64,000 bases of DNA from Pseudomonas azotoformans (GTDB lineage Bacteria; Pseudomonadota; Gammaproteobacteria; Pseudomonadales; Pseudomonadaceae): the NCBI RefSeq assembly GCF_001579805.1, contig NZ_CP014546.1, positions 5,084,001 to 5,148,000 of the forward strand, given 5' to 3'. Below are positions 1-64,000 of the stretch, one piece after another (the first letter of the stretch is position 1; each line of letters opens with the position of its first letter). The notes below the pieces were generated by a model that did not search any database, was not told the origin of the DNA, and was given only the letters and a program-made list of their open reading frames with translations. A program made the position numbers and the translations under genes.

Positions 1-1
1 G

Positions 2-244
2 GCCGCTTGCACCGGGCTGTCGCGTTCGGCGTTTTTCAAGCGCTTCAATGAACTGTGCGGGCAGTCACCGGGGCAAGTGCTGCTGATGATGCGCATACGC
101 CATGCCTGCCAGTTGTTCAAGCAGGACCAGACGGTGGCGGATGTCGCGCTGGCCGTGGGTTATCAGTCGGTGGCGGCGTTTACCCGGGCGTTTCACAAGG
201 TGACGGGGCAGCAGCCTGGGGCCTATCGCAAGGCACAGGCTTAG
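2..244 (+). CDS. AraC family transcriptional regulator, C-terminal part (cut by window edge)
   Basis: Only the last 80 codons are inside the window, read in the frame that ends in TAG at 242-244. They form the double helix-turn-helix DNA-binding domain of AraC/XylS proteins: an LSRSAFFKRFNE first recognition helix, then the VADVALAVGYQSVAAFTRAFHK segment and the terminal TGQQPGAYR, a typical AraC ending. The sensor domain lies upstream of the window, so the effector cannot be inferred. The stop overlaps the stop of the convergent LysR gene by 4 nt, leaving no room for a separate terminator. Frame and family are clear; the target is unknown. Confidence 0.85.
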   Translation, partial: AACTGLSRSAFFKRFNELCGQSPGQVLLMMRIRHACQLFKQDQTVADVALAVGYQSVAAFTRAFHKVTGQQPGAYRKAQA

Positions 245-1152
245 CGGCGCAAGCCGGTGCCGGGAGCGGCGCAGAGTTCGACCAGCCAGTCCACAAACAC
301 GCGTACGCGCTGGGACAGTTGGCGGTGCGGAGGATACAGCGCCGTCAAGGCCATGGACGGCACGCCAAACCGGGGCAGCACTTCCACCAGCGTGCCTTGG
401 GCCAGTCGCTGCCTGGCGTGATAGTACGGCGCCTGGATCAACCCATAGCCCGCTTCGCAAGCGCAGAAGTAGCCGTCGGCGCTGTTGACCGCGACCACCT
501 TTGGCAGGTTGAGCGTACGCAACTGGGAGGCGAGTAGAAACTCCAAGCCAAACCGTTTGCCGCTGGCGGCCGAGACGTATTCGACCATCTGATGGTGGGC
601 CAAGTCGTCGAGCGTTTCGGGCACCCCCATACGCTCAAGGTAAGCGGGGCTGGCCAGGGTGATTTGATCCATCATCGCCAGCGGCCGCGCCACCAGCGAA
701 TCATCCAGCGCGAGGCCACCGCGCAGCACACAATCGACGCCTTCACGGATCAGGTCAACCGGCCGGTCATTCAAGCCGATTTCCAATTCAATCTGCGGAT
801 ACAGTGCGGTGAACGTGGGCAGTGCGGGTATCACCAGAAAACGGCCGATGCCCGACGGCATATCAATGCTCAACGTGCCGCGTGGGTTCTGCCGACTGGC
901 GGAAAACACCGCTTCAGTTTCCTCAAGGTCCGACAGCAATTGCACGCAGCGCTGGTAATACGCAGCGCCATCCAATGTAGGGCTGACCTGCCGCGTGGTG
1001 CGTTGCAACAGTTGCACGCCAAGGTGCGCCTCCAACTGCTTGATCAGTACGGTCACCGAGGCGCGGGGCAGTTGCAGGCTGTCGGCGGCCTTGGCAAAGC
1101 CCCGCAGTTCGACGATCCGGGTGAACACGCGCATCGCGTTGAAACGGTCCAA
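241..1152 (-). CDS. LysR family transcriptional regulator
   Basis: A 303-residue protein of normal LysR length. The winged helix-turn-helix occupies about residues 5-62 (RGFAKAADSLQLPRASVTVLIKQLEAHLG is recognisable in pieces), joined by a linker helix to a periplasmic-binding-like effector domain from about residue 90 to 295. It lies head to head with the aldo/keto reductase gene with a 118-bp gap, the usual arrangement for a LysR protein controlling its neighbour and itself. The AT-rich part of that gap (about 1165-1215) is where its operator would sit, but I see no clear dyad there. The inducer is unknown. Confidence 0.9.
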   Translation of the reverse strand: MDRFNAMRVFTRIVELRGFAKAADSLQLPRASVTVLIKQLEAHLGVQLLQRTTRQVSPTLDGAAYYQRCVQLLSDLEETEAVFSASRQNPRGTLSIDMPSGIGRFLVIPALPTFTALYPQIELEIGLNDRPVDLIREGVDCVLRGGLALDDSLVARPLAMMDQITLASPAYLERMGVPETLDDLAHHQMVEYVSAASGKRFGLEFLLASQLRTLNLPKVVAVNSADGYFCACEAGYGLIQAPYYHARQRLAQGTLVEVLPRFGVPSMALTALYPPHRQLSQRVRVFVDWLVELCAAPGTGLRR

Positions 1153-1270
1153 GCGTCGGCTCCTTGAGCTGATTATTTAGAAATACCGAATAGTGTTAGT
1201 GCTTTTAGCCGGTTTATCCCGATTTTGTCGAGCGTGACAATGCAGGCCTTCCCAACCAGGAGCTCTCCCC

Positions 1271-2266
1271 ATGCACACTCGTCCACTCGGTAACAACGGC
1301 CCACTCGTCTCCGCCATCGGCCTCGGCTGCATGGGCATGAGCGATTTCTACACGCCCGGCAGCGACACCCGGGAAGCCACCGCGACCCTGCACCGCGCGC
1401 TGGAACTTGGTATCAACTTTCTGGATACCGCCGACATCTACGGCCCGCATACCAATGAAGCACTGATCGGCAAAGCCATTGCCGGCAAACGCGACCAGGT
1501 GTTCCTGGCCAGCAAGTTCGGCATCGTGCGCGACCCGGCCAACCCGGCGCTGCGTGGCGTCAACGGGCGTCCCGAGTACATCCGCAAGGCGATTGACGGC
1601 ACGCTGCAACGCCTCGGCGTGGACACCCTGGACCTGTATTACCAGCATCGTATCGACCCGCAGGTTGCCATCGAAGAAACCGTCGGCGCCATGGCCGAGT
1701 TGGTGCAACAGGGCAAGGTGCGTTATCTGGGCTTGAGCGAAGCGTCCGCCGCCACCCTGGAGCGTGCCCACAAGGTGCATCCGATCAGCGCCCTGCAAAG
1801 CGAATATTCGCTGTGGAGCCGTGATCAGGAACACAACGGCTGTCTTGCCGCCTGCCAGCGCCTCGGCATTGCCTTTGTACCTTATAGCCCTCTGGGGCGG
1901 GGCTTCCTGACCGGCGCCCTGCAAAGCCCGGATGACTTCAGTGCAGATGACTATCGCCGCTTCAGCCCGCGGTTCCAGGGGGAGAACTTCGGCAAAAACC
2001 TGGAACTGGTGAAGCAGGTGCAGGCACTGGCCGCCGACAAAGACGTGAGCGCCGGGCAACTCGCACTGGCCTGGGTGTTGGCGCAAGGTAACTTCATCAT
2101 TCCGATTCCTGGCACCAAGCAGCGCAAGTACTTGGAAGAGAATGTGGCCGCCCTCGCGATCCACCTCAACCCGGCCGAATTGGCGGCGCTGGAAGCGATC
2201 TTCCCCGTCGAAGCAACCGCCGGCCTGCGTTACCCGGAAGCAGTGATGGCCATGCTGGATATCTAA
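1271..2266 (+). CDS. Aldo/keto reductase
   Basis: A 331-residue cytoplasmic NADPH-dependent oxidoreductase of the aldo/keto reductase superfamily, probably reducing aldehydes or ketones. The catalytic tetrad is complete: D52 and Y57 in [11 protein letters not shown]82 in ASKFG, H126 in YYQHRIDP. The C-terminal cofactor-phosphate motif is [16 protein letters not shown]. The sequence resembles the AKR13 type (YakC-like). A ribosome site (CCAGGAGC) lies about 9 nt before the ATG. Divergent from the LysR gene, which probably regulates it, and closed by a strong terminator. The physiological substrate cannot be read from the sequence. Confidence 0.92.
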
Positions 2267-2273
2267 GCCAAGG

Positions 2274-2299
2274 AGCGCCCTCAACGGGCGCTTTTTTTC
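2274..2299 (+). terminator. Rho-independent terminator after the aldo/keto reductase
   Basis: AGCGCCC and GGGCGCT form a perfect 7-bp stem around the loop TCAAC, followed at once by seven T residues. This is the clearest intrinsic terminator of the window. It starts 8 nt after the reductase stop codon. Confidence 0.9.
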
Positions 2300-2398
2300 T
2301 TGTACGATCGTACCTAAAGCTCCTCCTCGCCAAGCCGATATCCCGACGAAGCTCTAACAATGCCACGTCGGTCATAAACGCTTCGTAAGGACGACCCC

Positions 2399-4393
2399 AT
2401 GCCCCCACTGCGCTCCATCCAAGCCCGCTATACCCTGTTCCTGGTGCTGTTCGTCCTGGTGTTATTTGTGTTGACCGTAGTGGGTATCGGCCAGTTAGTC
2501 GCGCCCACGTTGCGTCACACCGAAGAACAGGTGGTGCTCAACCGCATCGCCGAGGTGGCGGAACAGATCCAGGGCGAGCTAAACAAGGTTCAGTCCCAGC
2601 AACGCAGCATCACCCAGACGGTCCCGTTGCTCGACAGCGATGCCATCGACAAGGTCCTGCCTGGCCTGGTCGACCAGTATGGCGAGCTGAAAGTCTTCGG
2701 CGGCGGGATCTGGCCGTTGCCCAACCAGCGCACACCGGGGCGTAACAAGCACAGCACGTTCTGGCACCGCGATGCCTCGGGCAAACTGGCCGTCAACACC
2801 TTCTGGAACAGCGACCCTGCGCCCAACTATTACGACCAGAGCTGGTACAAAGGCGGCCTGGCCTCCCCGCGTGGGCAATGCGCTTGGGCCGCCGCCTATA
2901 AGGACGACGCCAGCCAGGAGCCGCGCACCAATTGCGCCATGGCGATCCAGCGCGACGGCGTGCCCTACGGCGTCGCCACCATCGACGTGACCCTGGGTTT
3001 CTTCAATGACCTGGTGGCCAGCAAAGAAAAAGACATCGGCGGGCAAATGCTGATCGTCGAGGGCGACGGCAAGATCATCAGCAACAGTTCGCGGATCAGT
3101 GGTCCGGTGGTGTTGAAAAACATCAGCGAACTTGCCGGAACCTCGGCGTTTGCTGCCCAAATCAGCAAGGCCCTGGTTAATCGAGACCAAGCGCTGCAAC
3201 GCGGCGAATTCGACAACCAGGGCGTGGCCAGCACCTTCTATATGCGCCCGATCGCAGGCACACCGTGGTTCCTCGCCACCGCCCTGCCCACCTCTCTGAT
3301 CACCGCCCAACGCGATGACGTACTCGGCACCCTGGCCCTGCTGCAAATCCCCATGGTGTTGTTGCTGGTGCTGCTCGCGGTGTATGCGATCCGCCAATTG
3401 GTGCAGCGCATGAAGTCACTCAAAGCCAATATCGACGCACTGTCTGCCGGCGATGCCGACCTGACGCGACGCATCACCATCCGTGCCGAAGACGAGTTGG
3501 GCGCGATTGGCCATTCGGTGAACCGTTTTATCGTCTACCTGCAGAACATGATCGGTGAAGTGACCCAGGCCACCGGCGCCATGTCGTCGAGCCTGGAGCA
3601 ACTGCAGCGGACCTCGGCGCACACCAACCAGATCCTGGTGCGGCATGCCTCGGAGACCGATCAGACGGTCACCGCCATCACCGAAATGAGCTCCACCGCC
3701 GACACCGTTGCGCAAAACGCCGCCGAAACCGCCGCATTCACCCAGCGCGCCAATGAGCATGCCGATCGTTCCCGCGTGGTGGTGGGCGAAGCCTCCACCA
3801 GTGTCAGCGCCTTGATCGGCGAAGTGTCCAGCGCCACCCACAGCGTGGAAAACATGCGCCAGGACGCCGCACGCATCACCGAAACCCTTGGCGTAATCGG
3901 TGCGATTGCCGGCCAGACCAACCTGCTCGCCCTCAACGCGGCAATTGAAGCCGCACGCGCCGGCGAGCAAGGCCGGGGCTTTGCGGTGGTGGCCGATGAA
4001 GTGCGTGCGCTGGCGGCACGCACCCAGGCCAGCACCTCGCAGATCAACGACATGCTCACGCGCTTGACCGCTGGCGTCAGTTCCTCGGTGGCCGCCATGG
4101 AAAACACCCAGGCCAGTTGCCAGTCGGCGGCGGATGCCACGGCACGGGTAAACACCGGCCTGGATGAAATGGCCGGTTCGGTTAGCCATATCAACAACCT
4201 CAGCACCCAGATCGCCACAGCGGCCGAGCAGCAGAGCGCGGTGACCGAGGAGATCAACCGCAGCATGGTGCAGATCCGACAAATGGTCGAAGAGCTGGTA
4301 CAGAGCGGCCATGCCACTGAAACCAATACCCAAAGCCTGCTGGAGGCGAATGGCCGGGTGATCGCGTTGATGGGTCGATTCAAGGTGCAGTGA
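2399..4393 (+). CDS. Methyl-accepting chemotaxis protein with periplasmic dCache sensor
   Basis: A 664-residue inner-membrane chemoreceptor. Membrane segment 1 is about residues 12-32; a periplasmic double-Cache domain spans about 40-305, with a [11 protein letters not shown] segment typical of dCache ligand pockets; membrane segment 2 is about 311-331; a HAMP domain is about 333-387; the cytoplasmic signalling hairpin has its conserved tip at about 500-540 ([20 protein letters not shown]). Two cysteines, C161 and C179, flank a short insert in the sensor and could form a periplasmic disulfide. There is no C-terminal CheR-tethering pentapeptide. The ligand is unknown. It stands alone with its own hairpin downstream. 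Confidence 0.93.
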
Positions 4394-4406
4394 TAAACGG
4401 CTGAAA

Positions 4407-4431
4407 CACTCCCGTGCAATGTGCGGGAGTG
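4407..4431 (+). terminator. Hairpin after the dCache chemoreceptor gene
   Basis: CACTCCCG and CGGGAGTG form a perfect 8-bp stem around a 9-nt loop, 13 nt after the receptor stop. A U-tract is lacking (GGACTATTC follows), so it is a weak intrinsic terminator or an RNA 3'-end stabiliser. Confidence 0.55.
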
Positions 4432-4474
4432 GGACTATTCTGACAGTTCCTAGTCGCAACACAGGAGGTGTGCC

Positions 4475-4933
4475 ATGCGAGCTGCCGAGCAGTCGGTCCG
4501 TTTGGAGCGGATCAGTCAGGAACGCTTTATCCGAGCGCCTATCGAAGCCGTCTACGACTATGTGACCCAACCGGATCGCTGGCACGAATGGCATCCCACG
4601 TCCCTCAGTGCCGACACCGGCACCACCGGTTCACTGCCTGCCGGTGCACGGTTTACCGAGTTCATCGACCTGCTGGGGGTGCGTGTCCCCATGAGTTACC
4701 GCGTGCAGATCGCCCGGCGCCCTGGCGAATTCAAGACGGTGTTCACCTCCCTGGCCGTGGATGGCTCCATTCACTACTTCCTGCTGCCCCATCAGGGCGG
4801 CACGCTGTTCAAGCGGGTGCTGACCTACGAAACCGAGCTGCAACTGGCCACTTTACATGAGCGCATGATCGAGTTGTCGACCATTGCCCTGGACCAGTTG
4901 AAACATCGCCTGGAAAACCCACCCTTCGTATAA
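4475..4933 (+). CDS. SRPBCC (START-like) family protein
   Basis: A 152-residue soluble protein. It opens with RISQERFIRAPIEAVYDYVTQPDRWHEWHP, read in parts: the I-x-API-x-VY-x-YVT pattern and the W-x-W-x-P segment are typical of polyketide cyclase/dehydrase-like SRPBCC proteins, which enclose small hydrophobic ligands in a helix-grip fold. The start is fixed by CAGGAGGTG 7 nt before the ATG. No catalytic residues are identifiable, so ligand and role are unknown. The DUF411 gene follows after a REP-like element and is probably a separate transcript. Confidence 0.8.
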   Translation: MRAAEQSVRLERISQERFIRAPIEAVYDYVTQPDRWHEWHPTSLSADTGTTGSLPAGARFTEFIDLLGVRVPMSYRVQIARRPGEFKTVFTSLAVDGSIHYFLLPHQGGTLFKRVLTYETELQLATLHERMIELSTIALDQLKHRLENPPFV

Positions 4934-4953
4934 TTTGGAAACATTCCCAACCG

Positions 4954-5018
4954 GTAGGAGCTGGCTTGCCCGCGATGACGGCGTCATGATCGCCGCCATC
5001 CCGACGGCCCTCTCCTAC
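4954..5018. repeat. REP-like degenerate palindrome
   Basis: GTAGGAG at 4954-4960 is matched by CTCCTAC at 5012-5018, enclosing GCTGGCTTGCCCGCGATG. That core is the half-unit of the REP family often seen between genes in P. fluorescens-group genomes. It fills the 97-bp gap between the SRPBCC and DUF411 genes and belongs to a different REP type from those at 7973 and 57408. Confidence 0.65.
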
Positions 5019-5030
5019 ACGCGAGTTCCT

Positions 5031-5477
5031 ATGAAAACCACATTGCGCTTGGCCTTATTGTCAGCCCTGTTCACCACCACCCTGGCCCAGGCTGCCGACC
5101 TGATTCCCATCGACGTGCACCGCGACGCCAACTGCGGTTGCTGCAAAAAGTGGATCAGCCACCTGGAAAGCAATGGTTTCAAGGTCAATGACCACGTCGA
5201 AGCCGACATGAGCGCCGTCAAACAACGCCTGGGCGTGGCGCCGCGCCTGGGTTCGTGCCACACCGCCGTGATTGACGGCAAGTTCGTCGAAGGCCACGTG
5301 CCCGCCGAGCAAGTGCTGGCCTTGCGTAAACGCGATGACCTGTTGGGCTTGGCCGCGCCGGGCATGCCCATGGGCTCACCGGGCATGGAAGTCGAAGGCC
5401 GCAGCGAGGCCTATCAAGTCATCGGCCTGACCCGTGCAGGCAAAGATGTGGTGGTGGCTGAATACCCGGCGCAATGA
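5031..5477 (+). CDS. DUF411 family periplasmic metal-binding protein
   Basis: A 148-residue exported protein. I start it at the ATG at 5031 because the next codons encode a good signal peptide (MKTTLRLALLSALF..., cleavage after AQA, about residue 20). The mature part has the DUF411 signature: C35-G-C37-C38 in ANCGCCKKW, SCHTAV with a further Cys and His, and the PGMPMGSPGME loop. This family is usually found with copper-resistance genes and is thought to bind copper in the periplasm; none of those genes lies here. Its stop overlaps the YqaA-like gene by 4 nt (ATGA), so the two are translationally coupled. Confidence 0.85.
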   Translation: MKTTLRLALLSALFTTTLAQAADLIPIDVHRDANCGCCKKWISHLESNGFKVNDHVEADMSAVKQRLGVAPRLGSCHTAVIDGKFVEGHVPAEQVLALRKRDDLLGLAAPGMPMGSPGMEVEGRSEAYQVIGLTRAGKDVVVAEYPAQ

Positions 5478-5917
5478 TCGCCGGCTACCTGGGGCTATTT
5501 TTCGCGGCGTTTGGCGCCGCAACACTGCTGCCACTTCAATCCGAAGCCGTGCTTGTCGGTCTGCTGCTCAGCGGGCATTACAGCCTCTGGCTGCTGCTGG
5601 GCGTGGCCACATTGGGCAATGTGCTGGGCTCGGTGGTCAATTGGTGGCTCGGACGCTGGGTCGAGCATTTCAAGGGGCGACGCTGGTTTCCCGTCAGTGA
5701 CAAGCAGTTGGACAAGGCTCGTAACCATTACCAGCGCTGGGGCCATTGGACGTTGTTGCTCAGTTGGATGCCGATCATCGGTGACCCGCTGACCTTGGTG
5801 GCCGGGGTGATGCGTGAGCCGTTGTGGCGATTCCTGCTGTTGGTGACTTTAGCCAAAAGCGTCCGTTATGGGGTACTCGCTGCCGTGACCTTGCACTGGG
5901 TGTTAATCCCCAGTTAA
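5474..5917 (+). CDS. YqaA family (DedA/VTT-like) inner-membrane protein
   Basis: A 147-residue membrane protein with hydrophobic spans near residues 3-22, 28-55 and 105-145. The LGNVLGSVVNWWLGRW segment and the SWMPIIGDPLTLVAGVMR segment match the YqaA branch of the VTT/DedA superfamily, where a re-entrant loop carries the Pro and Gly residues. Members are linked to membrane lipid handling and proton-motive-force homeostasis. The start codon lies inside the stop of the DUF411 gene, implying a shared mRNA; whether the proteins work together is not known. Confidence 0.82.
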   Translation: MIAGYLGLFFAAFGAATLLPLQSEAVLVGLLLSGHYSLWLLLGVATLGNVLGSVVNWWLGRWVEHFKGRRWFPVSDKQLDKARNHYQRWGHWTLLLSWMPIIGDPLTLVAGVMREPLWRFLLLVTLAKSVRYGVLAAVTLHWVLIPS

Positions 5918-5961
5918 TCGTCCCGCAACAGCATCCGAGCACCCTTCTCGGAGCCTTGCCA

Positions 5962-6963
5962 ATGCCCCTGATCCGCGCTTTTTGCATCACCGGCCTGCTC
6001 GCCGTCAGCACCGCACCCGCCTTTGCCGCCAGCTACGGTCCAGAGCTGCAAGGCTTTGAATACCCCTACCCACTCAAGCATTTCGAATTCCAATCCCAGG
6101 GCAAATCCCTGCAGATGGGGTATATGGACGTGCCCGCCAAAGGACAGGCCAACGGCCGCAGCGTGGTGTTGATGCACGGCAAGAACTTCTGCGGTGCCAC
6201 CTGGGAAGGTTCGATCAAGGCGTTGAGCGATGCCGGTTACCGAGTGATCGCGCCGGACCAGATTGGTTTTTGCAGCTCCAGCAAGCCCGATCATTATCAA
6301 TACAGTTTCCAGCAGTTGGCGACCAACACCCATCAACTGCTGGAAAAACTCGGCATTCAAAAGGCCACCATCATCGGCCATTCCACCGGTGGCATGCTCG
6401 CCACGCGTTACGCGCTGATGTACCCCGAGCAGACCGAACAGTTGGCAATGGTCAACCCGATTGGCCTGGAAGACTGGAAGGCACTGGGCGTGCCCTCGCT
6501 CACCGTCGACCAATGGTATGCACGTGAGCTGAACGTCAGCGCCGACGGCATTCGCAAATACCAGCTCAACACCTATTACGTCGGGCGCTGGAAACCCGAG
6601 TACGAGCGTTGGGTAGACATGTACGCCGGCCTGAGCAACGGCCCAGGGCATACCCTGGTCGCATGGAACTCGGCGTTGATTTACGACATGATCTTCACCC
6701 AGCCGGTGTACTACGAGTTCAAGAACCTGCAAATGCCCACGCTGCTGCTGATCGGCACGTCCGATAACACCGCCATCGGCAAGGACATTGCGCCGCCGGC
6801 AGTCAAGGTCAAGCTCGGCGACTACGCCGTGCTGGGCAAGCAAGTGGCCAAGTTGATTCCCCATGCAACCCTGGTGGAGTTCCCGGGTCTGGGGCATGCA
6901 CCGCAGATGGAGGAACCGGCCCAGTTTCATCAGGCGCTGTTGCAGGGTTTAAACGCCCTTTAA
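5962..6963 (+). CDS. Secreted alpha/beta hydrolase
   Basis: A 333-residue hydrolase. The start at 5962 is preferred over an upstream in-frame codon because it gives a signal peptide (MPLIRAFCITGLLAVS..., cleavage near AFA, residue 22). The fold is canonical: oxyanion segment VLMHGKNFCGATW, nucleophile elbow GHSTGG with S141, acid in LLIGTSDNT, and histidine in PGLGHAPQMEEP. Likely a periplasmic esterase or related enzyme; substrate unknown. It follows the YqaA-like gene by 44 bp and precedes the dehydrogenase by 26 bp, so co-transcription is possible. Confidence 0.85.
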   Translation: MPLIRAFCITGLLAVSTAPAFAASYGPELQGFEYPYPLKHFEFQSQGKSLQMGYMDVPAKGQANGRSVVLMHGKNFCGATWEGSIKALSDAGYRVIAPDQIGFCSSSKPDHYQYSFQQLATNTHQLLEKLGIQKATIIGHSTGGMLATRYALMYPEQTEQLAMVNPIGLEDWKALGVPSLTVDQWYARELNVSADGIRKYQLNTYYVGRWKPEYERWVDMYAGLSNGPGHTLVAWNSALIYDMIFTQPVYYEFKNLQMPTLLLIGTSDNTAIGKDIAPPAVKVKLGDYAVLGKQVAKLIPHATLVEFPGLGHAPQMEEPAQFHQALLQGLNAL

Positions 6964-6989
6964 TTCAACCTTTTTCGAGGCACTCGTGA

Positions 6990-7943
6990 ATGTCGGTACA
7001 GATCGCAGTCATTGATGATTGGCAGAACGTGGCCAGTGGCGTGGTGGATTGGTCAGTGCTTGAGGCCGTGGGCCAGGTGCATTTCCTGCACGATTACCCG
7101 GCGGACACCGCCACCATGATCGAACGTCTGCGGGGCTTCGAGGTGATTTGCGTGATGCGCGAACGCTCCACTTTCGACAAGGCTCTGCTGCAAGGTTTGC
7201 CAAAGCTCAAGCTGCTGGTAACGGGCGGCATGCGCAACGCGGCCATCGACATTCCTGCGGCGAAGGCGCTGGGCATTACGGTCTGCGGCACTGACAGCTA
7301 TAAACACGCCGCACCGGAATTGACCTGGGCTCTAATCATGGCGTCCACCCGCAATCTGCTGGCCGAGGCCAATTCCTTGCGCGCCGGCCACTGGCAGATT
7401 GGCCTGGGCGGCGATCTGCATGGCAAGACCCTGGGTATTCTCGGCCTGGGCAGCATTGGCCAGAAAGTCGCGCAGTTTGCCCAGGTGTTCGGCATGCGGG
7501 TGATTGCCTGGAGTGAAAACCTCACGCCGGAACGCGCGGCGGAATCGGGCGTGACCTGGGTCAGCAAGCAGGCGTTGTTTGAACAGGCGGATATTCTTAC
7601 CGTTCATCTGGTGCTTAGCGACCGCAGCCGTGGGCTGGTGGACGCCGAGGCACTGGGGTGGATGAAACCCAGCGCGCACTTGGTCAACACCGCACGTGGC
7701 CCGATTGTGGATGAGTCGGCGCTGGTACAGGCATTGGAAAACGGACGCCTGGCGGGAGCCGCGCTGGATGTGTACGCCGAGGAACCGTTGCCGGCGGATC
7801 ACCCGTTCCGCCGCCTGCCGAACGTACTGGCGACGCCGCACGTGGGGTATGTGAGCGAACAGAATTACCAACAGTTCTACGGCCAGATGATCGAAGACAT
7901 TCAAGCGTGGGCCAAGGGAGCGCCCATTCGCGTGCTGGGCTGA
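6990..7943 (+). CDS. D-2-hydroxyacid dehydrogenase family protein
   Basis: A 317-residue NAD(P)-dependent oxidoreductase. The Rossmann motif GLGSIG lies near residues 151-156. The catalytic Arg is in NTARGPIVDE (about residue 236), the Glu in DVYAEEPLP, and the His in TPHVGY (about 284). It begins MSVQIAVIDDWQNVA, characteristic of a subgroup of hydroxyacid dehydrogenases common in pseudomonads and rhizobia. Substrate is unknown; phosphoglycerate dehydrogenase itself is larger and carries an ACT domain that is absent here. It is the last gene before the large regulatory gap in front of glgA. Confidence 0.9.
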   Translation: MSVQIAVIDDWQNVASGVVDWSVLEAVGQVHFLHDYPADTATMIERLRGFEVICVMRERSTFDKALLQGLPKLKLLVTGGMRNAAIDIPAAKALGITVCGTDSYKHAAPELTWALIMASTRNLLAEANSLRAGHWQIGLGGDLHGKTLGILGLGSIGQKVAQFAQVFGMRVIAWSENLTPERAAESGVTWVSKQALFEQADILTVHLVLSDRSRGLVDAEALGWMKPSAHLVNTARGPIVDESALVQALENGRLAGAALDVYAEEPLPADHPFRRLPNVLATPHVGYVSEQNYQQFYGQMIEDIQAWAKGAPIRVLG

Positions 7944-7972
7944 CGCACTCTTTCGGAGCATTCGCACTTTTT

Positions 7973-8114
7973 TGGCGAGCGGGCTTGTTGCGGCGAGCGG
8001 GCTTGCCCCGCGTTGGAGCGCGAAGCGCTCCCAAATAACCAATCGCGAATAAGCGGGGCCGCTACGCAGCCCAACGCGGGGCAAGCCCGCTCGCCACAGG
8101 AAGCTTGCTCGCCA
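7973..8114. repeat. Nested REP pair (REPIN-like), 25-bp perfect inverted repeat
   Basis: The 25 bases at 7992-8016 are the exact reverse complement of 8071-8095, a perfect inverted pair with a 54-nt spacer that itself holds a small hairpin (AGCGC-GAA-GCGCT, 8017-8029). Outside them, TGGCGAGCGGGCTT at 7973-7986 pairs with AAGCTTGCTCGCCA at 8101-8114 with two mismatches, giving a second, outer arm pair. The core GGCGAGCGGGCTTGCCCCGC recurs at 57408. Two REP sequences in opposite orientation are the form mobilised by RAYT transposases; no RAYT gene is in the window. Confidence 0.85.
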
Positions 8115-8356
8115 CAGACCCCGCGTCAACCTGACATAAGGTTACAAGTTTTTTGTCCTACAAAATTTCCGCAGAAAGCCTACAAGCTCTAGGATCTGTC
8201 CTAGACTCATGACCGATGGGTCCGTTCGAAAACAAAAACCCCGCAAAAAATCGAAACTTTCCAACTCTGCCGTAGGTCCAGTTTTAAGGTAAGGCGAGCA
8301 CCCGCGGTTCACGCGAAATGCCCGTCCATCCAATCTTTTTTGGCTAACCGTGCAAC
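8115..8356. other. AT-rich non-coding region upstream of glgA, with two short perfect dyads
   Basis: No convincing gene. The stretch is clearly richer in A and T than its surroundings. It holds two perfect palindromes: TTTTGT-CCT-ACAAAA (8151-8165) and TCTAGGA-TCTG-TCCTAGA (8188-8205). The second is centred about 185 bp before the start point predicted from the sigma-54 promoter at 8357, a normal distance for an enhancer-binding protein site. Their role as activator sites is inference from position and symmetry only. Confidence 0.5.
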
Positions 8357-8372
8357 TGGCATACGCCTTGCC
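8357..8372 (+). promoter_or_regulatory. Sigma-54 (RpoN) -24/-12 promoter of the glgA operon
   Basis: TGGCATACGCCTTGCC matches the RpoN consensus TGGCAY-R-N4-TTGCW at all but the last base. The invariant GG (8358-8359) and GC (8370-8371) are separated by exactly 10 bases. The predicted transcription start is about 8383, giving a leader of about 83 nt before the glgA ATG. No competing sigma-70 promoter of similar quality is visible. Initiation would need an ATP-dependent enhancer-binding protein that is not encoded nearby. Confidence 0.7.
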
Positions 8373-8395
8373 AGTTTGTACAGTGCTTGTGCGCC

Positions 8396-8414
8396 TGGCC
8401 GCAGGATGTGGCCA
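8396..8414 (+). promoter_or_regulatory. Leader hairpin with RsmA/CsrA-like AGGATGT loop
   Basis: TGGCC and GGCCA form a 5-bp stem around the 9-nt loop GCAGGATGT. GGA presented in a hairpin loop, followed by TGT, matches the RGGAUGU part of the CsrA/RsmA/RsmE consensus. Two more GGA triplets lie at 8417-8419 and in the ribosome site (GGGAGA, 8455-8460), as is usual for targets bound at several sites. CsrA is known to repress glycogen genes in E. coli; direct Rsm control of this leader is inferred. Confidence 0.5.
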
Positions 8415-8419
8415 TCGGA

Positions 8420-8442
8420 GCTAATGGCAGCGGGCCATTAGC
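8420..8442 (+). promoter_or_regulatory. Second glgA leader stem-loop
   Basis: GCTAATGGC and GCCATTAGC are perfectly complementary over 9 bp with a 5-nt loop (AGCGG). It sits 12 nt before the ribosome site and 5 nt after the RsmA-like hairpin. There is no U-tract, so it is not a terminator; it may protect the mRNA 5' end or position the translation start. Confidence 0.55.
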
Positions 8443-8465
8443 CGACCAACATGTGGGAGAGAACT

Positions 8466-10019
8466 ATGATCAGTGCCGCTGTAGATATTCAGGGAGAGCG
8501 TGTCAGTCAGCCGGTAGGGGGACCTTCGTTGGTCGACCTGCCCACCACTGTGCGGCCGATCGTGAGTCAGAATCCTAATCGCAAGAAAGTCCTGTTCGTG
8601 ACCTCCGAATTTGCCGATCTGGTGAAAACCGGCGGCCTGGGCGATGTGTCCGCGGCCCTGCCCCGCGCCATGGCCCACCTGCACGATGTGCGGGTGCTGA
8701 TTCCCGGTTACCCGCAGGTGATGGAAAGCGATAACCCGATCCATATCATCGGCGAGCTGGGTGGCCACGCCGCGCTGCCGCCGTGCAAGATCGGGCGCAT
8801 GGACCTCAAGGACGGCCTGGTCATCTATGTGTTGATCTGCCCCGAATTGTACGAGCGTGAAGGCACGCCCTACGGCGCCAATAACGGCCGCGACTGGCCG
8901 GACAACCATATCCGTTTCGCCCGCCTGGGCCTGGCTGCCGCCGACATGGCCGCCAACCTCGCGCAGATCCACTGGTGCCCGGACCTGGTGCACGCCCACG
9001 ACTGGCCCGCTGGCCTGGCGCCGGCGTATATGCACTGGCGTGGGTCACGCACGCCGACGCTGTTCACCATTCATAACCTGGCCTATCAGGGCGTGATCAG
9101 TTTGGCTTCCACGCCGGAACTGGGCATTCCACCCCACGCCCTGCAGCAGGAAGGCATGGAGTTCTACGGCAAGATGTCGTACCTCAAGGCCGGCATGGCG
9201 TATTCCAGCCACATCACCACGGTGAGCGCCACCTACGCCCGGGAAATCACCACCCCGGAATTCGGCTGCGGCCTGGATGGCTTTCTTGCCAGCAAGACCC
9301 AGCAAGGCTTGCTCAGCGGCATTCCCAACGGCATTGAAGACAGCTGGGAAACCTCCACCGACCCGCACCTGACCCACAACTTCAACATCGGCGACTGGGA
9401 AGGCAAAGCGGTAAACGCCAGCCAGGTGCGCGAGCTGTTCGGCCTGAATGAATCCACCGGCCCGCTGTTCGCCGTGGTCTCGCGCCTGGTGTTCCAGAAA
9501 GGCCTGGACCTGACCGAAGCCGTCGCCAGCTTTATCGTCGAGCAAGGTGGGCAGATCGCAATCATCGGTCGCGGCGAGCCGGAAGAAGAAAACGCCATGC
9601 GTGAATTGGCGCTGCGTTTCCCCGGCCAGATCGGTGTGCGCATCGGCTTCAACGAGACCGACGCACGGCGCATGTTCGCTGGCAGTGACTTTTTGCTCAT
9701 GCCGTCGCGCTACGAGCCGTGCGGCCTGAGCCAGATGTACGCCCAGCGCTTCGGCTCGCTGCCCGTCGCGCGCAATACCGGTGGCTTGGCTGACACCATC
9801 GAAAATGGCGTGACCGGCTTTCTGTTCAATGAGTCCACGGTCGACAGCTACAAAGAAGCCTTGAGCCGCGCGTTCAAGGTGTTTGCCTACCCTGGCCTGC
9901 TCAATGCCATGCGCTGCCGGGCGATGACGCAACCGTTCAACTGGAGCCAGGCGGTGGAACCCTACGCCGAGCTGTATGAGCAACTTGTGGCCAAGGCCTT
10001 GGGGAAATCCGCTAAATAA
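8466..10019 (+). CDS. glgA: Glycogen (alpha-glucan) synthase GlgA
   Basis: A 517-residue GT5 glycosyltransferase that adds glucose from a nucleotide sugar to alpha-1,4-glucan. The N-terminal sugar-nucleotide motif KTGGLGDVSAALPRA starts near residue 53, and the C-terminal domain has SRLVFQKGLDL, SRYEPCGLSQM (about 414) and NTGGLADT (about 437). I choose the ATG at 8466 because GGGAGA precedes it at proper distance, unlike the in-frame ATG at 8451. The N-terminal 35 residues before KKVLFVTSEFADL are an extension compared with E. coli GlgA. First gene of the glucan/trehalose operon, behind a sigma-54 promoter and a structured leader. Confidence 0.95.
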   Translation: MISAAVDIQGERVSQPVGGPSLVDLPTTVRPIVSQNPNRKKVLFVTSEFADLVKTGGLGDVSAALPRAMAHLHDVRVLIPGYPQVMESDNPIHIIGELGGHAALPPCKIGRMDLKDGLVIYVLICPELYEREGTPYGANNGRDWPDNHIRFARLGLAAADMAANLAQIHWCPDLVHAHDWPAGLAPAYMHWRGSRTPTLFTIHNLAYQGVISLASTPELGIPPHALQQEGMEFYGKMSYLKAGMAYSSHITTVSATYAREITTPEFGCGLDGFLASKTQQGLLSGIPNGIEDSWETSTDPHLTHNFNIGDWEGKAVNASQVRELFGLNESTGPLFAVVSRLVFQKGLDLTEAVASFIVEQGGQIAIIGRGEPEEENAMRELALRFPGQIGVRIGFNETDARRMFAGSDFLLMPSRYEPCGLSQMYAQRFGSLPVARNTGGLADTIENGVTGFLFNESTVDSYKEALSRAFKVFAYPGLLNAMRCRAMTQPFNWSQAVEPYAELYEQLVAKALGKSAK

Positions 10020-10039
10020 TCAACGGGAGGTCTCTATAG

Positions 10040-11785
10040 ATGCCGTTACGGACTCTGGAAACCTGGCCCCACGGCGCAATCATGCTGGACGCGCAACACA
10101 CGCGTTTTGCCTTGTGGGCGCCAGACGCGTTTTATGTCAGCGTTGAATTGGAAAATGGCAAGTCCGTCGCCATGCTGCCCCAGGCAGATGGCTGGTTTGA
10201 AACCGAAATAGCGTGCCCGGCGGGCACGCGCTACCGCTTCAATATCGATGGGGAGATGGATGTTCCCGACCCTGCCTCCAGGGCACAGGCCTCGGATGTG
10301 CATGGCTGGAGCCTGGTGGTCGACCCCCTCGTTTATCAATGGCGCCACAGCCAGTGGCAGGGCCGTCCCTGGCACGAAGCCGTCATCTATGAACTGCACG
10401 TCGGCGCGATGGGTGGCTATGCCGGCGTCGAGAAGCACCTGCCGCGCCTGGCCGAGCTGGGCGTGACCGCGATTGAATTGATGCCGCTCGCGCAGTTCCC
10501 CGGCGAACGCAACTGGGGCTATGACGGTGTCCTGCCCTACGCGCCCCAAGCCTCCTACGGCACGCCCGATCAACTCAAGCACCTGATCGACAGCGCCCAC
10601 GAACAGGGCCTGGCGGTGATTCTCGATGTGGTCTACAACCACTTCGGCCCCGACGGCAACTACCTCGGCCAATACGCCAAAGGCTTCTTCCAGGAAGACG
10701 TGCACACCCCATGGGGCGCCGGTATCGACTTTGACCGGCGTGAAGTGCGGGATTTCTTCCTCGATAACGCCTTGATGTGGCTGCTCGAATACCGTTTTGA
10801 CGGCCTGCGCCTGGACGCGGTACACGCCATCGACAACCCGGACTTTCTGAAACAACTGGCGCACCGGGTTCGCGAGCAAGTCGACACCGGTCGACACGTC
10901 TGGCTGATGCTGGAAAACGAGCTCAATCAGGCCAGCCTCCTGCAGCACGATTTTGACGCGCAATGGAATGATGACTTTCATAACGTCCTGCACGTATTGC
11001 TGACCGGCGAAACCGACGCCTACTACAGTGACTTTGCCGAAGAGCCTACCGCCAAACTGGCGCGCTGCCTGGGCGAAGGCTTCATCTACCAGGGGCACAC
11101 CACCCGGCATGGCCATGAACGCGGCGAACCCAGCGGGCACCTGCCGCCGAGCGCGTTTGTGACGTTTTTGCAGAACCATGACCAGATCGGCAACCGCGCC
11201 CTGGGCGAGCGCCTGCATCAACTCTGCTCGCCCCCGGCTTTAGAGGCGGCGACAGCCCTGCTGCTGCTCTCGCCGATGATCCCGATGATGTTCATGGGCG
11301 ACGAGGTCAACGCCAGCGAACCGTTCCTGTTTTTCACTGACCATCATGGCGAACTGGCGCAAGCCGTGCGCGAAGGTCGGCGTAACGAATTCGCCGACTT
11401 TGCTGCGTTCCACGACCCTGAGCGACGTGAACGCATTCCTGACCCCAATGCCCTGGAGACCTTTCAGCAATCGTCCCCGGCCTTTGCAGACCATCCGCAT
11501 GCCCAGCTCTACCGCCAACTACTGAACCTGCGCCACCAGCATATCGTGCCGCACTTGCCCGGCAGCCTTGCCTTGGGCGCGCAGGTGCTGGCGGAAGGTG
11601 CCGTGAGCGCCCGCTGGCACCTGGGCAACGGCAGCCTGTTGCAGATCGATCTCAACCTGAGTGCCGCGCCGCTGGATTACCCGGCGACCGGCGCCGTCCT
11701 TTTCGAAACGCCTGCCAACCTCGGCGCCCAGCTGCCGGCGTACAGCGCACGCGTTACCCTATCCCCTGTTGGAGAGCACCCTTGA
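10040..11785 (+). CDS. treZ: Malto-oligosyltrehalose trehalohydrolase TreZ
   Basis: A 581-residue GH13 enzyme that cuts free trehalose from maltooligosyltrehalose made by TreY. A beta-sandwich N-domain (about 1-95) precedes the (beta/alpha)8 barrel. Catalytic residues by motif are D259 in GLRLDAVHAID, E292 in LMLENELN and D381 in FLQNHDQIGNR, spaced as in characterised TreZ proteins. PAGTRYRFNIDG and the RNWGYDGV segment support TreZ rather than GlgB. It starts 20 nt after glgA with GGGAGG as ribosome site, and its stop overlaps the malQ start. Confidence 0.95.
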   Translation: MPLRTLETWPHGAIMLDAQHTRFALWAPDAFYVSVELENGKSVAMLPQADGWFETEIACPAGTRYRFNIDGEMDVPDPASRAQASDVHGWSLVVDPLVYQWRHSQWQGRPWHEAVIYELHVGAMGGYAGVEKHLPRLAELGVTAIELMPLAQFPGERNWGYDGVLPYAPQASYGTPDQLKHLIDSAHEQGLAVILDVVYNHFGPDGNYLGQYAKGFFQEDVHTPWGAGIDFDRREVRDFFLDNALMWLLEYRFDGLRLDAVHAIDNPDFLKQLAHRVREQVDTGRHVWLMLENELNQASLLQHDFDAQWNDDFHNVLHVLLTGETDAYYSDFAEEPTAKLARCLGEGFIYQGHTTRHGHERGEPSGHLPPSAFVTFLQNHDQIGNRALGERLHQLCSPPALEAATALLLLSPMIPMMFMGDEVNASEPFLFFTDHHGELAQAVREGRRNEFADFAAFHDPERRERIPDPNALETFQQSSPAFADHPHAQLYRQLLNLRHQHIVPHLPGSLALGAQVLAEGAVSARWHLGNGSLLQIDLNLSAAPLDYPATGAVLFETPANLGAQLPAYSARVTLSPVGEHP

Positions 11786-13866
11786 GCGAAGCGAACCTGG
11801 AAATCCTCGCCAGCCGAGCGGGCCTGGCCGTCGATTGGATCGACGCAAACGGCCGCCCGCAACGTGTGAAACCCGACGCCCTGCGCGCCGTTCTCAAAGG
11901 CCTGGGCCACCCGGCCGACAGCGATGCCGAGATCGACGCCAGCCTGCTCGAACTGGAACAGGCACAACACGACAAACACCTGCCACCCTTGATGACCATC
12001 GACAGCGGCGAAGGCCTGGACCTGGCCCGTTACTTTGAGCCGGACACCCTGTGCCGGGTCAGCCTGGAAGATGGCGAAACCCTCGACTTGCGCCTGGATG
12101 GCGACGCCGTATTACCCGGCGTCATCGCCCTCGGTTACCACCAGGTGCATATCGCCGAGCAGACCTTCACTTTGGCCGTCGCCCCCACCCACTGCTACAG
12201 CGTGGCCGAGGCCGTCGACAGCCGCCCCGCTCGCGCCTGGGGCCTCAGCGCGCAACTGTATAGCCTGCGCCGCCTGGGTGATGGCGGCTTTGGCGACACC
12301 CTGGCCCTGGAACACTTGGCCCGTTCGGCCGCCGAGCGCGGTGCCGACGCCCTGGCCATCAGCCCGATGCACGCCATGTTCAGCGCCGACACCGAGCGCT
12401 ACAGCCCGTATTCGCCGTCGAGTCGTTTGTTCCTCAACAGCTTGTACGCCTCGCCCGGTTGCATTCTAGGGGAGCGCGAGGTGCGCAACGCCATCGAAGC
12501 CCTCGGCCTGACTGACGAGCTGCACGATCTGGAACAACACAGCCTGATCGACTGGCCGAGAGCCGCCAAGGCCAAGCAGCGTCTAATGCGGGCGCTGTAT
12601 GAGGACTTCCGCCACGGCCAGCATCCACAACACGCCGACTTCCTGAGTTTCCGCCAAGCCGGTGGTGAAGCGCTGGAAAATCACTGCCGCTTCGAAGCCG
12701 TGCAGGCCGTGCGCGCCGCCAAGGGGGAAGACCTCAACTGGCGCCACTGGCCAGAAGACTGGCGCAACCCGCAGAGCCCGACACTCGCAGCATTTGCCGC
12801 AGAAAACCCGGATGAGATCGGCTACTTCGCCTTTAGCCAATGGCTGATCGCCCGTTGCCTGGAACGCGCGCAACAAGCGGCCCGTGGCAGCGGCATGGGC
12901 GTCGGCTTGATTGCCGACCTGGCCGTGGGCGCTGACGGCGGTGGCAGCCAAGCATGGAGCCGTCAGGACGAGCTGCTCGCGGACCTGACCGTGGGCGCGC
13001 CACCCGACATTCTCAATCGCGCAGGTCAGGGCTGGGGCATCTCCGCGTTCTCGCCTGAAGGCCTCAAGCGCAACGGCTTCCGTGCCTTTATCGAAATGCT
13101 GCGCGCGAACTTCGCCCATGCCGGTGGCCTGCGTATCGACCATGTGATGGGCCTGCAACGCCTGTGGGTGATCCCCATGGACGCTTCGCCGCGTGAAGGC
13201 GCCTACCTGTATTACCCGGTGGAAGATCTGTTGCGCCTGCTGGCCCTGGAATCCCATCGCCACCACGCCATCGTGCTCGGTGAAGACCTGGGCACGGTGC
13301 CGGACGGCCTGCGCGAAAAACTCATCGCTCGCTCGATCCTCGGCATGCGCGTGTTGCTGTTCGAGCAAAACCACGAGGGCCAATTCAAGCCGATCCTCGA
13401 CTGGCCGGACAATGCCCTGGCCACCACCAGCACCCACGACTTGCCGACGCTCAACGGCTGGTGGCACAGCCGCGATATCGAGTGGAACATCCAGCTCGGC
13501 CTGATCGACGCGCCCACCGCGGAGCAATGGAGCGAACACCGCCTGCGCGAACGCCAGGCACTGCGCCAGGCCTTGAGCCAGGACCCGCAGAACTTCGTTG
13601 AAGAAATCCGCAATGAAACCGACCACATGATCGACGCCAGCGTGCGCTACCTCGGCCATACCCGTGCGCCGTTGGTGCTGTTGCCGTTGGAAGATGCGCT
13701 CGGCGTCGAGGAGCAGGCCAACCTGCCCGGTACCACCGACACCCACCCCAATTGGCGCCGCCGCTTTGTGGGGGAGGCCTCCAGCCTGCTCGACAATGCC
13801 GGTGCCGCCCGCCGCCTCGAACTGTTGGCCGTCGCGCGCAACCAAGCCTATGAGCGTGACCGATGA
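11782..13866 (+). CDS. malQ: 4-alpha-glucanotransferase MalQ (amylomaltase)
   Basis: A 694-residue GH77 enzyme that transfers maltooligosaccharide segments between glucans. Catalytic residues are D453 (GLRIDHVMGLQRLW), E501 (VLGEDLGTVPDGLR) and D553 (STHDLPTLNGWW). The start codon is TTG inside the TTGA that also ends treZ, with GGAGAG 5 nt upstream; this rare start may hold its translation below that of treZ. The GLRIDH region and 250s-type loop are complete. It overlaps treY by ATGA. In the operon it lengthens or disproportionates short maltodextrins left by TreZ and GlgX. Confidence 0.94.
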   Translation: MSEANLEILASRAGLAVDWIDANGRPQRVKPDALRAVLKGLGHPADSDAEIDASLLELEQAQHDKHLPPLMTIDSGEGLDLARYFEPDTLCRVSLEDGETLDLRLDGDAVLPGVIALGYHQVHIAEQTFTLAVAPTHCYSVAEAVDSRPARAWGLSAQLYSLRRLGDGGFGDTLALEHLARSAAERGADALAISPMHAMFSADTERYSPYSPSSRLFLNSLYASPGCILGEREVRNAIEALGLTDELHDLEQHSLIDWPRAAKAKQRLMRALYEDFRHGQHPQHADFLSFRQAGGEALENHCRFEAVQAVRAAKGEDLNWRHWPEDWRNPQSPTLAAFAAENPDEIGYFAFSQWLIARCLERAQQAARGSGMGVGLIADLAVGADGGGSQAWSRQDELLADLTVGAPPDILNRAGQGWGISAFSPEGLKRNGFRAFIEMLRANFAHAGGLRIDHVMGLQRLWVIPMDASPREGAYLYYPVEDLLRLLALESHRHHAIVLGEDLGTVPDGLREKLIARSILGMRVLLFEQNHEGQFKPILDWPDNALATTSTHDLPTLNGWWHSRDIEWNIQLGLIDAPTAEQWSEHRLRERQALRQALSQDPQNFVEEIRNETDHMIDASVRYLGHTRAPLVLLPLEDALGVEEQANLPGTTDTHPNWRRRFVGEASSLLDNAGAARRLELLAVARNQAYERDR

Positions 13867-16598
13867 ACGCACTGCCCCTGCGCGCGACCCAGCGCCTGCA
13901 ATTCCATAAAGGTTTTACCCTGGATGACGCGGTGCCGCTGGTGCCCTACTTCGCCCGCCTCGGCATCAGCCACCTATACGCTTCGCCGCTGCTCAGCGCC
14001 CGCGCCGGGTCCATGCACGGCTACGACGTGGTCGACCCCACCCGCGTCAACCCGGAACTGGGGGGCGAAGCTGCCTTGCGCCGCCTGGTTGCCGCCTTGC
14101 GTGAACACGGGATGGGCCTGATCCTGGATATCGTCTCCAACCATATGGCCGTCGGTGGTGCGGATAACCCTTGGTGGCTGGACCTGCTGGAATGGGGGCG
14201 CATGAGCCCCTACAGCGAGTTCTTCGATATCCAGTGGCATTCACCCGACCCCTTGCTCAAAGGCCAGTTGCTGATGCCGTTCCTCGGCAGCGATTACGGC
14301 GAAGCCTTGCAGAGCGGCAGCGTGAGCCTGAAGTTCGATGCCACCCATGGAGCGTTCTATGTTGAGCATTACGAGCATCGCTTTCCGATCTGCCCACGGG
14401 ACTACGCGACGATCCTGGGCAGCGATGAATTACTCAAGCCATTGTCCGACCGTTTCAGCGCCCTGGCCTATCAGGACGACGCTTACCATGAAGCCGCCTG
14501 GCTCAAACAGGCCCTGGCCGAACGGGCCACTGAGGACGAAGTGCGCCAGGCCATCGACGCACAACTGGCGAGCTTCGACTTCGACCGCCTGCACCAACTG
14601 CTTGAACAACAGGCTTACCGCCTCGCCAGCTGGCGCACCGCCGCGGACGATATCAACTGGCGGCGCTTCTTCGATGTCAATGAACTGGGCGGCCTACGCG
14701 TAGAACGCACGGCGGTGTTCGAGGCCACCCATGGCAAGATTTTCGAACTGATCAGCGAAGGCTTGGTGGATGGCCTGCGTATCGACCATATCGACGGCCT
14801 GGCCGACCCGCGCGGGTATTGCCGCAAGCTGCGGCGCCGGGTGGATTCGTTGTCACCGCAGCGGCATCTGCCGATCTTCGTGGAAAAAATCCTCGGCGAA
14901 GGCGAAACCCTGCGCGAAGACTGGCAAGTGGACGGCACCACCGGCTACGAATTCATGAACCAGCTGTCGCTGCTGCAACATCACCCCGACGGCTTTGAGC
15001 CATTGGCCCAATTGTGGACCCGTCACAGCGAACGGCCTTCGGCGTTCATCGAGGAGGCGCGGCTGGCACGTCAGCAAATCCTTAACGGTTCCCTCGGCGG
15101 CGACTTTGAAAGTGTGGCCCAAGCCCTGCTGCAAGTAGCCCGCGACGATGTGATGACCCGCGACCTGACCCTAGGCGCCATCCGCCGCGCCTTGCAGGAG
15201 CTGATCGTGCACTTCCCGGTGTACCGCACCTACATCAGCGCACGTGGCCGCAGCGACGCCGACGACCAGGTGTTCCAACACGCCATGGACGGCGCGCGCA
15301 CCACCTTGGGCGAAGGCGACTGGCCCGTACTCGATCACCTGGAAAAATGGCTGGGCGGCCAGCCCTGGCGCAATCGCCCGGTGGGCCGCGAACGCAAGAT
15401 CCTCAAGCACGCTTGCGTGCGTTTCCAGCAACTGACCTCCCCCGCTGCCGCCAAGGCCGTGGAAGACACTGCGTTCTATCGCTCGGCGGTATTGCTGTCG
15501 CGCAATGACGTGGGCTTCAGCACCGAACAGTTCAGCGCGCCATTGGCCGACTTCCATGCCGTCAACCAGCAGCGCTTGCAGACCTTCCCCGACAACCTGC
15601 TGGCCACCGCCACCCATGACCACAAGCGCGGCGAGGACACCCGCGCGCGCCTGGCGGTGTTGAGTGAATGCGCGCCGTGGTTTGTTGAGCAGGTGGAACA
15701 CTGGCGCACCCTGGCCGCCCCGTTACGGACCGACACTGCGCCCTCACCGGGTGATGAATTGATCCTCTATCAAGTCTTGCTCGGCAGTTGGCCGCTGGAT
15801 CAGGGCACCGACTTTGACGGCTACCAGCAGCGCCTGTGGCAGTGGCAACAAAAGGCCCTGCGCGAAGCCAAGTTGCAGAGCAGCTGGAGCGCGCCCAACG
15901 AAGCCTATGAACAAGGTGTCGAAGCATTCCTTTCACGGCTATTGCTCAGTGAAGAAGGCCACGCACTACGCACCGCCATTGGCAATGCCGCTCAGGCGAT
16001 TGCCCCGGCCGGCGCGCTGAATGGCCTGGCGCAATCCTTGCTTCGCATGACCGTACCGGGTGTACCGGACTTGTACCAGGGCGATGAGTTCTGGGACTTC
16101 AGCCTGGTCGACCCGGACAACCGCCGCCCGGTGGATTACAGCGCACGGCAACAGGCGCTGGCGACCCCACCGGACATCGGCGAACTGTTGTTCAACTGGC
16201 GCGACGGGCGTATCAAACAGGCGTTGATTGCCCAGGTGCTGGCCTTGCGCAAGGCCCAGCCTGACCTGTTCCGCAGCGGCACCTACACGCCGCTGGAAGT
16301 GGTCGGCGCACACGCCGAACGGGTGGTCGCATTCAGCCGCGAACATCACGGTAAACGCTTGCTGATGGTGGTGCCACGCTGGCCCCATTACCTGCTTGAA
16401 AACGGTGTGCATCCCCAGATCAACGCGCAGGTTTGGGGCGATACACGGGTGAAATTACCGTTCGCCGCCACAACGCAAAACTGGAAGGGACTTTTTCATA
16501 CAGGCGCAGTCACACCAGACAAGGAGCTGTTGGTTAGCGCTGCCCTGGGGGATTTCCCGGTCAATGTCTTTATCAATCCTGATGATCAAGAAAGCTGA
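13863..16598 (+). CDS. treY: Malto-oligosyltrehalose synthase TreY
   Basis: A 911-residue GH13 enzyme that isomerises the reducing-end alpha-1,4 bond of glucan to the alpha,alpha-1,1 bond of trehalose. Length fits TreY, which has large insertions in the barrel. Catalytic residues by motif are D308 (DGLRIDHIDGLADPRGY), E341 (FVEKILGEGE) and D586 (ATATHDHKRGEDTRARL). The N-terminal LQFHKGFTLDDAVPLVPY and LYASPLLSARAGSMHGYDV are hallmark segments. Start overlaps the malQ stop (ATGA). With TreZ it makes trehalose from glucan, a route tied to osmotic and desiccation tolerance in pseudomonads. Confidence 0.95.
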   Translation: MNALPLRATQRLQFHKGFTLDDAVPLVPYFARLGISHLYASPLLSARAGSMHGYDVVDPTRVNPELGGEAALRRLVAALREHGMGLILDIVSNHMAVGGADNPWWLDLLEWGRMSPYSEFFDIQWHSPDPLLKGQLLMPFLGSDYGEALQSGSVSLKFDATHGAFYVEHYEHRFPICPRDYATILGSDELLKPLSDRFSALAYQDDAYHEAAWLKQALAERATEDEVRQAIDAQLASFDFDRLHQLLEQQAYRLASWRTAADDINWRRFFDVNELGGLRVERTAVFEATHGKIFELISEGLVDGLRIDHIDGLADPRGYCRKLRRRVDSLSPQRHLPIFVEKILGEGETLREDWQVDGTTGYEFMNQLSLLQHHPDGFEPLAQLWTRHSERPSAFIEEARLARQQILNGSLGGDFESVAQALLQVARDDVMTRDLTLGAIRRALQELIVHFPVYRTYISARGRSDADDQVFQHAMDGARTTLGEGDWPVLDHLEKWLGGQPWRNRPVGRERKILKHACVRFQQLTSPAAAKAVEDTAFYRSAVLLSRNDVGFSTEQFSAPLADFHAVNQQRLQTFPDNLLATATHDHKRGEDTRARLAVLSECAPWFVEQVEHWRTLAAPLRTDTAPSPGDELILYQVLLGSWPLDQGTDFDGYQQRLWQWQQKALREAKLQSSWSAPNEAYEQGVEAFLSRLLLSEEGHALRTAIGNAAQAIAPAGALNGLAQSLLRMTVPGVPDLYQGDEFWDFSLVDPDNRRPVDYSARQQALATPPDIGELLFNWRDGRIKQALIAQVLALRKAQPDLFRSGTYTPLEVVGAHAERVVAFSREHHGKRLLMVVPRWPHYLLENGVHPQINAQVWGDTRVKLPFAATTQNWKGLFHTGAVTPDKELLVSAALGDFPVNVFINPDDQES

Positions 16599-16622
16599 AA
16601 ATTTTCTGTGAGGAGCATTGTG

Positions 16623-16895
16623 ATGAGTACTGAAGACAAACGCATACGCGAACTGGCGCATCAGATCTGGGAGTCCGAGGGCAAACCCCATGGTGAAGAT
16701 GCACGCCACTGGGAGATGGCGCGCAAACTGGCAGAAGCCGAAGCGCTGACGCCGAGCAAGCCCAAGGCAGCCGCCAAGCCCAAGGCCAGCGCCCCCAAGC
16801 CGCCGGCGAAAGCCAAACCCGCGGCACCTGCGGCCAGCAAGCCGGCGCCACCGGCCGCTAAAAAACCACCGGCGCCCAAAAAGCCCAAGCCTTGA
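16623..16895 (+). CDS. DUF2934 domain protein with Ala/Lys/Pro-rich tail
   Basis: A 90-residue protein. Residues 4-40 form the DUF2934 motif (RIRELAHQIWESEGKPHGEDARHWEMARKL, seen in parts), a short helical domain of unknown function often encoded beside glg/tre genes. Residues 48-90 are a basic low-complexity tail of AKPKA and APKPP units, probably disordered. GAGGAG lies 9-14 nt upstream of the ATG; a GTG one codon earlier is an alternative start. A gene of this kind lies at the same place, between treY and glgX, in P. aeruginosa. No enzymatic role should be assumed. Confidence 0.82.
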   Translation: MSTEDKRIRELAHQIWESEGKPHGEDARHWEMARKLAEAEALTPSKPKAAAKPKASAPKPPAKAKPAAPAASKPAPPAAKKPPAPKKPKP

Positions 16896-16902
16896 CCCCT
16901 CG

Positions 16903-16929
16903 CCTCTTGTCGGCGCTGTCGGCAAGAGG
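16903..16929 (+). terminator. Hairpin between the DUF2934 gene and glgX
   Basis: CCTCTTG and CAAGAGG form a 7-bp stem around a 13-nt loop, 8 nt after the DUF2934 stop. TGATTTC follows, which is only a weak U-tract. It may attenuate read-through into glgX or mark a processing site. The rest of the 119-bp gap holds a second small dyad, GGCCG-CGTT-CGGCC (16972-16985). Confidence 0.45.
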
Positions 16930-17014
16930 TGATTTCACCTTCCAGACTCTCAGCTGAAATTTCGTCAGCACGGCCGCGTTCGGCCCGAAAAAAGACCCTT
17001 GCAGGAGCAACTCA

Positions 17015-19174
17015 ATGAGCAAACCCGATAAAACCCCTTCGACGCCGGGCAGCGAGCCGTCGCGGATTCGTGAAGGTTTGCCCTTCCCCCTCGGCGCCAC
17101 CTGGGACGGCCTGGGTGTCAACTTTGCCTTGTTCTCGGCCAACGCGACCAAGGTCGAACTGTGCCTGTTCGATGATTCCGGCGAAGTCGAGCTGGAGCGC
17201 ATCGAACTGCCCGAATACACCGACGAAACCTTCCATGGCTACCTGCCCGACGCCCATCCAGGGCTGATTTACGGCTATCGCGTATACGGTGCGTATGACC
17301 CCGCCAACGGCCACCGTTTCAACCACAACAAATTGCTGATCGACCCCTACGCCAAGCAATTGGTGGGCGAGCTGAAATGGTCCGAGGCGTTGTTCGGCTA
17401 CACCATCGGCCACCCGGACGACGACCTCAGTTTCGATGAACGCGACAGCGCACCCTTCGTGCCCAAATGCAAAGTCATTGACCCGGCACACACCTGGGGC
17501 AACGACCAGCCGGTGCGCGTGCCGTGGGATCGCACCATCATCTACGAGACCCATCTGCGCGGCATCAGCATGCGCCACCCTTCCGTGGGCGAATCCGTGC
17601 GCGGCACCTGCGCCGGCTTGATGGAAGACGACGTGCTCAAGCACATCCGCCAGTTGGGCGTGTCGTCGGTCGAGCTGCTGCCCGTGCATGCCTTCGTCAA
17701 TGACCAGCACTTGCTGCAAAAAGGCATGACCAACTATTGGGGCTACAACAGCATCGCGTTTTTCGCCCCCGACCCGCGCTACCTGGCCAGCGGCAAGATC
17801 GCCGAGTTCAAGGAGATGGTCGCGCACCTGCATGAGCAGAAGCTCGAGGTGATCCTCGACGTGGTCTACAACCACACTGCCGAAGGCAACGAGCGCGGCC
17901 CGACCCTGTCCATGCGTGGTATCGACAACGCTTCCTACTATCGGCTGATGCCGGATGACAAGCGTTTCTACATCAACGATTCCGGCACCGGCAACACCCT
18001 GGACTTGAGCCATCCGTGCGTATTGCAGATGGTCACCGACTCCCTGCGTTACTGGGCCAATGAGATGCACGTCGACGGGTTCCGCTTCGACTTGGCAACC
18101 ATTCTTGGCCGTTACCGCGATGGTTTCGACGAGCGCCACAGCTTCCTCGTTGCCTGCCGCCAGGACCCGGTATTGCGCCAGCTCAAACTGATCGCCGAAC
18201 CCTGGGACTGCGGCCCCGGCGGCTATCAGGTGGGCAACTTCCCACCGGGCTGGGTCGAATGGAACGACCGCTTCCGCGACACCGTGCGGGCCTTCTGGAA
18301 AGGCGATGACGGCCAACTGGCGGACTTTGCCGGGCGCATGACCGCCTCCGGCGAGATGTTCAACCATCGTGGCCGCCGTCCTTACAGTTCGGTGAACTTC
18401 ATCACCGCCCACGACGGTTTCACCCTGCACGATCTGGTGTCCTACAACGACAAGCACAACGAGGCCAACGACGAAAACAACCAGGACGGCAGCAATAACA
18501 ACCTGTCCTGGAACCATGGCGTCGAAGGGCCGACCGACGACCCGGAAATCAACGCGCTGCGCCTGCGTCAGATGCGCAACTTCTTCGCCACTTTGCTGTT
18601 GGCCCAAGGTACGCCGATGATCGTGGCCGGTGATGAGTTCGCCCGCACCCAGCACGGCAACAACAACGCCTATTGCCAGGACAGCGAGATCGGCTGGGTC
18701 AACTGGGACCTGGATGATGACGGCAAAGCCCTGCTCAAGTTTGTGAAACGCTTGATCAAATTGCGCCTGGCCTACCCGATCCTGCGTCGTGGCCGCTTCC
18801 TGGTAGGCGACTACAACGAAGACATTGGCGTGAAGGACGTCACCTGGCTCGCGCCGGATGGCAATGAGATGACCACCGAACAGTGGCAAGACAGTCATGG
18901 CCGCTGCCTGGGCATGTTGATGGATGGCCGCGCCCAGGAAACCGGGATTCGTCGTGCCGGCGCCGATGCGACGTTGTTGCTGGTGGTCAATGCCCACCAC
19001 GACATGGTCAATTTCCGCCTGCCGCCGGTGCCCGAGGGCGAGTTCTGGACTTGCATGCTCGACACCAACTCCCCGGCAGTCCGTGGCCAGGAACGCTTTG
19101 ATTTCGATCATGAGTACGCGGTGACTGGCCGCTCGCTGCTGCTGTTCGAATTGCAGCGTGAAGACGAGGTGTGA
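17015..19174 (+). CDS. glgX: Glycogen debranching enzyme GlgX
   Basis: A 719-residue GH13 isoamylase-type enzyme that hydrolyses alpha-1,6 branches left on limit glucan. An N-terminal CBM48-like domain (PFPLGATWDGLGVNFALFSA, about 25-110) precedes the barrel. Catalytic residues by motif are D359 (GFRFDLATILGR), E395 (IAEPWDCGPGGYQVGNFPPG in part) and D467 (ITAHDGFTLHDL). GCAGGAG precedes the ATG. Released linear maltodextrins would feed MalQ and TreY. The stop is followed after a single base by the next gene, which ties the downstream four-gene cassette to glgX. Confidence 0.95.
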   Translation: MSKPDKTPSTPGSEPSRIREGLPFPLGATWDGLGVNFALFSANATKVELCLFDDSGEVELERIELPEYTDETFHGYLPDAHPGLIYGYRVYGAYDPANGHRFNHNKLLIDPYAKQLVGELKWSEALFGYTIGHPDDDLSFDERDSAPFVPKCKVIDPAHTWGNDQPVRVPWDRTIIYETHLRGISMRHPSVGESVRGTCAGLMEDDVLKHIRQLGVSSVELLPVHAFVNDQHLLQKGMTNYWGYNSIAFFAPDPRYLASGKIAEFKEMVAHLHEQKLEVILDVVYNHTAEGNERGPTLSMRGIDNASYYRLMPDDKRFYINDSGTGNTLDLSHPCVLQMVTDSLRYWANEMHVDGFRFDLATILGRYRDGFDERHSFLVACRQDPVLRQLKLIAEPWDCGPGGYQVGNFPPGWVEWNDRFRDTVRAFWKGDDGQLADFAGRMTASGEMFNHRGRRPYSSVNFITAHDGFTLHDLVSYNDKHNEANDENNQDGSNNNLSWNHGVEGPTDDPEINALRLRQMRNFFATLLLAQGTPMIVAGDEFARTQHGNNNAYCQDSEIGWVNWDLDDDGKALLKFVKRLIKLRLAYPILRRGRFLVGDYNEDIGVKDVTWLAPDGNEMTTEQWQDSHGRCLGMLMDGRAQETGIRRAGADATLLLVVNAHHDMVNFRLPPVPEGEFWTCMLDTNSPAVRGQERFDFDHEYAVTGRSLLLFELQREDEV

Positions 19175-19175
19175 A

Positions 19176-20174
19176 ATGGCACTGCATGGATTCCTTCAAG
19201 GCTACCGGGGCTATGCGGACACGCAAGCCCTGGGCGCGGCCCTGAAGGCGCTTCAGGAGGAAGGCCTGGACCAACTGCCCTTGCCGGGCAGCGGTCAGAC
19301 ATTGGCGCGGTTCAGCCGCTTGGCACAGGTGGCAGGCCATGACCTGCGCCTGTGCAAGTTGTTCGAAGGCCACACCGACGCCTTGGCGATCATCGCCGAA
19401 CTCAACAGTCCGTTGCCGCCCTTGGGCAGCATTTGGGGCATGTGGGCGGCGGAGCCACCCACCGCCAAGGTACGCGTCTTCAACGACGGCCAGCGTTTGA
19501 AGGTGCAAGGGCGTAAAGCCTGGTGTTCCGGTGCGGCGGTGGTCAGCCATGGCTTGCTGACGGCCTGGGACGAAGAAGACCGCCAGCAACTGGTGGCAGT
19601 GCCTATGGATCAACCGGGCGTCGTCGTCACGGACGAAGGCTGGAACGCCGTGGGCATGGCCGCCACCGGCAGTGTGGAAATCGTGTTTGACCAGGCCTGG
19701 GGGCTGGCCGTGGGCGGACCCGGTGATTACCTGGCTCGGCCCGGATTCTGGCAAGGCGGCATTGGCATTGCTGCCTGCTGGTATGGCGCGGCGCAACGCC
19801 TGGCGGAAGTCTTGCGTGAGCAGTGCAGCAAACGCCCCGAACCCCACGCCCTCGCCCACCTCGGCGCAGTCGACAGCGCACTCAACAGCGCCGCCTGTGT
19901 ACTGCGCGCCAGCGCGGAACAGGTCGATCGAGAACCCAGGGCCAATGCCAGGGAGTTGGCGCAACAGACTCGGGCGTGCATCGAAGACACCGTCGAACAG
20001 GTGATGCGCCACGTGGGTCGGGCCGTCGGTGCGGGGCCCTATTGCAAGGATCCGCATTTCGCCCAGTTGATGGCGGACTTGCCGGTGTATATGCGCCAGA
20101 GTCACGCCGAACGCGACTTGGCCGGCCTTGGCGAGTTGGTCGCCGGCGAACCCACAGGGAGGTGGCAGTTATGA
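19176..20174 (+). CDS. Acyl-CoA dehydrogenase-like protein (degenerate)
   Basis: A 332-residue protein, shorter than the usual 380-400 of the family. The ACAD middle domain is recognisable: GRKAWCSGAAVVSHGLLTAW, VTDEGWNAVGMAATGSVEIVFD, then a helical C-terminal domain with FWQGGIGIAACWYGAAQRLAEVL. The family flavin signature LTEP-x-x-GSD is not present; the matching place reads WAAEPPTAKV, so flavin binding or chemistry may be altered. I start at the ATG at 19176, one base after the glgX stop (ribosome site GACGAGGTG inside glgX). The stop overlaps the PIG-L gene (ATGA). Function unknown; it opens the cassette. Confidence 0.75.
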   Translation: MALHGFLQGYRGYADTQALGAALKALQEEGLDQLPLPGSGQTLARFSRLAQVAGHDLRLCKLFEGHTDALAIIAELNSPLPPLGSIWGMWAAEPPTAKVRVFNDGQRLKVQGRKAWCSGAAVVSHGLLTAWDEEDRQQLVAVPMDQPGVVVTDEGWNAVGMAATGSVEIVFDQAWGLAVGGPGDYLARPGFWQGGIGIAACWYGAAQRLAEVLREQCSKRPEPHALAHLGAVDSALNSAACVLRASAEQVDREPRANARELAQQTRACIEDTVEQVMRHVGRAVGAGPYCKDPHFAQLMADLPVYMRQSHAERDLAGLGELVAGEPTGRWQL

Positions 20175-20929
20175 AACCCAATCCAATCGTTGGCCAAGGC
20201 ACGCCGCTGCATCGCTGGCAGGCGTCGCCGAAGATGGCCGAGCTGCCGCCGATCAGCGTTGAGCAGTTGGTGCCCGAAGGCTATCGGGCGGTGATCGTCG
20301 CCCCCCATCCGGATGATGAAGTGTTGGGGTGTGGTGGCTTGATGCAGGGGCTCGCGGCACTCGGCCGGGCCATCCAGCTGATTTCAGTCACCGATGGCAG
20401 CGCCAGTCATCCGGGCTCGCGGCGTTGGCCGGTTGAGCGTTTGAGTGTGGTGCGCCCGCAGGAATCGGCCCAGGCCCTGCATCGTCTTGGCTTGCCGCTG
20501 CACAGCCTGAAATGGCTGCGGGCCGGGTTTGCCGACAGTCAGGTGGCGGCGCGGGAAGATGAACTCGCGGCGTTCATCCAGCGTTACCTCAAACCCACCG
20601 ACGTGGTGTTTACCACTTGGCGCGAAGATGGGCATTGCGACCACGAAGCCGTCGGTCGTGCCAGCGCCAAGGCAGCCTCGGCTGTAGGCGCAACCCTGTA
20701 CGAACTGCCGGTATGGACCTGGCACTGGGCAACGCCCGAAGACAACCAAGTGCCCTGGCATCGCGCCCGCAAGATCCCATTGACCTGTGAAGCGGTCGCC
20801 CGCAAACGCCACGCCATCCATGCCTTCGCCAGCCAGTTGGAGGGCGACCCGCAGATCGGCCTGGCGCCGGTACTGGCACCCTACGTGGTGGAGCGCCTGC
20901 TGCAGCCCTTCGAAGTGGTATTCGTATGA
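20171..20929 (+). CDS. PIG-L (LmbE) family deacetylase, catalytically intact
   Basis: A 252-residue zinc-dependent N-deacetylase of the PIG-L/LmbE/MshB fold, which typically removes acetyl from an N-acetylated amino sugar. Metal ligands by comparison with MshB are H46 and D49 in PHPDDE plus H158 in HCDH; the general base D48 and the second catalytic histidine H155 are also present. ITDGSASHP-type segment (SVTDGSASHPGS) and VVRPQES follow. No signal peptide, so cytoplasmic. Start at 20171 overlaps the upstream stop and the end overlaps the methyltransferase start. Substrate unknown; a GT2 product is a reasonable guess. Confidence 0.88.
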   Translation: MKPNPIVGQGTPLHRWQASPKMAELPPISVEQLVPEGYRAVIVAPHPDDEVLGCGGLMQGLAALGRAIQLISVTDGSASHPGSRRWPVERLSVVRPQESAQALHRLGLPLHSLKWLRAGFADSQVAAREDELAAFIQRYLKPTDVVFTTWREDGHCDHEAVGRASAKAASAVGATLYELPVWTWHWATPEDNQVPWHRARKIPLTCEAVARKRHAIHAFASQLEGDPQIGLAPVLAPYVVERLLQPFEVVFV

Positions 20930-21525
20930 GCGTAGCTACGCCGTATTTCGACCAATTGTTCGCCGAAAATGATGACCCCTGGGCCTTTCGCCAACGCTGG
21001 TACGAACGCCGTAAACGCGCGTTGACCCTGGCCCTACTCACACGACCACGTTATGCCTCGGCGTTCGAGCCCGGATGCGCCAATGGCGAGCTGAGCTTCG
21101 AACTGGCGCCCCGCTGTGACCGCCTGCTGTGCTGCGACACGGCTTCGGCCGCCGTAGCCTTGGCGCGCAGTCGTTTGCAGGGCTTTCCCCAGGCTCAGGT
21201 GCAGCAAAGCCGCTTGCCCGAACAGTGGCCCACGGGCCGGTTCGAGCTAATTGTATTGAGCGAGCTGTGTTACTACCTCGATGCCGACGACCTGTGCCGG
21301 TTGATCGAACGCGTGCGCACCTCGTTGACCGACGACGGCCAGGTGCTGGCCTGCCATTGGCGCCCGCCTATCGAAGGTTGCCCGCAAACGGCCGAGCAGG
21401 TGCATGCCCTGCTTCAGGAGCGGCTGGATATGCCTCGCGTGACCAGCCACCACGAACACGACTTCCTGCTCGACCTGTGGAGCCGCGACGGCACTTCGGT
21501 CGCCACCCTTGAGGGCCTGCGATGA
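20926..21525 (+). CDS. NodS-like SAM-dependent methyltransferase
   Basis: A 199-residue class I methyltransferase. The N-terminus YFDQLFAENDDPWAFRQRWYERRKRA and motif I FEPGCANGELS resemble NodS, which N-methylates the deacetylated glucosamine of Nod factors. Motif II is CDTASAAVALAR and the motif IV region is LIVLSELCYYLD. No membrane segment. Coupled on both sides by ATGA overlaps with the PIG-L deacetylase and the glycosyltransferase. The order deacetylase then methyltransferase suggests methylation of a newly exposed amine, but this is inference and the acceptor is unknown. Confidence 0.82.
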   Translation: MSVATPYFDQLFAENDDPWAFRQRWYERRKRALTLALLTRPRYASAFEPGCANGELSFELAPRCDRLLCCDTASAAVALARSRLQGFPQAQVQQSRLPEQWPTGRFELIVLSELCYYLDADDLCRLIERVRTSLTDDGQVLACHWRPPIEGCPQTAEQVHALLQERLDMPRVTSHHEHDFLLDLWSRDGTSVATLEGLR

Positions 21526-22181
21526 TCGGCATTCTGATCCCGGTACACAACGAAGAGGCCCTGCTGGGCGACTGCCTGAGAGCGGCACTGATCGCGGCCA
21601 GTCATCCGGGTTTATTCGGCGAAGCCGTGACTGTCTTGGTGGTACTCGACAGTTGCAGCGATGCAAGTGCCGCCATTGCCCAGGCCTATCCCGTGCAATG
21701 GCTTGAAGCCCAGGCACGCAATGTCGGGCATGTTCGAGGCGTGGGTGCGCGGCATCTGCTCAACCAGGGCGCCCGCTGGATTTCGTGCACCGATGCCGAC
21801 AGCCGCGTGGCGCCTGATTGGCTGGTGGCCCAGTTGGCACTGGGGGCCGACGCAGTATGCGGCACCGTCACCGTGGACGCCTGGAGCGAAGGCTTCGACC
21901 CGGCTGCGCAGATTCGCTACAACCAGGGTTACGAGGCGCGAGACGGCCATCGACACATCCATGGTGCCAACTTGGGCGTGAGCGCAGGCGCTTATGTGCG
22001 CGCGGGTGGTTTCGAGCCCCTGGCGTGCCATGAGGATGTGCAACTGGTGCGTAACCTGGAGCTGTGCGGCGCCTCCATCGCCTGGAGCCACAGCCCGCAA
22101 GTGATCACCAGTGCGCGCCTGGATGCTCGCGCACAGGGCGGTTTCGGCGATTACTTGAAGAGCTTGATGCACGCCACTTGA
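21522..22181 (+). CDS. Family 2 glycosyltransferase, short
   Basis: A 219-residue GT-A type glycosyltransferase. It starts MIGILIPVHNEEALLGDCL, has VVLDSCSDASAAIA for the nucleotide pocket, CTDADSRVAPDWL with the metal-binding DAD at the usual place, and GANLGVSAGAYVRAGGFEPLACHEDVQL for the acceptor side. The membrane spans and QxxRW motif of processive enzymes such as NodC are absent, so it probably adds a single sugar in the cytoplasm. Last gene of the coupled cassette; a 179-bp gap follows before the second PIG-L gene. Confidence 0.85.
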   Translation: MIGILIPVHNEEALLGDCLRAALIAASHPGLFGEAVTVLVVLDSCSDASAAIAQAYPVQWLEAQARNVGHVRGVGARHLLNQGARWISCTDADSRVAPDWLVAQLALGADAVCGTVTVDAWSEGFDPAAQIRYNQGYEARDGHRHIHGANLGVSAGAYVRAGGFEPLACHEDVQLVRNLELCGASIAWSHSPQVITSARLDARAQGGFGDYLKSLMHAT

Positions 22182-22219
22182 AAAAAACGACGTTGCCGAA
22201 TGTAAAACCGACCAATCCT

Positions 22220-22229
22220 TGTCTATGCT
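22220..22229 (+). promoter_or_regulatory. Possible extended -10 (sigma-S type) element before the second PIG-L gene
   Basis: TGTCTATGCT fits an extended -10 of the RpoS kind (CTATACT with one difference) 132 nt before the ATG. No good -35 hexamer is seen, which is tolerated by RpoS. Stress-phase expression would agree with the nearby trehalose genes. The call is weak. Confidence 0.3.
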
Positions 22230-22360
22230 GATGACGCCTTGCTGGCGTTCCAGGGTTGGGGCGTCATGCAGCCACTGCGGCGGAGCCTGTGGTGGATAAA
22301 AGAGTGTCGTCCCGTCAACGGGCCACGACCCAGCATCAATCGACAAGGATGTGACACCCC

Positions 22361-23122
22361 ATGAAGCTTGCTTCCTTAAGCGACGGCCGTAGCGGCCCTG
22401 CGCAAATCTGGAACAGCGCCCCGCAGCTGGCGCAAATTCCCCCGATCACCTCGTCCTCACTGGTGCCGCCTGGCGCACGCGTGGTCATCATCGCGCCCCA
22501 CCCCGGCGACGAAGTGCTGGCCTGCGGGGGCCTGCTGCAACTGCTCAGTACCTTGGAGCATCCCCTGCAACTCATCTCCATCACGGATGGCAGCGCCAGT
22601 CACCCAGGGTCCAACGTCTGGCCGGCCAGCCGCCTGAGCGTGGTGCGGCCCCAGGAAAGCGTCGAGGCCATGCGCCGCCTGGGCATGCCCCTGCACAGTT
22701 TGAAGTGGATCCGCGGTGGGTTCTGTGACGACGCCCTCGCCAGCCGCGAGCCGCAACTGAGCCAATTCATTGCACGCTACTTGCTACCGGGCGATGTGGT
22801 GTTCAGCACGTGGCGTAACGACGGCAATGACGATCACGACACTGTTGGCCGTGCCAGCGCCAATGCCTGCTGCCTGGTGGGCGCGCAACTGTATGAGCTA
22901 CCTATCTGGGCCTGGCACTGGCCTGCCCGCGAAGGCGCGATCATCCCCTGGCAACGGGCACGCAAGGTGCGGCTGGACACCTGGACCGTGGCGCGCAAGC
23001 TTCACGCCGCCCATGCCTATGCCAGCCAATTGGCCGGCGACCCGGCCATCGGTCTGGCGCCCATGCTGGCCCAGGTGCTGCTGGAGAGAATGCGCGAACC
23101 CTATGAGATCGTGCTGTCGTAG
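22361..23122 (+). CDS. PIG-L family protein, paralogue with altered active site
   Basis: A 253-residue paralogue of the PIG-L protein at 20171, sharing long identical blocks (LISITDGSASHPGS, RLSVVRPQES, LPLHSLKW-like). The zinc ligands H47, D50 and H159 remain. The base Asp is replaced by Gly (PHPGDE, G49) and the first His of the HxxH motif by Asn (NDDH, N156). In MshB those two positions are the general base and a catalytic His, so hydrolysis should be poor or mechanistically different. It has its own upstream gap. Role could be sugar binding, regulation of the active paralogue, or a changed reaction. Confidence 0.85.
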   Translation: MKLASLSDGRSGPAQIWNSAPQLAQIPPITSSSLVPPGARVVIIAPHPGDEVLACGGLLQLLSTLEHPLQLISITDGSASHPGSNVWPASRLSVVRPQESVEAMRRLGMPLHSLKWIRGGFCDDALASREPQLSQFIARYLLPGDVVFSTWRNDGNDDHDTVGRASANACCLVGAQLYELPIWAWHWPAREGAIIPWQRARKVRLDTWTVARKLHAAHAYASQLAGDPAIGLAPMLAQVLLERMREPYEIVLS

Positions 23123-23194
23123 TGCCCAACTCGTCCATACCTGTCAGTTCTCACAGTAGCGGCTCGGGGAATGTGTGGCTAAAGTGAAAAAGCG

Positions 23195-23214
23195 CTGCAC
23201 CGGTTCAGGTGCAG
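23195..23214. promoter_or_regulatory. Inverted repeat between the PIG-L paralogue and the autotransporter gene
   Basis: CTGCACC and GGTGCAG form a 7-bp perfect stem around GGTTCA, 73 nt after the PIG-L stop. No U-tract follows. It could end the upstream transcript or be an operator. Nothing else stands out in this 248-bp gap apart from the ribosome site GAGGACGG at its end. Confidence 0.4.
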
Positions 23215-23370
23215 TCGAGAAAGCCATGCCAACCCTTTGCATTGGCCGGTGTTTTCAGAAACAGGTAACCCGCTGTCCCTGATCCGTATCGCGCGTCACG
23301 TTGTCATGGTCTGGCCCGCACCGGCTTTTGCAGGTGCCGGGGCAACGCTCCCCTCGAACGAGGACGGATC

Positions 23371-25890
23371 ATGCGCGCACAGACACTTGCCTGGATTTAT
23401 CTTTTCGCCCTGACGGCGTGGCCGCTTGCCTCTTATGGAGCCTGCACCGTAAACATTACCGCCGGCAACGACACCTCCACCTGCACTAGCGCAACGGCGC
23501 CAGGCTTTACCGACACGGGCGGCAGTAACACGCTCGACATCACCGCGACGGGGCGGATTTCGGGCAACGTGACCTTTGGTGCCGGCAATGATCTTGTGGA
23601 CGTGAACGGGCCCAGCGCGGGGATCGATGGCAACCTCGACCAAGGCGACGGCGCCAATATCTTCAGGCTCAACCTCGGAAGTATTACCGGCTCGGTGACA
23701 CAAGGCGCGGGCACGGACGTTGTGCAGATATCGGGGGGGCAGGCCGGGGCGGTGCGCCAAGGCGTCGGCATCGACAACTTCTCCATGAGCGGCGGCACCC
23801 TCTTGCTGCTGGAGCAAGGCGACGGCCTGGACGATTTCTTCATGAGCGGCGGTACGATCACCGGGGCATTCGAAGACGGAGACCGCGCCAAGATGACCGG
23901 CGGCAGCATTGGCCGCGTCGATATGAAACTCGATAACAACGTCTTTGATATGTCGGGCGGGCGCATCATCGGCAACCTGGTGACGGGGTTTGGCAACGAC
24001 ACCATCCTGATCTCGGGCACAGCGTTCGTGGGTGGCAATATCAGTGTCAGCGGCGGCGATGATCACGTGACCGTGTCGGGTGGCGAAGTCAATGGGCAGA
24101 TTCTGCTCAGTTTTGGCGACGACAGCTTCATCTGGACGGGCGGCAACCTGCATTCGTCCGTGCTGATGGGCGCGGGTGACGATACGGCATTGCTGAAAAA
24201 CCTGGTCAATTCGCAACTGGCGGCAGCACAACTGATCGATGGCGGCCTGGGTAACGATACGCTGACCCTGGACAACACTCAGGCGGGTAATCCGAGCCTG
24301 CTTCCAAATTGGGAAACCCTGCAGCTGGACAACGGTTCACAGCTGACATTGGGCGGCACCTTGACCCTGGGTGACAGCGGTACAGGCACGGGTGTGCTGA
24401 ATGTGGATGGCACCAGTGAACTGCTAGTGGGCACGGGGCTGATCACCTCATTCACCGCCGGACAACGGGTCGACGTCAACAACAGCGGTGTCATCAACAT
24501 GACCACAGGCAGTTCAAGCACCAACGACACCCTGATCATCAATGGCAACTACACCGGTAACGCAGGTGTGCTCGCACTGCAAACAGCACTAGGCAATGAC
24601 AGTTCTGCCAGCGACAGACTGATCGTCAACCAGGGCGTAATCAGCGGCACGACAGCCATCCAAATCACTAACCTGGGAGGCATCGGCGCCGCCACGACTG
24701 CGGACGGTATCAGAGTGGTCGACGCACAAAATGGGGCAACCAGCGCCAGCACTGCGTTTTCATTGAACGGGACAGCGGCGGCAGGCCCTTACAACTATTA
24801 CCTGTATCACGGCGGGGTCAGTGCAGGCACCCAGGACAGTTGGTTCCTGCGCTCGGAAGCCCCCGTGGAAGCGCCGGTTACCCCGCTGCCCGCGCCGGGC
24901 AGTCCGCCGCTGCCAACCGCAACGATCCGGCCAGTGCCCTTCATTCGCCAGGAAGTCTCACTCGCTGCAACGGTCTACCCGGCGGCCCAGCACCTGGTAC
25001 GCAATGCACTCGGGACGTTTCACGAGCGCTTGGGTGAACAAGGCCGGCAGCGAGAAACGGGGGCATTCCCGACGGGTTGGGCACGGGTCTACGGCGGCAG
25101 TAGCCGTCAGGCGTTTGCCGGGGATTTAAACACCTCGCTGGATAGCTCGATCAATGGCTATCAAGTCGGCACGTCCCTTGTATCAAGGACCACCGAGGCC
25201 GGAGCTACCCAGCATCTGGGCGTTTTGGCAGGGCAGAGCCGACTCAGGGGCAAGGTCAAAGGGCTCATCGATGGCCAGCCTGACCGGGAAGCCGGCGACA
25301 CCACCTTACGCGGCGCCAGCCTGGGGCTGTCCGCGACCCACATCTGGCAGAACAATGCCTATGCGGACGTGGTCTTGATGGGCACCCGGCTCAGTGGCAA
25401 CAACGAGTCGGACCGAGGCATAAAGATGAAGACCCAGGGCCACGATCTGGCGCTGTCGGTAGAGGTCGGTAAACCGTTTGCGATCACCCCGACCTGGAAC
25501 ATCGAACCTCAGTTACAAATGATCTGGAACCGCACCCGGCTCGATAGCCAGAGGGACCTGTTCTCCAAGGTGTCCTATGACACGGATTCACAGCTCACCG
25601 CCCGTGTGGGCGTGCGCGCCAGTGGCAACTACCTCGTTCACAACCTGCCCGTCAGCCCCTACGTTCGGGCAAACGTCTGGCATAGCCCGCAAGGCAAAAG
25701 CACGGTGACCTTCAACACCGTGGATTTTGCTACCGAACAAAAATCCACCACGTTGGATCTCAGCCTTGGCGCAACCGCCGCGATTGCACCCGGCGTTGAC
25801 CTCTACGCAGAAGTGAGCCACAGCCAGAACCTCGATAGCCTTGACCTTAGCGGCACACGGGGCACGCTCGGGTTGAGGGTGGATTTCTAG
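23371..25890 (+). CDS. Autotransporter (type Va) outer-membrane protein
   Basis: An 839-residue protein. Signal peptide about residues 1-24 (MRAQTLAWIYLFALTAWPL...). The passenger (about 25-490) is built of short repeats rich in GD, GGN and SGG steps, as in QGDGLDDFFMSGGTITG, predicting a beta-helix, and contains almost no Cys apart from C26 and C38. A Pro-rich linker (about 497-520) leads to the beta-barrel (about 545-839) with the pertactin-like FHERLGEQGRQ start, WARVYGG and a terminal RVDF, the aromatic end needed for Bam recognition. It is exported to the outer membrane; surface function unknown. Stands alone. Confidence 0.88.
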   Translation: MRAQTLAWIYLFALTAWPLASYGACTVNITAGNDTSTCTSATAPGFTDTGGSNTLDITATGRISGNVTFGAGNDLVDVNGPSAGIDGNLDQGDGANIFRLNLGSITGSVTQGAGTDVVQISGGQAGAVRQGVGIDNFSMSGGTLLLLEQGDGLDDFFMSGGTITGAFEDGDRAKMTGGSIGRVDMKLDNNVFDMSGGRIIGNLVTGFGNDTILISGTAFVGGNISVSGGDDHVTVSGGEVNGQILLSFGDDSFIWTGGNLHSSVLMGAGDDTALLKNLVNSQLAAAQLIDGGLGNDTLTLDNTQAGNPSLLPNWETLQLDNGSQLTLGGTLTLGDSGTGTGVLNVDGTSELLVGTGLITSFTAGQRVDVNNSGVINMTTGSSSTNDTLIINGNYTGNAGVLALQTALGNDSSASDRLIVNQGVISGTTAIQITNLGGIGAATTADGIRVVDAQNGATSASTAFSLNGTAAAGPYNYYLYHGGVSAGTQDSWFLRSEAPVEAPVTPLPAPGSPPLPTATIRPVPFIRQEVSLAATVYPAAQHLVRNALGTFHERLGEQGRQRETGAFPTGWARVYGGSSRQAFAGDLNTSLDSSINGYQVGTSLVSRTTEAGATQHLGVLAGQSRLRGKVKGLIDGQPDREAGDTTLRGASLGLSATHIWQNNAYADVVLMGTRLSGNNESDRGIKMKTQGHDLALSVEVGKPFAITPTWNIEPQLQMIWNRTRLDSQRDLFSKVSYDTDSQLTARVGVRASGNYLVHNLPVSPYVRANVWHSPQGKSTVTFNTVDFATEQKSTTLDLSLGATAAIAPGVDLYAEVSHSQNLDSLDLSGTRGTLGLRVDF

Positions 25891-25899
25891 GCCGGGGTT

Positions 25900-25934
25900 T
25901 GTATCGCAGTGTGTACAGGGCCCGTCGCGATACA
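25900..25934. promoter_or_regulatory. Inverted repeat between autotransporter and epoxide-hydrolase-like gene
   Basis: TGTATCGC (25900-25907) and GCGATACA (25927-25934) are perfect 8-bp arms with a 19-nt spacer, 95 nt before the next ATG and 10 nt after the autotransporter stop. Could be an operator for the downstream gene or a weak transcript end; no U-tract is present. Confidence 0.4.
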
Positions 25935-26028
25935 CCGTCTTTAACTCAACGCACTTCCTGAAACAGGCCAGATACAGCGCAGCGTTCAACTGGGCTCCAG
26001 GCACACATCCAGCCACAGGAGGCTCGCC

Positions 26029-27063
26029 ATGCACGCTCAGTTGAATCGCCGCTTCAAACGCCACGCCCTTTCCCTGGTCTTTGCCCTGCTGCCGCTGGGC
26101 GCAATAAGCGTGGCCCACGCTGAAATGCCCGAAGCGCCCACTCGGGCCGTCGCCAGCAGCCAAACTGCCTTCGGCGCACTCAAGCACGTCAAGGCCGGTC
26201 TGCTGGACGTGGCCTACGCTGAAGTCGGCCCGGCCACGGGACCGGCGGTGATCCTGCTGCACGGCTGGCCCTATGACATCGACAGCTACGCCCAGGTCGC
26301 CCCACTGCTGGCAGCCAAGGGTTATCGCGTATTGATCCCCTACGCCCGGGGTTACGGCGACACCCATTTCCTTTCGGATAAAACCCTGCGCAACGGCCAA
26401 CCGGCGGCACTGGCCAGTGACGTGATCGACTTCATGGACGCGCTGAAGATCAAGCAAGCCGTACTGGGCGGCTACGACTGGGGCGCACGTTCGGCGGACA
26501 TCGTTTCGGCGTTGTGGCCGGAGCGGGTCAAGGCGCTGGTGTCGGTCAGCGGTTACCTGATCGGCAACCAGGCGGCGGGCAAGAATCCTTTGCCGCCCAA
26601 GGCCGAACTGCAATGGTGGTATCAGTTCTACTTCGCCACCGAGCGCGGTGCCGCCGGTTACCAGAAAAACACCCATGACTTCGCCAAGCTGATCTGGCAA
26701 CTGGCGTCGCCGCAATGGAAGTTCGACGATGCCACCTTTGACCGCAGCGCCAAGGGCCTGGAGAACCCGGACCACGTCGCGATCACCGTGTTCAATTACC
26801 GCTGGCGCCTGGGCCTGGTCCAGGGTGAAACACAGTACGACCCACTGGAGCAGAAACTCGCCCAGGCACCGTCAATTGGCGTGCCGACCATCACCCTCGA
26901 AGGCGACGCCAACGGCGCGCCGCACCCGCAGCCTGAAGATTACGCCAAACGTTTTACCGGTAAATATGAGTTCCGTCTGATCAATGGCGACGTGGGCCAC
27001 AACCTGCCCCAGGAAGCGCCCGAGGCGTTTGCCAAGGCGGTCATTGATGCGGATCACTTGTGA
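26029..27063 (+). CDS. Secreted alpha/beta hydrolase, epoxide hydrolase/dehalogenase type
   Basis: A 344-residue hydrolase with a signal peptide (cleavage after VAHA, residue 31). The oxyanion motif is HGWP and the nucleophile elbow GGYDWG has Asp (D150) in place of Ser, the mark of epoxide hydrolases and haloalkane or fluoroacetate dehalogenases. The catalytic His is H324 in GDVGHNLP. ACAGGAGGC precedes the ATG. Periplasmic location would fit detoxification of environmental epoxides or halo-compounds; the actual substrate is unknown. Its 3' end overlaps the convergent permease gene by 23 nt. Confidence 0.85.
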   Translation: MHAQLNRRFKRHALSLVFALLPLGAISVAHAEMPEAPTRAVASSQTAFGALKHVKAGLLDVAYAEVGPATGPAVILLHGWPYDIDSYAQVAPLLAAKGYRVLIPYARGYGDTHFLSDKTLRNGQPAALASDVIDFMDALKIKQAVLGGYDWGARSADIVSALWPERVKALVSVSGYLIGNQAAGKNPLPPKAELQWWYQFYFATERGAAGYQKNTHDFAKLIWQLASPQWKFDDATFDRSAKGLENPDHVAITVFNYRWRLGLVQGETQYDPLEQKLAQAPSIGVPTITLEGDANGAPHPQPEDYAKRFTGKYEFRLINGDVGHNLPQEAPEAFAKAVIDADHL

Positions 27064-28468
27064 CCGAGTGCAGCGTCTTCATCCAATGGCCGCCCTTGAA
27101 GCGTGAAAATGGGTAGGCAATCCCCAGCCAGATAAACCAGGCCGGCATCACGCACAGCGCCAAGCGTGTATCCGGCCGCAACGCCAGCAGACCCAGCACA
27201 AACGCGAGGAAACCCAGGGAAAACCAGGCCATCGTCACGCCACCGGGCATCTTGTAGGTGGACTTGGCATGCAGATCCGGACGTTTCTTGCGGTAGGCGA
27301 TGTAGGACGCCAGGATTGTCGACCAGGTGAAAATCACCAGGATCGCCGATACCGTCGACACGATGGTGAAGGCGGTCATCACCTCCGGCACCACAAACAG
27401 CAACACTAGCCCCAGCAGCATCAGCAGCGTCGTAAACGCCAGGCTGATAAACGGCACGCTGCTCTTCGACAAGCGCCGAAAAATTCCCGGTGCATCCCCC
27501 AGGTCAGCCAGGCCGAACAACATACGGCTGGCGGAAAACACCCCGCTGTTGGCCGACGACGCCGCCGAGGTCAGCACCACGAAATTGACAATGCCCGCCG
27601 CCGCCGGAAAACCCGCCACCAGGAACAACTCAACGAACGGGCTTTTGCTCGGCGAGACTTGCTGCCATGAGGTCACCGCGATGATGCACGCCAGGGCCAG
27701 CACGTAAAACAGGATGATACGCAGCGGAATCGAATTGATCGCCTTGGGCAGCGTCTTCTCCGGCGCGCGGGTTTCGGCGGCAGCGGTGCCGATCAACTCG
27801 GTACCGGCAAAAGAAAAAATCGCCATCTGGAACCCGGCGAAGAAACCGAACAAACCATTGGGGAACGCGGCCTGTTTGTCCAATAAATGGGTCAGCGACG
27901 CAGTGACTCCCGTGGGCGAGACAAACGAACTGGCAATCAGCACCACACTCACACCGATCAAGGTCAGCACGGCAATGAGCTTGATGATCGCGAACCAGAA
28001 TTCCACTTCGCCAAACAACTTGACCGTCAGCACATTCAACGCGAACAGCGTGAGCAGCATGCCCACTGCCGGCATCCAGGCTGGCACATGGGGAAACCAG
28101 TACTGGAAGAAGCCACCGACCACCACCGCATCCCCCACCACCGCCACGCTCCAGCTCAACCAATATGACCAGCCGAGAAAGAACGCCGCACGCGGCCCCA
28201 GGTAGGCGCCGGCAAAGTCGGCGAAGCTTTTGAAGTTCAGGTTGGACAGCAGCAGTTCGCCCATGGCGCGCATCACGAAATACACGAACAGCCCGATGAT
28301 CATGTAGATCAGGATGATCGAAGTGCCGGACAGCGCAATGATCTTGCCGGAGCCCATGAACAGGCCGGTGCCGATTGCACCGCCCATGGCCATCAATTGG
28401 ATATGGCGGTTGCTCAGGGTGCGTTGCAACGCAGGCTTTTCATAAAGCCCGGACGTGGTTGTTTTCAT
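27041..28468 (-). CDS. Amino acid permease (APC family, CycA-like)
   Basis: A 475-residue inner-membrane transporter with about 12 hydrophobic segments. The start at 28468 (MKTTTSGLYEKPALQRTLSN) is chosen for the AAGAGGTTTT ribosome site and family alignment; upstream codons are non-conserved. The family signature RHIQLMAMGGAIGTGLFMGSG lies in segment 1 and FSFAGTELIGTAAAE near the middle. Closest by eye to D-serine/D-alanine/glycine and similar amino acid:H+ symporters. It lies just downstream of the acetylpolyamine amidohydrolase gene on the same strand (58-bp gap), suggesting import of a related amine or amino acid. Confidence 0.9.
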   Translation of the reverse strand: MKTTTSGLYEKPALQRTLSNRHIQLMAMGGAIGTGLFMGSGKIIALSGTSIILIYMIIGLFVYFVMRAMGELLLSNLNFKSFADFAGAYLGPRAAFFLGWSYWLSWSVAVVGDAVVVGGFFQYWFPHVPAWMPAVGMLLTLFALNVLTVKLFGEVEFWFAIIKLIAVLTLIGVSVVLIASSFVSPTGVTASLTHLLDKQAAFPNGLFGFFAGFQMAIFSFAGTELIGTAAAETRAPEKTLPKAINSIPLRIILFYVLALACIIAVTSWQQVSPSKSPFVELFLVAGFPAAAGIVNFVVLTSAASSANSGVFSASRMLFGLADLGDAPGIFRRLSKSSVPFISLAFTTLLMLLGLVLLFVVPEVMTAFTIVSTVSAILVIFTWSTILASYIAYRKKRPDLHAKSTYKMPGGVTMAWFSLGFLAFVLGLLALRPDTRLALCVMPAWFIWLGIAYPFSRFKGGHWMKTLHSVTSDPHQ

Positions 28469-28526
28469 CACAAAACCTCTTGTTATGTTTTTGAGTTTTG
28501 GCAGAAGAAAAGTCGACGGGTTGTTG

Positions 28527-29561
28527 TTATTGGCTGTTGCTTTCGAAACCGTGCAGCACGTTGACGGCGTTGATGCCGATTTCATCGACCATGTAGCCGC
28601 CTTCCATCACGAACAGAGTGGGCACGCCGACGCTGGCAATGATTTCGCCCATGCCGAGGAAGTCCTGGCTGTCGAGGAGGAAGTGGCTGATGGGGTCGTC
28701 CTTGAAGGTATCGACCCCCAGGGAGATCACCAGCACCTCGGGCGCGAAGTCGCGCAGTTGCTGGCACGCATTGATCAAGGCGATTTGGTAGTGCGCCCAG
28801 GTGGTGTTTTTCGGCAACGGATAATTCAGGTTGAAGCCCTCCCCAGCGCCCGCACCGCGTTCACTGGCCGCACCGGAAAAGTACGGGTAAGAGACTGCCG
28901 GGTCGCCATGCAGGGAGATGAACAGCACGTCTGGGCGGTCGTAGAAAATGTTCTGCGTGCCGTTGCCGTGGTGGAAATCCACATCCAGTATCGCCACGCG
29001 CTTGGCGCCTTGGGTAATGGCTTGCTCGGCGGCAATCGCGGCGTTGTTGAGGTAGCAATAACCGCCCATGTATTCGCGGGCTGCGTGGTGGCCCGGCGGG
29101 CGGCACAGGGCGAAGGCGCTGTGATGGCCCTCGTCGATCAGCGCCAGGCCGGTCAAGGCGATGTCCGCGCTGGTTTTGACCGCCTCCCAGGTGGTGCGGG
29201 TAATCGGCGAGCCGGCGTCCATCGCGTAGAAACCAAGCTTGCCGTCGATGAACTCCGGGACTTGATGGTTCGCCAAGTCACGCACCGGCCACACCAGGGG
29301 CAACGCGTCATGGCTGCGGCCAATGGCGGTCCATTCGGCCCAGGCGGTTTCGAGGAACGCTACGTAGCGCTCGCTGTGGGCATTGACGTAACAGGCCCGA
29401 TCGAAGCGGCGCGGTGTGACGATATCGCCCAGGCCCACCTGCCTGACCCGGTCACGCACCGTGTCGGCGCGGCTCGGTTGTTCGAATGAAGGTTTGAGCA
29501 CGCCGTCCTTCAGTTCAGTGCCGTGGTGCAAACGGTGGGCTTCGCTAAAAACAGTCAACAT
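28527..29561 (-). CDS. Acetylpolyamine amidohydrolase (histone deacetylase superfamily)
   Basis: A 344-residue zinc hydrolase. Active-site histidines H158-H159 are in CRPPGHHA, zinc ligands D195 and H197 in LDVDFHHGNGTQ, and the third acidic ligand in LGVDTFKDDP. GYCYLNNAA and MEGGYMVDEIG complete the fold. The family in pseudomonads deacetylates acetylputrescine or acetylcadaverine, which would let the cell use acetylated polyamines. Divergent from an Lrp/AsnC regulator and followed by an amino acid permease, a sensible uptake and deacetylation unit. Substrate preference cannot be read from the sequence. Confidence 0.9.
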   Translation of the reverse strand: MLTVFSEAHRLHHGTELKDGVLKPSFEQPSRADTVRDRVRQVGLGDIVTPRRFDRACYVNAHSERYVAFLETAWAEWTAIGRSHDALPLVWPVRDLANHQVPEFIDGKLGFYAMDAGSPITRTTWEAVKTSADIALTGLALIDEGHHSAFALCRPPGHHAAREYMGGYCYLNNAAIAAEQAITQGAKRVAILDVDFHHGNGTQNIFYDRPDVLFISLHGDPAVSYPYFSGAASERGAGAGEGFNLNYPLPKNTTWAHYQIALINACQQLRDFAPEVLVISLGVDTFKDDPISHFLLDSQDFLGMGEIIASVGVPTLFVMEGGYMVDEIGINAVNVLHGFESNSQ

Positions 29562-29682
29562 GGGTGGGCATCCGCCAGTAAAAGACAGGGTCTATTTTGT
29601 TCTGGCAACCTGGGGTTTTCTTTGCTTTTACTTACGGCACTGTTAGTTTTATCGGGAATATTTACCTCTGTGGCGCACAATT
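29562..29682. promoter_or_regulatory. Divergent promoter region between amidohydrolase and Lrp genes
   Basis: A 121-bp gap distinctly AT-rich compared with its flanks, with runs such as TTTTCTTTGCTTTTAC and GTTAGTTTTATCGGG. Lrp-type regulators bind such degenerate AT-rich sites, so this is the likely operator. No single dyad stands out. Confidence 0.45.
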
Positions 29683-30180
29683 ATGAAAAATAAAACCAGA
29701 CAGGTCGCTCTTGATGACACCGATCTCGCCATCCTCGCTTTGTTGCAGGAAGACGCCAGTATTTCCAACGCGCAGTTGAGCGAACGCCTGTCACTGAGTC
29801 TCACCCCCTGCTGGCGTCGGCGCAAACGCCTGGAGGAAGAAGGCGTGATCAAGGATTACCAGGCCAACCTCGACCGCAAGATGCTCGGACTGGACATCAT
29901 GGCGTTCGTCCATGTGCGTTTCGCGATCCACACCGATCACGCGCCGGATGCGTTTGAAGCCGTGGTGAAGGAGCTGCCGCAGGTGCTGTCCTGCCACAAG
30001 ATCACCGGGGATGCGGATTACCTGTTGCAGGTCCTCGCGCAAGACCTGGACAGCTACAGCGAGTTTGTCGAGAGCGTGTTGCGACGGCAGTTGGGGATTG
30101 CGTCGATTCAGTCGAGTCTGGCGCTGAGGGAAGTCAAGGCGACCAGTCGGGTGGCGATTCCACAAGGCGAGACCCCATAA
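29683..30180 (+). CDS. Lrp/AsnC family transcriptional regulator
   Basis: A 165-residue regulator with an N-terminal helix-turn-helix (DDTDLAILALLQEDASISNAQLSERLSLS in parts, about residues 9-60) and a C-terminal RAM ligand domain from about 75, including CHKITGDADYLLQVLAQDLD, the loop that forms the effector pocket between subunits. Length and layout are standard. Head to head with the acetylpolyamine amidohydrolase gene, so probably its regulator, responding to an amino acid or amine. Confidence 0.92.
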   Translation: MKNKTRQVALDDTDLAILALLQEDASISNAQLSERLSLSLTPCWRRRKRLEEEGVIKDYQANLDRKMLGLDIMAFVHVRFAIHTDHAPDAFEAVVKELPQVLSCHKITGDADYLLQVLAQDLDSYSEFVESVLRRQLGIASIQSSLALREVKATSRVAIPQGETP

Positions 30181-30261
30181 GCAGGTGCCGGTAAATAACA
30201 GGTGCGTCCTTTCGTCAAGTTGATGGCAAAATGCCCTTTTTCCCGCACTCATGGAGCGATT

Positions 30262-30990
30262 GTGACGCTAGTTCTTGCTACCCCTGACACCACCCTCCCC
30301 TCAGATCTCCCAGCGCAGTTCCGCTTCTTTAAACGCCTCGGGATGTTCGTACTGGCGGCACTGATCTTTGTGCTGGCCCCGGTACCCGGATTCCTGCTGG
30401 TGCCGCCAGCGATGCAGAGCTACCTCATGTTTGCCATCACCAGTGGTCCGATCGCGTTATTGCTGTCCGCCCTGTTCGTTGTGCAACACCGAAAAAACCT
30501 GTCCGCAACGTTTTACGGTCACCACATCCGTCAGACATTACGTCTCGGCGCCATAGGCCTTATCGGCGCCTATTTGCTCAGCGGATTGCTCGTCATTGTG
30601 ATGGGGCAGCCGCGAGAAGCGTTTATGGCGGACCTGCTGAGTGGCCTGACGCAGGGACAGATTCTGTTCAAATTGGCCTCCTTGCTGATCCTTCCGGCCA
30701 TTGCCGAAGAGTTGATGATTCGTCACTACCTGCTGCGCCTGTTTCCCTACCAGCGCAGCGTGATCTGGAAATGGATAGCGGTGGTCGCTACTTCGCTGTT
30801 GTTCGCCATCATCCATACCCAGTACGACAGTTGGACCACCCTGGCACTGATCTTTGTCGTGGGCTGCCTGTTTGCATGGGTGCGAATTGTCAGTGGTGGT
30901 TTGCTGGTGCCCATCCTGCTGCACATGCTGGCCGAAGTGGTTGCGGCAAGCCTGGATTGGACCTGGGCTTGGGCTGGTTTTTACAGTTGA
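30262..30990 (+). CDS. CPBP family intramembrane metalloprotease
   Basis: A 242-residue inner-membrane protein with about six to eight hydrophobic segments. Protease motifs of the CPBP/Abi family are present: E149-E150 in AEELMIRHYLL (EExxxR), H185 in FAIIHTQYD, and a third His in LLHMLAE. The GTG start at 30262 is chosen because TGGAGCG lies 6 nt upstream; an earlier in-frame codon lacks a ribosome site. Bacterial members are implicated in peptide maturation and immunity, but no peptide or bacteriocin gene is adjacent, so the substrate is unknown. Confidence 0.85.
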   Translation: MTLVLATPDTTLPSDLPAQFRFFKRLGMFVLAALIFVLAPVPGFLLVPPAMQSYLMFAITSGPIALLLSALFVVQHRKNLSATFYGHHIRQTLRLGAIGLIGAYLLSGLLVIVMGQPREAFMADLLSGLTQGQILFKLASLLILPAIAEELMIRHYLLRLFPYQRSVIWKWIAVVATSLLFAIIHTQYDSWTTLALIFVVGCLFAWVRIVSGGLLVPILLHMLAEVVAASLDWTWAWAGFYS

Positions 30991-31136
30991 GTCAACCCAA
31001 CACATGCTTTGGGCGCACGGCCAATGTGTGCGCCCATACTCGTAGTTAGTGGCAAAACGCCGCGCCTCTAGATGTGAAAAAATCATTAACCAATTCTCTT
31101 TTAAGGCTTTTTCCCACACGTTCAATCTGCCACACT

Positions 31137-31170
31137 GATGCGAATAATTATCAACACCTTTATTATTCGC
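31137..31170 (+). promoter_or_regulatory. Fur-like operator before the TonB receptor gene
   Basis: GATGCGAATAATTATCAAC (31137-31155) matches the 19-bp Fur consensus at about 12 positions. The same place forms a perfect 9-bp inverted repeat, GCGAATAAT (31140-31148) and ATTATTCGC (31162-31170), 30 nt before the ATG. Iron repression of a siderophore receptor by Fur is expected. Confidence 0.6.
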
Positions 31171-31200
31171 CAGGGACGGCATTCGGGGAGAGTCAGTTCC

Positions 31201-33369
31201 ATGTCTGTGCAACAACACGGCGGCAAAGGTTTTTCACCCAGTCTGATGGCGTTGGCGGTCTGTCTTGCAAGTTCACCTGCGGCCTTTGCCGCCGAGACCC
31301 AGGCACCCGCCGCTACCCTTGAACTGGGGGCCACGCAAATCTCCGGCGAAGCGCAACTGGGCGAAACCACCGAAGGCACGCAGTCCTACACCACCGGCGC
31401 GATGAAAACCGCGACCAAGCTGCCGTTGACCATGCGTGAAACCCCGCAGGCCGTTACCGTCATTACGCGCCAACGCATGGATGATCAGGCGATGACCAGC
31501 ATCAATGATGTGGTCAAAGCCACGCCCGGTCTGTTCCTCAACTTCTCCAGCGGTCCTGGCCGGCAGTCCTATACGTCCCGCGGTTTCGACATCGACAACC
31601 TGATGTACGACGGCATCCCCACCGGCTATAACGGCGTCTCCGTAGGCTCTCAGCCGAACCTGGCGATGTTCGATCGCGTCGAGATCGTGCGCGGCGCCAC
31701 TGGCCTGATAACCGGCGCGGGTAACCCTTCGGCGGCCATCAACCTGGTACGCAAGCGGCCACTGGACGAACAAAAAGTCACCCTCACCGGCGCCGCCGGC
31801 AGTTGGGACGACTACCGTGGCGAACTCGACGCCTCCAGCCCCCTCAACGACAGTGGCACCTGGCGCGGCCGGGTCGTCACGTCCTACCGCGATGCCAACA
31901 GTTTCATCGACAACGCCGAGGAATATCACGGCCTGTTCTATGCCGTCACCGAAGCCGACCTGAGCGAAGACACCACCCTGACGCTCGGTTTCTCGAACCA
32001 GAAAGACAAGACCAACTACTTCTGGGGTTCGTCGATGGTCGGCCAGGATGGTCATCACCTGAACCTGCCACGGTCCTACAATCCAGGCACTGACTGGGAG
32101 AACAAAGACCAGGAGGTCAACACGGTATTCGCTGAACTGCGCCAGCAACTGGCCAACGACTGGAAACTGCAAGTCAACGCCAACTACGCCGAACAGAACG
32201 CATTGTTCTCCGGCTCGTACCAGTCACGCTGGGTCAATAACACGCTGGCGCGCACCGTCTACCAGGCGGCCTACGATGAAAACCAGGCAGGCGTCGACGC
32301 CTTCGCCAGCGGCCCCTTCCAAGCGTTCGGACGTACCCATGAACTGGTCGTGGGCGCCAGCCGACGCATCTACGACATGACCACCCACAACTACAGCCCC
32401 TACAACCTCAACTGGCCGCTCGCCGCGGGCAAACCGGACTTCGTCCACACCACCAATGACCGTGATGTCACCACCCAGGATGGTGTCTACATCACCACGC
32501 GCCTGAACCTGGCCGACCCTTTGAAGCTCATCCTCGGCGGGCGCCTGGACTGGTATGACTACGATGCCCATGGCGGTGCCGACAACTCCGGCGACTACAA
32601 GGTCACGCGTAACCTCACCCGCTACGCCGGCCTGATCTACGACCTGGACGACCATCACTCGGTGTATGTCAGCTACAGCGACATCTTTACGCCGCAAAGC
32701 GCCAAGGACACCTCCGGCAACCCCGTCAAGCCGATTGTCGGCAAGAACTATGAAGTGGGCATCAAGGGCGAATACCTCGGCGGTGCGCTGAATGCGAGCG
32801 TGGCGCTGTTCCGCGTCGACCAGGAAAACCGCGCAGTGGATGTGGTCGTGCCTAACTGTCCGCAGGCCAGCTGCTCCGAAGCCTCAGGCGAAATCCGCAG
32901 CCAGGGTATCGACTTCGAACTGCAAGGCGCCCTGACCGAGAACTGGCAGGTCGGCGGTGGCTACACCTACGCGCGTACCCACACCATCAAGGATCAAGCC
33001 AACCCGCAGAACGTCAACCAGCAGTTCGACACCGACACCCCGGAACACCTGTTCAAACTGACCACTAACTACCACTTCCAGGGCGCCCTGCAAAAACTCC
33101 GCGTGGGCGGCAACGTCTCCTGGCAGAGCCGCATGTACAACGACTTCAAAGTCGCGGACGGCAGCACCTACCGCCTCAAGCAAGGCGCCTACGCCGTCAC
33201 CGACCTGATGGCCGGTTACCAGGTCAACCAGCACCTTGACCTGCAACTCAACGCCAACAACATCTTTGACCGTCGCTACTACCAGTCCATCTCCAACTCC
33301 GTGAGCTATGGCGGTGATTCCTACGGCACGCCCCGCAACATGATGCTGACTGCCAAATACAGCTTCTGA
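31201..33369 (+). CDS. TonB-dependent siderophore receptor
   Basis: A 722-residue outer-membrane receptor. I start at the ATG at 31201 because GGGGAGAG precedes it and a signal peptide follows (cleavage near AFA, residue 30). The plug domain (about 70-185) has RETPQAVTVITRQRMDDQAM and IEIVRGATGLITGAGNPSAAINLVRKRP, typical of ferric-siderophore receptors of the FpvA/FhuE kind. The barrel ends in KYSF with a terminal Phe. No N-terminal signalling (STN) domain is present and no sigma/anti-sigma pair is adjacent, so control is probably by Fur alone. Siderophore specificity is not determinable. Confidence 0.93.
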   Translation: MSVQQHGGKGFSPSLMALAVCLASSPAAFAAETQAPAATLELGATQISGEAQLGETTEGTQSYTTGAMKTATKLPLTMRETPQAVTVITRQRMDDQAMTSINDVVKATPGLFLNFSSGPGRQSYTSRGFDIDNLMYDGIPTGYNGVSVGSQPNLAMFDRVEIVRGATGLITGAGNPSAAINLVRKRPLDEQKVTLTGAAGSWDDYRGELDASSPLNDSGTWRGRVVTSYRDANSFIDNAEEYHGLFYAVTEADLSEDTTLTLGFSNQKDKTNYFWGSSMVGQDGHHLNLPRSYNPGTDWENKDQEVNTVFAELRQQLANDWKLQVNANYAEQNALFSGSYQSRWVNNTLARTVYQAAYDENQAGVDAFASGPFQAFGRTHELVVGASRRIYDMTTHNYSPYNLNWPLAAGKPDFVHTTNDRDVTTQDGVYITTRLNLADPLKLILGGRLDWYDYDAHGGADNSGDYKVTRNLTRYAGLIYDLDDHHSVYVSYSDIFTPQSAKDTSGNPVKPIVGKNYEVGIKGEYLGGALNASVALFRVDQENRAVDVVVPNCPQASCSEASGEIRSQGIDFELQGALTENWQVGGGYTYARTHTIKDQANPQNVNQQFDTDTPEHLFKLTTNYHFQGALQKLRVGGNVSWQSRMYNDFKVADGSTYRLKQGAYAVTDLMAGYQVNQHLDLQLNANNIFDRRYYQSISNSVSYGGDSYGTPRNMMLTAKYSF

Positions 33370-33382
33370 TCGCGATCCGATC

Positions 33383-33408
33383 AACGGCTACCCGCCCGGG
33401 TAGCCGTT
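33383..33408. terminator. Terminator hairpin after the TonB receptor gene
   Basis: AACGGCTACC and GGTAGCCGTT form a perfect stem of at least 10 bp around CGCCCG, 14 nt after the stop. Only a short CCTC follows, so strength depends on the stem. Confidence 0.7.
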
Positions 33409-33535
33409 CCTCAAGTCCCTCCCCCGCAAGCCGATAACCGTTTGGCATCACTGAATCCTATAAAAACCAAAAACACCTGATTCGCTCCACCCTGCCCTCA
33501 CTTTGATTCGGCCAGACCACAGGGAGTAAGTGTGA

Positions 33536-35029
33536 ATGCCCACCCGCGCGCGTTTTTTCGAGCACTACCGCAAAGCCGACCGCATCATGCTGGCGTTGAT
33601 CTGGCTGATGTTTCTGTTTTCCCTGGGCTTGGCCTTCTGGCACGACACCTTGATGCAAGCCGCCATAATCGGCGGCGGCACCAGCGTGGTGCTCACGGCG
33701 CTGTACCGTGCCATAGGCGGCACCCGCGTGATGCGCTGCGCCCTCGGCGCAGGCCTCATGGTGATGGCGGCGCTGCACATCAACCAGGCCCAGGGCGTGA
33801 TCGAATCGCACTTCGGGATTTTCGCGCTGTTGGCGGTGCTGACGTTTTATCGTGACTGGCTGCCGATCCTGGTCGCGGCCGCCACCATCGCCGTGCATCA
33901 CGTGGTGTTCCATGCCCTGCAACACCAAGGCTTCCCGGTGTTTGTGATGGAACATCACGGCGGCTGGACCATGGTGTTCGTCCACGCGTTCTACGTGGTG
34001 ATGGAAACCGTCGCCCTGCTCTACCTGGCCGTACACAGCCAGGCTGAAGCGGTCGAAAGCCAGGAAATGCTGGAGAAGATGCGCGCGGTCACCTCCCAAT
34101 TCAGCGCGCAGACCACCCAAGGTGACGGCAAGGTGCATGTGTCCCTGGCCAAGCGTTTCGACCACTTCCTGCAACAGATCACCCACCTGATCGACGGTGT
34201 CGCCCGCGACTCCCACGGCCTCGGCCAACTCGGCCAGGCACTGGCCAGCGCCAGCGGCACCCTGGAAAAAGGCGCACGGCACCAGTTGGCGGAAATCACC
34301 CAGATGACCGGCTCGATGCAGCGCATGGAAGACGCCATGGGCCACATCGCCGTGCACGTCGAGCAAGCGGTGGATCACGCCGGCAAGGCCAGCCAACAGA
34401 TCCTGCGCGGCCAGGAAAGCGTCAGCCGTGCCCAACAGGAAATCACCCAGTTGGCCTCGCGCCTCAACGGCACCCATGAAACCGTGCAGGGCCTGGCCGT
34501 GCAAGCCGAGCAGATCGGCAGCGTGCTTGAAGTGATCAACAGCATCGCCAACCAGACCAACCTGCTCGCCCTCAACGCCGCCATCGAAGCCGCCCGCGCC
34601 GGCGAGCAAGGCCGTGGCTTCGCCGTGGTCGCCGACGAAGTGCGCAGCCTGGCGCAGCGCACGGCGGTGTCCACCCAGGAAATCAAAACCATCATCGAAG
34701 GCCTGCAACACGGCAGCCGCCAGGCCGTCGAAGCCATGCACGACAGCCGCCAAGGCGTGGAGCGTTGCGTGGAAGACAGCCAGGTCGCCGTCGACATGCT
34801 GCGCGCCGTGGGCAACGACATTGCGCACATCGACGACCTGAACGGCCGGATCGTGACCACCACCCGCGAGCAGACCACCGCTAACCTGGAGATTGTCGGG
34901 CGGTTGCAGTCGGTGCAGAGCATTGCGCAAAGCACCGCCAACGATGTGGAAACCCTGGCGCGCAGCAGTGAGCAGCTACCGCCGATTGCGGTGCGGTTGG
35001 ATGCGTTGGGACGCAGGTTCCACCCCTAG
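33536..35029 (+). CDS. Methyl-accepting chemotaxis protein with multi-span His-rich membrane sensor
   Basis: A 497-residue chemoreceptor with an unusual input half. Residues 1-165 contain about six hydrophobic segments (near 17-36, 39-60, 64-84, 92-108, 109-129, 142-165) and no sizeable periplasmic domain. Histidines cluster at membrane boundaries: [14 protein letters not shown] and VMEHHGGW. No HAMP is recognisable between the membrane and the coiled coil. The signalling tip is at about 336-375 ([20 protein letters not shown]). Such sensors probably read a signal in or at the membrane, for example metal, haem or redox state; this is inference. The stop overlaps the convergent TauE gene by 4 nt. 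Confidence 0.9.
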
Positions 35030-35799
35030 GCCCAGTAGCCGCCAATCCCATCCCACAGCAGCTTCAGCGCGGTGACGATCAGCAAGCCATAGCAGGCGCG
35101 ATAGAGTTGGCGCTGATCCAACCGCGCATGCAGCCGCCAGCCCAGCCACACGCCACTGGGCACGGCGAACAGACAGATAAGTGCCAGGCCCAACACGTTG
35201 CCGGTCGGCCTGGCAAGGATCAACCAGGGAATCGCCTTGAGCACATTGCCCACGGTGAAAAACAGGCTGGTGGTCCCGGCGTAAAGCTGTTTGCTCAGGC
35301 CAAGCGGCAGCAGATACATCGCCAACGGTGGCCCACCGGAATGCGCAACCATGGTGGTGATTCCCGAGGTGACCCCGGCGGCCAAGGCCTTCGGTGTTGA
35401 ACGCGGCTTCACACTGACGCTGCCCCCGGCCTTGAACCACAGGCCGACAAACACCAGCGTGACCGCTGCCATCACGATGGCTATCGCTCGGTGATCCAGC
35501 ACGCGAAAAAGCAGGTAGCCAACGCCAATTCCGACCACCAACCCAGGCACCAATACCTTGAGGTCTGGCTTTGACCAGGTTGACGGCTTCCAATAGCGCA
35601 GGCCGAACAGGTCCATGGCGATGAACAACGGCGCCAGCAAGCCGCCAGCAGTGATCGGATCCATCACCAGCGACAGCAGCGGAATTCCGACGATGGCAAA
35701 GCCGCCGCCGAAGGCGCCTTTCATAAAGCAGATCAAAAAGACCCCGGCAAAGGTCACCAGAATCGTCGTGGTTGTCAGCTCAAGTTCCATGGTGTGCAT
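35026..35799 (-). CDS. Sulfite exporter TauE/SafE family protein
   Basis: A 257-residue inner-membrane protein with about eight hydrophobic segments. Family hallmarks are [18 protein letters not shown] near residue 30-48, the [17 protein letters not shown] loop in the second half, and [13 protein letters not shown] before the last helix. Members export sulfite, sulfoacetate or other small organic anions. Head to head with a MocR regulator (76-bp gap), which probably controls it; TauR, a taurine regulator, is also a MocR protein, so a sulfonate link is conceivable but unproven. Confidence 0.9.
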
Positions 35800-35875
35800 T
35801 CATTTCGCAGCGAAGAGACGTCATAATCTCGCGCATCACCGGCACCGCAAAAAGTACCAGTTTTGAGGTTTTTCC

Positions 35876-37351
35876 ATGGGCCAGTTGTCGAACCCCAGGC
35901 GCGGCGCGGAACGCCGCCTCTACACCCAGCTGCGAGCGCAGATAGAGGACGGCACCCTGGTGCCCGACGCCAAGCTGCCCTCCACCCGTGCCATGGCGCA
36001 GACGCTAGGGGTCTCGCGCACCACGGTCACCGCCGCCTACGAGCAATTGGCTGCCGAAGGGTTTGTGGTGACCGCCGTGGGCAAGGCCGCCAGGGTTGCA
36101 GCCGTTGCCGTTGCGCGCCCTGTCGTTGCCCTGGTGTCCCCGAAGAGCCCGCCACCGGCACTGTCGCGTTATGGGCAGCGGGTTGCCGCCCTCACGCCCT
36201 ATCACATGGCCTCGCCCTCCGCGCACATCGACTTTCGATACGGAGCAGTCGCATCGCGGGACTTTCCGTCACTGGGCTGGAACCGCGCCTATCGTGCCGA
36301 ACTGACCAAGCGCCAACCCACCCGGTCTTACGGCCAAGCCCAAGGCGAAGCCGCTTTGCGCCAGGCGTTGCAAGGCTATCTGCGCCGCGCCCGTGGCTTG
36401 ACCTGCGATGCCGAGCAGATAGTGGTGGTGCACGGCTCCCAGCAAGGGCTCGACCTGTGTGCCCGCTTGCTGCTCAACCCTGACGACGCCTTCATCTTCG
36501 AAGATCCCGGCTACCGCATGGCCCGCTATTGCTTCGAGGCGACCGGCGCAACGGCATTGCCCATCCCTGTGGACGCCTCCGGTTTGCAGGCACAGCTGTT
36601 GCCGGATAACCCGCGCGCGCGGTTGGCCTACGTCACCCCGTCGCACCAATTCCCGATCGGCGCCGTGCTGTCCATCGCGCGACGCGTCGAACTGCTCAAC
36701 TGGGCAAACCGCCATCGCGCGTGGATCATCGAGGACGATTACGGTGGCGAGTTCCGTTACGGCCAGCGTCCCATCGACGCCTTGCAATCGATGGATGCCG
36801 AGGCGCGCGTGATCTATGTCGGCACCTTTTCCAAAGCACTTTCACCCCAGTTGAGGCTCGGTTACCTGGTGCTGCCGCGCGAACTGGTAGGCGTGTTTCG
36901 CGAGGCCAAGCGGTTGACCGATCGCAACGAACCCCGTTGGGAGCAAAACGTGCTGGCCTCGTTGATCGACAGCGGCGCCTACGAGCGCCACCTACGACGC
37001 TTGCGCCGCGACAACGAAGGCCGTCGAAAGGCCCTGCTGGACGCCGTCGACCGCCACCTGCCGGGTCTGGGAAAACTGGAGGGTATGGCCGCCGGGTTGC
37101 ATGGCGTCTTGTTGTTGCCCGACCTGCACGCTCGGGATGAACACGCATTGCAGGCGATGGCGCTTGAGCGCGGGATCGGTGTTTATCCGCTATCCCCCCT
37201 GTTCACTACGCAGGGTGAACGACCGGCAAGCCTGATACTCGGCTATGCCGGGCTTACCGTGCAGCAGATTGATGAAGGCATCCGGATACTTGCGCCAGTG
37301 ATTCGAGAAGTTATGGGTGCAGCCCGTGCGCCGCTCACACCCCAAAATTGA
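35876..37351 (+). CDS. MocR-type regulator (GntR helix-turn-helix fused to aminotransferase domain)
   Basis: A 491-residue PLP-dependent transcription regulator. The winged helix-turn-helix covers about residues 12-75 (LPSTRAMAQTLGVSRTTVTAAYEQLAAEG in parts). A fold-type I aminotransferase-like domain follows from about 110. The PLP-lysine is K320 in GTFSKALSPQLRLGY; IIEDDYGGEFRY supplies the Asp and Tyr that hold the cofactor. These proteins bind DNA in response to a PLP-amine adduct. Divergent from TauE/SafE. The 3' end overlaps the convergent oxygenase gene by 17 nt. Confidence 0.92.
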   Translation: MGQLSNPRRGAERRLYTQLRAQIEDGTLVPDAKLPSTRAMAQTLGVSRTTVTAAYEQLAAEGFVVTAVGKAARVAAVAVARPVVALVSPKSPPPALSRYGQRVAALTPYHMASPSAHIDFRYGAVASRDFPSLGWNRAYRAELTKRQPTRSYGQAQGEAALRQALQGYLRRARGLTCDAEQIVVVHGSQQGLDLCARLLLNPDDAFIFEDPGYRMARYCFEATGATALPIPVDASGLQAQLLPDNPRARLAYVTPSHQFPIGAVLSIARRVELLNWANRHRAWIIEDDYGGEFRYGQRPIDALQSMDAEARVIYVGTFSKALSPQLRLGYLVLPRELVGVFREAKRLTDRNEPRWEQNVLASLIDSGAYERHLRRLRRDNEGRRKALLDAVDRHLPGLGKLEGMAAGLHGVLLLPDLHARDEHALQAMALERGIGVYPLSPLFTTQGERPASLILGYAGLTVQQIDEGIRILAPVIREVMGAARAPLTPQN

Positions 37352-38000
37352 ACGCGATCGAGATCCTTGGCCGCGCGCCCTCAAAGCGTCGTACCGAGTG
37401 CATCAACCAGGACGGAAACATGATCAATGTCCCGCTGCTGGCGACACAGATGCTGCTGAAACCGGCAGTCAGGCAATCCTCGACCCGCATGCGCAAGGCG
37501 GGATTGTAAGTCGAGGCGACCATGCCCCGTGGATCGACGAATTCCAGATCGCCGCCGACGGTGGCGTCCTCTTCACGCCCCCCCGCATCGACCCAGTAAA
37601 CACCCGACCAAAATGCGCCAGGGTGCCCATGCAGCGCATTGCTGTGGCCCGCCTCGTTCACATTGGCCCACGCGTTGAGTTTCCACTCGAAACCGGGCTC
37701 GGTTAGTCCGAAGCCTTCGTGATGAACGGCGGTCAGCTCAGTGGCAAACCGCGTAGCGAACGCCACCAACGCGCTGCAGGCATCCCCACCCCATGCCTGA
37801 AAATCGTTCGCGGACTGCCAACCGCCATCGTTGCTGCGCTGGGCACCAGACTGGTCCTGCGCCATGCGCTGTGTGACCAGCGCTTTGAGCTCAGTGTTGA
37901 GCGTATCTGCATTGGGGTATTGGATGCTGGCCAAAGGCGTTGTGAACAGCCGCCGGATGTTGATCAGCTCCGGATTCAACAGATTGTCGCTCGACTGCAT
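37335..38000 (-). CDS. Putative 2-oxoglutarate/Fe(II)-dependent oxygenase (TIGR02466 type)
   Basis: A 221-residue protein of the small putative 2OG-Fe(II) oxygenase family. The metal motif region is WANVNEAGHSNALHGHPGAFWSGVYWV, read in parts, with H119, H124 and H126; the G-DLEFVDPRG segment follows, and H201 in FPSWLMHSVRRFEG with R211 give the distal His and the 2OG-binding Arg. The family is widespread, often beside phage or cyanobacterial genes, with unknown substrate. The 246-bp gap upstream shared with the MFS gene shows no clear promoter. Confidence 0.82.
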   Translation of the reverse strand: MQSSDNLLNPELINIRRLFTTPLASIQYPNADTLNTELKALVTQRMAQDQSGAQRSNDGGWQSANDFQAWGGDACSALVAFATRFATELTAVHHEGFGLTEPGFEWKLNAWANVNEAGHSNALHGHPGAFWSGVYWVDAGGREEDATVGGDLEFVDPRGMVASTYNPALRMRVEDCLTAGFSSICVASSGTLIMFPSWLMHSVRRFEGARPRISIAFNFGV

Positions 38001-38246
38001 GGGTTACTCATCATGTTTTACCAGTAGCCACAAACCATACCGGCATCATCGATTCGGCGATGTAAACCATTGTTAAAGTCTTAACGACAGTTGCGCACAA
38101 GCGCCCCGCCTCACCTGGCCCAAATCCTGCCTTCACCACCTCCAGCAAGTCGCTGCTGACTACGCGGACGACTCTTTTGGGCCCCGTCGCCCAACAGCCT
38201 GCCCCGATAATCAGTTATCCCCGCACCTATCCCGAGGCCTCCCCCC

Positions 38247-39584
38247 ATGACGAGCCCATCCACCGAACAGGTCAGCCCTCAGACCTTGCGAAAGGTCATT
38301 ATCGCCGCCGGCATCGGTAACTTTGTCGAGTGGTTCGACTTCGCCGTCTACGGTTTCCTCGCCACCACCATCGCGCAGCAATTCTTCCCCAGCGGCGATG
38401 CCAGCGCCGCGTTGCTCAAGACCTTCGCCGTGTTTGCCGTGGCGTTTGCCTTCCGCCCCCTGGGCGGGATTTTCTTCGGCATGCTCGGTGACCGCATCGG
38501 CCGCAAACGTACGCTGGCCATGACGATCCTGTTGATGGCCGGCGCCACTACGCTGATCGGCCTGCTCCCCACCTACGCCGCTATCGGCGTAGCGGCGCCG
38601 ATTCTGTTGTCGCTGATCCGCTGCGCCCAGGGTTTCTCTGCCGGGGGCGAATACGCCGGGGCCTGTGCCTATCTGATGGAGCACGCGCCCAGTGACAAAC
38701 GCGCGTGGTACGGCAGCTTCGTGCCGGTGTCGACGTTTTCCGCCTTCGCCGCCGCCGCGGTGGTGGCGTATGCGCTGGAAGCGTCGTTGTCCGCCGAGGC
38801 CATGGGCAGTTGGGGCTGGCGCCTGCCATTCCTGATCGCCGCGCCGCTGGGATTGGTGGGGCTTTACCTGCGCTGGAAGCTGGACGAGACGCCCGCTTTC
38901 CAGGCGGTGAAAGAGGAGCACACCGTGGCCCACTCCCCGCTCAAGGAAACCCTGCGCAACCATGGTGCGGCGATCTGCTGCCTGGGCGCTTTTGTGTCAC
39001 TGACGGCGCTGTCGTTTTATATGTTCACCACTTACTTCGCGACCTACCTGCAAGTGGCCGGCGGCTTGAGTCGGGCGATGGCGTTGCTGGTGTCGCTGAT
39101 TGCGTTGATCTTCGCGGCGGCGATCTGCCCACTGGCGGGGTTGTATTCGGATCGAGTCGGCCGTCGTGTCACCGTGATGACCGCCTGTGTGTTGTTGATG
39201 GTGGTGGTGTATCCGTCGTTCCTGATGGCCAGCTCCGGCTCGTTCGCGGCCTCCATCGTCGGCGTGATGCTGCTGGCGGTAGGGGCCGTGCTGTGTGGCG
39301 TGGTCACGGCCGCCTTGCTGTCGGAAACCTTTCCGACCCGCACGCGCTACACCGCCTCGGCGATCACCTACAACCTGGCCTACACGATCTTCGGCGGCAC
39401 CGCGCCGTTGATGGCGACCTGGTTGATCAGCACCACGGGCAGCAATCTGTCACCGGCGTTCTACCTGATTGCCGTGGCGTTGCTGGCGTTGGCAGGTGGG
39501 TTGGCGTTGCCGGAGACGTCGAGGATTTCCTTGCATGACGTGGGGCCGGAGGACAAAAGCGCCGCGCCGTTGCTATCAAGGTAA
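38247..39584 (+). CDS. MFS transporter, metabolite:H+ symporter (MHS) family
   Basis: A 445-residue, 12-segment inner-membrane transporter. GNFVEWFDFAVYGFLATTIA at the N-terminus, GMLGDRIGRKRTL in loop 2-3 and RCAQGFSAGGEYAGACAYLMEHAP mark the MHS branch, which includes proline/betaine (ProP), alpha-ketoglutarate (KgtP) and citrate carriers. The ribosome site is CGAGG 9 nt upstream. No neighbouring catabolic gene reveals its substrate. The downstream DCC gene starts 71 nt later and may have its own promoter. Confidence 0.92.
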   Translation: MTSPSTEQVSPQTLRKVIIAAGIGNFVEWFDFAVYGFLATTIAQQFFPSGDASAALLKTFAVFAVAFAFRPLGGIFFGMLGDRIGRKRTLAMTILLMAGATTLIGLLPTYAAIGVAAPILLSLIRCAQGFSAGGEYAGACAYLMEHAPSDKRAWYGSFVPVSTFSAFAAAAVVAYALEASLSAEAMGSWGWRLPFLIAAPLGLVGLYLRWKLDETPAFQAVKEEHTVAHSPLKETLRNHGAAICCLGAFVSLTALSFYMFTTYFATYLQVAGGLSRAMALLVSLIALIFAAAICPLAGLYSDRVGRRVTVMTACVLLMVVVYPSFLMASSGSFAASIVGVMLLAVGAVLCGVVTAALLSETFPTRTRYTASAITYNLAYTIFGGTAPLMATWLISTTGSNLSPAFYLIAVALLALAGGLALPETSRISLHDVGPEDKSAAPLLSR

Positions 39585-39655
39585 ACGGAGCGAGGGTGGA
39601 AGCCGCTGAACGCAGGTATGATCCAGGCTAAACCGGCCCGATTGGACCCACCCTG

Positions 39656-40108
39656 ATGCCCGTATCCCAAACCCGCCCTTCCCCCGCGCCGTTGCTCAAA
39701 CCTGGCGAAACCGTGGTGCTGTTCGATGGCGTGTGCAAGTTGTGCAATGGTTGGGCGAGGTTCCTGATCCGTCATGACCGCCAACAACGCATACGCTTGG
39801 CGGCGGTGCAATCCCCCGAGGGCCAGGCGTTGCTGGCCTGGGCGGGATTGCCCCTGGATCAGTTCGACACCCTGGCGGTCATTCGTAACCACCACTACTG
39901 GGTGCGTTCGGACGCCGTGTTCGAAATCATTGCGCAACTGCCTGCCGCGTGGCGGCCATTGCTGTTGTTGCGCATCATCCCGCGCGGGCTGCGGGATTGG
40001 GCTTACGACCGCATCGCACGCAATCGCTATCGGATTTTCGGGCGGTACGACACGTGCCTGTTGCCGCATCCAGACCATGAGCAGCGTTTCTTGAAGGCAC
40101 CGCTATGA
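39656..40108 (+). CDS. DCC family thiol-disulfide oxidoreductase-like protein
   Basis: A 150-residue protein with the DCC motif near the N-terminus: VLFDGVCKLCNGWARFLIRHD, read in parts, with C27 and C30 as the putative redox pair, then RLAAVQSPEGQALL and a SDAVFEI helix. The fold is thioredoxin-like but the physiological role is unknown. The C-terminal GRYDTCLLPHPDHEQRF adds a third Cys. The stop overlaps the DoxX-like start (ATGA), a pairing seen often for these families and suggesting a membrane redox function for both. Confidence 0.85.
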   Translation: MPVSQTRPSPAPLLKPGETVVLFDGVCKLCNGWARFLIRHDRQQRIRLAAVQSPEGQALLAWAGLPLDQFDTLAVIRNHHYWVRSDAVFEIIAQLPAAWRPLLLLRIIPRGLRDWAYDRIARNRYRIFGRYDTCLLPHPDHEQRFLKAPL

Positions 40109-40509
40109 CTCCCTTGGTGCGCATCAACTGGATCGCCCGATTCGGGCTGGCGTTCATGTTTGCCTACCATGGGCTGGTGCCGAAGCTGCTGTGGCTAAGC
40201 CAGGGCGAGCGGGTAATGATTGAGGCGCATGGCATCGAACAGGTGCAGCTGTTCGCCACGCTGGCCGGAATTGGGGAGATCGTCCTGGCGCTATGGATCG
40301 TGCTTTCAGCGCGCAGTATCTGGCCCATTGCAGTGGCTGCGGCGGCGCTGTCGGGCCTGCTGGTGGATGTGGCGATTGTCAGCCCGGCGATGCTCAGGGA
40401 GGCATTCAACCCTGTGTCGCTCAACGTGGCCGGGGTGGCGTTGTGTGCGGTGGCGTGGTGCGCTAGTCCGAGAACCGTACAGAGAGACTCAGGTTCGCCG
40501 GGTCGTTGA
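40105..40509 (+). CDS. DoxX-like membrane protein
   Basis: A 134-residue protein with four hydrophobic segments (near 8-28, 45-68, 70-90, 100-120). The RINWIARFGLAFMFAYHGLVPKLLW start and LAGIGEIVLALWIVLSA are typical of DoxX-like proteins. Coupled to the DCC gene by ATGA. The C-terminal 45 nt lie opposite the end of the saccharopine-dehydrogenase-like gene (47-nt tail-to-tail overlap), the longest such overlap in the window. Confidence 0.82.
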   Translation: MTPLVRINWIARFGLAFMFAYHGLVPKLLWLSQGERVMIEAHGIEQVQLFATLAGIGEIVLALWIVLSARSIWPIAVAAAALSGLLVDVAIVSPAMLREAFNPVSLNVAGVALCAVAWCASPRTVQRDSGSPGR

Positions 40510-41581
40510 TGGCGGCCATGTACTCGTCGACGGTAATCTCACCAACGCACGGTCGCGCGCCGGGTTCGGGCCGGTAGCCCTGGGCGATCTTGACCGCCAG
40601 CGCAACAGCAGCGCAGCTGGGGATTTCCGGGCCTTTGTCATTCAAGGCCGTCAATTGCACGGCCAGTGACAAAGGCTGGCCGTCAGCCCCCACGCCCTGC
40701 ACATCGATGTACATCGCGCTTTTACCATCGCCAAACCGTTCAAACCAAGTGCCCAACCGATGCAGCCGCGCGGCCCAAGTGACAGGGTCACGCACGATCC
40801 CCAGCCGCCGAGCCTGGGCCAGCAACCCGTTGGCGACGCCACCCAGTTTGAGCCCCGCGCCCGCCTTGAAGCGCAAGGTGTGGGCGCCGTAGCGGCTGGC
40901 GAAAATATCCATGTCCGGCACGTCCACATTGGCCAGCACTCGCGTGCCCAGTCCAGGCATTTTGCGCAGCGTCAGGTCCTGCCAACCCAGCACTTCGTGT
41001 ACCTGGCCATTCCTGAGTTGCTTGATCGGTTTGCCCGCGTAGGCCAGCACCCCTTCGATCGTCGACAGGCCCGGCATCTTGGCCGAAGAGGAAATGCCAT
41101 GCTCGATCGAGTCGATGCGCGTAAAACGCGACCGGTACTGGTCGATGAGCGCAGATGACAATGTCGGCACCGAACTGCAACCACTGAGGATGGCCACGCC
41201 CGCCTGCTTGGCCTGCGCATCCAGCACGCCCACGCCATTGACGAAGGTGCGGCAGTCGGACAGGTCGCAGTAGTTAACACCCGCCTCGATGCAGCTCAGG
41301 GCAACCGCATAGGACTGCCCCTGGAACGGGCCGCCGGTATGAATCACTAACTGGATGCGCTCGGACTGTAAAACACCCGCGAATCCGGCCCCCATGGCAT
41401 CGCCACACCAGCCTTCGCACGCCGTGCCGGGCTGCGCGTTCAACGCGTCGAGCTTGCGCTGCAACTTGTGTGGATCACGGCCCGAGATCACCAGCTCAAT
41501 GCCCGGTGCTACCGCCAGATGTCGGCACACGATACTGCCGAAATTGCCGTAGCCGCCGATCACCATCACCCTGAGTGCCAT
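40463..41581 (-). CDS. Saccharopine dehydrogenase-like NAD(P)-binding protein
   Basis: A 372-residue oxidoreductase from the ATG at 41581; an in-frame codon 22 positions earlier is possible but gives a non-family extension. The Rossmann motif VIGGYGNFGS is at the very N-terminus, followed by SGRDPHKLQRKLDAL and GGPFQGQSYAVALSCIEAGVNYCDLSD, typical of the saccharopine dehydrogenase superfamily. The C-terminal domain is not that of lysine-pathway enzymes, so the substrate is unknown. It lies 80 bp downstream of the MFS transporter gene on the same strand and may be co-transcribed with it. Confidence 0.85.
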   Translation of the reverse strand: MALRVMVIGGYGNFGSIVCRHLAVAPGIELVISGRDPHKLQRKLDALNAQPGTACEGWCGDAMGAGFAGVLQSERIQLVIHTGGPFQGQSYAVALSCIEAGVNYCDLSDCRTFVNGVGVLDAQAKQAGVAILSGCSSVPTLSSALIDQYRSRFTRIDSIEHGISSSAKMPGLSTIEGVLAYAGKPIKQLRNGQVHEVLGWQDLTLRKMPGLGTRVLANVDVPDMDIFASRYGAHTLRFKAGAGLKLGGVANGLLAQARRLGIVRDPVTWAARLHRLGTWFERFGDGKSAMYIDVQGVGADGQPLSLAVQLTALNDKGPEIPSCAAVALAVKIAQGYRPEPGARPCVGEITVDEYMAAINDPANLSLSVRFSD

Positions 41582-41661
41582 GCCCGTCTTCCCTGAACCA
41601 TCGATCGTATGCTGCGCCTGCAACAGGCTGGCAGCTGAGGCGGCCAACGATACTCGATTTC

Positions 41662-42828
41662 CTAAACCGCCGCAGCCATGCGGGTTCTGGTACTCCAGGC
41701 AAAGCTCACGACCATCAGCAGCCCCAAGCCCGCCATCGCGGCGCCGGCCAGGGAAATCGCCGGGTAGCCCAGCCCTGCGTTGATCACTGCACCACCTACT
41801 GCTGCGCCAATCGCGTTACCGAAGTTGAAGGCGCCGATGTTTACGGCCGAGGCCAGGTTCGGCGCATCCTTGGCCGCTTCCATCACGCGCATCTGCAACG
41901 GCGGCACGACGGCGAAGCTGGCGATACCCCAGATAAGGATGCTCACCGCAGCCGGAATCGGCCAACGCATCAAGAACGCAAAGGCCAGCAGGACCAGGAT
42001 CAGTGCGCTCAGCGAGACTATCAGGGTCCGGTCGATCGAACGGTCTGCCGCCTTGCCGCCCCACATATTGCCCAGGGTCAGCCCGACGCCAAACAGCACC
42101 AGCATGGCCGTGATAAAGGGGGTAGACGCGTGGGTCTCATTGCTCAGGATCGGCGCGATATAGGTAAACACGGTGAACATCGCCCCCGAACCCACCACGG
42201 TCAGGGCCAGCGCCGCCAGTACCGAACCACGCCCCAACACCTTGATTTCGGCCAGCACACCGTCGCTTTTCGGCAGTGGTAGGTTAGGCAGCGCGAACCA
42301 CAGCGCGACCATGGTCACCAGGCCCAACCCGCCAATGCCCCAGAACGCCGTACGCCAGCCAAGCAGCTCACCAAACCAGGTCGCCAGCGGCACACCGCCA
42401 ATGGTCGCCAGGGTCAGGCCCATAAACATTGCGGCGACGGCTCCGGCGCGCTTGTCCGGCGCGACCACGCTGGCGGCGACGATGGAGCCGACGCCAAAAA
42501 ACGCGCCGTGGTTAAGCGAAGTGATGACGCGGGCGATCAACAGGTCGTAATAGCCGGTGGCAAGCGCCGACATCACGTTACCCAGGGTGAAAATGGCCAT
42601 GAGCCCCACCAGCAGGTAGCGCCGGGGAATCTTGCCGGTGGTCAAGATCATCAGGGGCGCGCCGAGCAATACCCCCAGGGCATAGGCGCTGACCAACAGC
42701 CCTGCGGTGGGAATGGACACGCCAAGGTCATTGGCGATGGTGGGCAACATGCCCATGGGCGCGAACTCAGTGACACCAATGCCAAAGGCACCGACGGCAA
42801 GGGCTACAAGGGGTGGATTGATACGCAT
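41662..42828 (-). CDS. MFS transporter, DHA1/AraJ-like
   Basis: A 388-residue, 12-segment membrane protein. ALAVGAFGIGVTEFAPMGMLP at the start, SAYALGVLLGAPLMILTTGKIPRR for motif A, and SLNHGAFFGVGSIVAASVV are typical of the AraJ/YdhP branch of drug or arabinose efflux proteins. Divergent from a LysR regulator with a 94-bp gap carrying a good LysR-type box, so it is probably the regulated target. Exported substrate unknown. Confidence 0.9.
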   Translation of the reverse strand: MRINPPLVALAVGAFGIGVTEFAPMGMLPTIANDLGVSIPTAGLLVSAYALGVLLGAPLMILTTGKIPRRYLLVGLMAIFTLGNVMSALATGYYDLLIARVITSLNHGAFFGVGSIVAASVVAPDKRAGAVAAMFMGLTLATIGGVPLATWFGELLGWRTAFWGIGGLGLVTMVALWFALPNLPLPKSDGVLAEIKVLGRGSVLAALALTVVGSGAMFTVFTYIAPILSNETHASTPFITAMLVLFGVGLTLGNMWGGKAADRSIDRTLIVSLSALILVLLAFAFLMRWPIPAAVSILIWGIASFAVVPPLQMRVMEAAKDAPNLASAVNIGAFNFGNAIGAAVGGAVINAGLGYPAISLAGAAMAGLGLLMVVSFAWSTRTRMAAAV

Positions 42829-42872
42829 GGAAGACTCCTCATTTATGCCGCAAATGCTACGATCAACGCTTT

Positions 42873-42889
42873 AACGGCACTAGACCGTT
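42873..42889. promoter_or_regulatory. LysR-type operator between MFS and LysR genes
   Basis: AACGG and CCGTT are perfect 5-bp arms with a 7-nt spacer (CACTAGA), inside TTAACGGCACTAGACCGTTT, which fits the T-N11-A pattern of LysR boxes. It sits 33 nt before the LysR ATG and 44 nt from the MFS start, in the only space where both promoters can lie. Confidence 0.55.
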
Positions 42890-42922
42890 TAATTGGCAAT
42901 CACCTTTGCGCACGAGGCAAAA

Positions 42923-43816
42923 ATGGATTTCAACGGCAGGTCGGGCGAGATGGCGGTATTCGCGATGGTGGCTCAGGAAGGCAGCCTGTCGGCGGCGGCG
43001 CGGGCGTTACGCCTGACGCCTTCGGCCGTCAGCCGCGTCATCGCACGCACGGAACAGCGCCTGGGCACCCGCCTGCTGATTCGCACGACCCGCGCCCTAG
43101 CCTTTACGGCCGAAGGCGAGGTGTACCTTCGCGGCGCCCGGCGCATCCTGGCCGACATGGACGAAGTCGAGGAAGCCATCGCCGACCAGGGCGCGCCCAA
43201 AGGCCGGCTACGGGTCAGTGCTGCCCTGGGCCACGGTCGCATGGCCATCGTGCCCTTGGTGGCGGCATTCAGCGCCCGCTACCCGAACATTGTGGTGGAT
43301 TTGACCTTGGGCGACGAAGTGGTCGACATCCTGGGCGGCCAAGCGGACGTGGCGATCCGCTTTGGCGACCTGCCAGACAGCCCGCTGACAGCGCGCCGCA
43401 TCGGTGATACCGGCCAGGCGCTGGTGGCGTCGCCTGCGTACCTCCACCAACACGGCACACCGCTGGAACCGAACGACTTGCTGCGACACAACTGCCTGCG
43501 TTTCAACTTCCGCCGTGCCCAATCCGACTGGCCCTTCGCCCGTGACGGCCGGGAGTTTTCGCTGAAGATCAACGGCAATATCGAATGCAGCAGTGGCGAA
43601 GCGCTCGCGCAACTGGCGCGACTGGGCGCCGGTATCGCACGCATCGGCGAATTCACGGTGGCAGAAGACCTGCAACGCGGTGACCTGGTGCGCCTGCTGG
43701 AAGCCTGGAACCCCGGCGACAGGGAGCCGATCCACGTGGTGTTTGTCGGCGGTGCGAGCATGCCGGCGCGGATCCGCGTGTTTGTGGACTTTTTGCTGGA
43801 GCACCATCGGCTGTAA
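42923..43816 (+). CDS. LysR family transcriptional regulator
   Basis: A 297-residue LysR protein from the ATG at 42923 (GAGG lies upstream). The helix-turn-helix covers about residues 8-65 (EGSLSAAARALRLTPSAVSRVIARTEQRLG in parts); the effector domain follows with GRLRVSAALGHGRMAIVP. It is of the type that ends near HVVFVGGASMPARIRVFVDFL, like regulators of efflux or detoxification genes. Divergent from the MFS transporter. A second LysR gene is convergent, 22 bp after its end. Confidence 0.9.
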   Translation: MDFNGRSGEMAVFAMVAQEGSLSAAARALRLTPSAVSRVIARTEQRLGTRLLIRTTRALAFTAEGEVYLRGARRILADMDEVEEAIADQGAPKGRLRVSAALGHGRMAIVPLVAAFSARYPNIVVDLTLGDEVVDILGGQADVAIRFGDLPDSPLTARRIGDTGQALVASPAYLHQHGTPLEPNDLLRHNCLRFNFRRAQSDWPFARDGREFSLKINGNIECSSGEALAQLARLGAGIARIGEFTVAEDLQRGDLVRLLEAWNPGDREPIHVVFVGGASMPARIRVFVDFLLEHHRL

Positions 43817-43838
43817 ACCACGCCTGGCGCCAGCGTTG

Positions 43839-44735
43839 TCACCTGGCGACGTCACCCGCAAAGTGCGGAGACGTACCGAAATACTCGATCAAAAGTTCGG
43901 TGAGAACCCGAATCTTCTGGGCCGGATGCTGACCTGCAGGACGGACCATGTAGGCACCCGCCGACGGGGGTGGATACGCCGTCATGATCGGCACCAGCGC
44001 ACCGCTGGCCAGGCTGACATGGGTGAGGCAATCGGGCAGGTACGCGACGCCCAGCCCGGCTACAGCGGCAGCCACCAACGCCACACCGCTGTCCGCCTTG
44101 AAGCGCCCCTGGGGACGCACTGCAACGACCTTGTCGCCATCCAGAAATTGCCAGGCTTCGGTGCTCTGCATCAGGGCTTGATGGGCGATCAGTTCCTCCG
44201 GCTTCTGCGGGGCACCATGGGCTTTGATATAGCCCGGACTCGCAACCAGTTTGCCCTTGATCGGGCCAATGCAGCGTGCAATCAGATTGGAGTCCTGCAG
44301 GTAGCCGACCCGTATCGCACAGTCGTAACCCTCCGCGATCAGGTCAACAAAGCGATCGCTGTAGCAGGTCTGGATATGCAGTTGCGGGTGTCGTCGTGCC
44401 ATTTCTGCCAGCACGGGGGCGAAATGGGTGGGGCCGAAAGACAGCGGCGCGGCCACTCGCAGGCGGCCTCGCAACGCACCGTCGGGCAGGATCGCTTCCC
44501 TGGCAACGTCTATTTCCGCACAGACCCTGGCGGCATAGTCGCGGAACGTGGCGCCAGCCTCAGTCAGTGCGGCCCCGCGCGTAGACCGGGCCAGCAACTG
44601 CACGCCAAGTTCTGCTTCCAGGCGCGCCAGCCTGCGACTGACGATTGACTTGGACACGCCAAGCCTCACCGCAGCAGGCGAAACGCCCCCCGCATCGGCA
44701 ACCGCCACGAAGGTCTGAAGTTCTTCGATATCCAA
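43839..44735 (-). CDS. LysR family transcriptional regulator
   Basis: A 298-residue LysR protein with helix-turn-helix at about residues 3-60 (GVSPAAVRLGVSKSIVSRRLARLEAELG in parts), GRLRVAAPLSFGPTHFAPVLAEMARRHP opening the effector domain, and a C-terminal PAGQHPAQKIRVLTELLIEYFG. Head to head with the isochorismatase-like gene; the 152-bp gap between them holds two strong dyads. This pairing of LysR and YcaC-like hydrolase is common in pseudomonads. Confidence 0.9.
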   Translation of the reverse strand: MDIEELQTFVAVADAGGVSPAAVRLGVSKSIVSRRLARLEAELGVQLLARSTRGAALTEAGATFRDYAARVCAEIDVAREAILPDGALRGRLRVAAPLSFGPTHFAPVLAEMARRHPQLHIQTCYSDRFVDLIAEGYDCAIRVGYLQDSNLIARCIGPIKGKLVASPGYIKAHGAPQKPEELIAHQALMQSTEAWQFLDGDKVVAVRPQGRFKADSGVALVAAAVAGLGVAYLPDCLTHVSLASGALVPIMTAYPPPSAGAYMVRPAGQHPAQKIRVLTELLIEYFGTSPHFAGDVAR

Positions 44736-44792
44736 ATCAGTGTTCCCCTTTGAGCGACACAGTTAACCACTGCACGCGACTACCGCATTGAG

Positions 44793-44847
44793 TGTGGGAA
44801 AAGCACAGTGCTGTCCACAAGCAATGCGCCCACCTGCGCACTGCTTG
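44793..44847. promoter_or_regulatory. Two adjacent dyads in the LysR/isochorismatase intergenic region
   Basis: First dyad 44793-44819: TGTGG...CCACA outer arms with AGCAC-A-GTGCT inside. Second dyad 44818-44847: CAAGCA-a-TGCGC, loop CCACCT, GCGCA-c-TGCTTG, 11 of 12 pairs. They abut each other and end 40 nt before the isochorismatase ATG. A tandem operator for the LysR protein is the simplest reading. Confidence 0.5.
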
Positions 44848-44887
44848 ATAGCTGATCCCGCTCACAACGACAACAAAGGATGTATGA

Positions 44888-45541
44888 ATGACTTTTCGTA
44901 ACGGCATTGACTCGCTGCTTCGCCCGGAAGATTCGGTACTCGTTCTGATTGACCATCAGCCTTACCAACTCACCAACCTGAACAGCCATGAGCCGCAGAT
45001 GGTGGTCAACAATGCCACGGCGCTGGCCAAAGCCGCCAAGGCCTTCAACGTACCCACCATCCTGACCAGCGTAATCGCCGAACGTGGCGGTTTCATCTTC
45101 CCGCAAATCACCGATGTGTTCCCCGGCCAAACCGTCATCGACCGCACGTTCATCAACACCTGGGAAGATCAGGCCGTGGTGGACGCGGTAAAAGCCACTG
45201 GCCGCAAGCAACTGGTCATCGCGGGCCTGTGGACTGAAATCTGCGTGGCCATGCCGGTGATCCAAGCCCTCGGCGAAGGCTGGGACGTGACCGTGATCAC
45301 CGACGCCTCGGGCGCTGTTTCCGTCGAGGCCCATCAGGTAGCGATCCAGCGCATGATTGCGGCCGGCGCGAACATGATGACCTGGCTGGCGATTGCCGCA
45401 GAATGGCAGCGCGACTGGGCGCGCAGCGAAACAGCGGGCGCACTGACGGAGGTGCTTCAGCAGCATGCCGCGGGTAGCGGCATTGCGTACCTGTGGGAGC
45501 AGCAATTGCTCAACACACCCGTGCCGGCTGTCGCGGGGTAA
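44888..45541 (+). CDS. Isochorismatase-like cysteine hydrolase (YcaC type)
   Basis: A 217-residue cytoplasmic hydrolase. The catalytic Asp is D22 in VLVLIDHQPYQ and the nucleophilic Cys is C119 in GLWTEICVAMPVIQAL, with the preceding cis-peptide type turn; the Lys of the triad lies in the ATGRKQLVIAG region or earlier. The family splits amide or C-N bonds of small molecules, with YcaC itself of unknown substrate. A ribosome site AAAGGATG precedes the ATG. Divergent from a LysR regulator, which probably controls it. Confidence 0.88.
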   Translation: MTFRNGIDSLLRPEDSVLVLIDHQPYQLTNLNSHEPQMVVNNATALAKAAKAFNVPTILTSVIAERGGFIFPQITDVFPGQTVIDRTFINTWEDQAVVDAVKATGRKQLVIAGLWTEICVAMPVIQALGEGWDVTVITDASGAVSVEAHQVAIQRMIAAGANMMTWLAIAAEWQRDWARSETAGALTEVLQQHAAGSGIAYLWEQQLLNTPVPAVAG

Positions 45542-45586
45542 TTAGAACGGGGATGAAGCGACGCTCGCGCGATGCTTCATCCCCGC

Positions 45587-46378
45587 TCACTGTTCCTTCG
45601 CCAAGCCTGTCGGCAGCGGCTTGTGCAGGCGTTCAAGCACTTCATCAGCCGCCTCTGTCCATGCCTGGGACGCTCGGTTATTCCTGAGCACCTCCAGCCC
45701 GGCCGCCGTAAAGGTGCCGGGCGTGGCAATGGCCATACCCAACGCTTCGAGACTGGCCGTTGGCTGATGGCGGGCGCTGGCCAGGCAGTCTTGCAGGTTG
45801 CCCATCACCAGTTGGGCGGCCTGATCCTTGGACAGGCCTTTATCGGTGAACCACTGCTGAAGATCACTCAGGAAGAAATAGAACCAACCGTTCATGCAAG
45901 CCGCGACGGTGGCCAGTTCGAACGCCTCTTCCTGATCCAATACAACCAAGGAACCGAGCGCGCCCAGCAGCGTTGCATGGGGCTCGCCACCCGGCGTGAC
46001 CACCACGGTTGTCTGGTTGATCTGGGCAGCATAGGACAGCATCGCGCGCACCACCCGCGCCTGCGGGAACCGGCGTTGCAACTCGGCCAGCTTCAATCCC
46101 GCCACCAGCGATACCAGCGTTTGCTCAGGTCTGAGCTGCACTTCATTCGAAAGCTGATCGACCACCTCCGGGCGCACGCCCAGCACCAACAAATCCGCCC
46201 CATCGACCACCTGTTGATTGTCAGCCATCACCTCGCAGTCCCATTGCGCACTGAGTTGCTGCGCACGTTCGTGGTTGCGCGGGGACAGCAGCACCCGCTC
46301 GCCAAAGCCGCTGCGCCGCAGGCCGATCACCACCTTTTCCGTCAGTTCACCGACGCCCAGGATTCCAATGTTCAGCAC
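45587..46378 (-). CDS. ProC-like pyrroline-5-carboxylate reductase family protein
   Basis: A 263-residue Rossmann protein. I start at a GTG at 46378 because GGAG lies 8 nt upstream and the Rossmann motif NIGILGVGELTEKVV then falls at the N-terminus, as in ProC; an ATG 20 codons earlier (46438) lacks a ribosome site. SPRNHERAQQLSAQW and VLGVRPEVVDQL match the family, but the ProC C-terminal signature (G-x-T-x-x-G) is replaced by IATPGTFTAAGLEVL. So it may reduce a different imine or have lost the activity. Monocistronic, divergent from the VOC pseudogene. Confidence 0.8.
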   Translation of the reverse strand: MLNIGILGVGELTEKVVIGLRRSGFGERVLLSPRNHERAQQLSAQWDCEVMADNQQVVDGADLLVLGVRPEVVDQLSNEVQLRPEQTLVSLVAGLKLAELQRRFPQARVVRAMLSYAAQINQTTVVVTPGGEPHATLLGALGSLVVLDQEEAFELATVAACMNGWFYFFLSDLQQWFTDKGLSKDQAAQLVMGNLQDCLASARHQPTASLEALGMAIATPGTFTAAGLEVLRNNRASQAWTEAADEVLERLHKPLPTGLAKEQ

Positions 46379-46495
46379 GCTGTCCACTCCGATCAATTCT
46401 GTAGTCGACTGCATCATAGGCATGATTGCCGTCTTCATGCAGGCGGACGTTCACGCTACACTCGCCGCTCGAAAAGATCAGCCAGGGAGGCAAGC

Positions 46496-46853
46496 ATGAG
46501 CACTCAAGGTAAAGACCGGCAAATCGACAACATCGAATTCAACGTCAGCGATATTGCCCGCAGCAAAACATTCTACGGCGGCGCGTTCGGTTGGACGTTT
46601 GTCGATTACGGCCCCACCTATACCGAGTTCAGCGATGGGCGTCTGACTGGCGGGTTCACCACGGGGGAGCCGGTTCGGGCCGGGTGGCCCGTTAGTTATT
46701 TTGTACGCCGATGATCTCGATGCCACGCAGCAGCGACTCAAAGCCCTCGGGGCTGTCATCACCCGTGAGACATTTTCGTTCCCGGGTGGACGCAGGTTCC
46801 ACTTCACCGATCCGGATGGCTATGAACTGGCGGTTTGGAACGCTGATCAATAG
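46496..46853 (+). pseudogene. VOC (glyoxalase/bleomycin-resistance) family gene, frameshifted
   Basis: Frame 1 runs from ATG 46496 (AGGGAGG upstream) through NIEFNVSDIARSKTFYGGAFGW and GGFTTGEPVRAG, then hits TGA at 46712-46714. From about 46682 another frame continues the same domain without a break: GPLVILYADDLDATQQRLK, then FTDPDGYELAVWNADQ and a TAG at 46851-46853. Removing one base near 46685 (the T of GGGTGGCCC) joins both parts into a normal VOC protein of about 118 residues. Either a recent inactivating insertion or a sequencing error. Metal ligands (His/Glu) are otherwise in place. Confidence 0.8.
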
Positions 46854-46897
46854 GTCTCCCCCTCAAGCCCCACCCTCACAGGATATGAAGGTTACCC

Positions 46898-47536
46898 ATG
46901 CGTTCTCTCTTTCCCCTGGCGCTCAGCTTGACGCTTATCGGCTGCGCCACCACCAAAACCGACGTGCGCAACGAAGCGCAGATCAGCCAATACGACCCGG
47001 CCAACTCGGCCCGAATCCGCCTGATCACGGGTGACACCACCAATGCGGGATTCCTCAGTGGCCAGACCTGCGAAGCGTTTTACAACGGGTCCCTGCTGAC
47101 CAAAACACCTGAAGAAGCCGGATGGCAAAAAGCGCATATCGACTCGGCGGGCCTCTACCCTTTCAGAGCCACCGACAGCCAGAACAGCGTGATTGGCATG
47201 CCTGCCAGCAAGGCGAGCAAAGCCATCAACCAGTCGCCCAAAGTGTTTGACGAGCACGTTATTGCGGCGGGTAAACCCTTTATTGCAGGGTTCGCCATGG
47301 GCGGTTCACAAATGTCCTGCTTTCCCGCGCCTGTCACACTCGTCCCCGAGCCCGGCAAAGACTATGAAATGGAACTGCAGATGGTCAAAATCAGCACATT
47401 CAAGGCAGGTTGCGTGATTGCCGTTCGCCAACTCTCCGTTCAGGGCAACAACACGGTTGAAACACCGCTCAGGCCGCAGGTGTGTGCCAAAACCCCTTCG
47501 GGTTGGTACACCGTCACCCCGACACCTTTGCCCTGA
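46898..47536 (+). CDS. Hypothetical lipoprotein
   Basis: A 212-residue protein with a lipoprotein signal: MRSLFPLALSLTLIGC, lipobox LIGC with C16. I do not recognise the mature domain. It has several Cys (in GQTCEAFYNG, MSCFPAPV, FKAGCVIAV and PQVCAKTPSGWY), suggesting disulfides in the periplasm. It starts 44 bp after the VOC pseudogene. The Asp after the lipidated Cys is absent (C-A-T-T), so outer-membrane sorting by Lol is expected. Function unknown. Confidence 0.75.
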   Translation: MRSLFPLALSLTLIGCATTKTDVRNEAQISQYDPANSARIRLITGDTTNAGFLSGQTCEAFYNGSLLTKTPEEAGWQKAHIDSAGLYPFRATDSQNSVIGMPASKASKAINQSPKVFDEHVIAAGKPFIAGFAMGGSQMSCFPAPVTLVPEPGKDYEMELQMVKISTFKAGCVIAVRQLSVQGNNTVETPLRPQVCAKTPSGWYTVTPTPLP

Positions 47537-47594
47537 ACTGCCTGGGCAGGACATCTCCCTGACCTGGGACCCGGCGTGTATTCATGGAGGAAAA

Positions 47595-48143
47595 ATGCGG
47601 ATCTACATCACAGGTGCATCCTGCGCAGGCGTCACCACGCTGGGTCACAACCTCGCCATACGGCTGGGTCTACGACAAGTCGACGTCGATGACTTTTACT
47701 GGATGCCCACAAACCCTCCCTTCACAACCAAGCGACCTCCCGCTGAGCGCGTGTCATTGATGCAGCAAGCATGCGGTGACGACGGCTGGGTGCTGAGTGG
47801 TTCCTGCATGGTCTGGGGCGATGCGCTGATTGCTGATGCCGACCTGATTGTCTTTGTGGTCACACCCACGCCCGTTCGCCTCGAACGCCTGGCTGCCCGC
47901 GAGAAGGCGCGTTTTGGCGAGCGGATCGCACCCGGTGGTGATATGCACGCAATACACGTGGGCTTTCGGGAATGGGCTTCGCAGTATGACGACCCGGATT
48001 TCTCGGGCCGCAACCGGGCGTGGCATGAGGCGTGGCTGTCACAGCAGACGGCTCCGGTCTTAAGGATTGACGGGATGCGCAGTGCTGAACAGATGGCCGC
48101 TGATGGCGCAAACGCCGCGATGGCTCACAACACGAACGACTGA
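47595..48143 (+). CDS. P-loop NTPase-like protein (adenylate-kinase-like) lacking the Walker A lysine
   Basis: A 182-residue protein; GGAGG 6 nt upstream fixes the ATG at 47595. It opens MRIYITGASCAGVTTLGHNLA: the Walker A shape is kept but the Lys of GxxxxGK is Val. The rest resembles small nucleoside-kinase-like AAA proteins: VDVDDFYWMPTNPPFTTKRP, GWVLSGSCMVWGD and FVVTPTPVRLERLAAREKARFGERI, the last a lid-like basic helix. Loss of the lysine is seen across this subfamily, so it may bind a nucleotide differently rather than be dead. Substrate unknown. Confidence 0.75.
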   Translation: MRIYITGASCAGVTTLGHNLAIRLGLRQVDVDDFYWMPTNPPFTTKRPPAERVSLMQQACGDDGWVLSGSCMVWGDALIADADLIVFVVTPTPVRLERLAAREKARFGERIAPGGDMHAIHVGFREWASQYDDPDFSGRNRAWHEAWLSQQTAPVLRIDGMRSAEQMAADGANAAMAHNTND

Positions 48144-48209
48144 GGCTGTCCAACGACCTCCACTCCCCTTATCCTCACACCTCCCCGCCCCCGCGAACCC
48201 GGAGCCGCC

Positions 48210-48830
48210 ATGGACCTCGCCACCCTCGCCCTTTTCCTCCCCGCCTGCTTCGCCCTGAACATGGCGCCGGGCCCGAACAACCTGCTGTCCGTGAGCAACT
48301 CCACCCGCTACGGCTACCGCACCTCGTGCCTGGCCGGTATCGGCCGCTTGCTGGCCTTTGCCGGCATGATCGCCCTCGCCTCTGCCGGCTTGGCGGTGGT
48401 GCTGCAAACATCGGAGCTGTTGTTCTACGGGATCAAGATTCTGGGCGCGGCGTATCTGTTTTATCTGGCGTTTCAGTTGTGGCGGGCTAATCCGGAGGCC
48501 GAGGCAGATTCGGCCACAGCCAAGGTAGGATTGTGGGCGTTGGCGCGGCAGGAGTTCTTAGTGGCGGCGGGCAATCCGAAGGCAATCCTGATCTTCACCG
48601 CCTTCCTGCCGCAATTCGTGGTGCCCGGCGAGCCCATCACCCCGCAATTCGCGCTGCTCGGCGCGATGTTCCTGGTGCTGGAGTGGATCGCCATCAGCGC
48701 CTACGCCTATATGGGCCTGCATATGCGGCGCTGGTTTGCCGAGCCGCGGGGCAAGCGGATTTTCAATCGGTGCTGCGCGGGGTTGTTGTCGGCGGCGGCG
48801 ACGGTGTTGTTGATGGCACGCAGGGCTTGA
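48210..48830 (+). CDS. LysE family amino acid exporter
   Basis: A 206-residue inner-membrane protein with about six hydrophobic segments. ACFALNMAPGPNNLLSVSNSTRYGYR matches the LysE/RhtB signature (the PGP motif and following G-rich turn), and AAGNPKAILIFTAFLPQFV is the second conserved block. It exports amino acids or their derivatives. GGAGCCGCC precedes the ATG. The SnoaL-like gene begins 3 nt after its stop, so the two are likely co-transcribed. Confidence 0.9.
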   Translation: MDLATLALFLPACFALNMAPGPNNLLSVSNSTRYGYRTSCLAGIGRLLAFAGMIALASAGLAVVLQTSELLFYGIKILGAAYLFYLAFQLWRANPEAEADSATAKVGLWALARQEFLVAAGNPKAILIFTAFLPQFVVPGEPITPQFALLGAMFLVLEWIAISAYAYMGLHMRRWFAEPRGKRIFNRCCAGLLSAAATVLLMARRA

Positions 48831-48833
48831 GAC

Positions 48834-49226
48834 ATGACTAGAAACGAACTCGCCGCCTTTTACCAAGGCTATATCGACTGCCTGAACCGTCAGGATTGGG
48901 AGCACCTGGGTGATTTCGTGCACCCGGACGTAACCTACAACGCCGAACGAGTCGGCCTCGCCGGCTACCGCGCCATGCTGGAACGGGATTTTCGCGAGAT
49001 ACCGGACCTGGTGTTCCGGATCCAGCTGCTGGTGGCCGATCCGCCGACGGTTGCCAGCCGCCTGAATTTCAGTGTGACGCCCAGGGGCGAGTTCTTCGGG
49101 CTGCCGATCAATGGGCGCACGGTGACGTTCGACGAAAATGTGTTCTACGAAGTGGTGGACGGTAAATTTGTCCACGTGTGGTCGGTTATCGACAAGGGGG
49201 CCATCGAGCAGCAACTGGCCGTCTAG
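48834..49226 (+). CDS. SnoaL-like / ester cyclase family protein
   Basis: A 130-residue NTF2-fold protein. FYQGYIDCLNRQDWEHLGDFVHPDVTYNA, read in parts, is the conserved helix-strand start; FREIPDLVFRIQLLVADPPTVASRL and FDENVFYEVVDGKFVHVWSVIDK complete the cone-shaped fold. These proteins are isomerases, cyclases or binding proteins of small organic acids; no specific reaction can be assigned. Start is 3 nt after the LysE stop. Confidence 0.83.
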   Translation: MTRNELAAFYQGYIDCLNRQDWEHLGDFVHPDVTYNAERVGLAGYRAMLERDFREIPDLVFRIQLLVADPPTVASRLNFSVTPRGEFFGLPINGRTVTFDENVFYEVVDGKFVHVWSVIDKGAIEQQLAV

Positions 49227-49260
49227 ACTCTACACGGCCCTTTTCCTGTGGAGACCGATC

Positions 49261-49743
49261 ATGAAAAGCAAGAACACCCTCTGCCTCTGGTACAACGGCA
49301 CCGCCCTGGAGGCCGCCACCTTCTACGCCATGACCTTCCCCGACAGCAAGGTGAACGCCGTGCACCTGGCGCCCGGTGATTACCCGTCCGGCAAACAAGG
49401 CGACGTGTTGACCGTGGACTTCACCGTGTTGGGCATCCATTGCATTGGCCTCAACGGTGGGCCGATCTTCCCCCATACCGAGGCGTTTTCATTCCAGGTT
49501 GCCACTGATGACCAAGCCGAGACGGATCGTTACTGGAACGCCATCGTCGGCAACGGCGGCCAGGAAAGCGCCTGCGGCTGGTGCAAGGACAAATGGGGGG
49601 TGTCGTGGCAGATCTCACCGCGCGTGCTGACCGACGCGGTCACCCACCCCGACCCGGCCGTCGCCAAGCGCGCCTTTGACGCGATGATGACCATGAAGAA
49701 GATCGACATCGCCGCCATTGAAGCGGCGGTGGCCGCTGGCTAA
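49261..49743 (+). CDS. PhnB-like VOC family protein
   Basis: A 160-residue protein of the VOC superfamily, PhnB/3-demethylubiquinone-methyltransferase-like branch: LWYNGTALEAATFYAMTFPDSKV at the start, FTVLGIHCIGLNGGPIFPHTEAFSFQV, and GWCKDKWGVSWQISP. Despite some database names these are not methyltransferases; the role is unknown. A ribosome site (GTGGAG) lies 9 nt before the ATG. The stop overlaps the convergent GDSL hydrolase gene by 4 nt. Confidence 0.87.
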   Translation: MKSKNTLCLWYNGTALEAATFYAMTFPDSKVNAVHLAPGDYPSGKQGDVLTVDFTVLGIHCIGLNGGPIFPHTEAFSFQVATDDQAETDRYWNAIVGNGGQESACGWCKDKWGVSWQISPRVLTDAVTHPDPAVAKRAFDAMMTMKKIDIAAIEAAVAAG

Positions 49744-50636
49744 GGCAACGCCTTGAGCATGGCCTTTGCCGCCAGGGCGTGGACCTTGCGGGTGGGGTGC
49801 CATTCGTCCCAGTAGTAATGGCTATCGGGGCTGGCGCACGCCGGTTTCACGTCGGGGTAGGTGGGCTGGCATGGCGTGTCCATATCCGTGAACCCATTGG
49901 CTGGGGGATTGGCGCGTAGCGCGTCGCTGAACGCCAAATGGTCGAAGTAAGTGACCTTCGCCCCGCCGATCTGCGCCAACGCGGCCGGCAGCTTCTGTGC
50001 GAGCAACTGCTGGTAGTGCTTGGCGTTGTCGATCTGGTTGCCCTGCACCACTGCAGGCACATGGCTGAGGTCCGTGGTGCCCACCACCATCACGTGCCTG
50101 GCCCCCGCTGCCACCAGTTGCTCGGTGGCATTGCGGATGTTGGCCAGGCTGGATTCGCTCAGGGCTTCGATGGTTTCAGGATGGGAGAAGTCGGCCCATT
50201 CGAAAAAATCGTTGGCCGAGATGAAAATGAAATACAGCGCCTTGGGATCGGCCTTGTGAGACTTTGCGGCCTGCAAATGCTCGGTAACCTGGCCCAGCAC
50301 GCCGGTGTCCTGGGTCGGCATCATCCACGTGTAGTAGTTGCCGTGGCCACTTTTGGCGCCGCCCACCGCGTAGTCGGTCAGCGGTGTTTTTAATGCCTGG
50401 GCCAGGCCTTCAACGGCGGTTGGGCCATTGCTCCAGCGCCCCTTCCAGTACAGCGAGCCGGGCAGTGCCTGGGCGTCCTTGACCTTCTGCGCGGCAAGCC
50501 TTGTGGTGAGCGCGTCGCCCGCGCCATTGTCGGAGTAGCTGTCGCCAAAGGCATACAGGTGATCGTAGGTCGAGGCGCCAAAGGCGGTCGACACAGACAG
50601 GGTCAGCAAGGCGGCCAAACACGCGCGTCGGATCAT
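49740..50636 (-). CDS. Secreted SGNH/GDSL hydrolase
   Basis: A 298-residue esterase or lipase. The start at 50636 gives a signal peptide (MIRRACLAALLTLSVSTAFG, cleavage near residue 20) and has GGGAGAA as ribosome site. Block I is YAFGDSYSDNGAG with nucleophile S33; the block III region has ISANDFFEWAD (Asn of the oxyanion hole); block V is DEWHPT with D277 and H280. No autotransporter barrel follows, so it is a free periplasmic or secreted enzyme. Natural ester substrate unknown. Confidence 0.9.
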   Translation of the reverse strand: MIRRACLAALLTLSVSTAFGASTYDHLYAFGDSYSDNGAGDALTTRLAAQKVKDAQALPGSLYWKGRWSNGPTAVEGLAQALKTPLTDYAVGGAKSGHGNYYTWMMPTQDTGVLGQVTEHLQAAKSHKADPKALYFIFISANDFFEWADFSHPETIEALSESSLANIRNATEQLVAAGARHVMVVGTTDLSHVPAVVQGNQIDNAKHYQQLLAQKLPAALAQIGGAKVTYFDHLAFSDALRANPPANGFTDMDTPCQPTYPDVKPACASPDSHYYWDEWHPTRKVHALAAKAMLKALP

Positions 50637-50844
50637 CGAGGTTCTCCCGGAAGGTGCGAATAGACTACCGGCTGGTTGAAAGCACGGCAGGACGATTGCG
50701 ACGCGCACATATCCGGCGACGGCTACACCCTTGCTGTGCCGGGGCTTGCGACCAGGTTTGGCGCTCCACCAGCAACATCCGGCTAAAGATCCGGCCGCGC
50801 CTGCCGTCACCCTTAAATCCCTGAATGGACTCAATGAGGCTCCT

Positions 50845-52239
50845 GTGCGCTTTATCACTCCCCTTTTGCTGATCGGTGGCATCGCCACCCTGGCCGGTTG
50901 CGCCACCCAGAAAGCCAAGATCGATCAAATGTTTGCCCTGGCCCTGAGCCAGCCTCTGGTTGAGAACAGTATCGTGCGCGAAGGCGATACGTTGAGCTTC
51001 GAGGTGCTGATGCCCACGCTCCCAAACAACCCCGTGCGTCGCACCCTGCAATTTGAGGCCGCGTGTTCTTCCACCCAGTTGCACCTGCTGTACATGGACG
51101 CGGTCAAGCGCCTGTATCCAGGCAGCGTAGGCCGCTACGCTAGCGCGCAAAAGCTGTCGCCGGAGTTGCACGCAACCCTGGCCACCAACCAGACGTTCGT
51201 ACGCGCCTGTGCCGAAACGCCAAAGCCCGACTGGCGCCTGGTACAGGCTAATGAGCGTGGCGATCAGGTGTTGATCGACGCCAACAGCATCAAGACCGTC
51301 AACGGCGAAACGCGCTTTTGGGCGGCCTTCGATAACCCGACAGTGCTCAACGACCTACCGTACAACGCCCCTTACGCGCAAAAACGCGAACGCTTCGCGG
51401 TGTCGTGCAAGAACGGCACCTACATGGAATTGGCCGGCTACGACATCGACGCCAACAACCGCGTCAGCGACGGCCGTGTCGACAGCTTCCCCACGCCACA
51501 GAACATCGCCGGCAGCAATGCCGACTATGCGTTGCTGTTCAACAACGTTTGTACCAGCCCGGAAAAGATCGCCACATTGCCTGCTTTCAAGCCCCGCATG
51601 AAGGCACCGACCACCATCGCCCTGACGTCGGTGCAACCCGCAGTGCTGGCGGCCATCACGCAGTTGAACCTGGACAAGCCCGCCCATTCGTTCAAGTACG
51701 TACAGTTTGTCGGCACCAGCAACTACCGCGGCAAGACCAGCGATAACAAAAGCACTCAGTTCGTCAGCCAGGATGCGCCGAGCGGGCAACTGGCCCTGGC
51801 GACGCGTGGCGACGGCTATGAAAGCCAGGCGGTGAGCTGGCGTAACTTGTTCCACTTGGTGTCGAAAGCCACCTACGGCGGCTCAGGCATGGCAGAAAGC
51901 TCGACCCTGACCCAGCTGAGTTTCACCGGTAACTGGAAGGCCTTGCCCCTGGGCGAAACGGTGACCTATACCACCGCACGCTCCAGCCTCAACAGCCTGA
52001 TTGGCAGCAGCAACTCGTCACTCACCACGCGTTGCCAGGTTGAACGTGAACTGCAAGCCAGTGAACTCAACGCGAAACTGTCGGGCACCGCCAAGGCCTT
52101 GTCCTGCCGCAGCGACGGTGACAAGTACAACCGTGTGAACCACCTGTACTTCCTGGCCGACTACGCCTACTTCTTTGAATCGAGCACCGACAAGAACGAG
52201 TTTTTCTACTCCGACTCGCGTATCGATAGATTCGAGTAA
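50845..52239 (+). CDS. Lipoprotein, possibly surface-adhesin E-like
   Basis: A 464-residue predicted lipoprotein. I start at the GTG at 50845, which gives VRFITPLLLIGGIATLAGC with lipobox LAGC (C19) and has GAGG 5 nt upstream; earlier in-frame codons give an unstructured extension. PDWRLVQANERGDQVLIDANSIK resembles the surface-adhesin E domain, but the similarity is weak. Several Cys pairs are in the mature part. No enzymatic motif is seen. The stop codon lies in a 15-bp tandem duplication. Confidence 0.72.
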   Translation: MRFITPLLLIGGIATLAGCATQKAKIDQMFALALSQPLVENSIVREGDTLSFEVLMPTLPNNPVRRTLQFEAACSSTQLHLLYMDAVKRLYPGSVGRYASAQKLSPELHATLATNQTFVRACAETPKPDWRLVQANERGDQVLIDANSIKTVNGETRFWAAFDNPTVLNDLPYNAPYAQKRERFAVSCKNGTYMELAGYDIDANNRVSDGRVDSFPTPQNIAGSNADYALLFNNVCTSPEKIATLPAFKPRMKAPTTIALTSVQPAVLAAITQLNLDKPAHSFKYVQFVGTSNYRGKTSDNKSTQFVSQDAPSGQLALATRGDGYESQAVSWRNLFHLVSKATYGGSGMAESSTLTQLSFTGNWKALPLGETVTYTTARSSLNSLIGSSNSSLTTRCQVERELQASELNAKLSGTAKALSCRSDGDKYNRVNHLYFLADYAYFFESSTDKNEFFYSDSRIDRFE

Positions 52240-52260
52240 GCCCCGTTCGAGTAAGCCCCG
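52231..52260 (+). repeat. Perfect 15-bp tandem duplication over a stop codon
   Basis: TTCGAGTAAGCCCCG occurs twice without spacer (52231-52245 and 52246-52260). The first copy holds the last two codons and TAA of the lipoprotein gene; because 15 is a multiple of three, the second copy repeats FE-stop in the same frame. It looks like a recent slippage duplication. Confidence 0.9.
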
Positions 52261-52262
52261 TT

Positions 52263-52313
52263 GACACACTCTGTAATCTTCCATGAAGATGGAGGCCTTA
52301 TTCAGGGTGTGTC
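52263..52313 (+). promoter_or_regulatory. Nested inverted repeat after the lipoprotein gene
   Basis: GACACACTCTG (52263-52273) pairs with CAGGGTGTGTC (52303-52313), 11 pairs with one G-U. Inside lies a perfect small hairpin, ATCTTC-CAT-GAAGAT (52276-52290). It is 24 nt after the stop. No U-tract follows. It may end the upstream transcript or act in the leader of the aldolase gene. The remaining non-coding part of this 307-bp gap, apart from the hairpin at 52435, shows nothing clear. Confidence 0.45.
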
Positions 52314-52434
52314 ATCTCATGACTGCAACGTCTTCCGTTAACCTTTCCGTCATTGGCTCCGTTGCCAAGGCGCAAGGTTGCGTTGCGCACGCCCTCAAAT
52401 CGAAGAAACAGTCGCTCATGTGACCGGGGCGCGC

Positions 52435-52461
52435 TGTCCCGTCAGATGAGCTGACAGGACA
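52435..52461 (+). promoter_or_regulatory. Hairpin upstream of the DapA-family gene
   Basis: TGTCC-c-GTCAG, loop ATGAG, CTGAC-a-GGACA: ten pairs with one symmetric mismatch, ending 85 nt before the ATG. It is likely a protein operator or part of an RNA leader; position and symmetry are the only evidence. Confidence 0.4.
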
Positions 52462-52546
52462 TTGAGCGCGACGGCCTTCCTCCCTTGCACAATTCCCTCT
52501 GCCCTTCTGACGGTGACTCCAGCGGTCAATCATCAGGAGAAAGTGC

Positions 52547-53395
52547 ATGTCATCGTTTCAAGGTATCTGGGTTCCCGTGGTCACGCCGTTCCAGGACGGC
52601 GCCATCGATTTCATCAGTCTGCATCGCCTGGTCAGCCATCTGCTGGACAAGCACGTGGCCGGGATCATGGTGTGCACCACCACTGGAGAAGCGGCGTCGC
52701 TGAGTCGCCAGGAACAGTTGGCGGTGCTCGATGCCGTGTTGCAATGGGTGCCGGCAAACCGTGTGGTGATGGGCCTGGCGGGCTACAACCAGATTGAGCT
52801 GTTGCACTTCCAGCGCGAAATCCTGCAACGCCCGGTCGCCGGTTTGCTGGTGCCGGCGCCCAGCTACATCCGCCCGTCCCAGGCTGGCCTGGAAGCGTTC
52901 TTCCGCACCGTGGCAGATGCGTCCAGCGTGCCGATCATTCTGTATGACATCCCCTACCGCACCGGGTCGACCTTTGAGCAGGCCACGTTGCTCAACATCG
53001 TCGCCCATGAGCGGATCGTCGCGATCAAGGACTGTGGCGGCAACCTGGGCAATACCCTGGCGCTGCTGGCCAGTGGCAACGTGACGGTGTTGTGCGGCGA
53101 GGATATCCAGATCTTCAACGCCCTGTGCCTGGGCGCGACCGGGGCGATTGCGGCGTCGGCCCATGTACACACCGAACGGTTTGTGGCGCTGTGGCAGCAG
53201 GTGCGGGACAACCAGCTGTCGGAGGCGCGGAAGACGTTTTTCCAGTTGCTGCCCTTGATCAACACGCTGTTCATGGAGCCCAACCCGGCGCCGGTTAAAG
53301 CGGCCCTGGCGTTGCAGGGGTTGATCAGCAGCGAGTTGCGCGCGCCAATGCAGCGCGCCAGCGATGCGGTTGTCACCCGGCTGACGCAGTTATAG
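52547..53395 (+). CDS. Dihydrodipicolinate synthase/N-acetylneuraminate lyase family protein
   Basis: A 282-residue class I aldolase of the DapA superfamily. Motifs are GIWVPVVTPF, the pyruvate-carboxylate loop TTTGE, the catalytic Tyr Y133 in YDIPYRTG and the Schiff-base Lys K161 in VAIKDCGGN. CAGGAGAAAG precedes the ATG. It could be a DapA isozyme or a relative acting on another 2-oxo acid; its place, far from lysine genes and alone, favours a paralogue rather than the housekeeping dapA. A strong terminator follows. Confidence 0.88.
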   Translation: MSSFQGIWVPVVTPFQDGAIDFISLHRLVSHLLDKHVAGIMVCTTTGEAASLSRQEQLAVLDAVLQWVPANRVVMGLAGYNQIELLHFQREILQRPVAGLLVPAPSYIRPSQAGLEAFFRTVADASSVPIILYDIPYRTGSTFEQATLLNIVAHERIVAIKDCGGNLGNTLALLASGNVTVLCGEDIQIFNALCLGATGAIAASAHVHTERFVALWQQVRDNQLSEARKTFFQLLPLINTLFMEPNPAPVKAALALQGLISSELRAPMQRASDAVVTRLTQL

Positions 53396-53400
53396 GAACC

Positions 53401-53435
53401 GGCTGACAGAGGCGATCTGATCGCCTCACACAGCC
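53401..53435. terminator. Long hairpin after the DapA-family gene
   Basis: GGCTG-aca-GAGGCGAT, loop CTG, ATCGCCTC-aca-CAGCC: 13 pairs in two perfect blocks with a symmetric ACA/ACA internal loop, 6 nt after the stop. No long U-tract on either side. Best read as a transcript end. Confidence 0.65.
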
Positions 53436-53520
53436 GTTACCAATGGTCATATTTTTGGTTGGCGATAGCGCAGACGGCCGCGTAAGGTCGGCTGCACGTT
53501 GCATCGGTCAGGGGATCTGG

Positions 53521-54693
53521 ATGAAATCACTGCGTTTTCTGATACTGCTCAGCCTGGCGGGTTGCTCTGCCCACTCGGCAGTACTGCCGTCACCCGCGCC
53601 TGACAGTTTTGAACACTACCGCCAGCAAACCCTGTTGGACCTTGAGCGCGACCGACGCTTTCAAGATACGGACCACAGCTTGGAGCTGGACTGGAATGCG
53701 CCGCGTGAATGGGTCGCGCAAACGCCCAATGGCCACGGCGTTTTGTTGGTGCACGGCCTGGGCGATTCGCCGGGTTCTTTCAGCGATATTGGCGCGCATC
53801 TGGCCTCGCGGGGCTATCGAGTACGCACGCTGTTGCTGCCAGGGCATGGCACGCAACCGTCGGACATGCTGGACGTCGACATCGAGGATTGGCGCCGAAC
53901 TGTGGCGCAACAAGTGGAGCTGCTGCGGCGAGAGACGGACCAGGTCTACCTGGGTGGTTTCTCCACCGGCGCCAACCTGGTGCTGGAGTACGCCATGGAC
54001 AATCCAGACATTGCCGGGCTGTTGATGTTTTCCCCGGCGTTCAAGGCCCGTAATCGCTATATCTGGCTGCTGCCCTGGCTGGCCCACATCAAGCCATGGC
54101 TACGTGACCCTGACGGTCCGCGGCAGCAACAAACACCGTTGCGCTACCAGAATGTGCCTACCAATGGCTTTGCCCAGTTCTACCAGACCAGCAAATCGGT
54201 CATCGACAAGTTGGAAGAGCGGCCGTTTGATCGGCCCGTGCTGATCGTCAGCGCGGCCCATGACTCAGTGGTGGATGTGGAGTTTGTACGGCAGAGCTTC
54301 GCTGAGCGCTTCACCCACCCGGCCTCACGCATGATCTGGTACGGCGAGCCCGCCACATCACCGCAATTACCGCGTTTGCTGGTGCGCACTGACCACCTGC
54401 CGGCCCAACAGGTCAGTCGGTTCTCCCACATGGGCGTGCTGTTCGCACCCGACAACCCCTTGTACGGGCACGGCGGCAGCCAGCGCGTGTGCCTGAACGG
54501 CCAGACCGATGAGGACTTTGCGCGTTGCCGCGCAGGCGAACCCGTGTGGTACTCGGACTGGGGCTATCGCGAATCGGGCAAAGTGCATGCGCGGCTTACC
54601 TTCAACCCGTATTTCGATTGGCAGGCCCAGGTCATGGACCAGGTGATGCAAGCGTCGTCACCAGCATTGACCCAGCGGCAAAAGCAACCCTGA
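53521..54693 (+). CDS. Lipoprotein alpha/beta hydrolase
   Basis: A 390-residue predicted lipoprotein hydrolase. The ATG at 53521 gives MKSLRFLILLSLAGC with lipobox LAGC (C15). The fold is alpha/beta hydrolase: VLLVHGLGDSPGSF for the oxyanion loop, GFSTGAN with nucleophile S148, SAAHDSVVD for the acid and FSHMGVLFAPDNPLYG for the His. It resembles monoacylglycerol lipase or carboxylesterase, tethered to the inner or outer membrane facing the periplasm. Substrate unknown. A 140-bp gap follows. Confidence 0.85.
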   Translation: MKSLRFLILLSLAGCSAHSAVLPSPAPDSFEHYRQQTLLDLERDRRFQDTDHSLELDWNAPREWVAQTPNGHGVLLVHGLGDSPGSFSDIGAHLASRGYRVRTLLLPGHGTQPSDMLDVDIEDWRRTVAQQVELLRRETDQVYLGGFSTGANLVLEYAMDNPDIAGLLMFSPAFKARNRYIWLLPWLAHIKPWLRDPDGPRQQQTPLRYQNVPTNGFAQFYQTSKSVIDKLEERPFDRPVLIVSAAHDSVVDVEFVRQSFAERFTHPASRMIWYGEPATSPQLPRLLVRTDHLPAQQVSRFSHMGVLFAPDNPLYGHGGSQRVCLNGQTDEDFARCRAGEPVWYSDWGYRESGKVHARLTFNPYFDWQAQVMDQVMQASSPALTQRQKQP

Positions 54694-54775
54694 AGGCCAA
54701 TGCGCCAAAAAAAGATAAACAGCGGACTCCCCGGTTGCGAGCGCTGCGATCCAGGCCTATGGTCGAAGGCACACT

Positions 54776-54795
54776 TTGCATTTTGTTGCATTTTT
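54776..54795. repeat. Two tandem 10-bp AT-rich direct repeats before the cystathionine beta-synthase gene
   Basis: TTGCATTTTG and TTGCATTTTT follow each other without gap, one helical turn apart, 39 nt before the ATG. Such phased repeats suit a dimeric regulator binding on one face of the DNA, in a region otherwise GC-rich. Function inferred only from pattern. Confidence 0.4.
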
Positions 54796-54833
54796 GCGGT
54801 CCACCCCGACGCCAACTCGCACCAGGTGACACC

Positions 54834-56210
54834 ATGCCCAGCCCTTCCCGCCCCGCCGTCCTGGAACTGATCGGCAATACGCCGCTGGTTCGGGTCAGCC
54901 GGTTCGATACCGGCCCCTGTACGTTGTTTCTCAAGCTTGAATCCCAGAACCCCGGTGGCTCCATCAAGGACCGCATCGGCCTGGCCATGATCGACGCCGC
55001 CGAACGCGACGGCCGCTTGCGCCCCGGCGGCACCATTATTGAAGCCACCGCTGGCAACACCGGCCTGGGCCTGGCGCTGGTCGGTCGGGCCAAGGGCTAC
55101 CGGGTGGTGCTGGTGGTGCCCGACAAGATGTCCACGGAAAAAGTACTGCACCTCAAGGCCATGGGCGCCGAGGTACATATCACCCGCTCCGACGTGGGCA
55201 AGGGCCACCCCGAGTATTATCAGGACGTGGCCGCGCGCCTGGCCAAGGACATTCCGGGCTCGTTCTTCGCCGACCAATTCAACAACCCAGCCAACCCCCT
55301 GGCCCATGAAACCAGCACCGCGCCGGAAATCTGGGCACAGACCCAGCATGATCTGGACGCCATCGTCGTAGGCGTCGGCTCAGCCGGTACCCTCACCGGC
55401 CTGACGCGCTTCTTCAAGCGCGTACAACCCGAACTGGCGATGGTGCTGGCCGACCCGGTGGGCTCGGTGATGGCCGAATACAGCCGCAGTGGCAAGATGG
55501 AAACGCCGGGGTCCTGGGCGGTGGAAGGCATTGGCGAAGACTTCATTCCGTCGATTGCCGACCTGTCCAGCGTGCGTCAGGCCTACTCCATCAGCGACGA
55601 AGAAAGCTTCGACCACGCCCGGCAGTTGCTCAAGGCAGAGGGCATTCTCGGTGGTTCATCCACCGGCACCCTGCTGGCTGCGGCCCTGCGATACTGCCGC
55701 GAACAGACCACGCCCAAACGCGTGGTCACCTTTGTCTGTGACACCGGCACCCGTTACCTGTCGAAGGTCTACAACGACCAGTGGATGAACGACGCCGGCC
55801 TTTTGCACTACAAGCACTACGACGACCTGCGCGACCTGATCGCGCGGCGCTTCGAAGACGGTCGTGTGATCAGCGTGAGCCCCGACGACACCTTGCTCAC
55901 CGCGTTCCAGCGCATGCGCCTGGCGGATGTATCGCAGCTGCCAGTGTTGGTGGACGGTCAGAAGCTGGTGGGTGTCATCGATGAATCCGACATCCTGCTG
56001 GGCCTGCACCAGGACGCCACGCATTTCTCCATGATTGTCTCCAGCGCCATGACCAATACCCTGCAAACCCTGTCCCCCAGCGCCAGCCTCGCGCAACTGC
56101 AGGCGGAGCTGGATCGCGGCCTGGTCGCCATTATTGCCGACGCCACAGGCTTCCACGGCCTGATTACCCGCGTCGACCTGCTCAACCACCTACGGAGATC
56201 CCTTGCATGA
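54834..56210 (+). CDS. Cystathionine beta-synthase
   Basis: A 458-residue PLP enzyme that joins serine and homocysteine into cystathionine, the first step of reverse transsulfuration. The ATG at 54834 opens MPSPSRPAVLELIGNTPLVR, the family start. PLP-lysine K45 is in NPGGSIKDRIG; the substrate loop is ATAGNTG (about 71-77); GGSSTG holds the phosphate. Two CBS domains occupy about 335-455, a regulatory module of CBS but absent in cysteine synthase. The N-terminal haem-binding extension of human CBS is lacking. Overlaps the next gene by ATGA. Confidence 0.92.
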   Translation: MPSPSRPAVLELIGNTPLVRVSRFDTGPCTLFLKLESQNPGGSIKDRIGLAMIDAAERDGRLRPGGTIIEATAGNTGLGLALVGRAKGYRVVLVVPDKMSTEKVLHLKAMGAEVHITRSDVGKGHPEYYQDVAARLAKDIPGSFFADQFNNPANPLAHETSTAPEIWAQTQHDLDAIVVGVGSAGTLTGLTRFFKRVQPELAMVLADPVGSVMAEYSRSGKMETPGSWAVEGIGEDFIPSIADLSSVRQAYSISDEESFDHARQLLKAEGILGGSSTGTLLAAALRYCREQTTPKRVVTFVCDTGTRYLSKVYNDQWMNDAGLLHYKHYDDLRDLIARRFEDGRVISVSPDDTLLTAFQRMRLADVSQLPVLVDGQKLVGVIDESDILLGLHQDATHFSMIVSSAMTNTLQTLSPSASLAQLQAELDRGLVAIIADATGFHGLITRVDLLNHLRRSLA

Positions 56211-57373
56211 GCCCATCCGACAAAAGCGCCTTTGCCACCCGTGTGATCCATGCAGGACAGTCCCCCGACCCGACCACGGGCGCGCTGATGCCGCCGATCT
56301 ACGCCAACTCCACCTACCTGCAAGACAGCCCCGGCGTACATAAAGGCTTCGACTACGGCCGCTCCCACAACCCCACGCGGTTTGCCCTGGAGCGCTGCGT
56401 GGCGGACCTGGAAGGCGGCAGCCAGGCATTTGCCTTCGCTTCCGGGCTGGCGGCGATTTCGACGGTGTTGGAGTTGCTGGATGCCGGCGCCCATATCGTC
56501 TCCGGCAATGATTTGTATGGCGGCACCTTCCGGCTGTTCGACAAAGTGCGCCAACGCAGCGCCGGGCACCGCTTCAGCTTTGTCGACCTGAGTGACTTGT
56601 CGGCCTTTGAAGCGAGCCTGCAGGACGACACGCGCATGGTCTGGGTCGAGACCCCCAGCAACCCGCTGCTGAGCCTCACAGACCTGAGCGCCATCGCCCG
56701 AATCTGCCGCGATCGCGGCATCATTTGCGTGGCCGACAACACCTTCGCCAGCCCTTGGATCCAGCGCCCACTGGAACTGGGCTTTGATGTGGTGGTGCAT
56801 TCCACCACCAAATACCTCAATGGCCACTCCGATGTCATCGGCGGCATCGCCATTGTCGGCGACAACCCCGAACTGGCGGAGCGCCTGGGCTTTTTGCAAA
56901 ACTCGGTGGGCGCCATCGCCGGGCCATTCGACGCGTTCCTCACCCTGCGCGGCGTGAAGACCCTGGCGTTGCGCATGGAGCGCCATTGCAGCAACGCCCT
57001 CGACCTGGCCACCTGGTTGGAGCAACAACCGCAAGTGGCACGGGTTTATTACCCAGGCCTCAAGTCCCATCCGCAGCATGAACTGGCGCGCAAACAGATG
57101 CGTGGGTTTGGCGGGATGATTTCGATTGACCTGAACAGCGACCTGGCCGGCGCCACGCGCTTCCTGGAAAACGTCAAGATCTTCGCCCTGGCCGAAAGTC
57201 TTGGCGGTGTGGAAAGCCTGATCGAACACCCGGCGATCATGACCCATGCGAGCATCCCGGCGGCAACGCGGGCGCAGCTGGGGATTGGGGATGGGTTGGT
57301 GCGGTTGTCGGTGGGGGTTGAGGATGTGGAGGATCTGCGGGCGGATTTGGCCCAGGCGTTATTACGCATCTAA
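56207..57373 (+). CDS. Cystathionine gamma-lyase/gamma-synthase
   Basis: A 388-residue Cys/Met-metabolism PLP enzyme. FATRVIHAGQSPDPTTGA, the Y-x-R phosphate motif in FDYGRSHNPTR, and PLP-lysine K202 in STTKYLNGHSD are present; SLGGVESLIEHPAIMTHASIP completes the active site. Coupled by ATGA to cystathionine beta-synthase, so its job is most likely to split cystathionine into cysteine, ammonia and 2-oxobutyrate, letting the cell make cysteine from methionine. Gamma-synthase activity cannot be excluded by sequence. Followed by a REP-type terminator. Confidence 0.92.
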   Translation: MSPSDKSAFATRVIHAGQSPDPTTGALMPPIYANSTYLQDSPGVHKGFDYGRSHNPTRFALERCVADLEGGSQAFAFASGLAAISTVLELLDAGAHIVSGNDLYGGTFRLFDKVRQRSAGHRFSFVDLSDLSAFEASLQDDTRMVWVETPSNPLLSLTDLSAIARICRDRGIICVADNTFASPWIQRPLELGFDVVVHSTTKYLNGHSDVIGGIAIVGDNPELAERLGFLQNSVGAIAGPFDAFLTLRGVKTLALRMERHCSNALDLATWLEQQPQVARVYYPGLKSHPQHELARKQMRGFGGMISIDLNSDLAGATRFLENVKIFALAESLGGVESLIEHPAIMTHASIPAATRAQLGIGDGLVRLSVGVEDVEDLRADLAQALLRI

Positions 57374-57385
57374 ATAGGTTGGCTT

Positions 57386-57440
57386 GGCCTGTGCACCGTG
57401 CAGGCCGTTGTGGCGAGCGGGCTTGCCCCGCTCGCCACAA
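57386..57440. repeat. Two hairpins, the second a REP palindrome, between convergent genes
   Basis: GGCCTG-TGCACCGTG-CAGGCC (57386-57406) is followed by a perfect 14-bp stem, TTGTGGCGAGCGGG (57408-57421) with CCCGCTCGCCACAA (57427-57440) and a 5-nt loop. The second shares its core with the REP pair at 7992. It lies between the ends of the cystathionine lyase gene and the convergent OsmC-YcaO gene and can terminate both. Confidence 0.75.
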
Positions 57441-57463
57441 CAAGCCCCCCAGAGGGATTGGTG

Positions 57464-59662
57464 TCAGTTTGTGGTGATATTGGCCCGCGCCGCATGCAGC
57501 TTCTTGTAGCTGTCAATCAAGCGCAAATGCCGGTCCAGCCCTTCCAGCTTCATGCTGGTCGGCGTCAAGCCATAGAAACGCACATCACCCTGCACCGAGC
57601 CAATCACCGCATCCATCCGCTCATTACCAAACATGCGACGGAAGTTGGCTTCGTAGTCGGCCAGTTCCAGGTCGTCGTCCAACTCCATCTCCAGCACCGC
57701 ATTCATCGCCTGGTAGAACAGGCCACGTTCAGCAGTGTTGTCGTTGTACTGCAGGAACATCTCCACGCACTCCTTGGCCTCTTCATATTGCTGCAAGGCC
57801 AGGAAGATCAGCAGTTTCAACTCCAGGATGGTCAGTTGACCCCAGGCGGTGTTGTCATCGAACTCGATGCCGATCAGGGTGGTGATATCGGTGTAGTCGT
57901 CAAGCTCGCTTTCGATCAGGCGCTCGACCAAGGCTTGCAACGCTTCCTCGTCGAGGCGGTGCAGGTTGAGAATGTCCTCGCGGAAAAACAGCGCCTTGTT
58001 GGTGTTGTCCCAGATCAGGTCGTCCACCGGGTAGATTTCCGAATAATCCGGTACCAGGATGCGACACGCAGTGGCGCCGAGGTGTTCGTACACGGCCATG
58101 TAGGACTCTTTACCCATACCCTCCAGAATGCCGAACAAGGTCGCGGCTTCCTGGGCATTGGAGTCTTCGCCTTCGCCTGAGAAGTCCCACTCGACAAACT
58201 CGTAGTCCGACTGCGAACTGAAGAAGCGCCACGACACAACGCCGCTTGAGTCGATGAAGTGCTCGACGAAGTTATTCGGCTCGGTCACCGCCTGACCTTC
58301 GAAGGTCGGCTGCGGCAAATCGTTTAGGCCCTCGAAACTGCGACCTTGCAACAGCTCGGTGAGACTGCGCTCCAGCGCCACTTCCAGGCTTGGGTGCGCG
58401 CCGAACGAGGCGAACACACCGCCGGTGCGCGGGTTCATCAGGGTCACGCACATCACAGGGAATTCGCCGCCCAGGGACGCGTCTTTCACCAGTACGGGAA
58501 AGCCTTGGGCTTCGAGGCCCTGGATACCGGCGAGAATGCCAGGGTACTTGGCCAACACCTCGGCCGGTACGTCCGGCAACGCGAACTCGCCTTCGATGAT
58601 TTCACGCTTCACGGCGCGCTCGAAGATCTCCGACAGGCACTGCACCTGGGCTTCGGCCAAGGTGTTGCCGGCGCTCATGCCGTTGCTGAGGTAGAGGTTT
58701 TCGATCAGGTTGGACGGGAAGTACACCACCTCATCGTCCGATTGGCGCACGAACGGCAGCGAAACAATGCCACGTTCTTCATTGCCGGAGTTGGTGTCGA
58801 ACAGGTGCGAGCCGCGCAGTTCACCCTCGCGGTTGTAGACCTTCAGGCAGTAGGCGTCGAGGATTTCACCAGGCAACTCGTCGTTGGGGCCTGGCTGGAA
58901 CCAGCGCTCATCCGGGTAATGCACAAACGGTGCATTGGCCAGTTCCTCACCCCAGAACTGATCGTTGTAGAAAAAGTTGCAGTTGAGCCGTTCGATGAAC
59001 TCACCGAGTGCCGACGCCAGGGCGCCCTCTTTGGTCGCGCCCTTGCCGTTGGTGAAGCACATCGGAGAATGCGCATCGCGGATATGCAGCGACCACACGT
59101 TGGGCACGATATTGCGCCACGACGCGATTTCAATCTTCATGCCCAGGCCGGCCAGGATGCCGGACATGTTGGCGATGGTCTGCTCCAGCGGCAGGTCCTT
59201 GCCAGCGATATAGGTGCCGCCCTCGGAGGTGGAATTGGGCATCAACAAAGCCTGGGCGTCGGCGTCCAGGTTTTCGACTTCTTCGATGACGAACTCAGGC
59301 CCGGCCTGCACCACTTTCTTGACGGTGCAACGGTCGATGGAACGCAGGATGCCTTGGCGGTCCTTGTCGGAGATGTCCGCCGGCAGCTCGACCTGGATCT
59401 TGAAGATCTGGTTATAGCGGTTTTCCGGGTCGACGATGTTGTTCTGCGACAGGCGAATATTCTCGGTGGGGATATTGCGCGTCTGGCAGTACAACTTCAC
59501 GAAGTACGCCGCGCACAACGCCGACGACGCCAGGAAGTAATCGAACGGCCCCGGTGCCGAGCCATCGCCTTTGTAGCGGATGGGCTGGTCGGCAATCACC
59601 GTGAAGTCGTCGAACTTGGCTTCAAGCCGGAGGTTGTCGAGAAAGTTGACCTTGATTTCCAT
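57464..59662 (-). CDS. ycaO: OsmC-YcaO fusion protein with C-terminal helical repeat domain
   Basis: A 732-residue protein of three parts. Residues 1-135 are OsmC-like (GDGSAPGPFDYFLASSALCAAYFVKLY with the reactive Cys). Residues about 155-545 are the YcaO ATP-dependent cyclodehydratase fold, with TKEGALASALGEFIERL, LSEIFERAVKREIIEGE and GAHPSLEVALERSLTELLQ, the acidic ATP/Mg sites. The rest is helical, TPR-like. E. coli YcaO, which helps RimO methylthiolate ribosomal protein S12, has the last two parts but no OsmC domain. The fusion is widespread in pseudomonads. The gene is alone on its strand. Confidence 0.9.
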   Translation of the reverse strand: MEIKVNFLDNLRLEAKFDDFTVIADQPIRYKGDGSAPGPFDYFLASSALCAAYFVKLYCQTRNIPTENIRLSQNNIVDPENRYNQIFKIQVELPADISDKDRQGILRSIDRCTVKKVVQAGPEFVIEEVENLDADAQALLMPNSTSEGGTYIAGKDLPLEQTIANMSGILAGLGMKIEIASWRNIVPNVWSLHIRDAHSPMCFTNGKGATKEGALASALGEFIERLNCNFFYNDQFWGEELANAPFVHYPDERWFQPGPNDELPGEILDAYCLKVYNREGELRGSHLFDTNSGNEERGIVSLPFVRQSDDEVVYFPSNLIENLYLSNGMSAGNTLAEAQVQCLSEIFERAVKREIIEGEFALPDVPAEVLAKYPGILAGIQGLEAQGFPVLVKDASLGGEFPVMCVTLMNPRTGGVFASFGAHPSLEVALERSLTELLQGRSFEGLNDLPQPTFEGQAVTEPNNFVEHFIDSSGVVSWRFFSSQSDYEFVEWDFSGEGEDSNAQEAATLFGILEGMGKESYMAVYEHLGATACRILVPDYSEIYPVDDLIWDNTNKALFFREDILNLHRLDEEALQALVERLIESELDDYTDITTLIGIEFDDNTAWGQLTILELKLLIFLALQQYEEAKECVEMFLQYNDNTAERGLFYQAMNAVLEMELDDDLELADYEANFRRMFGNERMDAVIGSVQGDVRFYGLTPTSMKLEGLDRHLRLIDSYKKLHAARANITTN

Positions 59663-59824
59663 GGGGGCACACCAGAATAACGGCTAAACAAAAATGGCCG
59701 CCATTATGAGGGGTTTCACCGGGAAGTTTCAGGCTTTTGACCAGTGGCTGGCGAATTGGCCAATGTGGATTAACCTTTTCGCAGATGGCGCCGATGGACT
59801 GTGGGCAACCAGGGAGTAGTCGGA

Positions 59825-61390
59825 ATGCGCAATAACCAGCCCGTAACACAGCGTGAGATTTCCCTCGCGCCTTCGCAAAAACTCATCTCCGCCACGGATG
59901 TCCGAGGTGTCATCACTTACTGCAACGATGCCTTTGTCGACATCAGCGGCTTTGAACGCGCCGATTTGATTGGCGCCCCGCAGAACATCGTGCGTCACCC
60001 CGATGTGCCCCCCGCCGTGTTTGCGCACATGTGGAGTGCACTCAAGCAAGGCCTGCCCTGGATGGGCATCGTCAAGAACCGCTCGAAAAACGGCGACCAT
60101 TATTGGGTCAACGCCTACGTCACCCCCATATTCGATGGCAGCAAAGTAGTGGGTTTCGAGTCTGTGCGGGTCAAGCCCACGACCGATGAGATCCGTCGGG
60201 CCCAGGCCTTGTATCGGCGTATCAGCCAGGGCAAGCCGGGCGTTCCACGCCAGGACGCCTGGCTGCCGGCCGCCATCAGCTGCGTGCCGTACGTGGCAAC
60301 CGGGCTTGTCGGCAGCTTCGCCGGTATCTTCCTGAGTGCGCCCGTCGCCGTTGCTGTGGCCGTTGCAGTTGCAGTACCGGTGGGCGTGCTCTGCTCGCAC
60401 TGGCGTCAAGGCAGCACAATACGCCTGTTGCAGGGTGTGGAGCCCTCGACCTCGGATGCGTTGATCGCGCAGATGTACAGCGACGCCAGCGGGCCACAGG
60501 CACGTCTGGAAACGGCGTTTCTCAGCCAGAACGCACGCCTGAAAACCTGCCTCACCCGCCTGCAAGACAGCGCCGAGCAACTGAGCGCCCTGGCCGGGCA
60601 ATCCGATCAGTTGGCCACCGCCAGCTCCAAGGGCCTGGACCGCCAGCGCGTCGAAACTGAACAGGTCTCGGCCGCTGTCAACCAGATGGCCGCCACCACC
60701 CAGGAAGTCGCCAGCCATGTGCAACGCACCGCCGACGCCACCCAGCAGGCCAACGTCCTGACCGGGCGCGGCCGCGAAGTGGCACGCGACACCCGTGAGG
60801 CGATTGAGCGCCTGTCTGCGGTGGTCAGCGAAACCGGCGCTACCGTGGCGCAACTGGCCAAGGACAGCGACGAAATCGGCAGCGTGGTGGACGTGATCAA
60901 AGGCATTGCCGACCAGACCAACCTGCTGGCCCTCAACGCCGCCATCGAAGCAGCGCGTGCCGGCGAGCAAGGCCGTGGTTTTGCCGTGGTGGCCGACGAA
61001 GTGCGGCAACTGGCACAACGCACGTCCCAGTCAACCACCCAGATCCACGGGTTGATCACTCAACTGCAAGCGTCCTCCAACAATGCCGTGCAAAGTATGG
61101 AACACGGCCAACGCCAGGCCCAGGAAGGCGTGGCCTGGGTGCTGGAGGCGGACCAGGCGCTGGTCGGCATCAGCGAAGCGGTGTCCCATATCACTGACAT
61201 GACCACCCAGATCGCCGCCGCCACCGAGGAACAGAGCGCGGTCGCCGAGGAAATCAGCCGAAACATCACCACCATCGCCGAACTGGCTGACCAGACGTCG
61301 ATACAAGCCCATCAATCCACGGACCTGAGCAAGGAGCTGACGAACACCGCATCTACCCAATACGCGTTGGTGGAGCGATTCAATCGCTGA
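59825..61390 (+). CDS. Aer-like PAS-domain chemoreceptor (energy taxis)
   Basis: A 521-residue receptor of the Aer layout. Residues 10-120 are a PAS domain ([22 protein letters not shown] in parts, [29 protein letters not shown]) that in Aer binds FAD and reads redox state. A hydrophobic hairpin of about 150-190, including a low-complexity [10 protein letters not shown] run, anchors it with no periplasmic domain. The signalling tip is at about 360-400. The start at 59825 is the last ATG before the family N-terminus; ribosome site GGGAGTAG. Single gene; paralogues of Aer are common in pseudomonads. Confidence 0.9.
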
Positions 61391-61460
61391 TACCCCCTAA
61401 GCAGGTTCGCCTCTTTGCGGGGCGACCCGGCTTGGGTTAACGTTCTCCCACGCCCCTTGC

Positions 61461-62093
61461 ATGAATCCCCCCATGTCCATCACCGACAACCTCCTCGCCT
61501 TCACCTTCGCCGCCACGCTGCTGACGCTCACGCCCGGCCTTGATACGGCGCTGGTACTCAGGACCGCCACGGTGGAAGGCAAGCGCCAGGCGTTGCAAGC
61601 CACGTTGGGGATCAACGCGGGTTGCCTGTTGTGGGGCGCGGCGGTTGCCTTTGGCCTGGGTGCGTTGATTGCGGTGTCGGAAGTCGCCTTCAACCTGCTC
61701 AAGTACTGCGGCGCCGCGTACCTGGCCTGGCTGGGCTTGAACATGTTGCTGCGTCCACGTCGCTCATTGGCGAGCGCCGAGGTGCAGGGCAAACCTGCCG
61801 GCAACTGGTTTATCAAAGGCATGCTGGGCAACGTGCTCAACCCCAAGGTGGGGATTTTCTACGTGTCGTTCCTGCCGCAATTCATCCCCCAGGGTCAGCC
61901 GTTGATCCTCTGGACGTTCGGTCTGGTCAGTATCCACGTGCTGCTTGGCGTGATCTGGGCACTGGTGCTGATCGGTGCTACGCAGTCGCTTTCCGGCTTC
62001 CTGCGCCGCGAAAAGGTCATCCAGTGGATGGACCGCACCACCGGCCTGATCTTTGTGTTGTTCGCTGCACGGCTGGCGTTCAGCAAGCGTTGA
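61461..62093 (+). CDS. LysE family amino acid exporter
   Basis: A 210-residue inner-membrane protein of about six hydrophobic segments. LLAFTFAATLLTLTPGLDTALVLRTATV holds the LysE signature with T-PG-D, and GMLGNVLNPKVGIFYVSFLPQFI the second block. It exports amino acids or homoserine lactone-like compounds. No strong ribosome site is visible, and a second in-frame ATG 4 codons on is an equal candidate start. The 3' end overlaps the convergent MFS gene by 14 nt. Confidence 0.88.
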   Translation: MNPPMSITDNLLAFTFAATLLTLTPGLDTALVLRTATVEGKRQALQATLGINAGCLLWGAAVAFGLGALIAVSEVAFNLLKYCGAAYLAWLGLNMLLRPRRSLASAEVQGKPAGNWFIKGMLGNVLNPKVGIFYVSFLPQFIPQGQPLILWTFGLVSIHVLLGVIWALVLIGATQSLSGFLRREKVIQWMDRTTGLIFVLFAARLAFSKR

Positions 62094-63258
62094 GCAGCGG
62101 CTTTCTCGTCAGCAACGCCCAAGCGACCACCCCCGACAGCGCCACCGCGACCGCGCCTGCCAAATACACCGACGCCACCCCTGCCGCCCCAGCCAAAGCC
62201 CCAGCCAATGGGCTGGCGATGCCCAGGGAAATATCCAGGAACGCCACATAGGCCCCCATCGCCAACCCACGGGTGTGCGGCGGCGCGCGCTTGATCGCTT
62301 CCACTCCAAACCCCGGAAACGCCAGCGAATAACCAAAGCCCGTAAATGCCGCGCCCAGGTATGCCATCAACGGATCATTCGCGCCCCAGATCAACAACTG
62401 CCCCGCCGCCTCGATCAGCACGCAGACCAGCGCCACCTTCGCACCGCCGAGCTTGTCCGGCAGATGCCCGAAGAAAATCCGCGCACCGATAAACGCCAGC
62501 CCGAACGCGGTAAACGCAAACGACGCATTGCCCCAATCCTTGGACGCAAACAGCAGCGCGACAAAGGCAGCAATCACGCCAGAGCCGATGCTGGAAAATG
62601 CCAGCCCCAAGCCCGGCAGCCAGACCGCCCCGAGTACCGAGTAGAACGACGTACGCCGCTGACTGGTCGGTGCAACGCCCTTCGCACCGATCACGACGCC
62701 AACCGCCAACAACGGCATGATCAAGCTGGCAATGGACAGCCCACTGAACCCCCATTGGTTGTTGATTGCCACACCCAACGGCGCACCCAGCGCGAAGGCG
62801 ACGTAAATCGCGATACCGATCCAGGCCATCACCTTACCGGTATTCTGTGGCCCTACCCGCCCCATGCCCCAGCCCATGGAGCCGGTGATGACCAGGCTTT
62901 CGCCCAGCGCCAACACCACACGCCCGGCCAGCAGCAACCAAACCGACAGCACCGGCGAATCGACAAACGCCAGCGAAACCAGGTACAGCAGCCCCGAACT
63001 GGCCGCCACCAGCATGCCCAGCAACATAGCGCGCTTGGGGCCACGCATATCAGCAAAGTTGCCGGCCCAAGCCCGCGACAGCAACGCTGCCGCGAACTGC
63101 GCGCCAATCACCACGCCCACCACCAGCGTGCCCATGCCCAATGTCTGATTCAGGTGCAAAGGCAACACGGGCAACTGCATGCCGATAATCAGGAAACCGA
63201 CGAACACCGCCAACGTAATCGGCAACATACTCATCAGCACGGTTCTGTGTTGTGTCAT
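62080..63258 (-). CDS. MFS transporter (YfcJ/arabinose-efflux-like)
   Basis: A 392-residue, 12-segment membrane protein from the ATG at 63258, which has GGAGAG 7 nt upstream and gives MTQHRTVLMSMLPITLAVFVG. AGNFADMRGPKRAMLLGML is motif A; LGESLVITGSMGWGMGRVGPQNTGKVMAWIG the segment 4-5 region typical of YfcJ/YhhS-like exporters. Upstream on the same strand is the SDR gene, only 13 bp away, so the two form an operon. Substrate unknown. Confidence 0.88.
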   Translation of the reverse strand: MTQHRTVLMSMLPITLAVFVGFLIIGMQLPVLPLHLNQTLGMGTLVVGVVIGAQFAAALLSRAWAGNFADMRGPKRAMLLGMLVAASSGLLYLVSLAFVDSPVLSVWLLLAGRVVLALGESLVITGSMGWGMGRVGPQNTGKVMAWIGIAIYVAFALGAPLGVAINNQWGFSGLSIASLIMPLLAVGVVIGAKGVAPTSQRRTSFYSVLGAVWLPGLGLAFSSIGSGVIAAFVALLFASKDWGNASFAFTAFGLAFIGARIFFGHLPDKLGGAKVALVCVLIEAAGQLLIWGANDPLMAYLGAAFTGFGYSLAFPGFGVEAIKRAPPHTRGLAMGAYVAFLDISLGIASPLAGALAGAAGVASVYLAGAVAVALSGVVAWALLTRKPLLNAC

Positions 63259-63271
63259 CAAAACTCTCCGC

Positions 63272-64000
63272 TCAGCGCCTGAAGTAATCGGCTTGATCAA
63301 GGTCTGCCAACAAGCTTGGGCCCGTTGGTGTCCACCGCAGCCGCTCGCGGGTCTGCTCACTGGAAACGGCCATATCAGCGCCGGCCATATTGGCGAACCA
63401 GCCAAAATGTTCGCGTGGTCGGGATTCAACCGGCATGCCCAGTCGCCGTCCGATCACCTCGGCAATCGCCTTGAATGGCACCGCCTGGTCCGCGACTGCG
63501 TGATACGCAGGCTGGCTAAGGTCATCATCCAGCACCCGGCGATAGACCCGCGCCGCGTCGGTGCGGTACACCCCCGACCAGCAGTTCTGCCCGTCGCCGA
63601 TATACGCCGACACGCCAGTCTCGCGGGCCAGGCGGATCAGGATCGGCAAGAAACCGTGGTCGCCCACGCCATGCACCGAAGGCGCCAGGCGCACCGTTGC
63701 CGCCCGCACGCCGCGTGCAGCCAGCGCCCTCGCGGCGGCTTCGGACTGGCGTGGCGATGCGGCATTAGGCAGGTCTGCCTCGACCGCACCGCATGGCAGG
63801 CCGGACAAACCCGAAGTGACGATCAGCGGCGTGTCCGAACCTCTCAACACCGACTCGAACGCCTCGATCACCCGGCGGTCCTGCTCGCAGTTTTCGATAA
63901 AGCGCGAGAAGTCGTGATTGAACGCGGTGTGAATCACCGCATCCGCCGTCCAGGCGGCGCGGCGCAAGGTGTCCAAGTCATCCAGGGTGCCGCGCAGCAC
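63272..64000 (-). CDS. Extended SDR family NAD-dependent epimerase-like protein, N-terminus outside window
   Basis: The last 242 codons of a gene entering from the right edge. The visible part starts inside the Rossmann domain with RGTLDDLDTLRRAAWTADAVIHTAF, so the glycine-rich NAD loop is missing. VTSGLSG and RQSEAAARALAARGVRAATVRL occupy the Ser and Tyr-x-x-x-Lys region, but the Tyr and Lys are not in their usual form (reads S-E-A-A-A), an atypical SDR as in many NmrA- or isoflavone-reductase-like proteins. SVHGVGDHGFLP is an NAD-epimerase loop. It is upstream of the MFS gene in the same operon. Confidence 0.8.
   Translation of the reverse strand: MLRGTLDDLDTLRRAAWTADAVIHTAFNHDFSRFIENCEQDRRVIEAFESVLRGSDTPLIVTSGLSGLPCGAVEADLPNAASPRQSEAAARALAARGVRAATVRLAPSVHGVGDHGFLPILIRLARETGVSAYIGDGQNCWSGVYRTDAARVYRRVLDDDLSQPAYHAVADQAVPFKAIAEVIGRRLGMPVESRPREHFGWFANMAGADMAVSSEQTRERLRWTPTGPSLLADLDQADYFRR

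Follow-up and report, generated by a model that had tools for sequence, protein, structure and literature searches.

Locus organisation

Do the four tightly packed genes that follow the glycogen debranching gene glgX in Pseudomonas azotoformans form a biosynthetic unit, and what might such a unit make? In the window, i.e., the whole analysed stretch of 64,000 nucleotides, glgX (17015..19174, plus strand, as are all genes below; TIGR02100, 1086.8 bits, cut-off 640.9) ends with its stop codon at 19172-19174, and the ATG of an acyl-CoA dehydrogenase-like (ACAD-like) gene follows at 19176, leaving a gap of one base. This core gene (19176..20174) encodes an ACAD-fold protein of 332 aa (PF02770, 32.8 bits, just below the cut-off of 33.3). 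Three ATGA overlaps (20171-20174, 20926-20929, and 21522-21525) link it to the genes of a PIG-L/LmbE zinc deacetylase of 252 aa, here called PIGL1 (20171..20929; PF02585), a NodS-like SAM-dependent methyltransferase of 199 aa (20926..21525; PF05401 NodS, 49.7 bits, cut-off 24), and a small GT-A family 2 glycosyltransferase (GT2) of 219 aa (21522..22181; PF00535, 39.5 bits, cut-off 23.3). The arrangement given in the preliminary description, a one-base gap and three overlaps, was thus borne out with its coordinates. About 180 bp downstream of the GT2 gene lies PIGL2 (22361..23122), a PIG-L paralogue with the motif PHPGDE, which is a second PIG-L gene beyond the four and was absent from that description.

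Conservation of the four genes

Loci were fetched via the ACAD gene alone, giving a set of 50 that consists of 49 from outside the genus of the window and the window itself. All four genes were located inside 6 kb at 40 of the 50, at least one was missing near the ACAD gene at the other 10, and all four scored above 100 bits at 38. Within the subset obtained by an even draw across phyla, 19 of 24 loci held all four inside 6 kb. The same was true of 83 among 95 Pseudomonas-type loci, two pairs of them having identical ACAD cores. Hosts of the four-gene cassette include Gamma-, Beta-, and Alphaproteobacteria, Streptomycetaceae, Deinococcus, and Nostoc; the genes are kept together in several gene orders, and copies are also found on plasmids. 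The nearest bench organisms are common laboratory pseudomonads, among them P. simiae with an ACAD protein 91 % identical to that of the window. At 20 control loci of ACAD paralogues, all from Pseudomonas and not matched in genus to the phylum draw, neither PIG-L (0/20) nor GT2 (0/20) was detected, and matches to the NodS profile were weak (13/20, at most 30.5 bits).

Pairwise protein distances among 38 loci, from which host descent was not removed, were correlated for GT2 and ACAD (0.91), PIG-L and ACAD (0.80), GT2 and PIG-L (0.75), NodS and ACAD (0.64), NodS and PIG-L (0.62), and GT2 and NodS (0.59), with 0 of 1000 permutations for each pair. Co-occurrence extends beyond close relatives, and the suggestion of a single pathway is supported, since the genes overlap and are inherited together across phyla. 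We conclude that the four genes are a real biosynthetic unit, moved and inherited whole, transfer being suggested by the plasmid copies and by identities across phyla.

The tight coupling to glgX, which had been read as implying one pathway, did not hold up in this form. Of 77 genomes from the genus of the window that bear the ACAD gene, 54 have glgX next to the cassette by their coordinates, and no upstream glgX is present in the five most divergent (L019-L023) of 15 Pseudomonas loci. We have therefore rejected glgX as a member of the unit and regard its position as a Pseudomonas arrangement only.

PIGL2 is a different matter, being tied to glgX and no obligate member of the cassette. It has lost the general base and retained the zinc-ligand positions, the general-base position being Gly in 58/58 copies (a count that excludes row L187_2 with its split frame). 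Among genomes in which no ACAD gene was detected, 17 have a single PHPGDE or AHPGDE copy behind glgX, and genome G802 has a lone PIGL2-type copy after glgX and an ACAD/PIG-L pair elsewhere; a role as partner subunit of the cassette, which we considered, is weakened by this persistence. The search for a sigma-22 (AlgU) promoter gave 0 matches in the window. An RpoS-like -10 element (TCTATGCTGA) is situated at 22222, upstream of PIGL2, as the one match in the window (0.44 expected), and CTAYRCT was found at the corresponding position in 6 of 51 related loci (1.9 expected), so that this putative element appears lineage-local at best. With its catalytic base lost and the gene nevertheless kept, PIGL2 offers a test case.

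The encoded enzymes

PIGL1 belongs to the PIG-L/LmbE family by score (92.7 bits, cut-off 28.2) and by its HXD1D2+H motif, and both PHPDDE and GHxDH are intact. According to passages of PMC4101496, which define the motif, D1 is the general base; it is Asp in 138/138 aligned copies. In Rubrobacter indicoceani (L180), a CE4 deacetylase with NodB as best match (113.4 bits, below the cut-off of 240) directly precedes ACAD and NodS, and PIG-L was not found in this 18.9-kb stretch. Although seen in one species, the replacement of PIG-L by a NodB-like CE4 enzyme supports an N-deacetylation step.

The best named match of the window's PIG-L protein is BshB1 (TIGR04001, 49.5 bits), and together with the catalase, Dps, and ferritin-like neighbours described below it could point to a low-molecular-weight redox cofactor of the mycothiol or bacillithiol kind, in which N-methylation and flavin oxidation would replace cysteine ligation. 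We consider this very unlikely: the protein stays far under the BshB1 cut-off of 182.5 and so outside that equivalog, a cysteine-ligase-like gene was not seen in 16 annotated plasmid regions, and the cassette has a GT2 enzyme, whereas the BshA and MshA glycosyltransferases are GT4.

The methyltransferase has a close solved relative in 4isc (243.5 bits over residues 24-187). Against the NodS equivalog NF041650 it reached 61.1 bits, with a cut-off of 300, making it a relative of NodS rather than NodS itself, and N-methylation is a guess from the family for this reason.

The GT2 protein carries DxD, HGAN, ED, and TSxR motifs and is predicted by a structure model to be a compact GT-A domain spanning the 219 residues. 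Its fold matched fucosyl-, GlcNAc-, rhamnosyl-, and mannosyltransferases alike, and the attempt to assign a sugar donor by fold was dropped. The glycosyltransferase equivalog TIGR04283 gave 33.6 bits (cut-off 182), placing the protein outside it, and no NodC match was obtained in Pfam or NCBIfam. PIG-L and GT2 families frequently act on glycolipids and polymers, and weak profile matches to exopolysaccharide glycosyltransferases agree with a modification of an envelope glycan or glycolipid in place of a free small molecule; such a target is unlikely in our view, given the predicted compactness of the GT2 domain and the fact that no steady polymerase or lipid-carrier neighbour occurred in 21 plasmid regions (16 of them annotated).

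The 332-aa protein has the ACAD fold and is probably a flavoprotein. Eight residues past the conserved RD(A) Asp, where we take the catalytic Glu of MCAD-type acyl-CoA dehydrogenases to lie, it has Ser309. The same column in the 26 rows of alignment A1 contains Ser (19), Pro (4), Thr (1), Cys (1), and Ala (1), i.e., Glu in 0/26, a test that covers the MCAD-type site and not the IVD-type one. The pair Arg307-Gln308 is kept in 26/26 rows and is particular to the cassette protein. The best profile matches in the PDB were TdsC/DszC (65.8 and 64.3 bits), with lower values for chains named acyl-CoA dehydrogenase (50.5, 50.2, and 48.2 bits), and the best single-sequence matches were KijD3 and nitrososynthase; identity to such nitrososynthase and flavin monooxygenase relatives amounts to 15-19 %. 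The longer relatives L178 and L070 matched acyl-CoA dehydrogenases best, the SfnB oxidoreductase equivalog TIGR04022 was far from reached by the window's protein (47.5 bits, cut-off 430.9), and no Pfam family matched the N-terminal extension of about 400 aa in the D. radiodurans protein. Structure comparison ended in a tie between true acyl-CoA dehydrogenases and monooxygenases, and a choice between the two by fold was abandoned.

Genomic neighbourhood

In the window, glgA-treZ-malQ-treY-glgX (names by NCBIfam) directly precede the cassette on the same strand. Outside this arrangement, Comamonas antarctica shows the order otsA-[cassette]-otsB with overlapping ends, L061 and L066 have otsB-otsA-ACAD on a single strand, L065 has treZ-malQ-treY-glgA-ACAD, and at L069 a sucrose-phosphate synthase/phosphatase-type protein is followed by NodS and ACAD. 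Links to trehalose thus recur through unrelated enzymes at different loci. The proposed association with trehalose and stress genes is a recurring one of a minority, with trehalose or glucan genes at 5 of the 24 loci from the phylum draw and at none of the 20 control loci (Pseudomonas, genus-unmatched). At the other 19 loci of the draw, no such gene was detected within about 8 kb by queries that did not include glgE and treS, so that the guess at an acceptor is a weak one.

Other neighbours at cassette loci are catalase, Dps, ferritin-like, DUF2383, CsbD, and Ku/LigD genes. The trehalose link may reflect shared stress regulation; passages of PMC8092242 place trehalose genes of Bradyrhizobium under sigma-EcfG general-stress control. 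This, and the diversity of the stress genes around the cassette, would also fit mere co-regulation of general-stress genes in stress islands with no common pathway. Overlapping frames, the company of the four genes across several gene orders and phyla, their correlated divergence, and the exchange of the deacetylase for an unrelated enzyme make that quite unlikely. For P. syringae, passages of PMC8982409 report deletion of glgA-glgX (PSPTO3125-3130) and measurements of trehalose, maltose-1-phosphate, and alpha-glucan; a word search of its main text gave no match for deacetylase, dehydrogenase, or methyltransferase, and genes beyond glgX appear to be outside the scope of that study as far as this text goes.

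Proposed pathway

Taken together, we see about an even chance that transfer of a GlcNAc-type sugar, followed by its deacetylation, its N-methylation, and an oxidation by a flavin enzyme, leads to a small N-methylated amino-sugar stress metabolite. In this scheme, a nucleotide sugar would supply GT2 with an N-acetyl-amino sugar of the GlcNAc type, which the enzyme would attach to a small acceptor; trehalose or another non-reducing solute might serve as the latter. PIG-L would then remove the acetyl group, as its intact catalytic residues and the NodB-like replacement suggest, and the NodS-like enzyme, judged by its family, would methylate the freed amine with SAM. The ACAD-fold protein might finally oxidise the resulting compound, either on its amine or on a carbon next to it, this being a loosely founded step. 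Cells would produce the metabolite in response to water or oxidative stress, some hosts together with trehalose, and the combined steps predict a cationic amino sugar.

A wider reading, possible though rather doubtful, is that the cassette makes a new class of N-methylated, possibly N-oxidised, amino-sugar glycoside protectant on or alongside trehalose, shared through plasmid exchange and by inheritance in Pseudomonas, Burkholderiales, Acinetobacter, Streptomycetaceae, Deinococcus, and cyanobacteria, with PIGL2 of Pseudomonas binding or sensing a related sugar. Among the matches listed, literature searches in open-licence PMC texts showed no described product for the cassette, in agreement with what had been stated before. 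A four-enzyme unit that crosses phyla, partly near trehalose and stress genes and on plasmids, points to an overlooked stress metabolite.

Comparison with known systems

The likeness to Nod factor synthesis that had been put forward holds for deacetylation and N-methylation, with the NodB-like CE4 enzyme of Rubrobacter in its favour, and fails to account for the ACAD-like gene. As in the cassette, NodC, NodB, and NodS combine the transfer of a sugar with removal of an N-acetyl group and N-methylation, the last judged by family for the cassette. NodC has a larger, membrane-bound form, whereas the cassette GT2 is small and, by profile and structure model, not a processive membrane-bound chitin-oligosaccharide synthase; NodB is a CE4 enzyme, whereas the window, which has no CE4 deacetylase in this place, and most loci use PIG-L. 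Unlike Nod factor genes, the cassette has many bacterial hosts with no known role as nodule symbionts.

The start of mycothiol and bacillithiol synthesis (MshA-MshB, BshA-BshB) likewise combines a glycosyltransferase with a PIG-L zinc deacetylase carrying HXDD+H; the cassette differs in a PIG-L below the BshB cut-offs, in its added N-methyltransferase and ACAD-fold protein, and in that the annotated regions showed no thiol-adding enzyme. Amino-sugar nitrososynthases and the flavin monooxygenases DszC/TdsC/MsuC have the ACAD fold in common with the cassette protein, which is shorter and has its own Arg307-Gln308 pair. The trehalose/alpha-glucan locus of Pseudomonas, finally, is the same-strand upstream neighbour of the cassette in the window.

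Organization of the window locus

The locus carries, in this order, glgA, treZ, malQ, treY, a small ORF, glgX (17015-19174, forward strand), an ACAD-like gene (ACAD, 19176-20174), a PIG-L gene (PIGL1, 20171-20929), a NodS-like methyltransferase gene (20926-21525), a GT2 gene (21522-22181) and, after a gap of about 180 bp, a second PIG-L gene (PIGL2). The preliminary description of the four-gene cassette from ACAD to GT2, with a one-base gap behind glgX and three ATGA overlaps, agrees with what is present in the window. GlgA, TreZ, MalQ, TreY, and GlgX all pass their NCBIfam cut-offs, scoring 888.7 (cut-off 649), 685.5 (538.8), 345.2 (205.65), 1645.4 (1411), and 1086.8 (640.9), respectively. 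The small ORF (16623-16895, 90 aa) has an Ala/Pro/Lys-rich end and gave no match in an NCBIfam search at E 1e-30. The closest proteins to those of the window come from P. azotoformans (98%) and P. reactans (97%).

Conservation and distribution of the four-gene set

We are nearly certain that the four genes form a real unit, which is widely shared and apparently undescribed; searches of the open-access PMC literature turned up no description of the cassette. Loci were fetched with the ACAD-like gene only; profiles built up step by step from these loci then served to look for the other three genes (E 1e-4 or better). The 49 loci examined beyond the GTDB genus of the window comprise 24 from an even draw across phyla (matches in 29 of 398 genomes, of which five belong to the genus of the window), four that a class draw added (matches in 7 of 369 genomes), and 21 plasmid regions chosen for diversity from the 65 and 76 records, out of 72,556, matched by the window's ACAD and by an alphaproteobacterial ACAD, respectively. 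With the window included, all four genes lie within 6 kb of ACAD in 40 of 50 loci, and in 19/24 for the phylum draw by itself. In two of the 40 complete loci the PIG-L match is weak, at 31 and 34 bits; all four matches exceed 100 bits in 38 of the 50. The incomplete loci are L055, L058, L069, L072, L074, L165, L174, L177, L178, and L180, among which L174 ends at a contig edge and L165 and L177 yielded ACAD alone. The set is also complete in 83 of 95 Pseudomonas-type loci (15 plus the 80 best among 555 confirmed stretches, one of them titled gamma proteobacterium L18), two pairs of which have an identical ACAD core. Gene order varies: GT2 can lead the set or run divergently, and ACAD can close it. 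The set itself is kept together.

Around 20 weakly scoring ACAD paralogues serving as controls, neither PIG-L nor GT2 was found (0/20 each), and methyltransferase matches were weak (13/20, at most 30.5 bits). Distances between the proteins are correlated over 38 loci (r 0.59 to 0.91; 0/1000 permutations each), a correlation that still includes common descent of the hosts.

By identity rather than by tree, the sequences fall into a short group (Pseudomonas, Burkholderiales, Acinetobacter, Streptomyces, Kitasatospora, and Embleya) and a longer group (Alphaproteobacteria, Deinococcus, Nostoc, and, tentatively, Rubrobacter). Since streptomycete copies are nearer to the window (43-46% identity) than alphaproteobacterial ones (about 30%), sequence comparison suggests transfer of the cassette across phyla. 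Several matched plasmid records, 2-6 Mb in size, may be chromosomes or chromids. Three Acinetobacter baumannii records filed as plasmids (NZ_CP077849, NZ_CP064203, and NZ_CP104448; 3.7-4.1 Mb) look like chromosomes.

The proposed deacetylation step

In PIGL1 of the window, the zinc ligands and the general base are intact, as is the equivalent of His144 (motifs as defined in PMC4101496), and the same holds for all 138 aligned cassette copies (136 distinct). No PIG-L was found in the Rubrobacter indicoceani stretch (L180, 7898-12546); in its place, directly before ACAD and NodS, stands a CE4 deacetylase that is nearest to NodB, at 113.4 bits and thus below the cut-off of 240, and a pyridine-nucleotide-disulphide oxidoreductase gene lies between NodS and GT2. 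This swap of one sugar N-deacetylase for an unrelated one, seen in one species, is the best single clue to the chemistry. The D. radiodurans locus (L178, 7543-8760) differs in other ways: its ACAD protein has about 400 additional N-terminal residues without a Pfam match, a helicase gene separates PIG-L from NodS, and no GT2 was found nearby.

The second PIG-L protein, PIGL2 (22361-23122), reads PHPGDE in place of PHPDDE. Among 58 copies (56 distinct; one split-frame row left out), the general base is always Gly and the His144 equivalent is His in only five, with the first two zinc ligands kept in 58 and the third in 57. Nineteen genomes in which a PIG-L gene directly follows glgX were fetched; in 18 the protein is of the PHPGDE (17) or AHPGDE (1) type, and 17 of these 18 are without a detected ACAD gene, G802 having an ACAD/PIG-L pair elsewhere. 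PIGL2 thus occurs beside glgX independently of the cassette, and is perhaps a sugar-binding protein or an altered enzyme. The nineteenth genome, G786, has a PHPDDE type nearer to PIGL1. An RpoS-like -10 (TCTATGCTGA, 22222-22231) lies upstream of PIGL2, and CTAYRCT is found at this site in only 6 of 51 relatives.

Links to glgX and to trehalose genes

Among 119 genomes drawn evenly from the window's genus, 77 have ACAD and 106 have glgX. Judged from coordinates, 54 of the 77 ACAD-bearing genomes have both genes side by side, so the coupling to glgX proposed earlier is common in Pseudomonas yet lies outside the unit. In genomes G810 and G838, the ACAD-like gene appears split into two parts that overlap slightly, as a frameshift would produce.

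Trehalose or glucan genes occur within about 8 kb in 5/24 phylum-draw loci versus 0/20 controls, a comparison that is not genus-matched because the controls are all Pseudomonas loci. In the clearest case, Comamonas antarctica, the cassette overlaps otsA at its ACAD end and otsB at its GT2 end, which places it inside the trehalose operon. Two loci (L061, L066) show otsB-otsA-ACAD on the same strand, another (L065) shows treZ-malQ-treY-glgA-ACAD, and in Legionella lytica the cassette is preceded by a trehalose-phosphatase fusion and a GH65 protein. In L069 (2275-10384), NodS and ACAD are preceded by the gene for a sucrose-phosphate synthase/phosphatase-type protein (GT4-S6PP), by a gene with marginal likeness to GT28, and by one of the GT2 family. 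The fetched stretch showed no PIG-L; downstream, the opposite strand carries a gene of the histone-deacetylase family. Catalase, Dps, ferritin-like, DUF2383, CsbD, and Ku/LigD genes are recurrent neighbours as well. As 19 of the 24 phylum-draw loci have no trehalose gene detectable with the queries used, the link may be regulatory.

Overall reading and relation to known systems

N-deacetylation/N-methylation is, in our judgement, the rather likely chemistry of the cassette, and a putative amino sugar is a plausible product. The full reading, with trehalose as partner or acceptor, is more tentative, at best an even chance. A P. syringae study (PMC8982409) deleted the upstream genes glgA-glgX (PSPTO3125-3130) and measured levels of trehalose, maltose-1-phosphate, and alpha-glucan; the words deacetylase, dehydrogenase, and methyltransferase are absent from the main text of that paper. 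In P. aeruginosa, osmotic tolerance has been attributed to trehalose and desiccation tolerance to alpha-glucan (PMC8084333).
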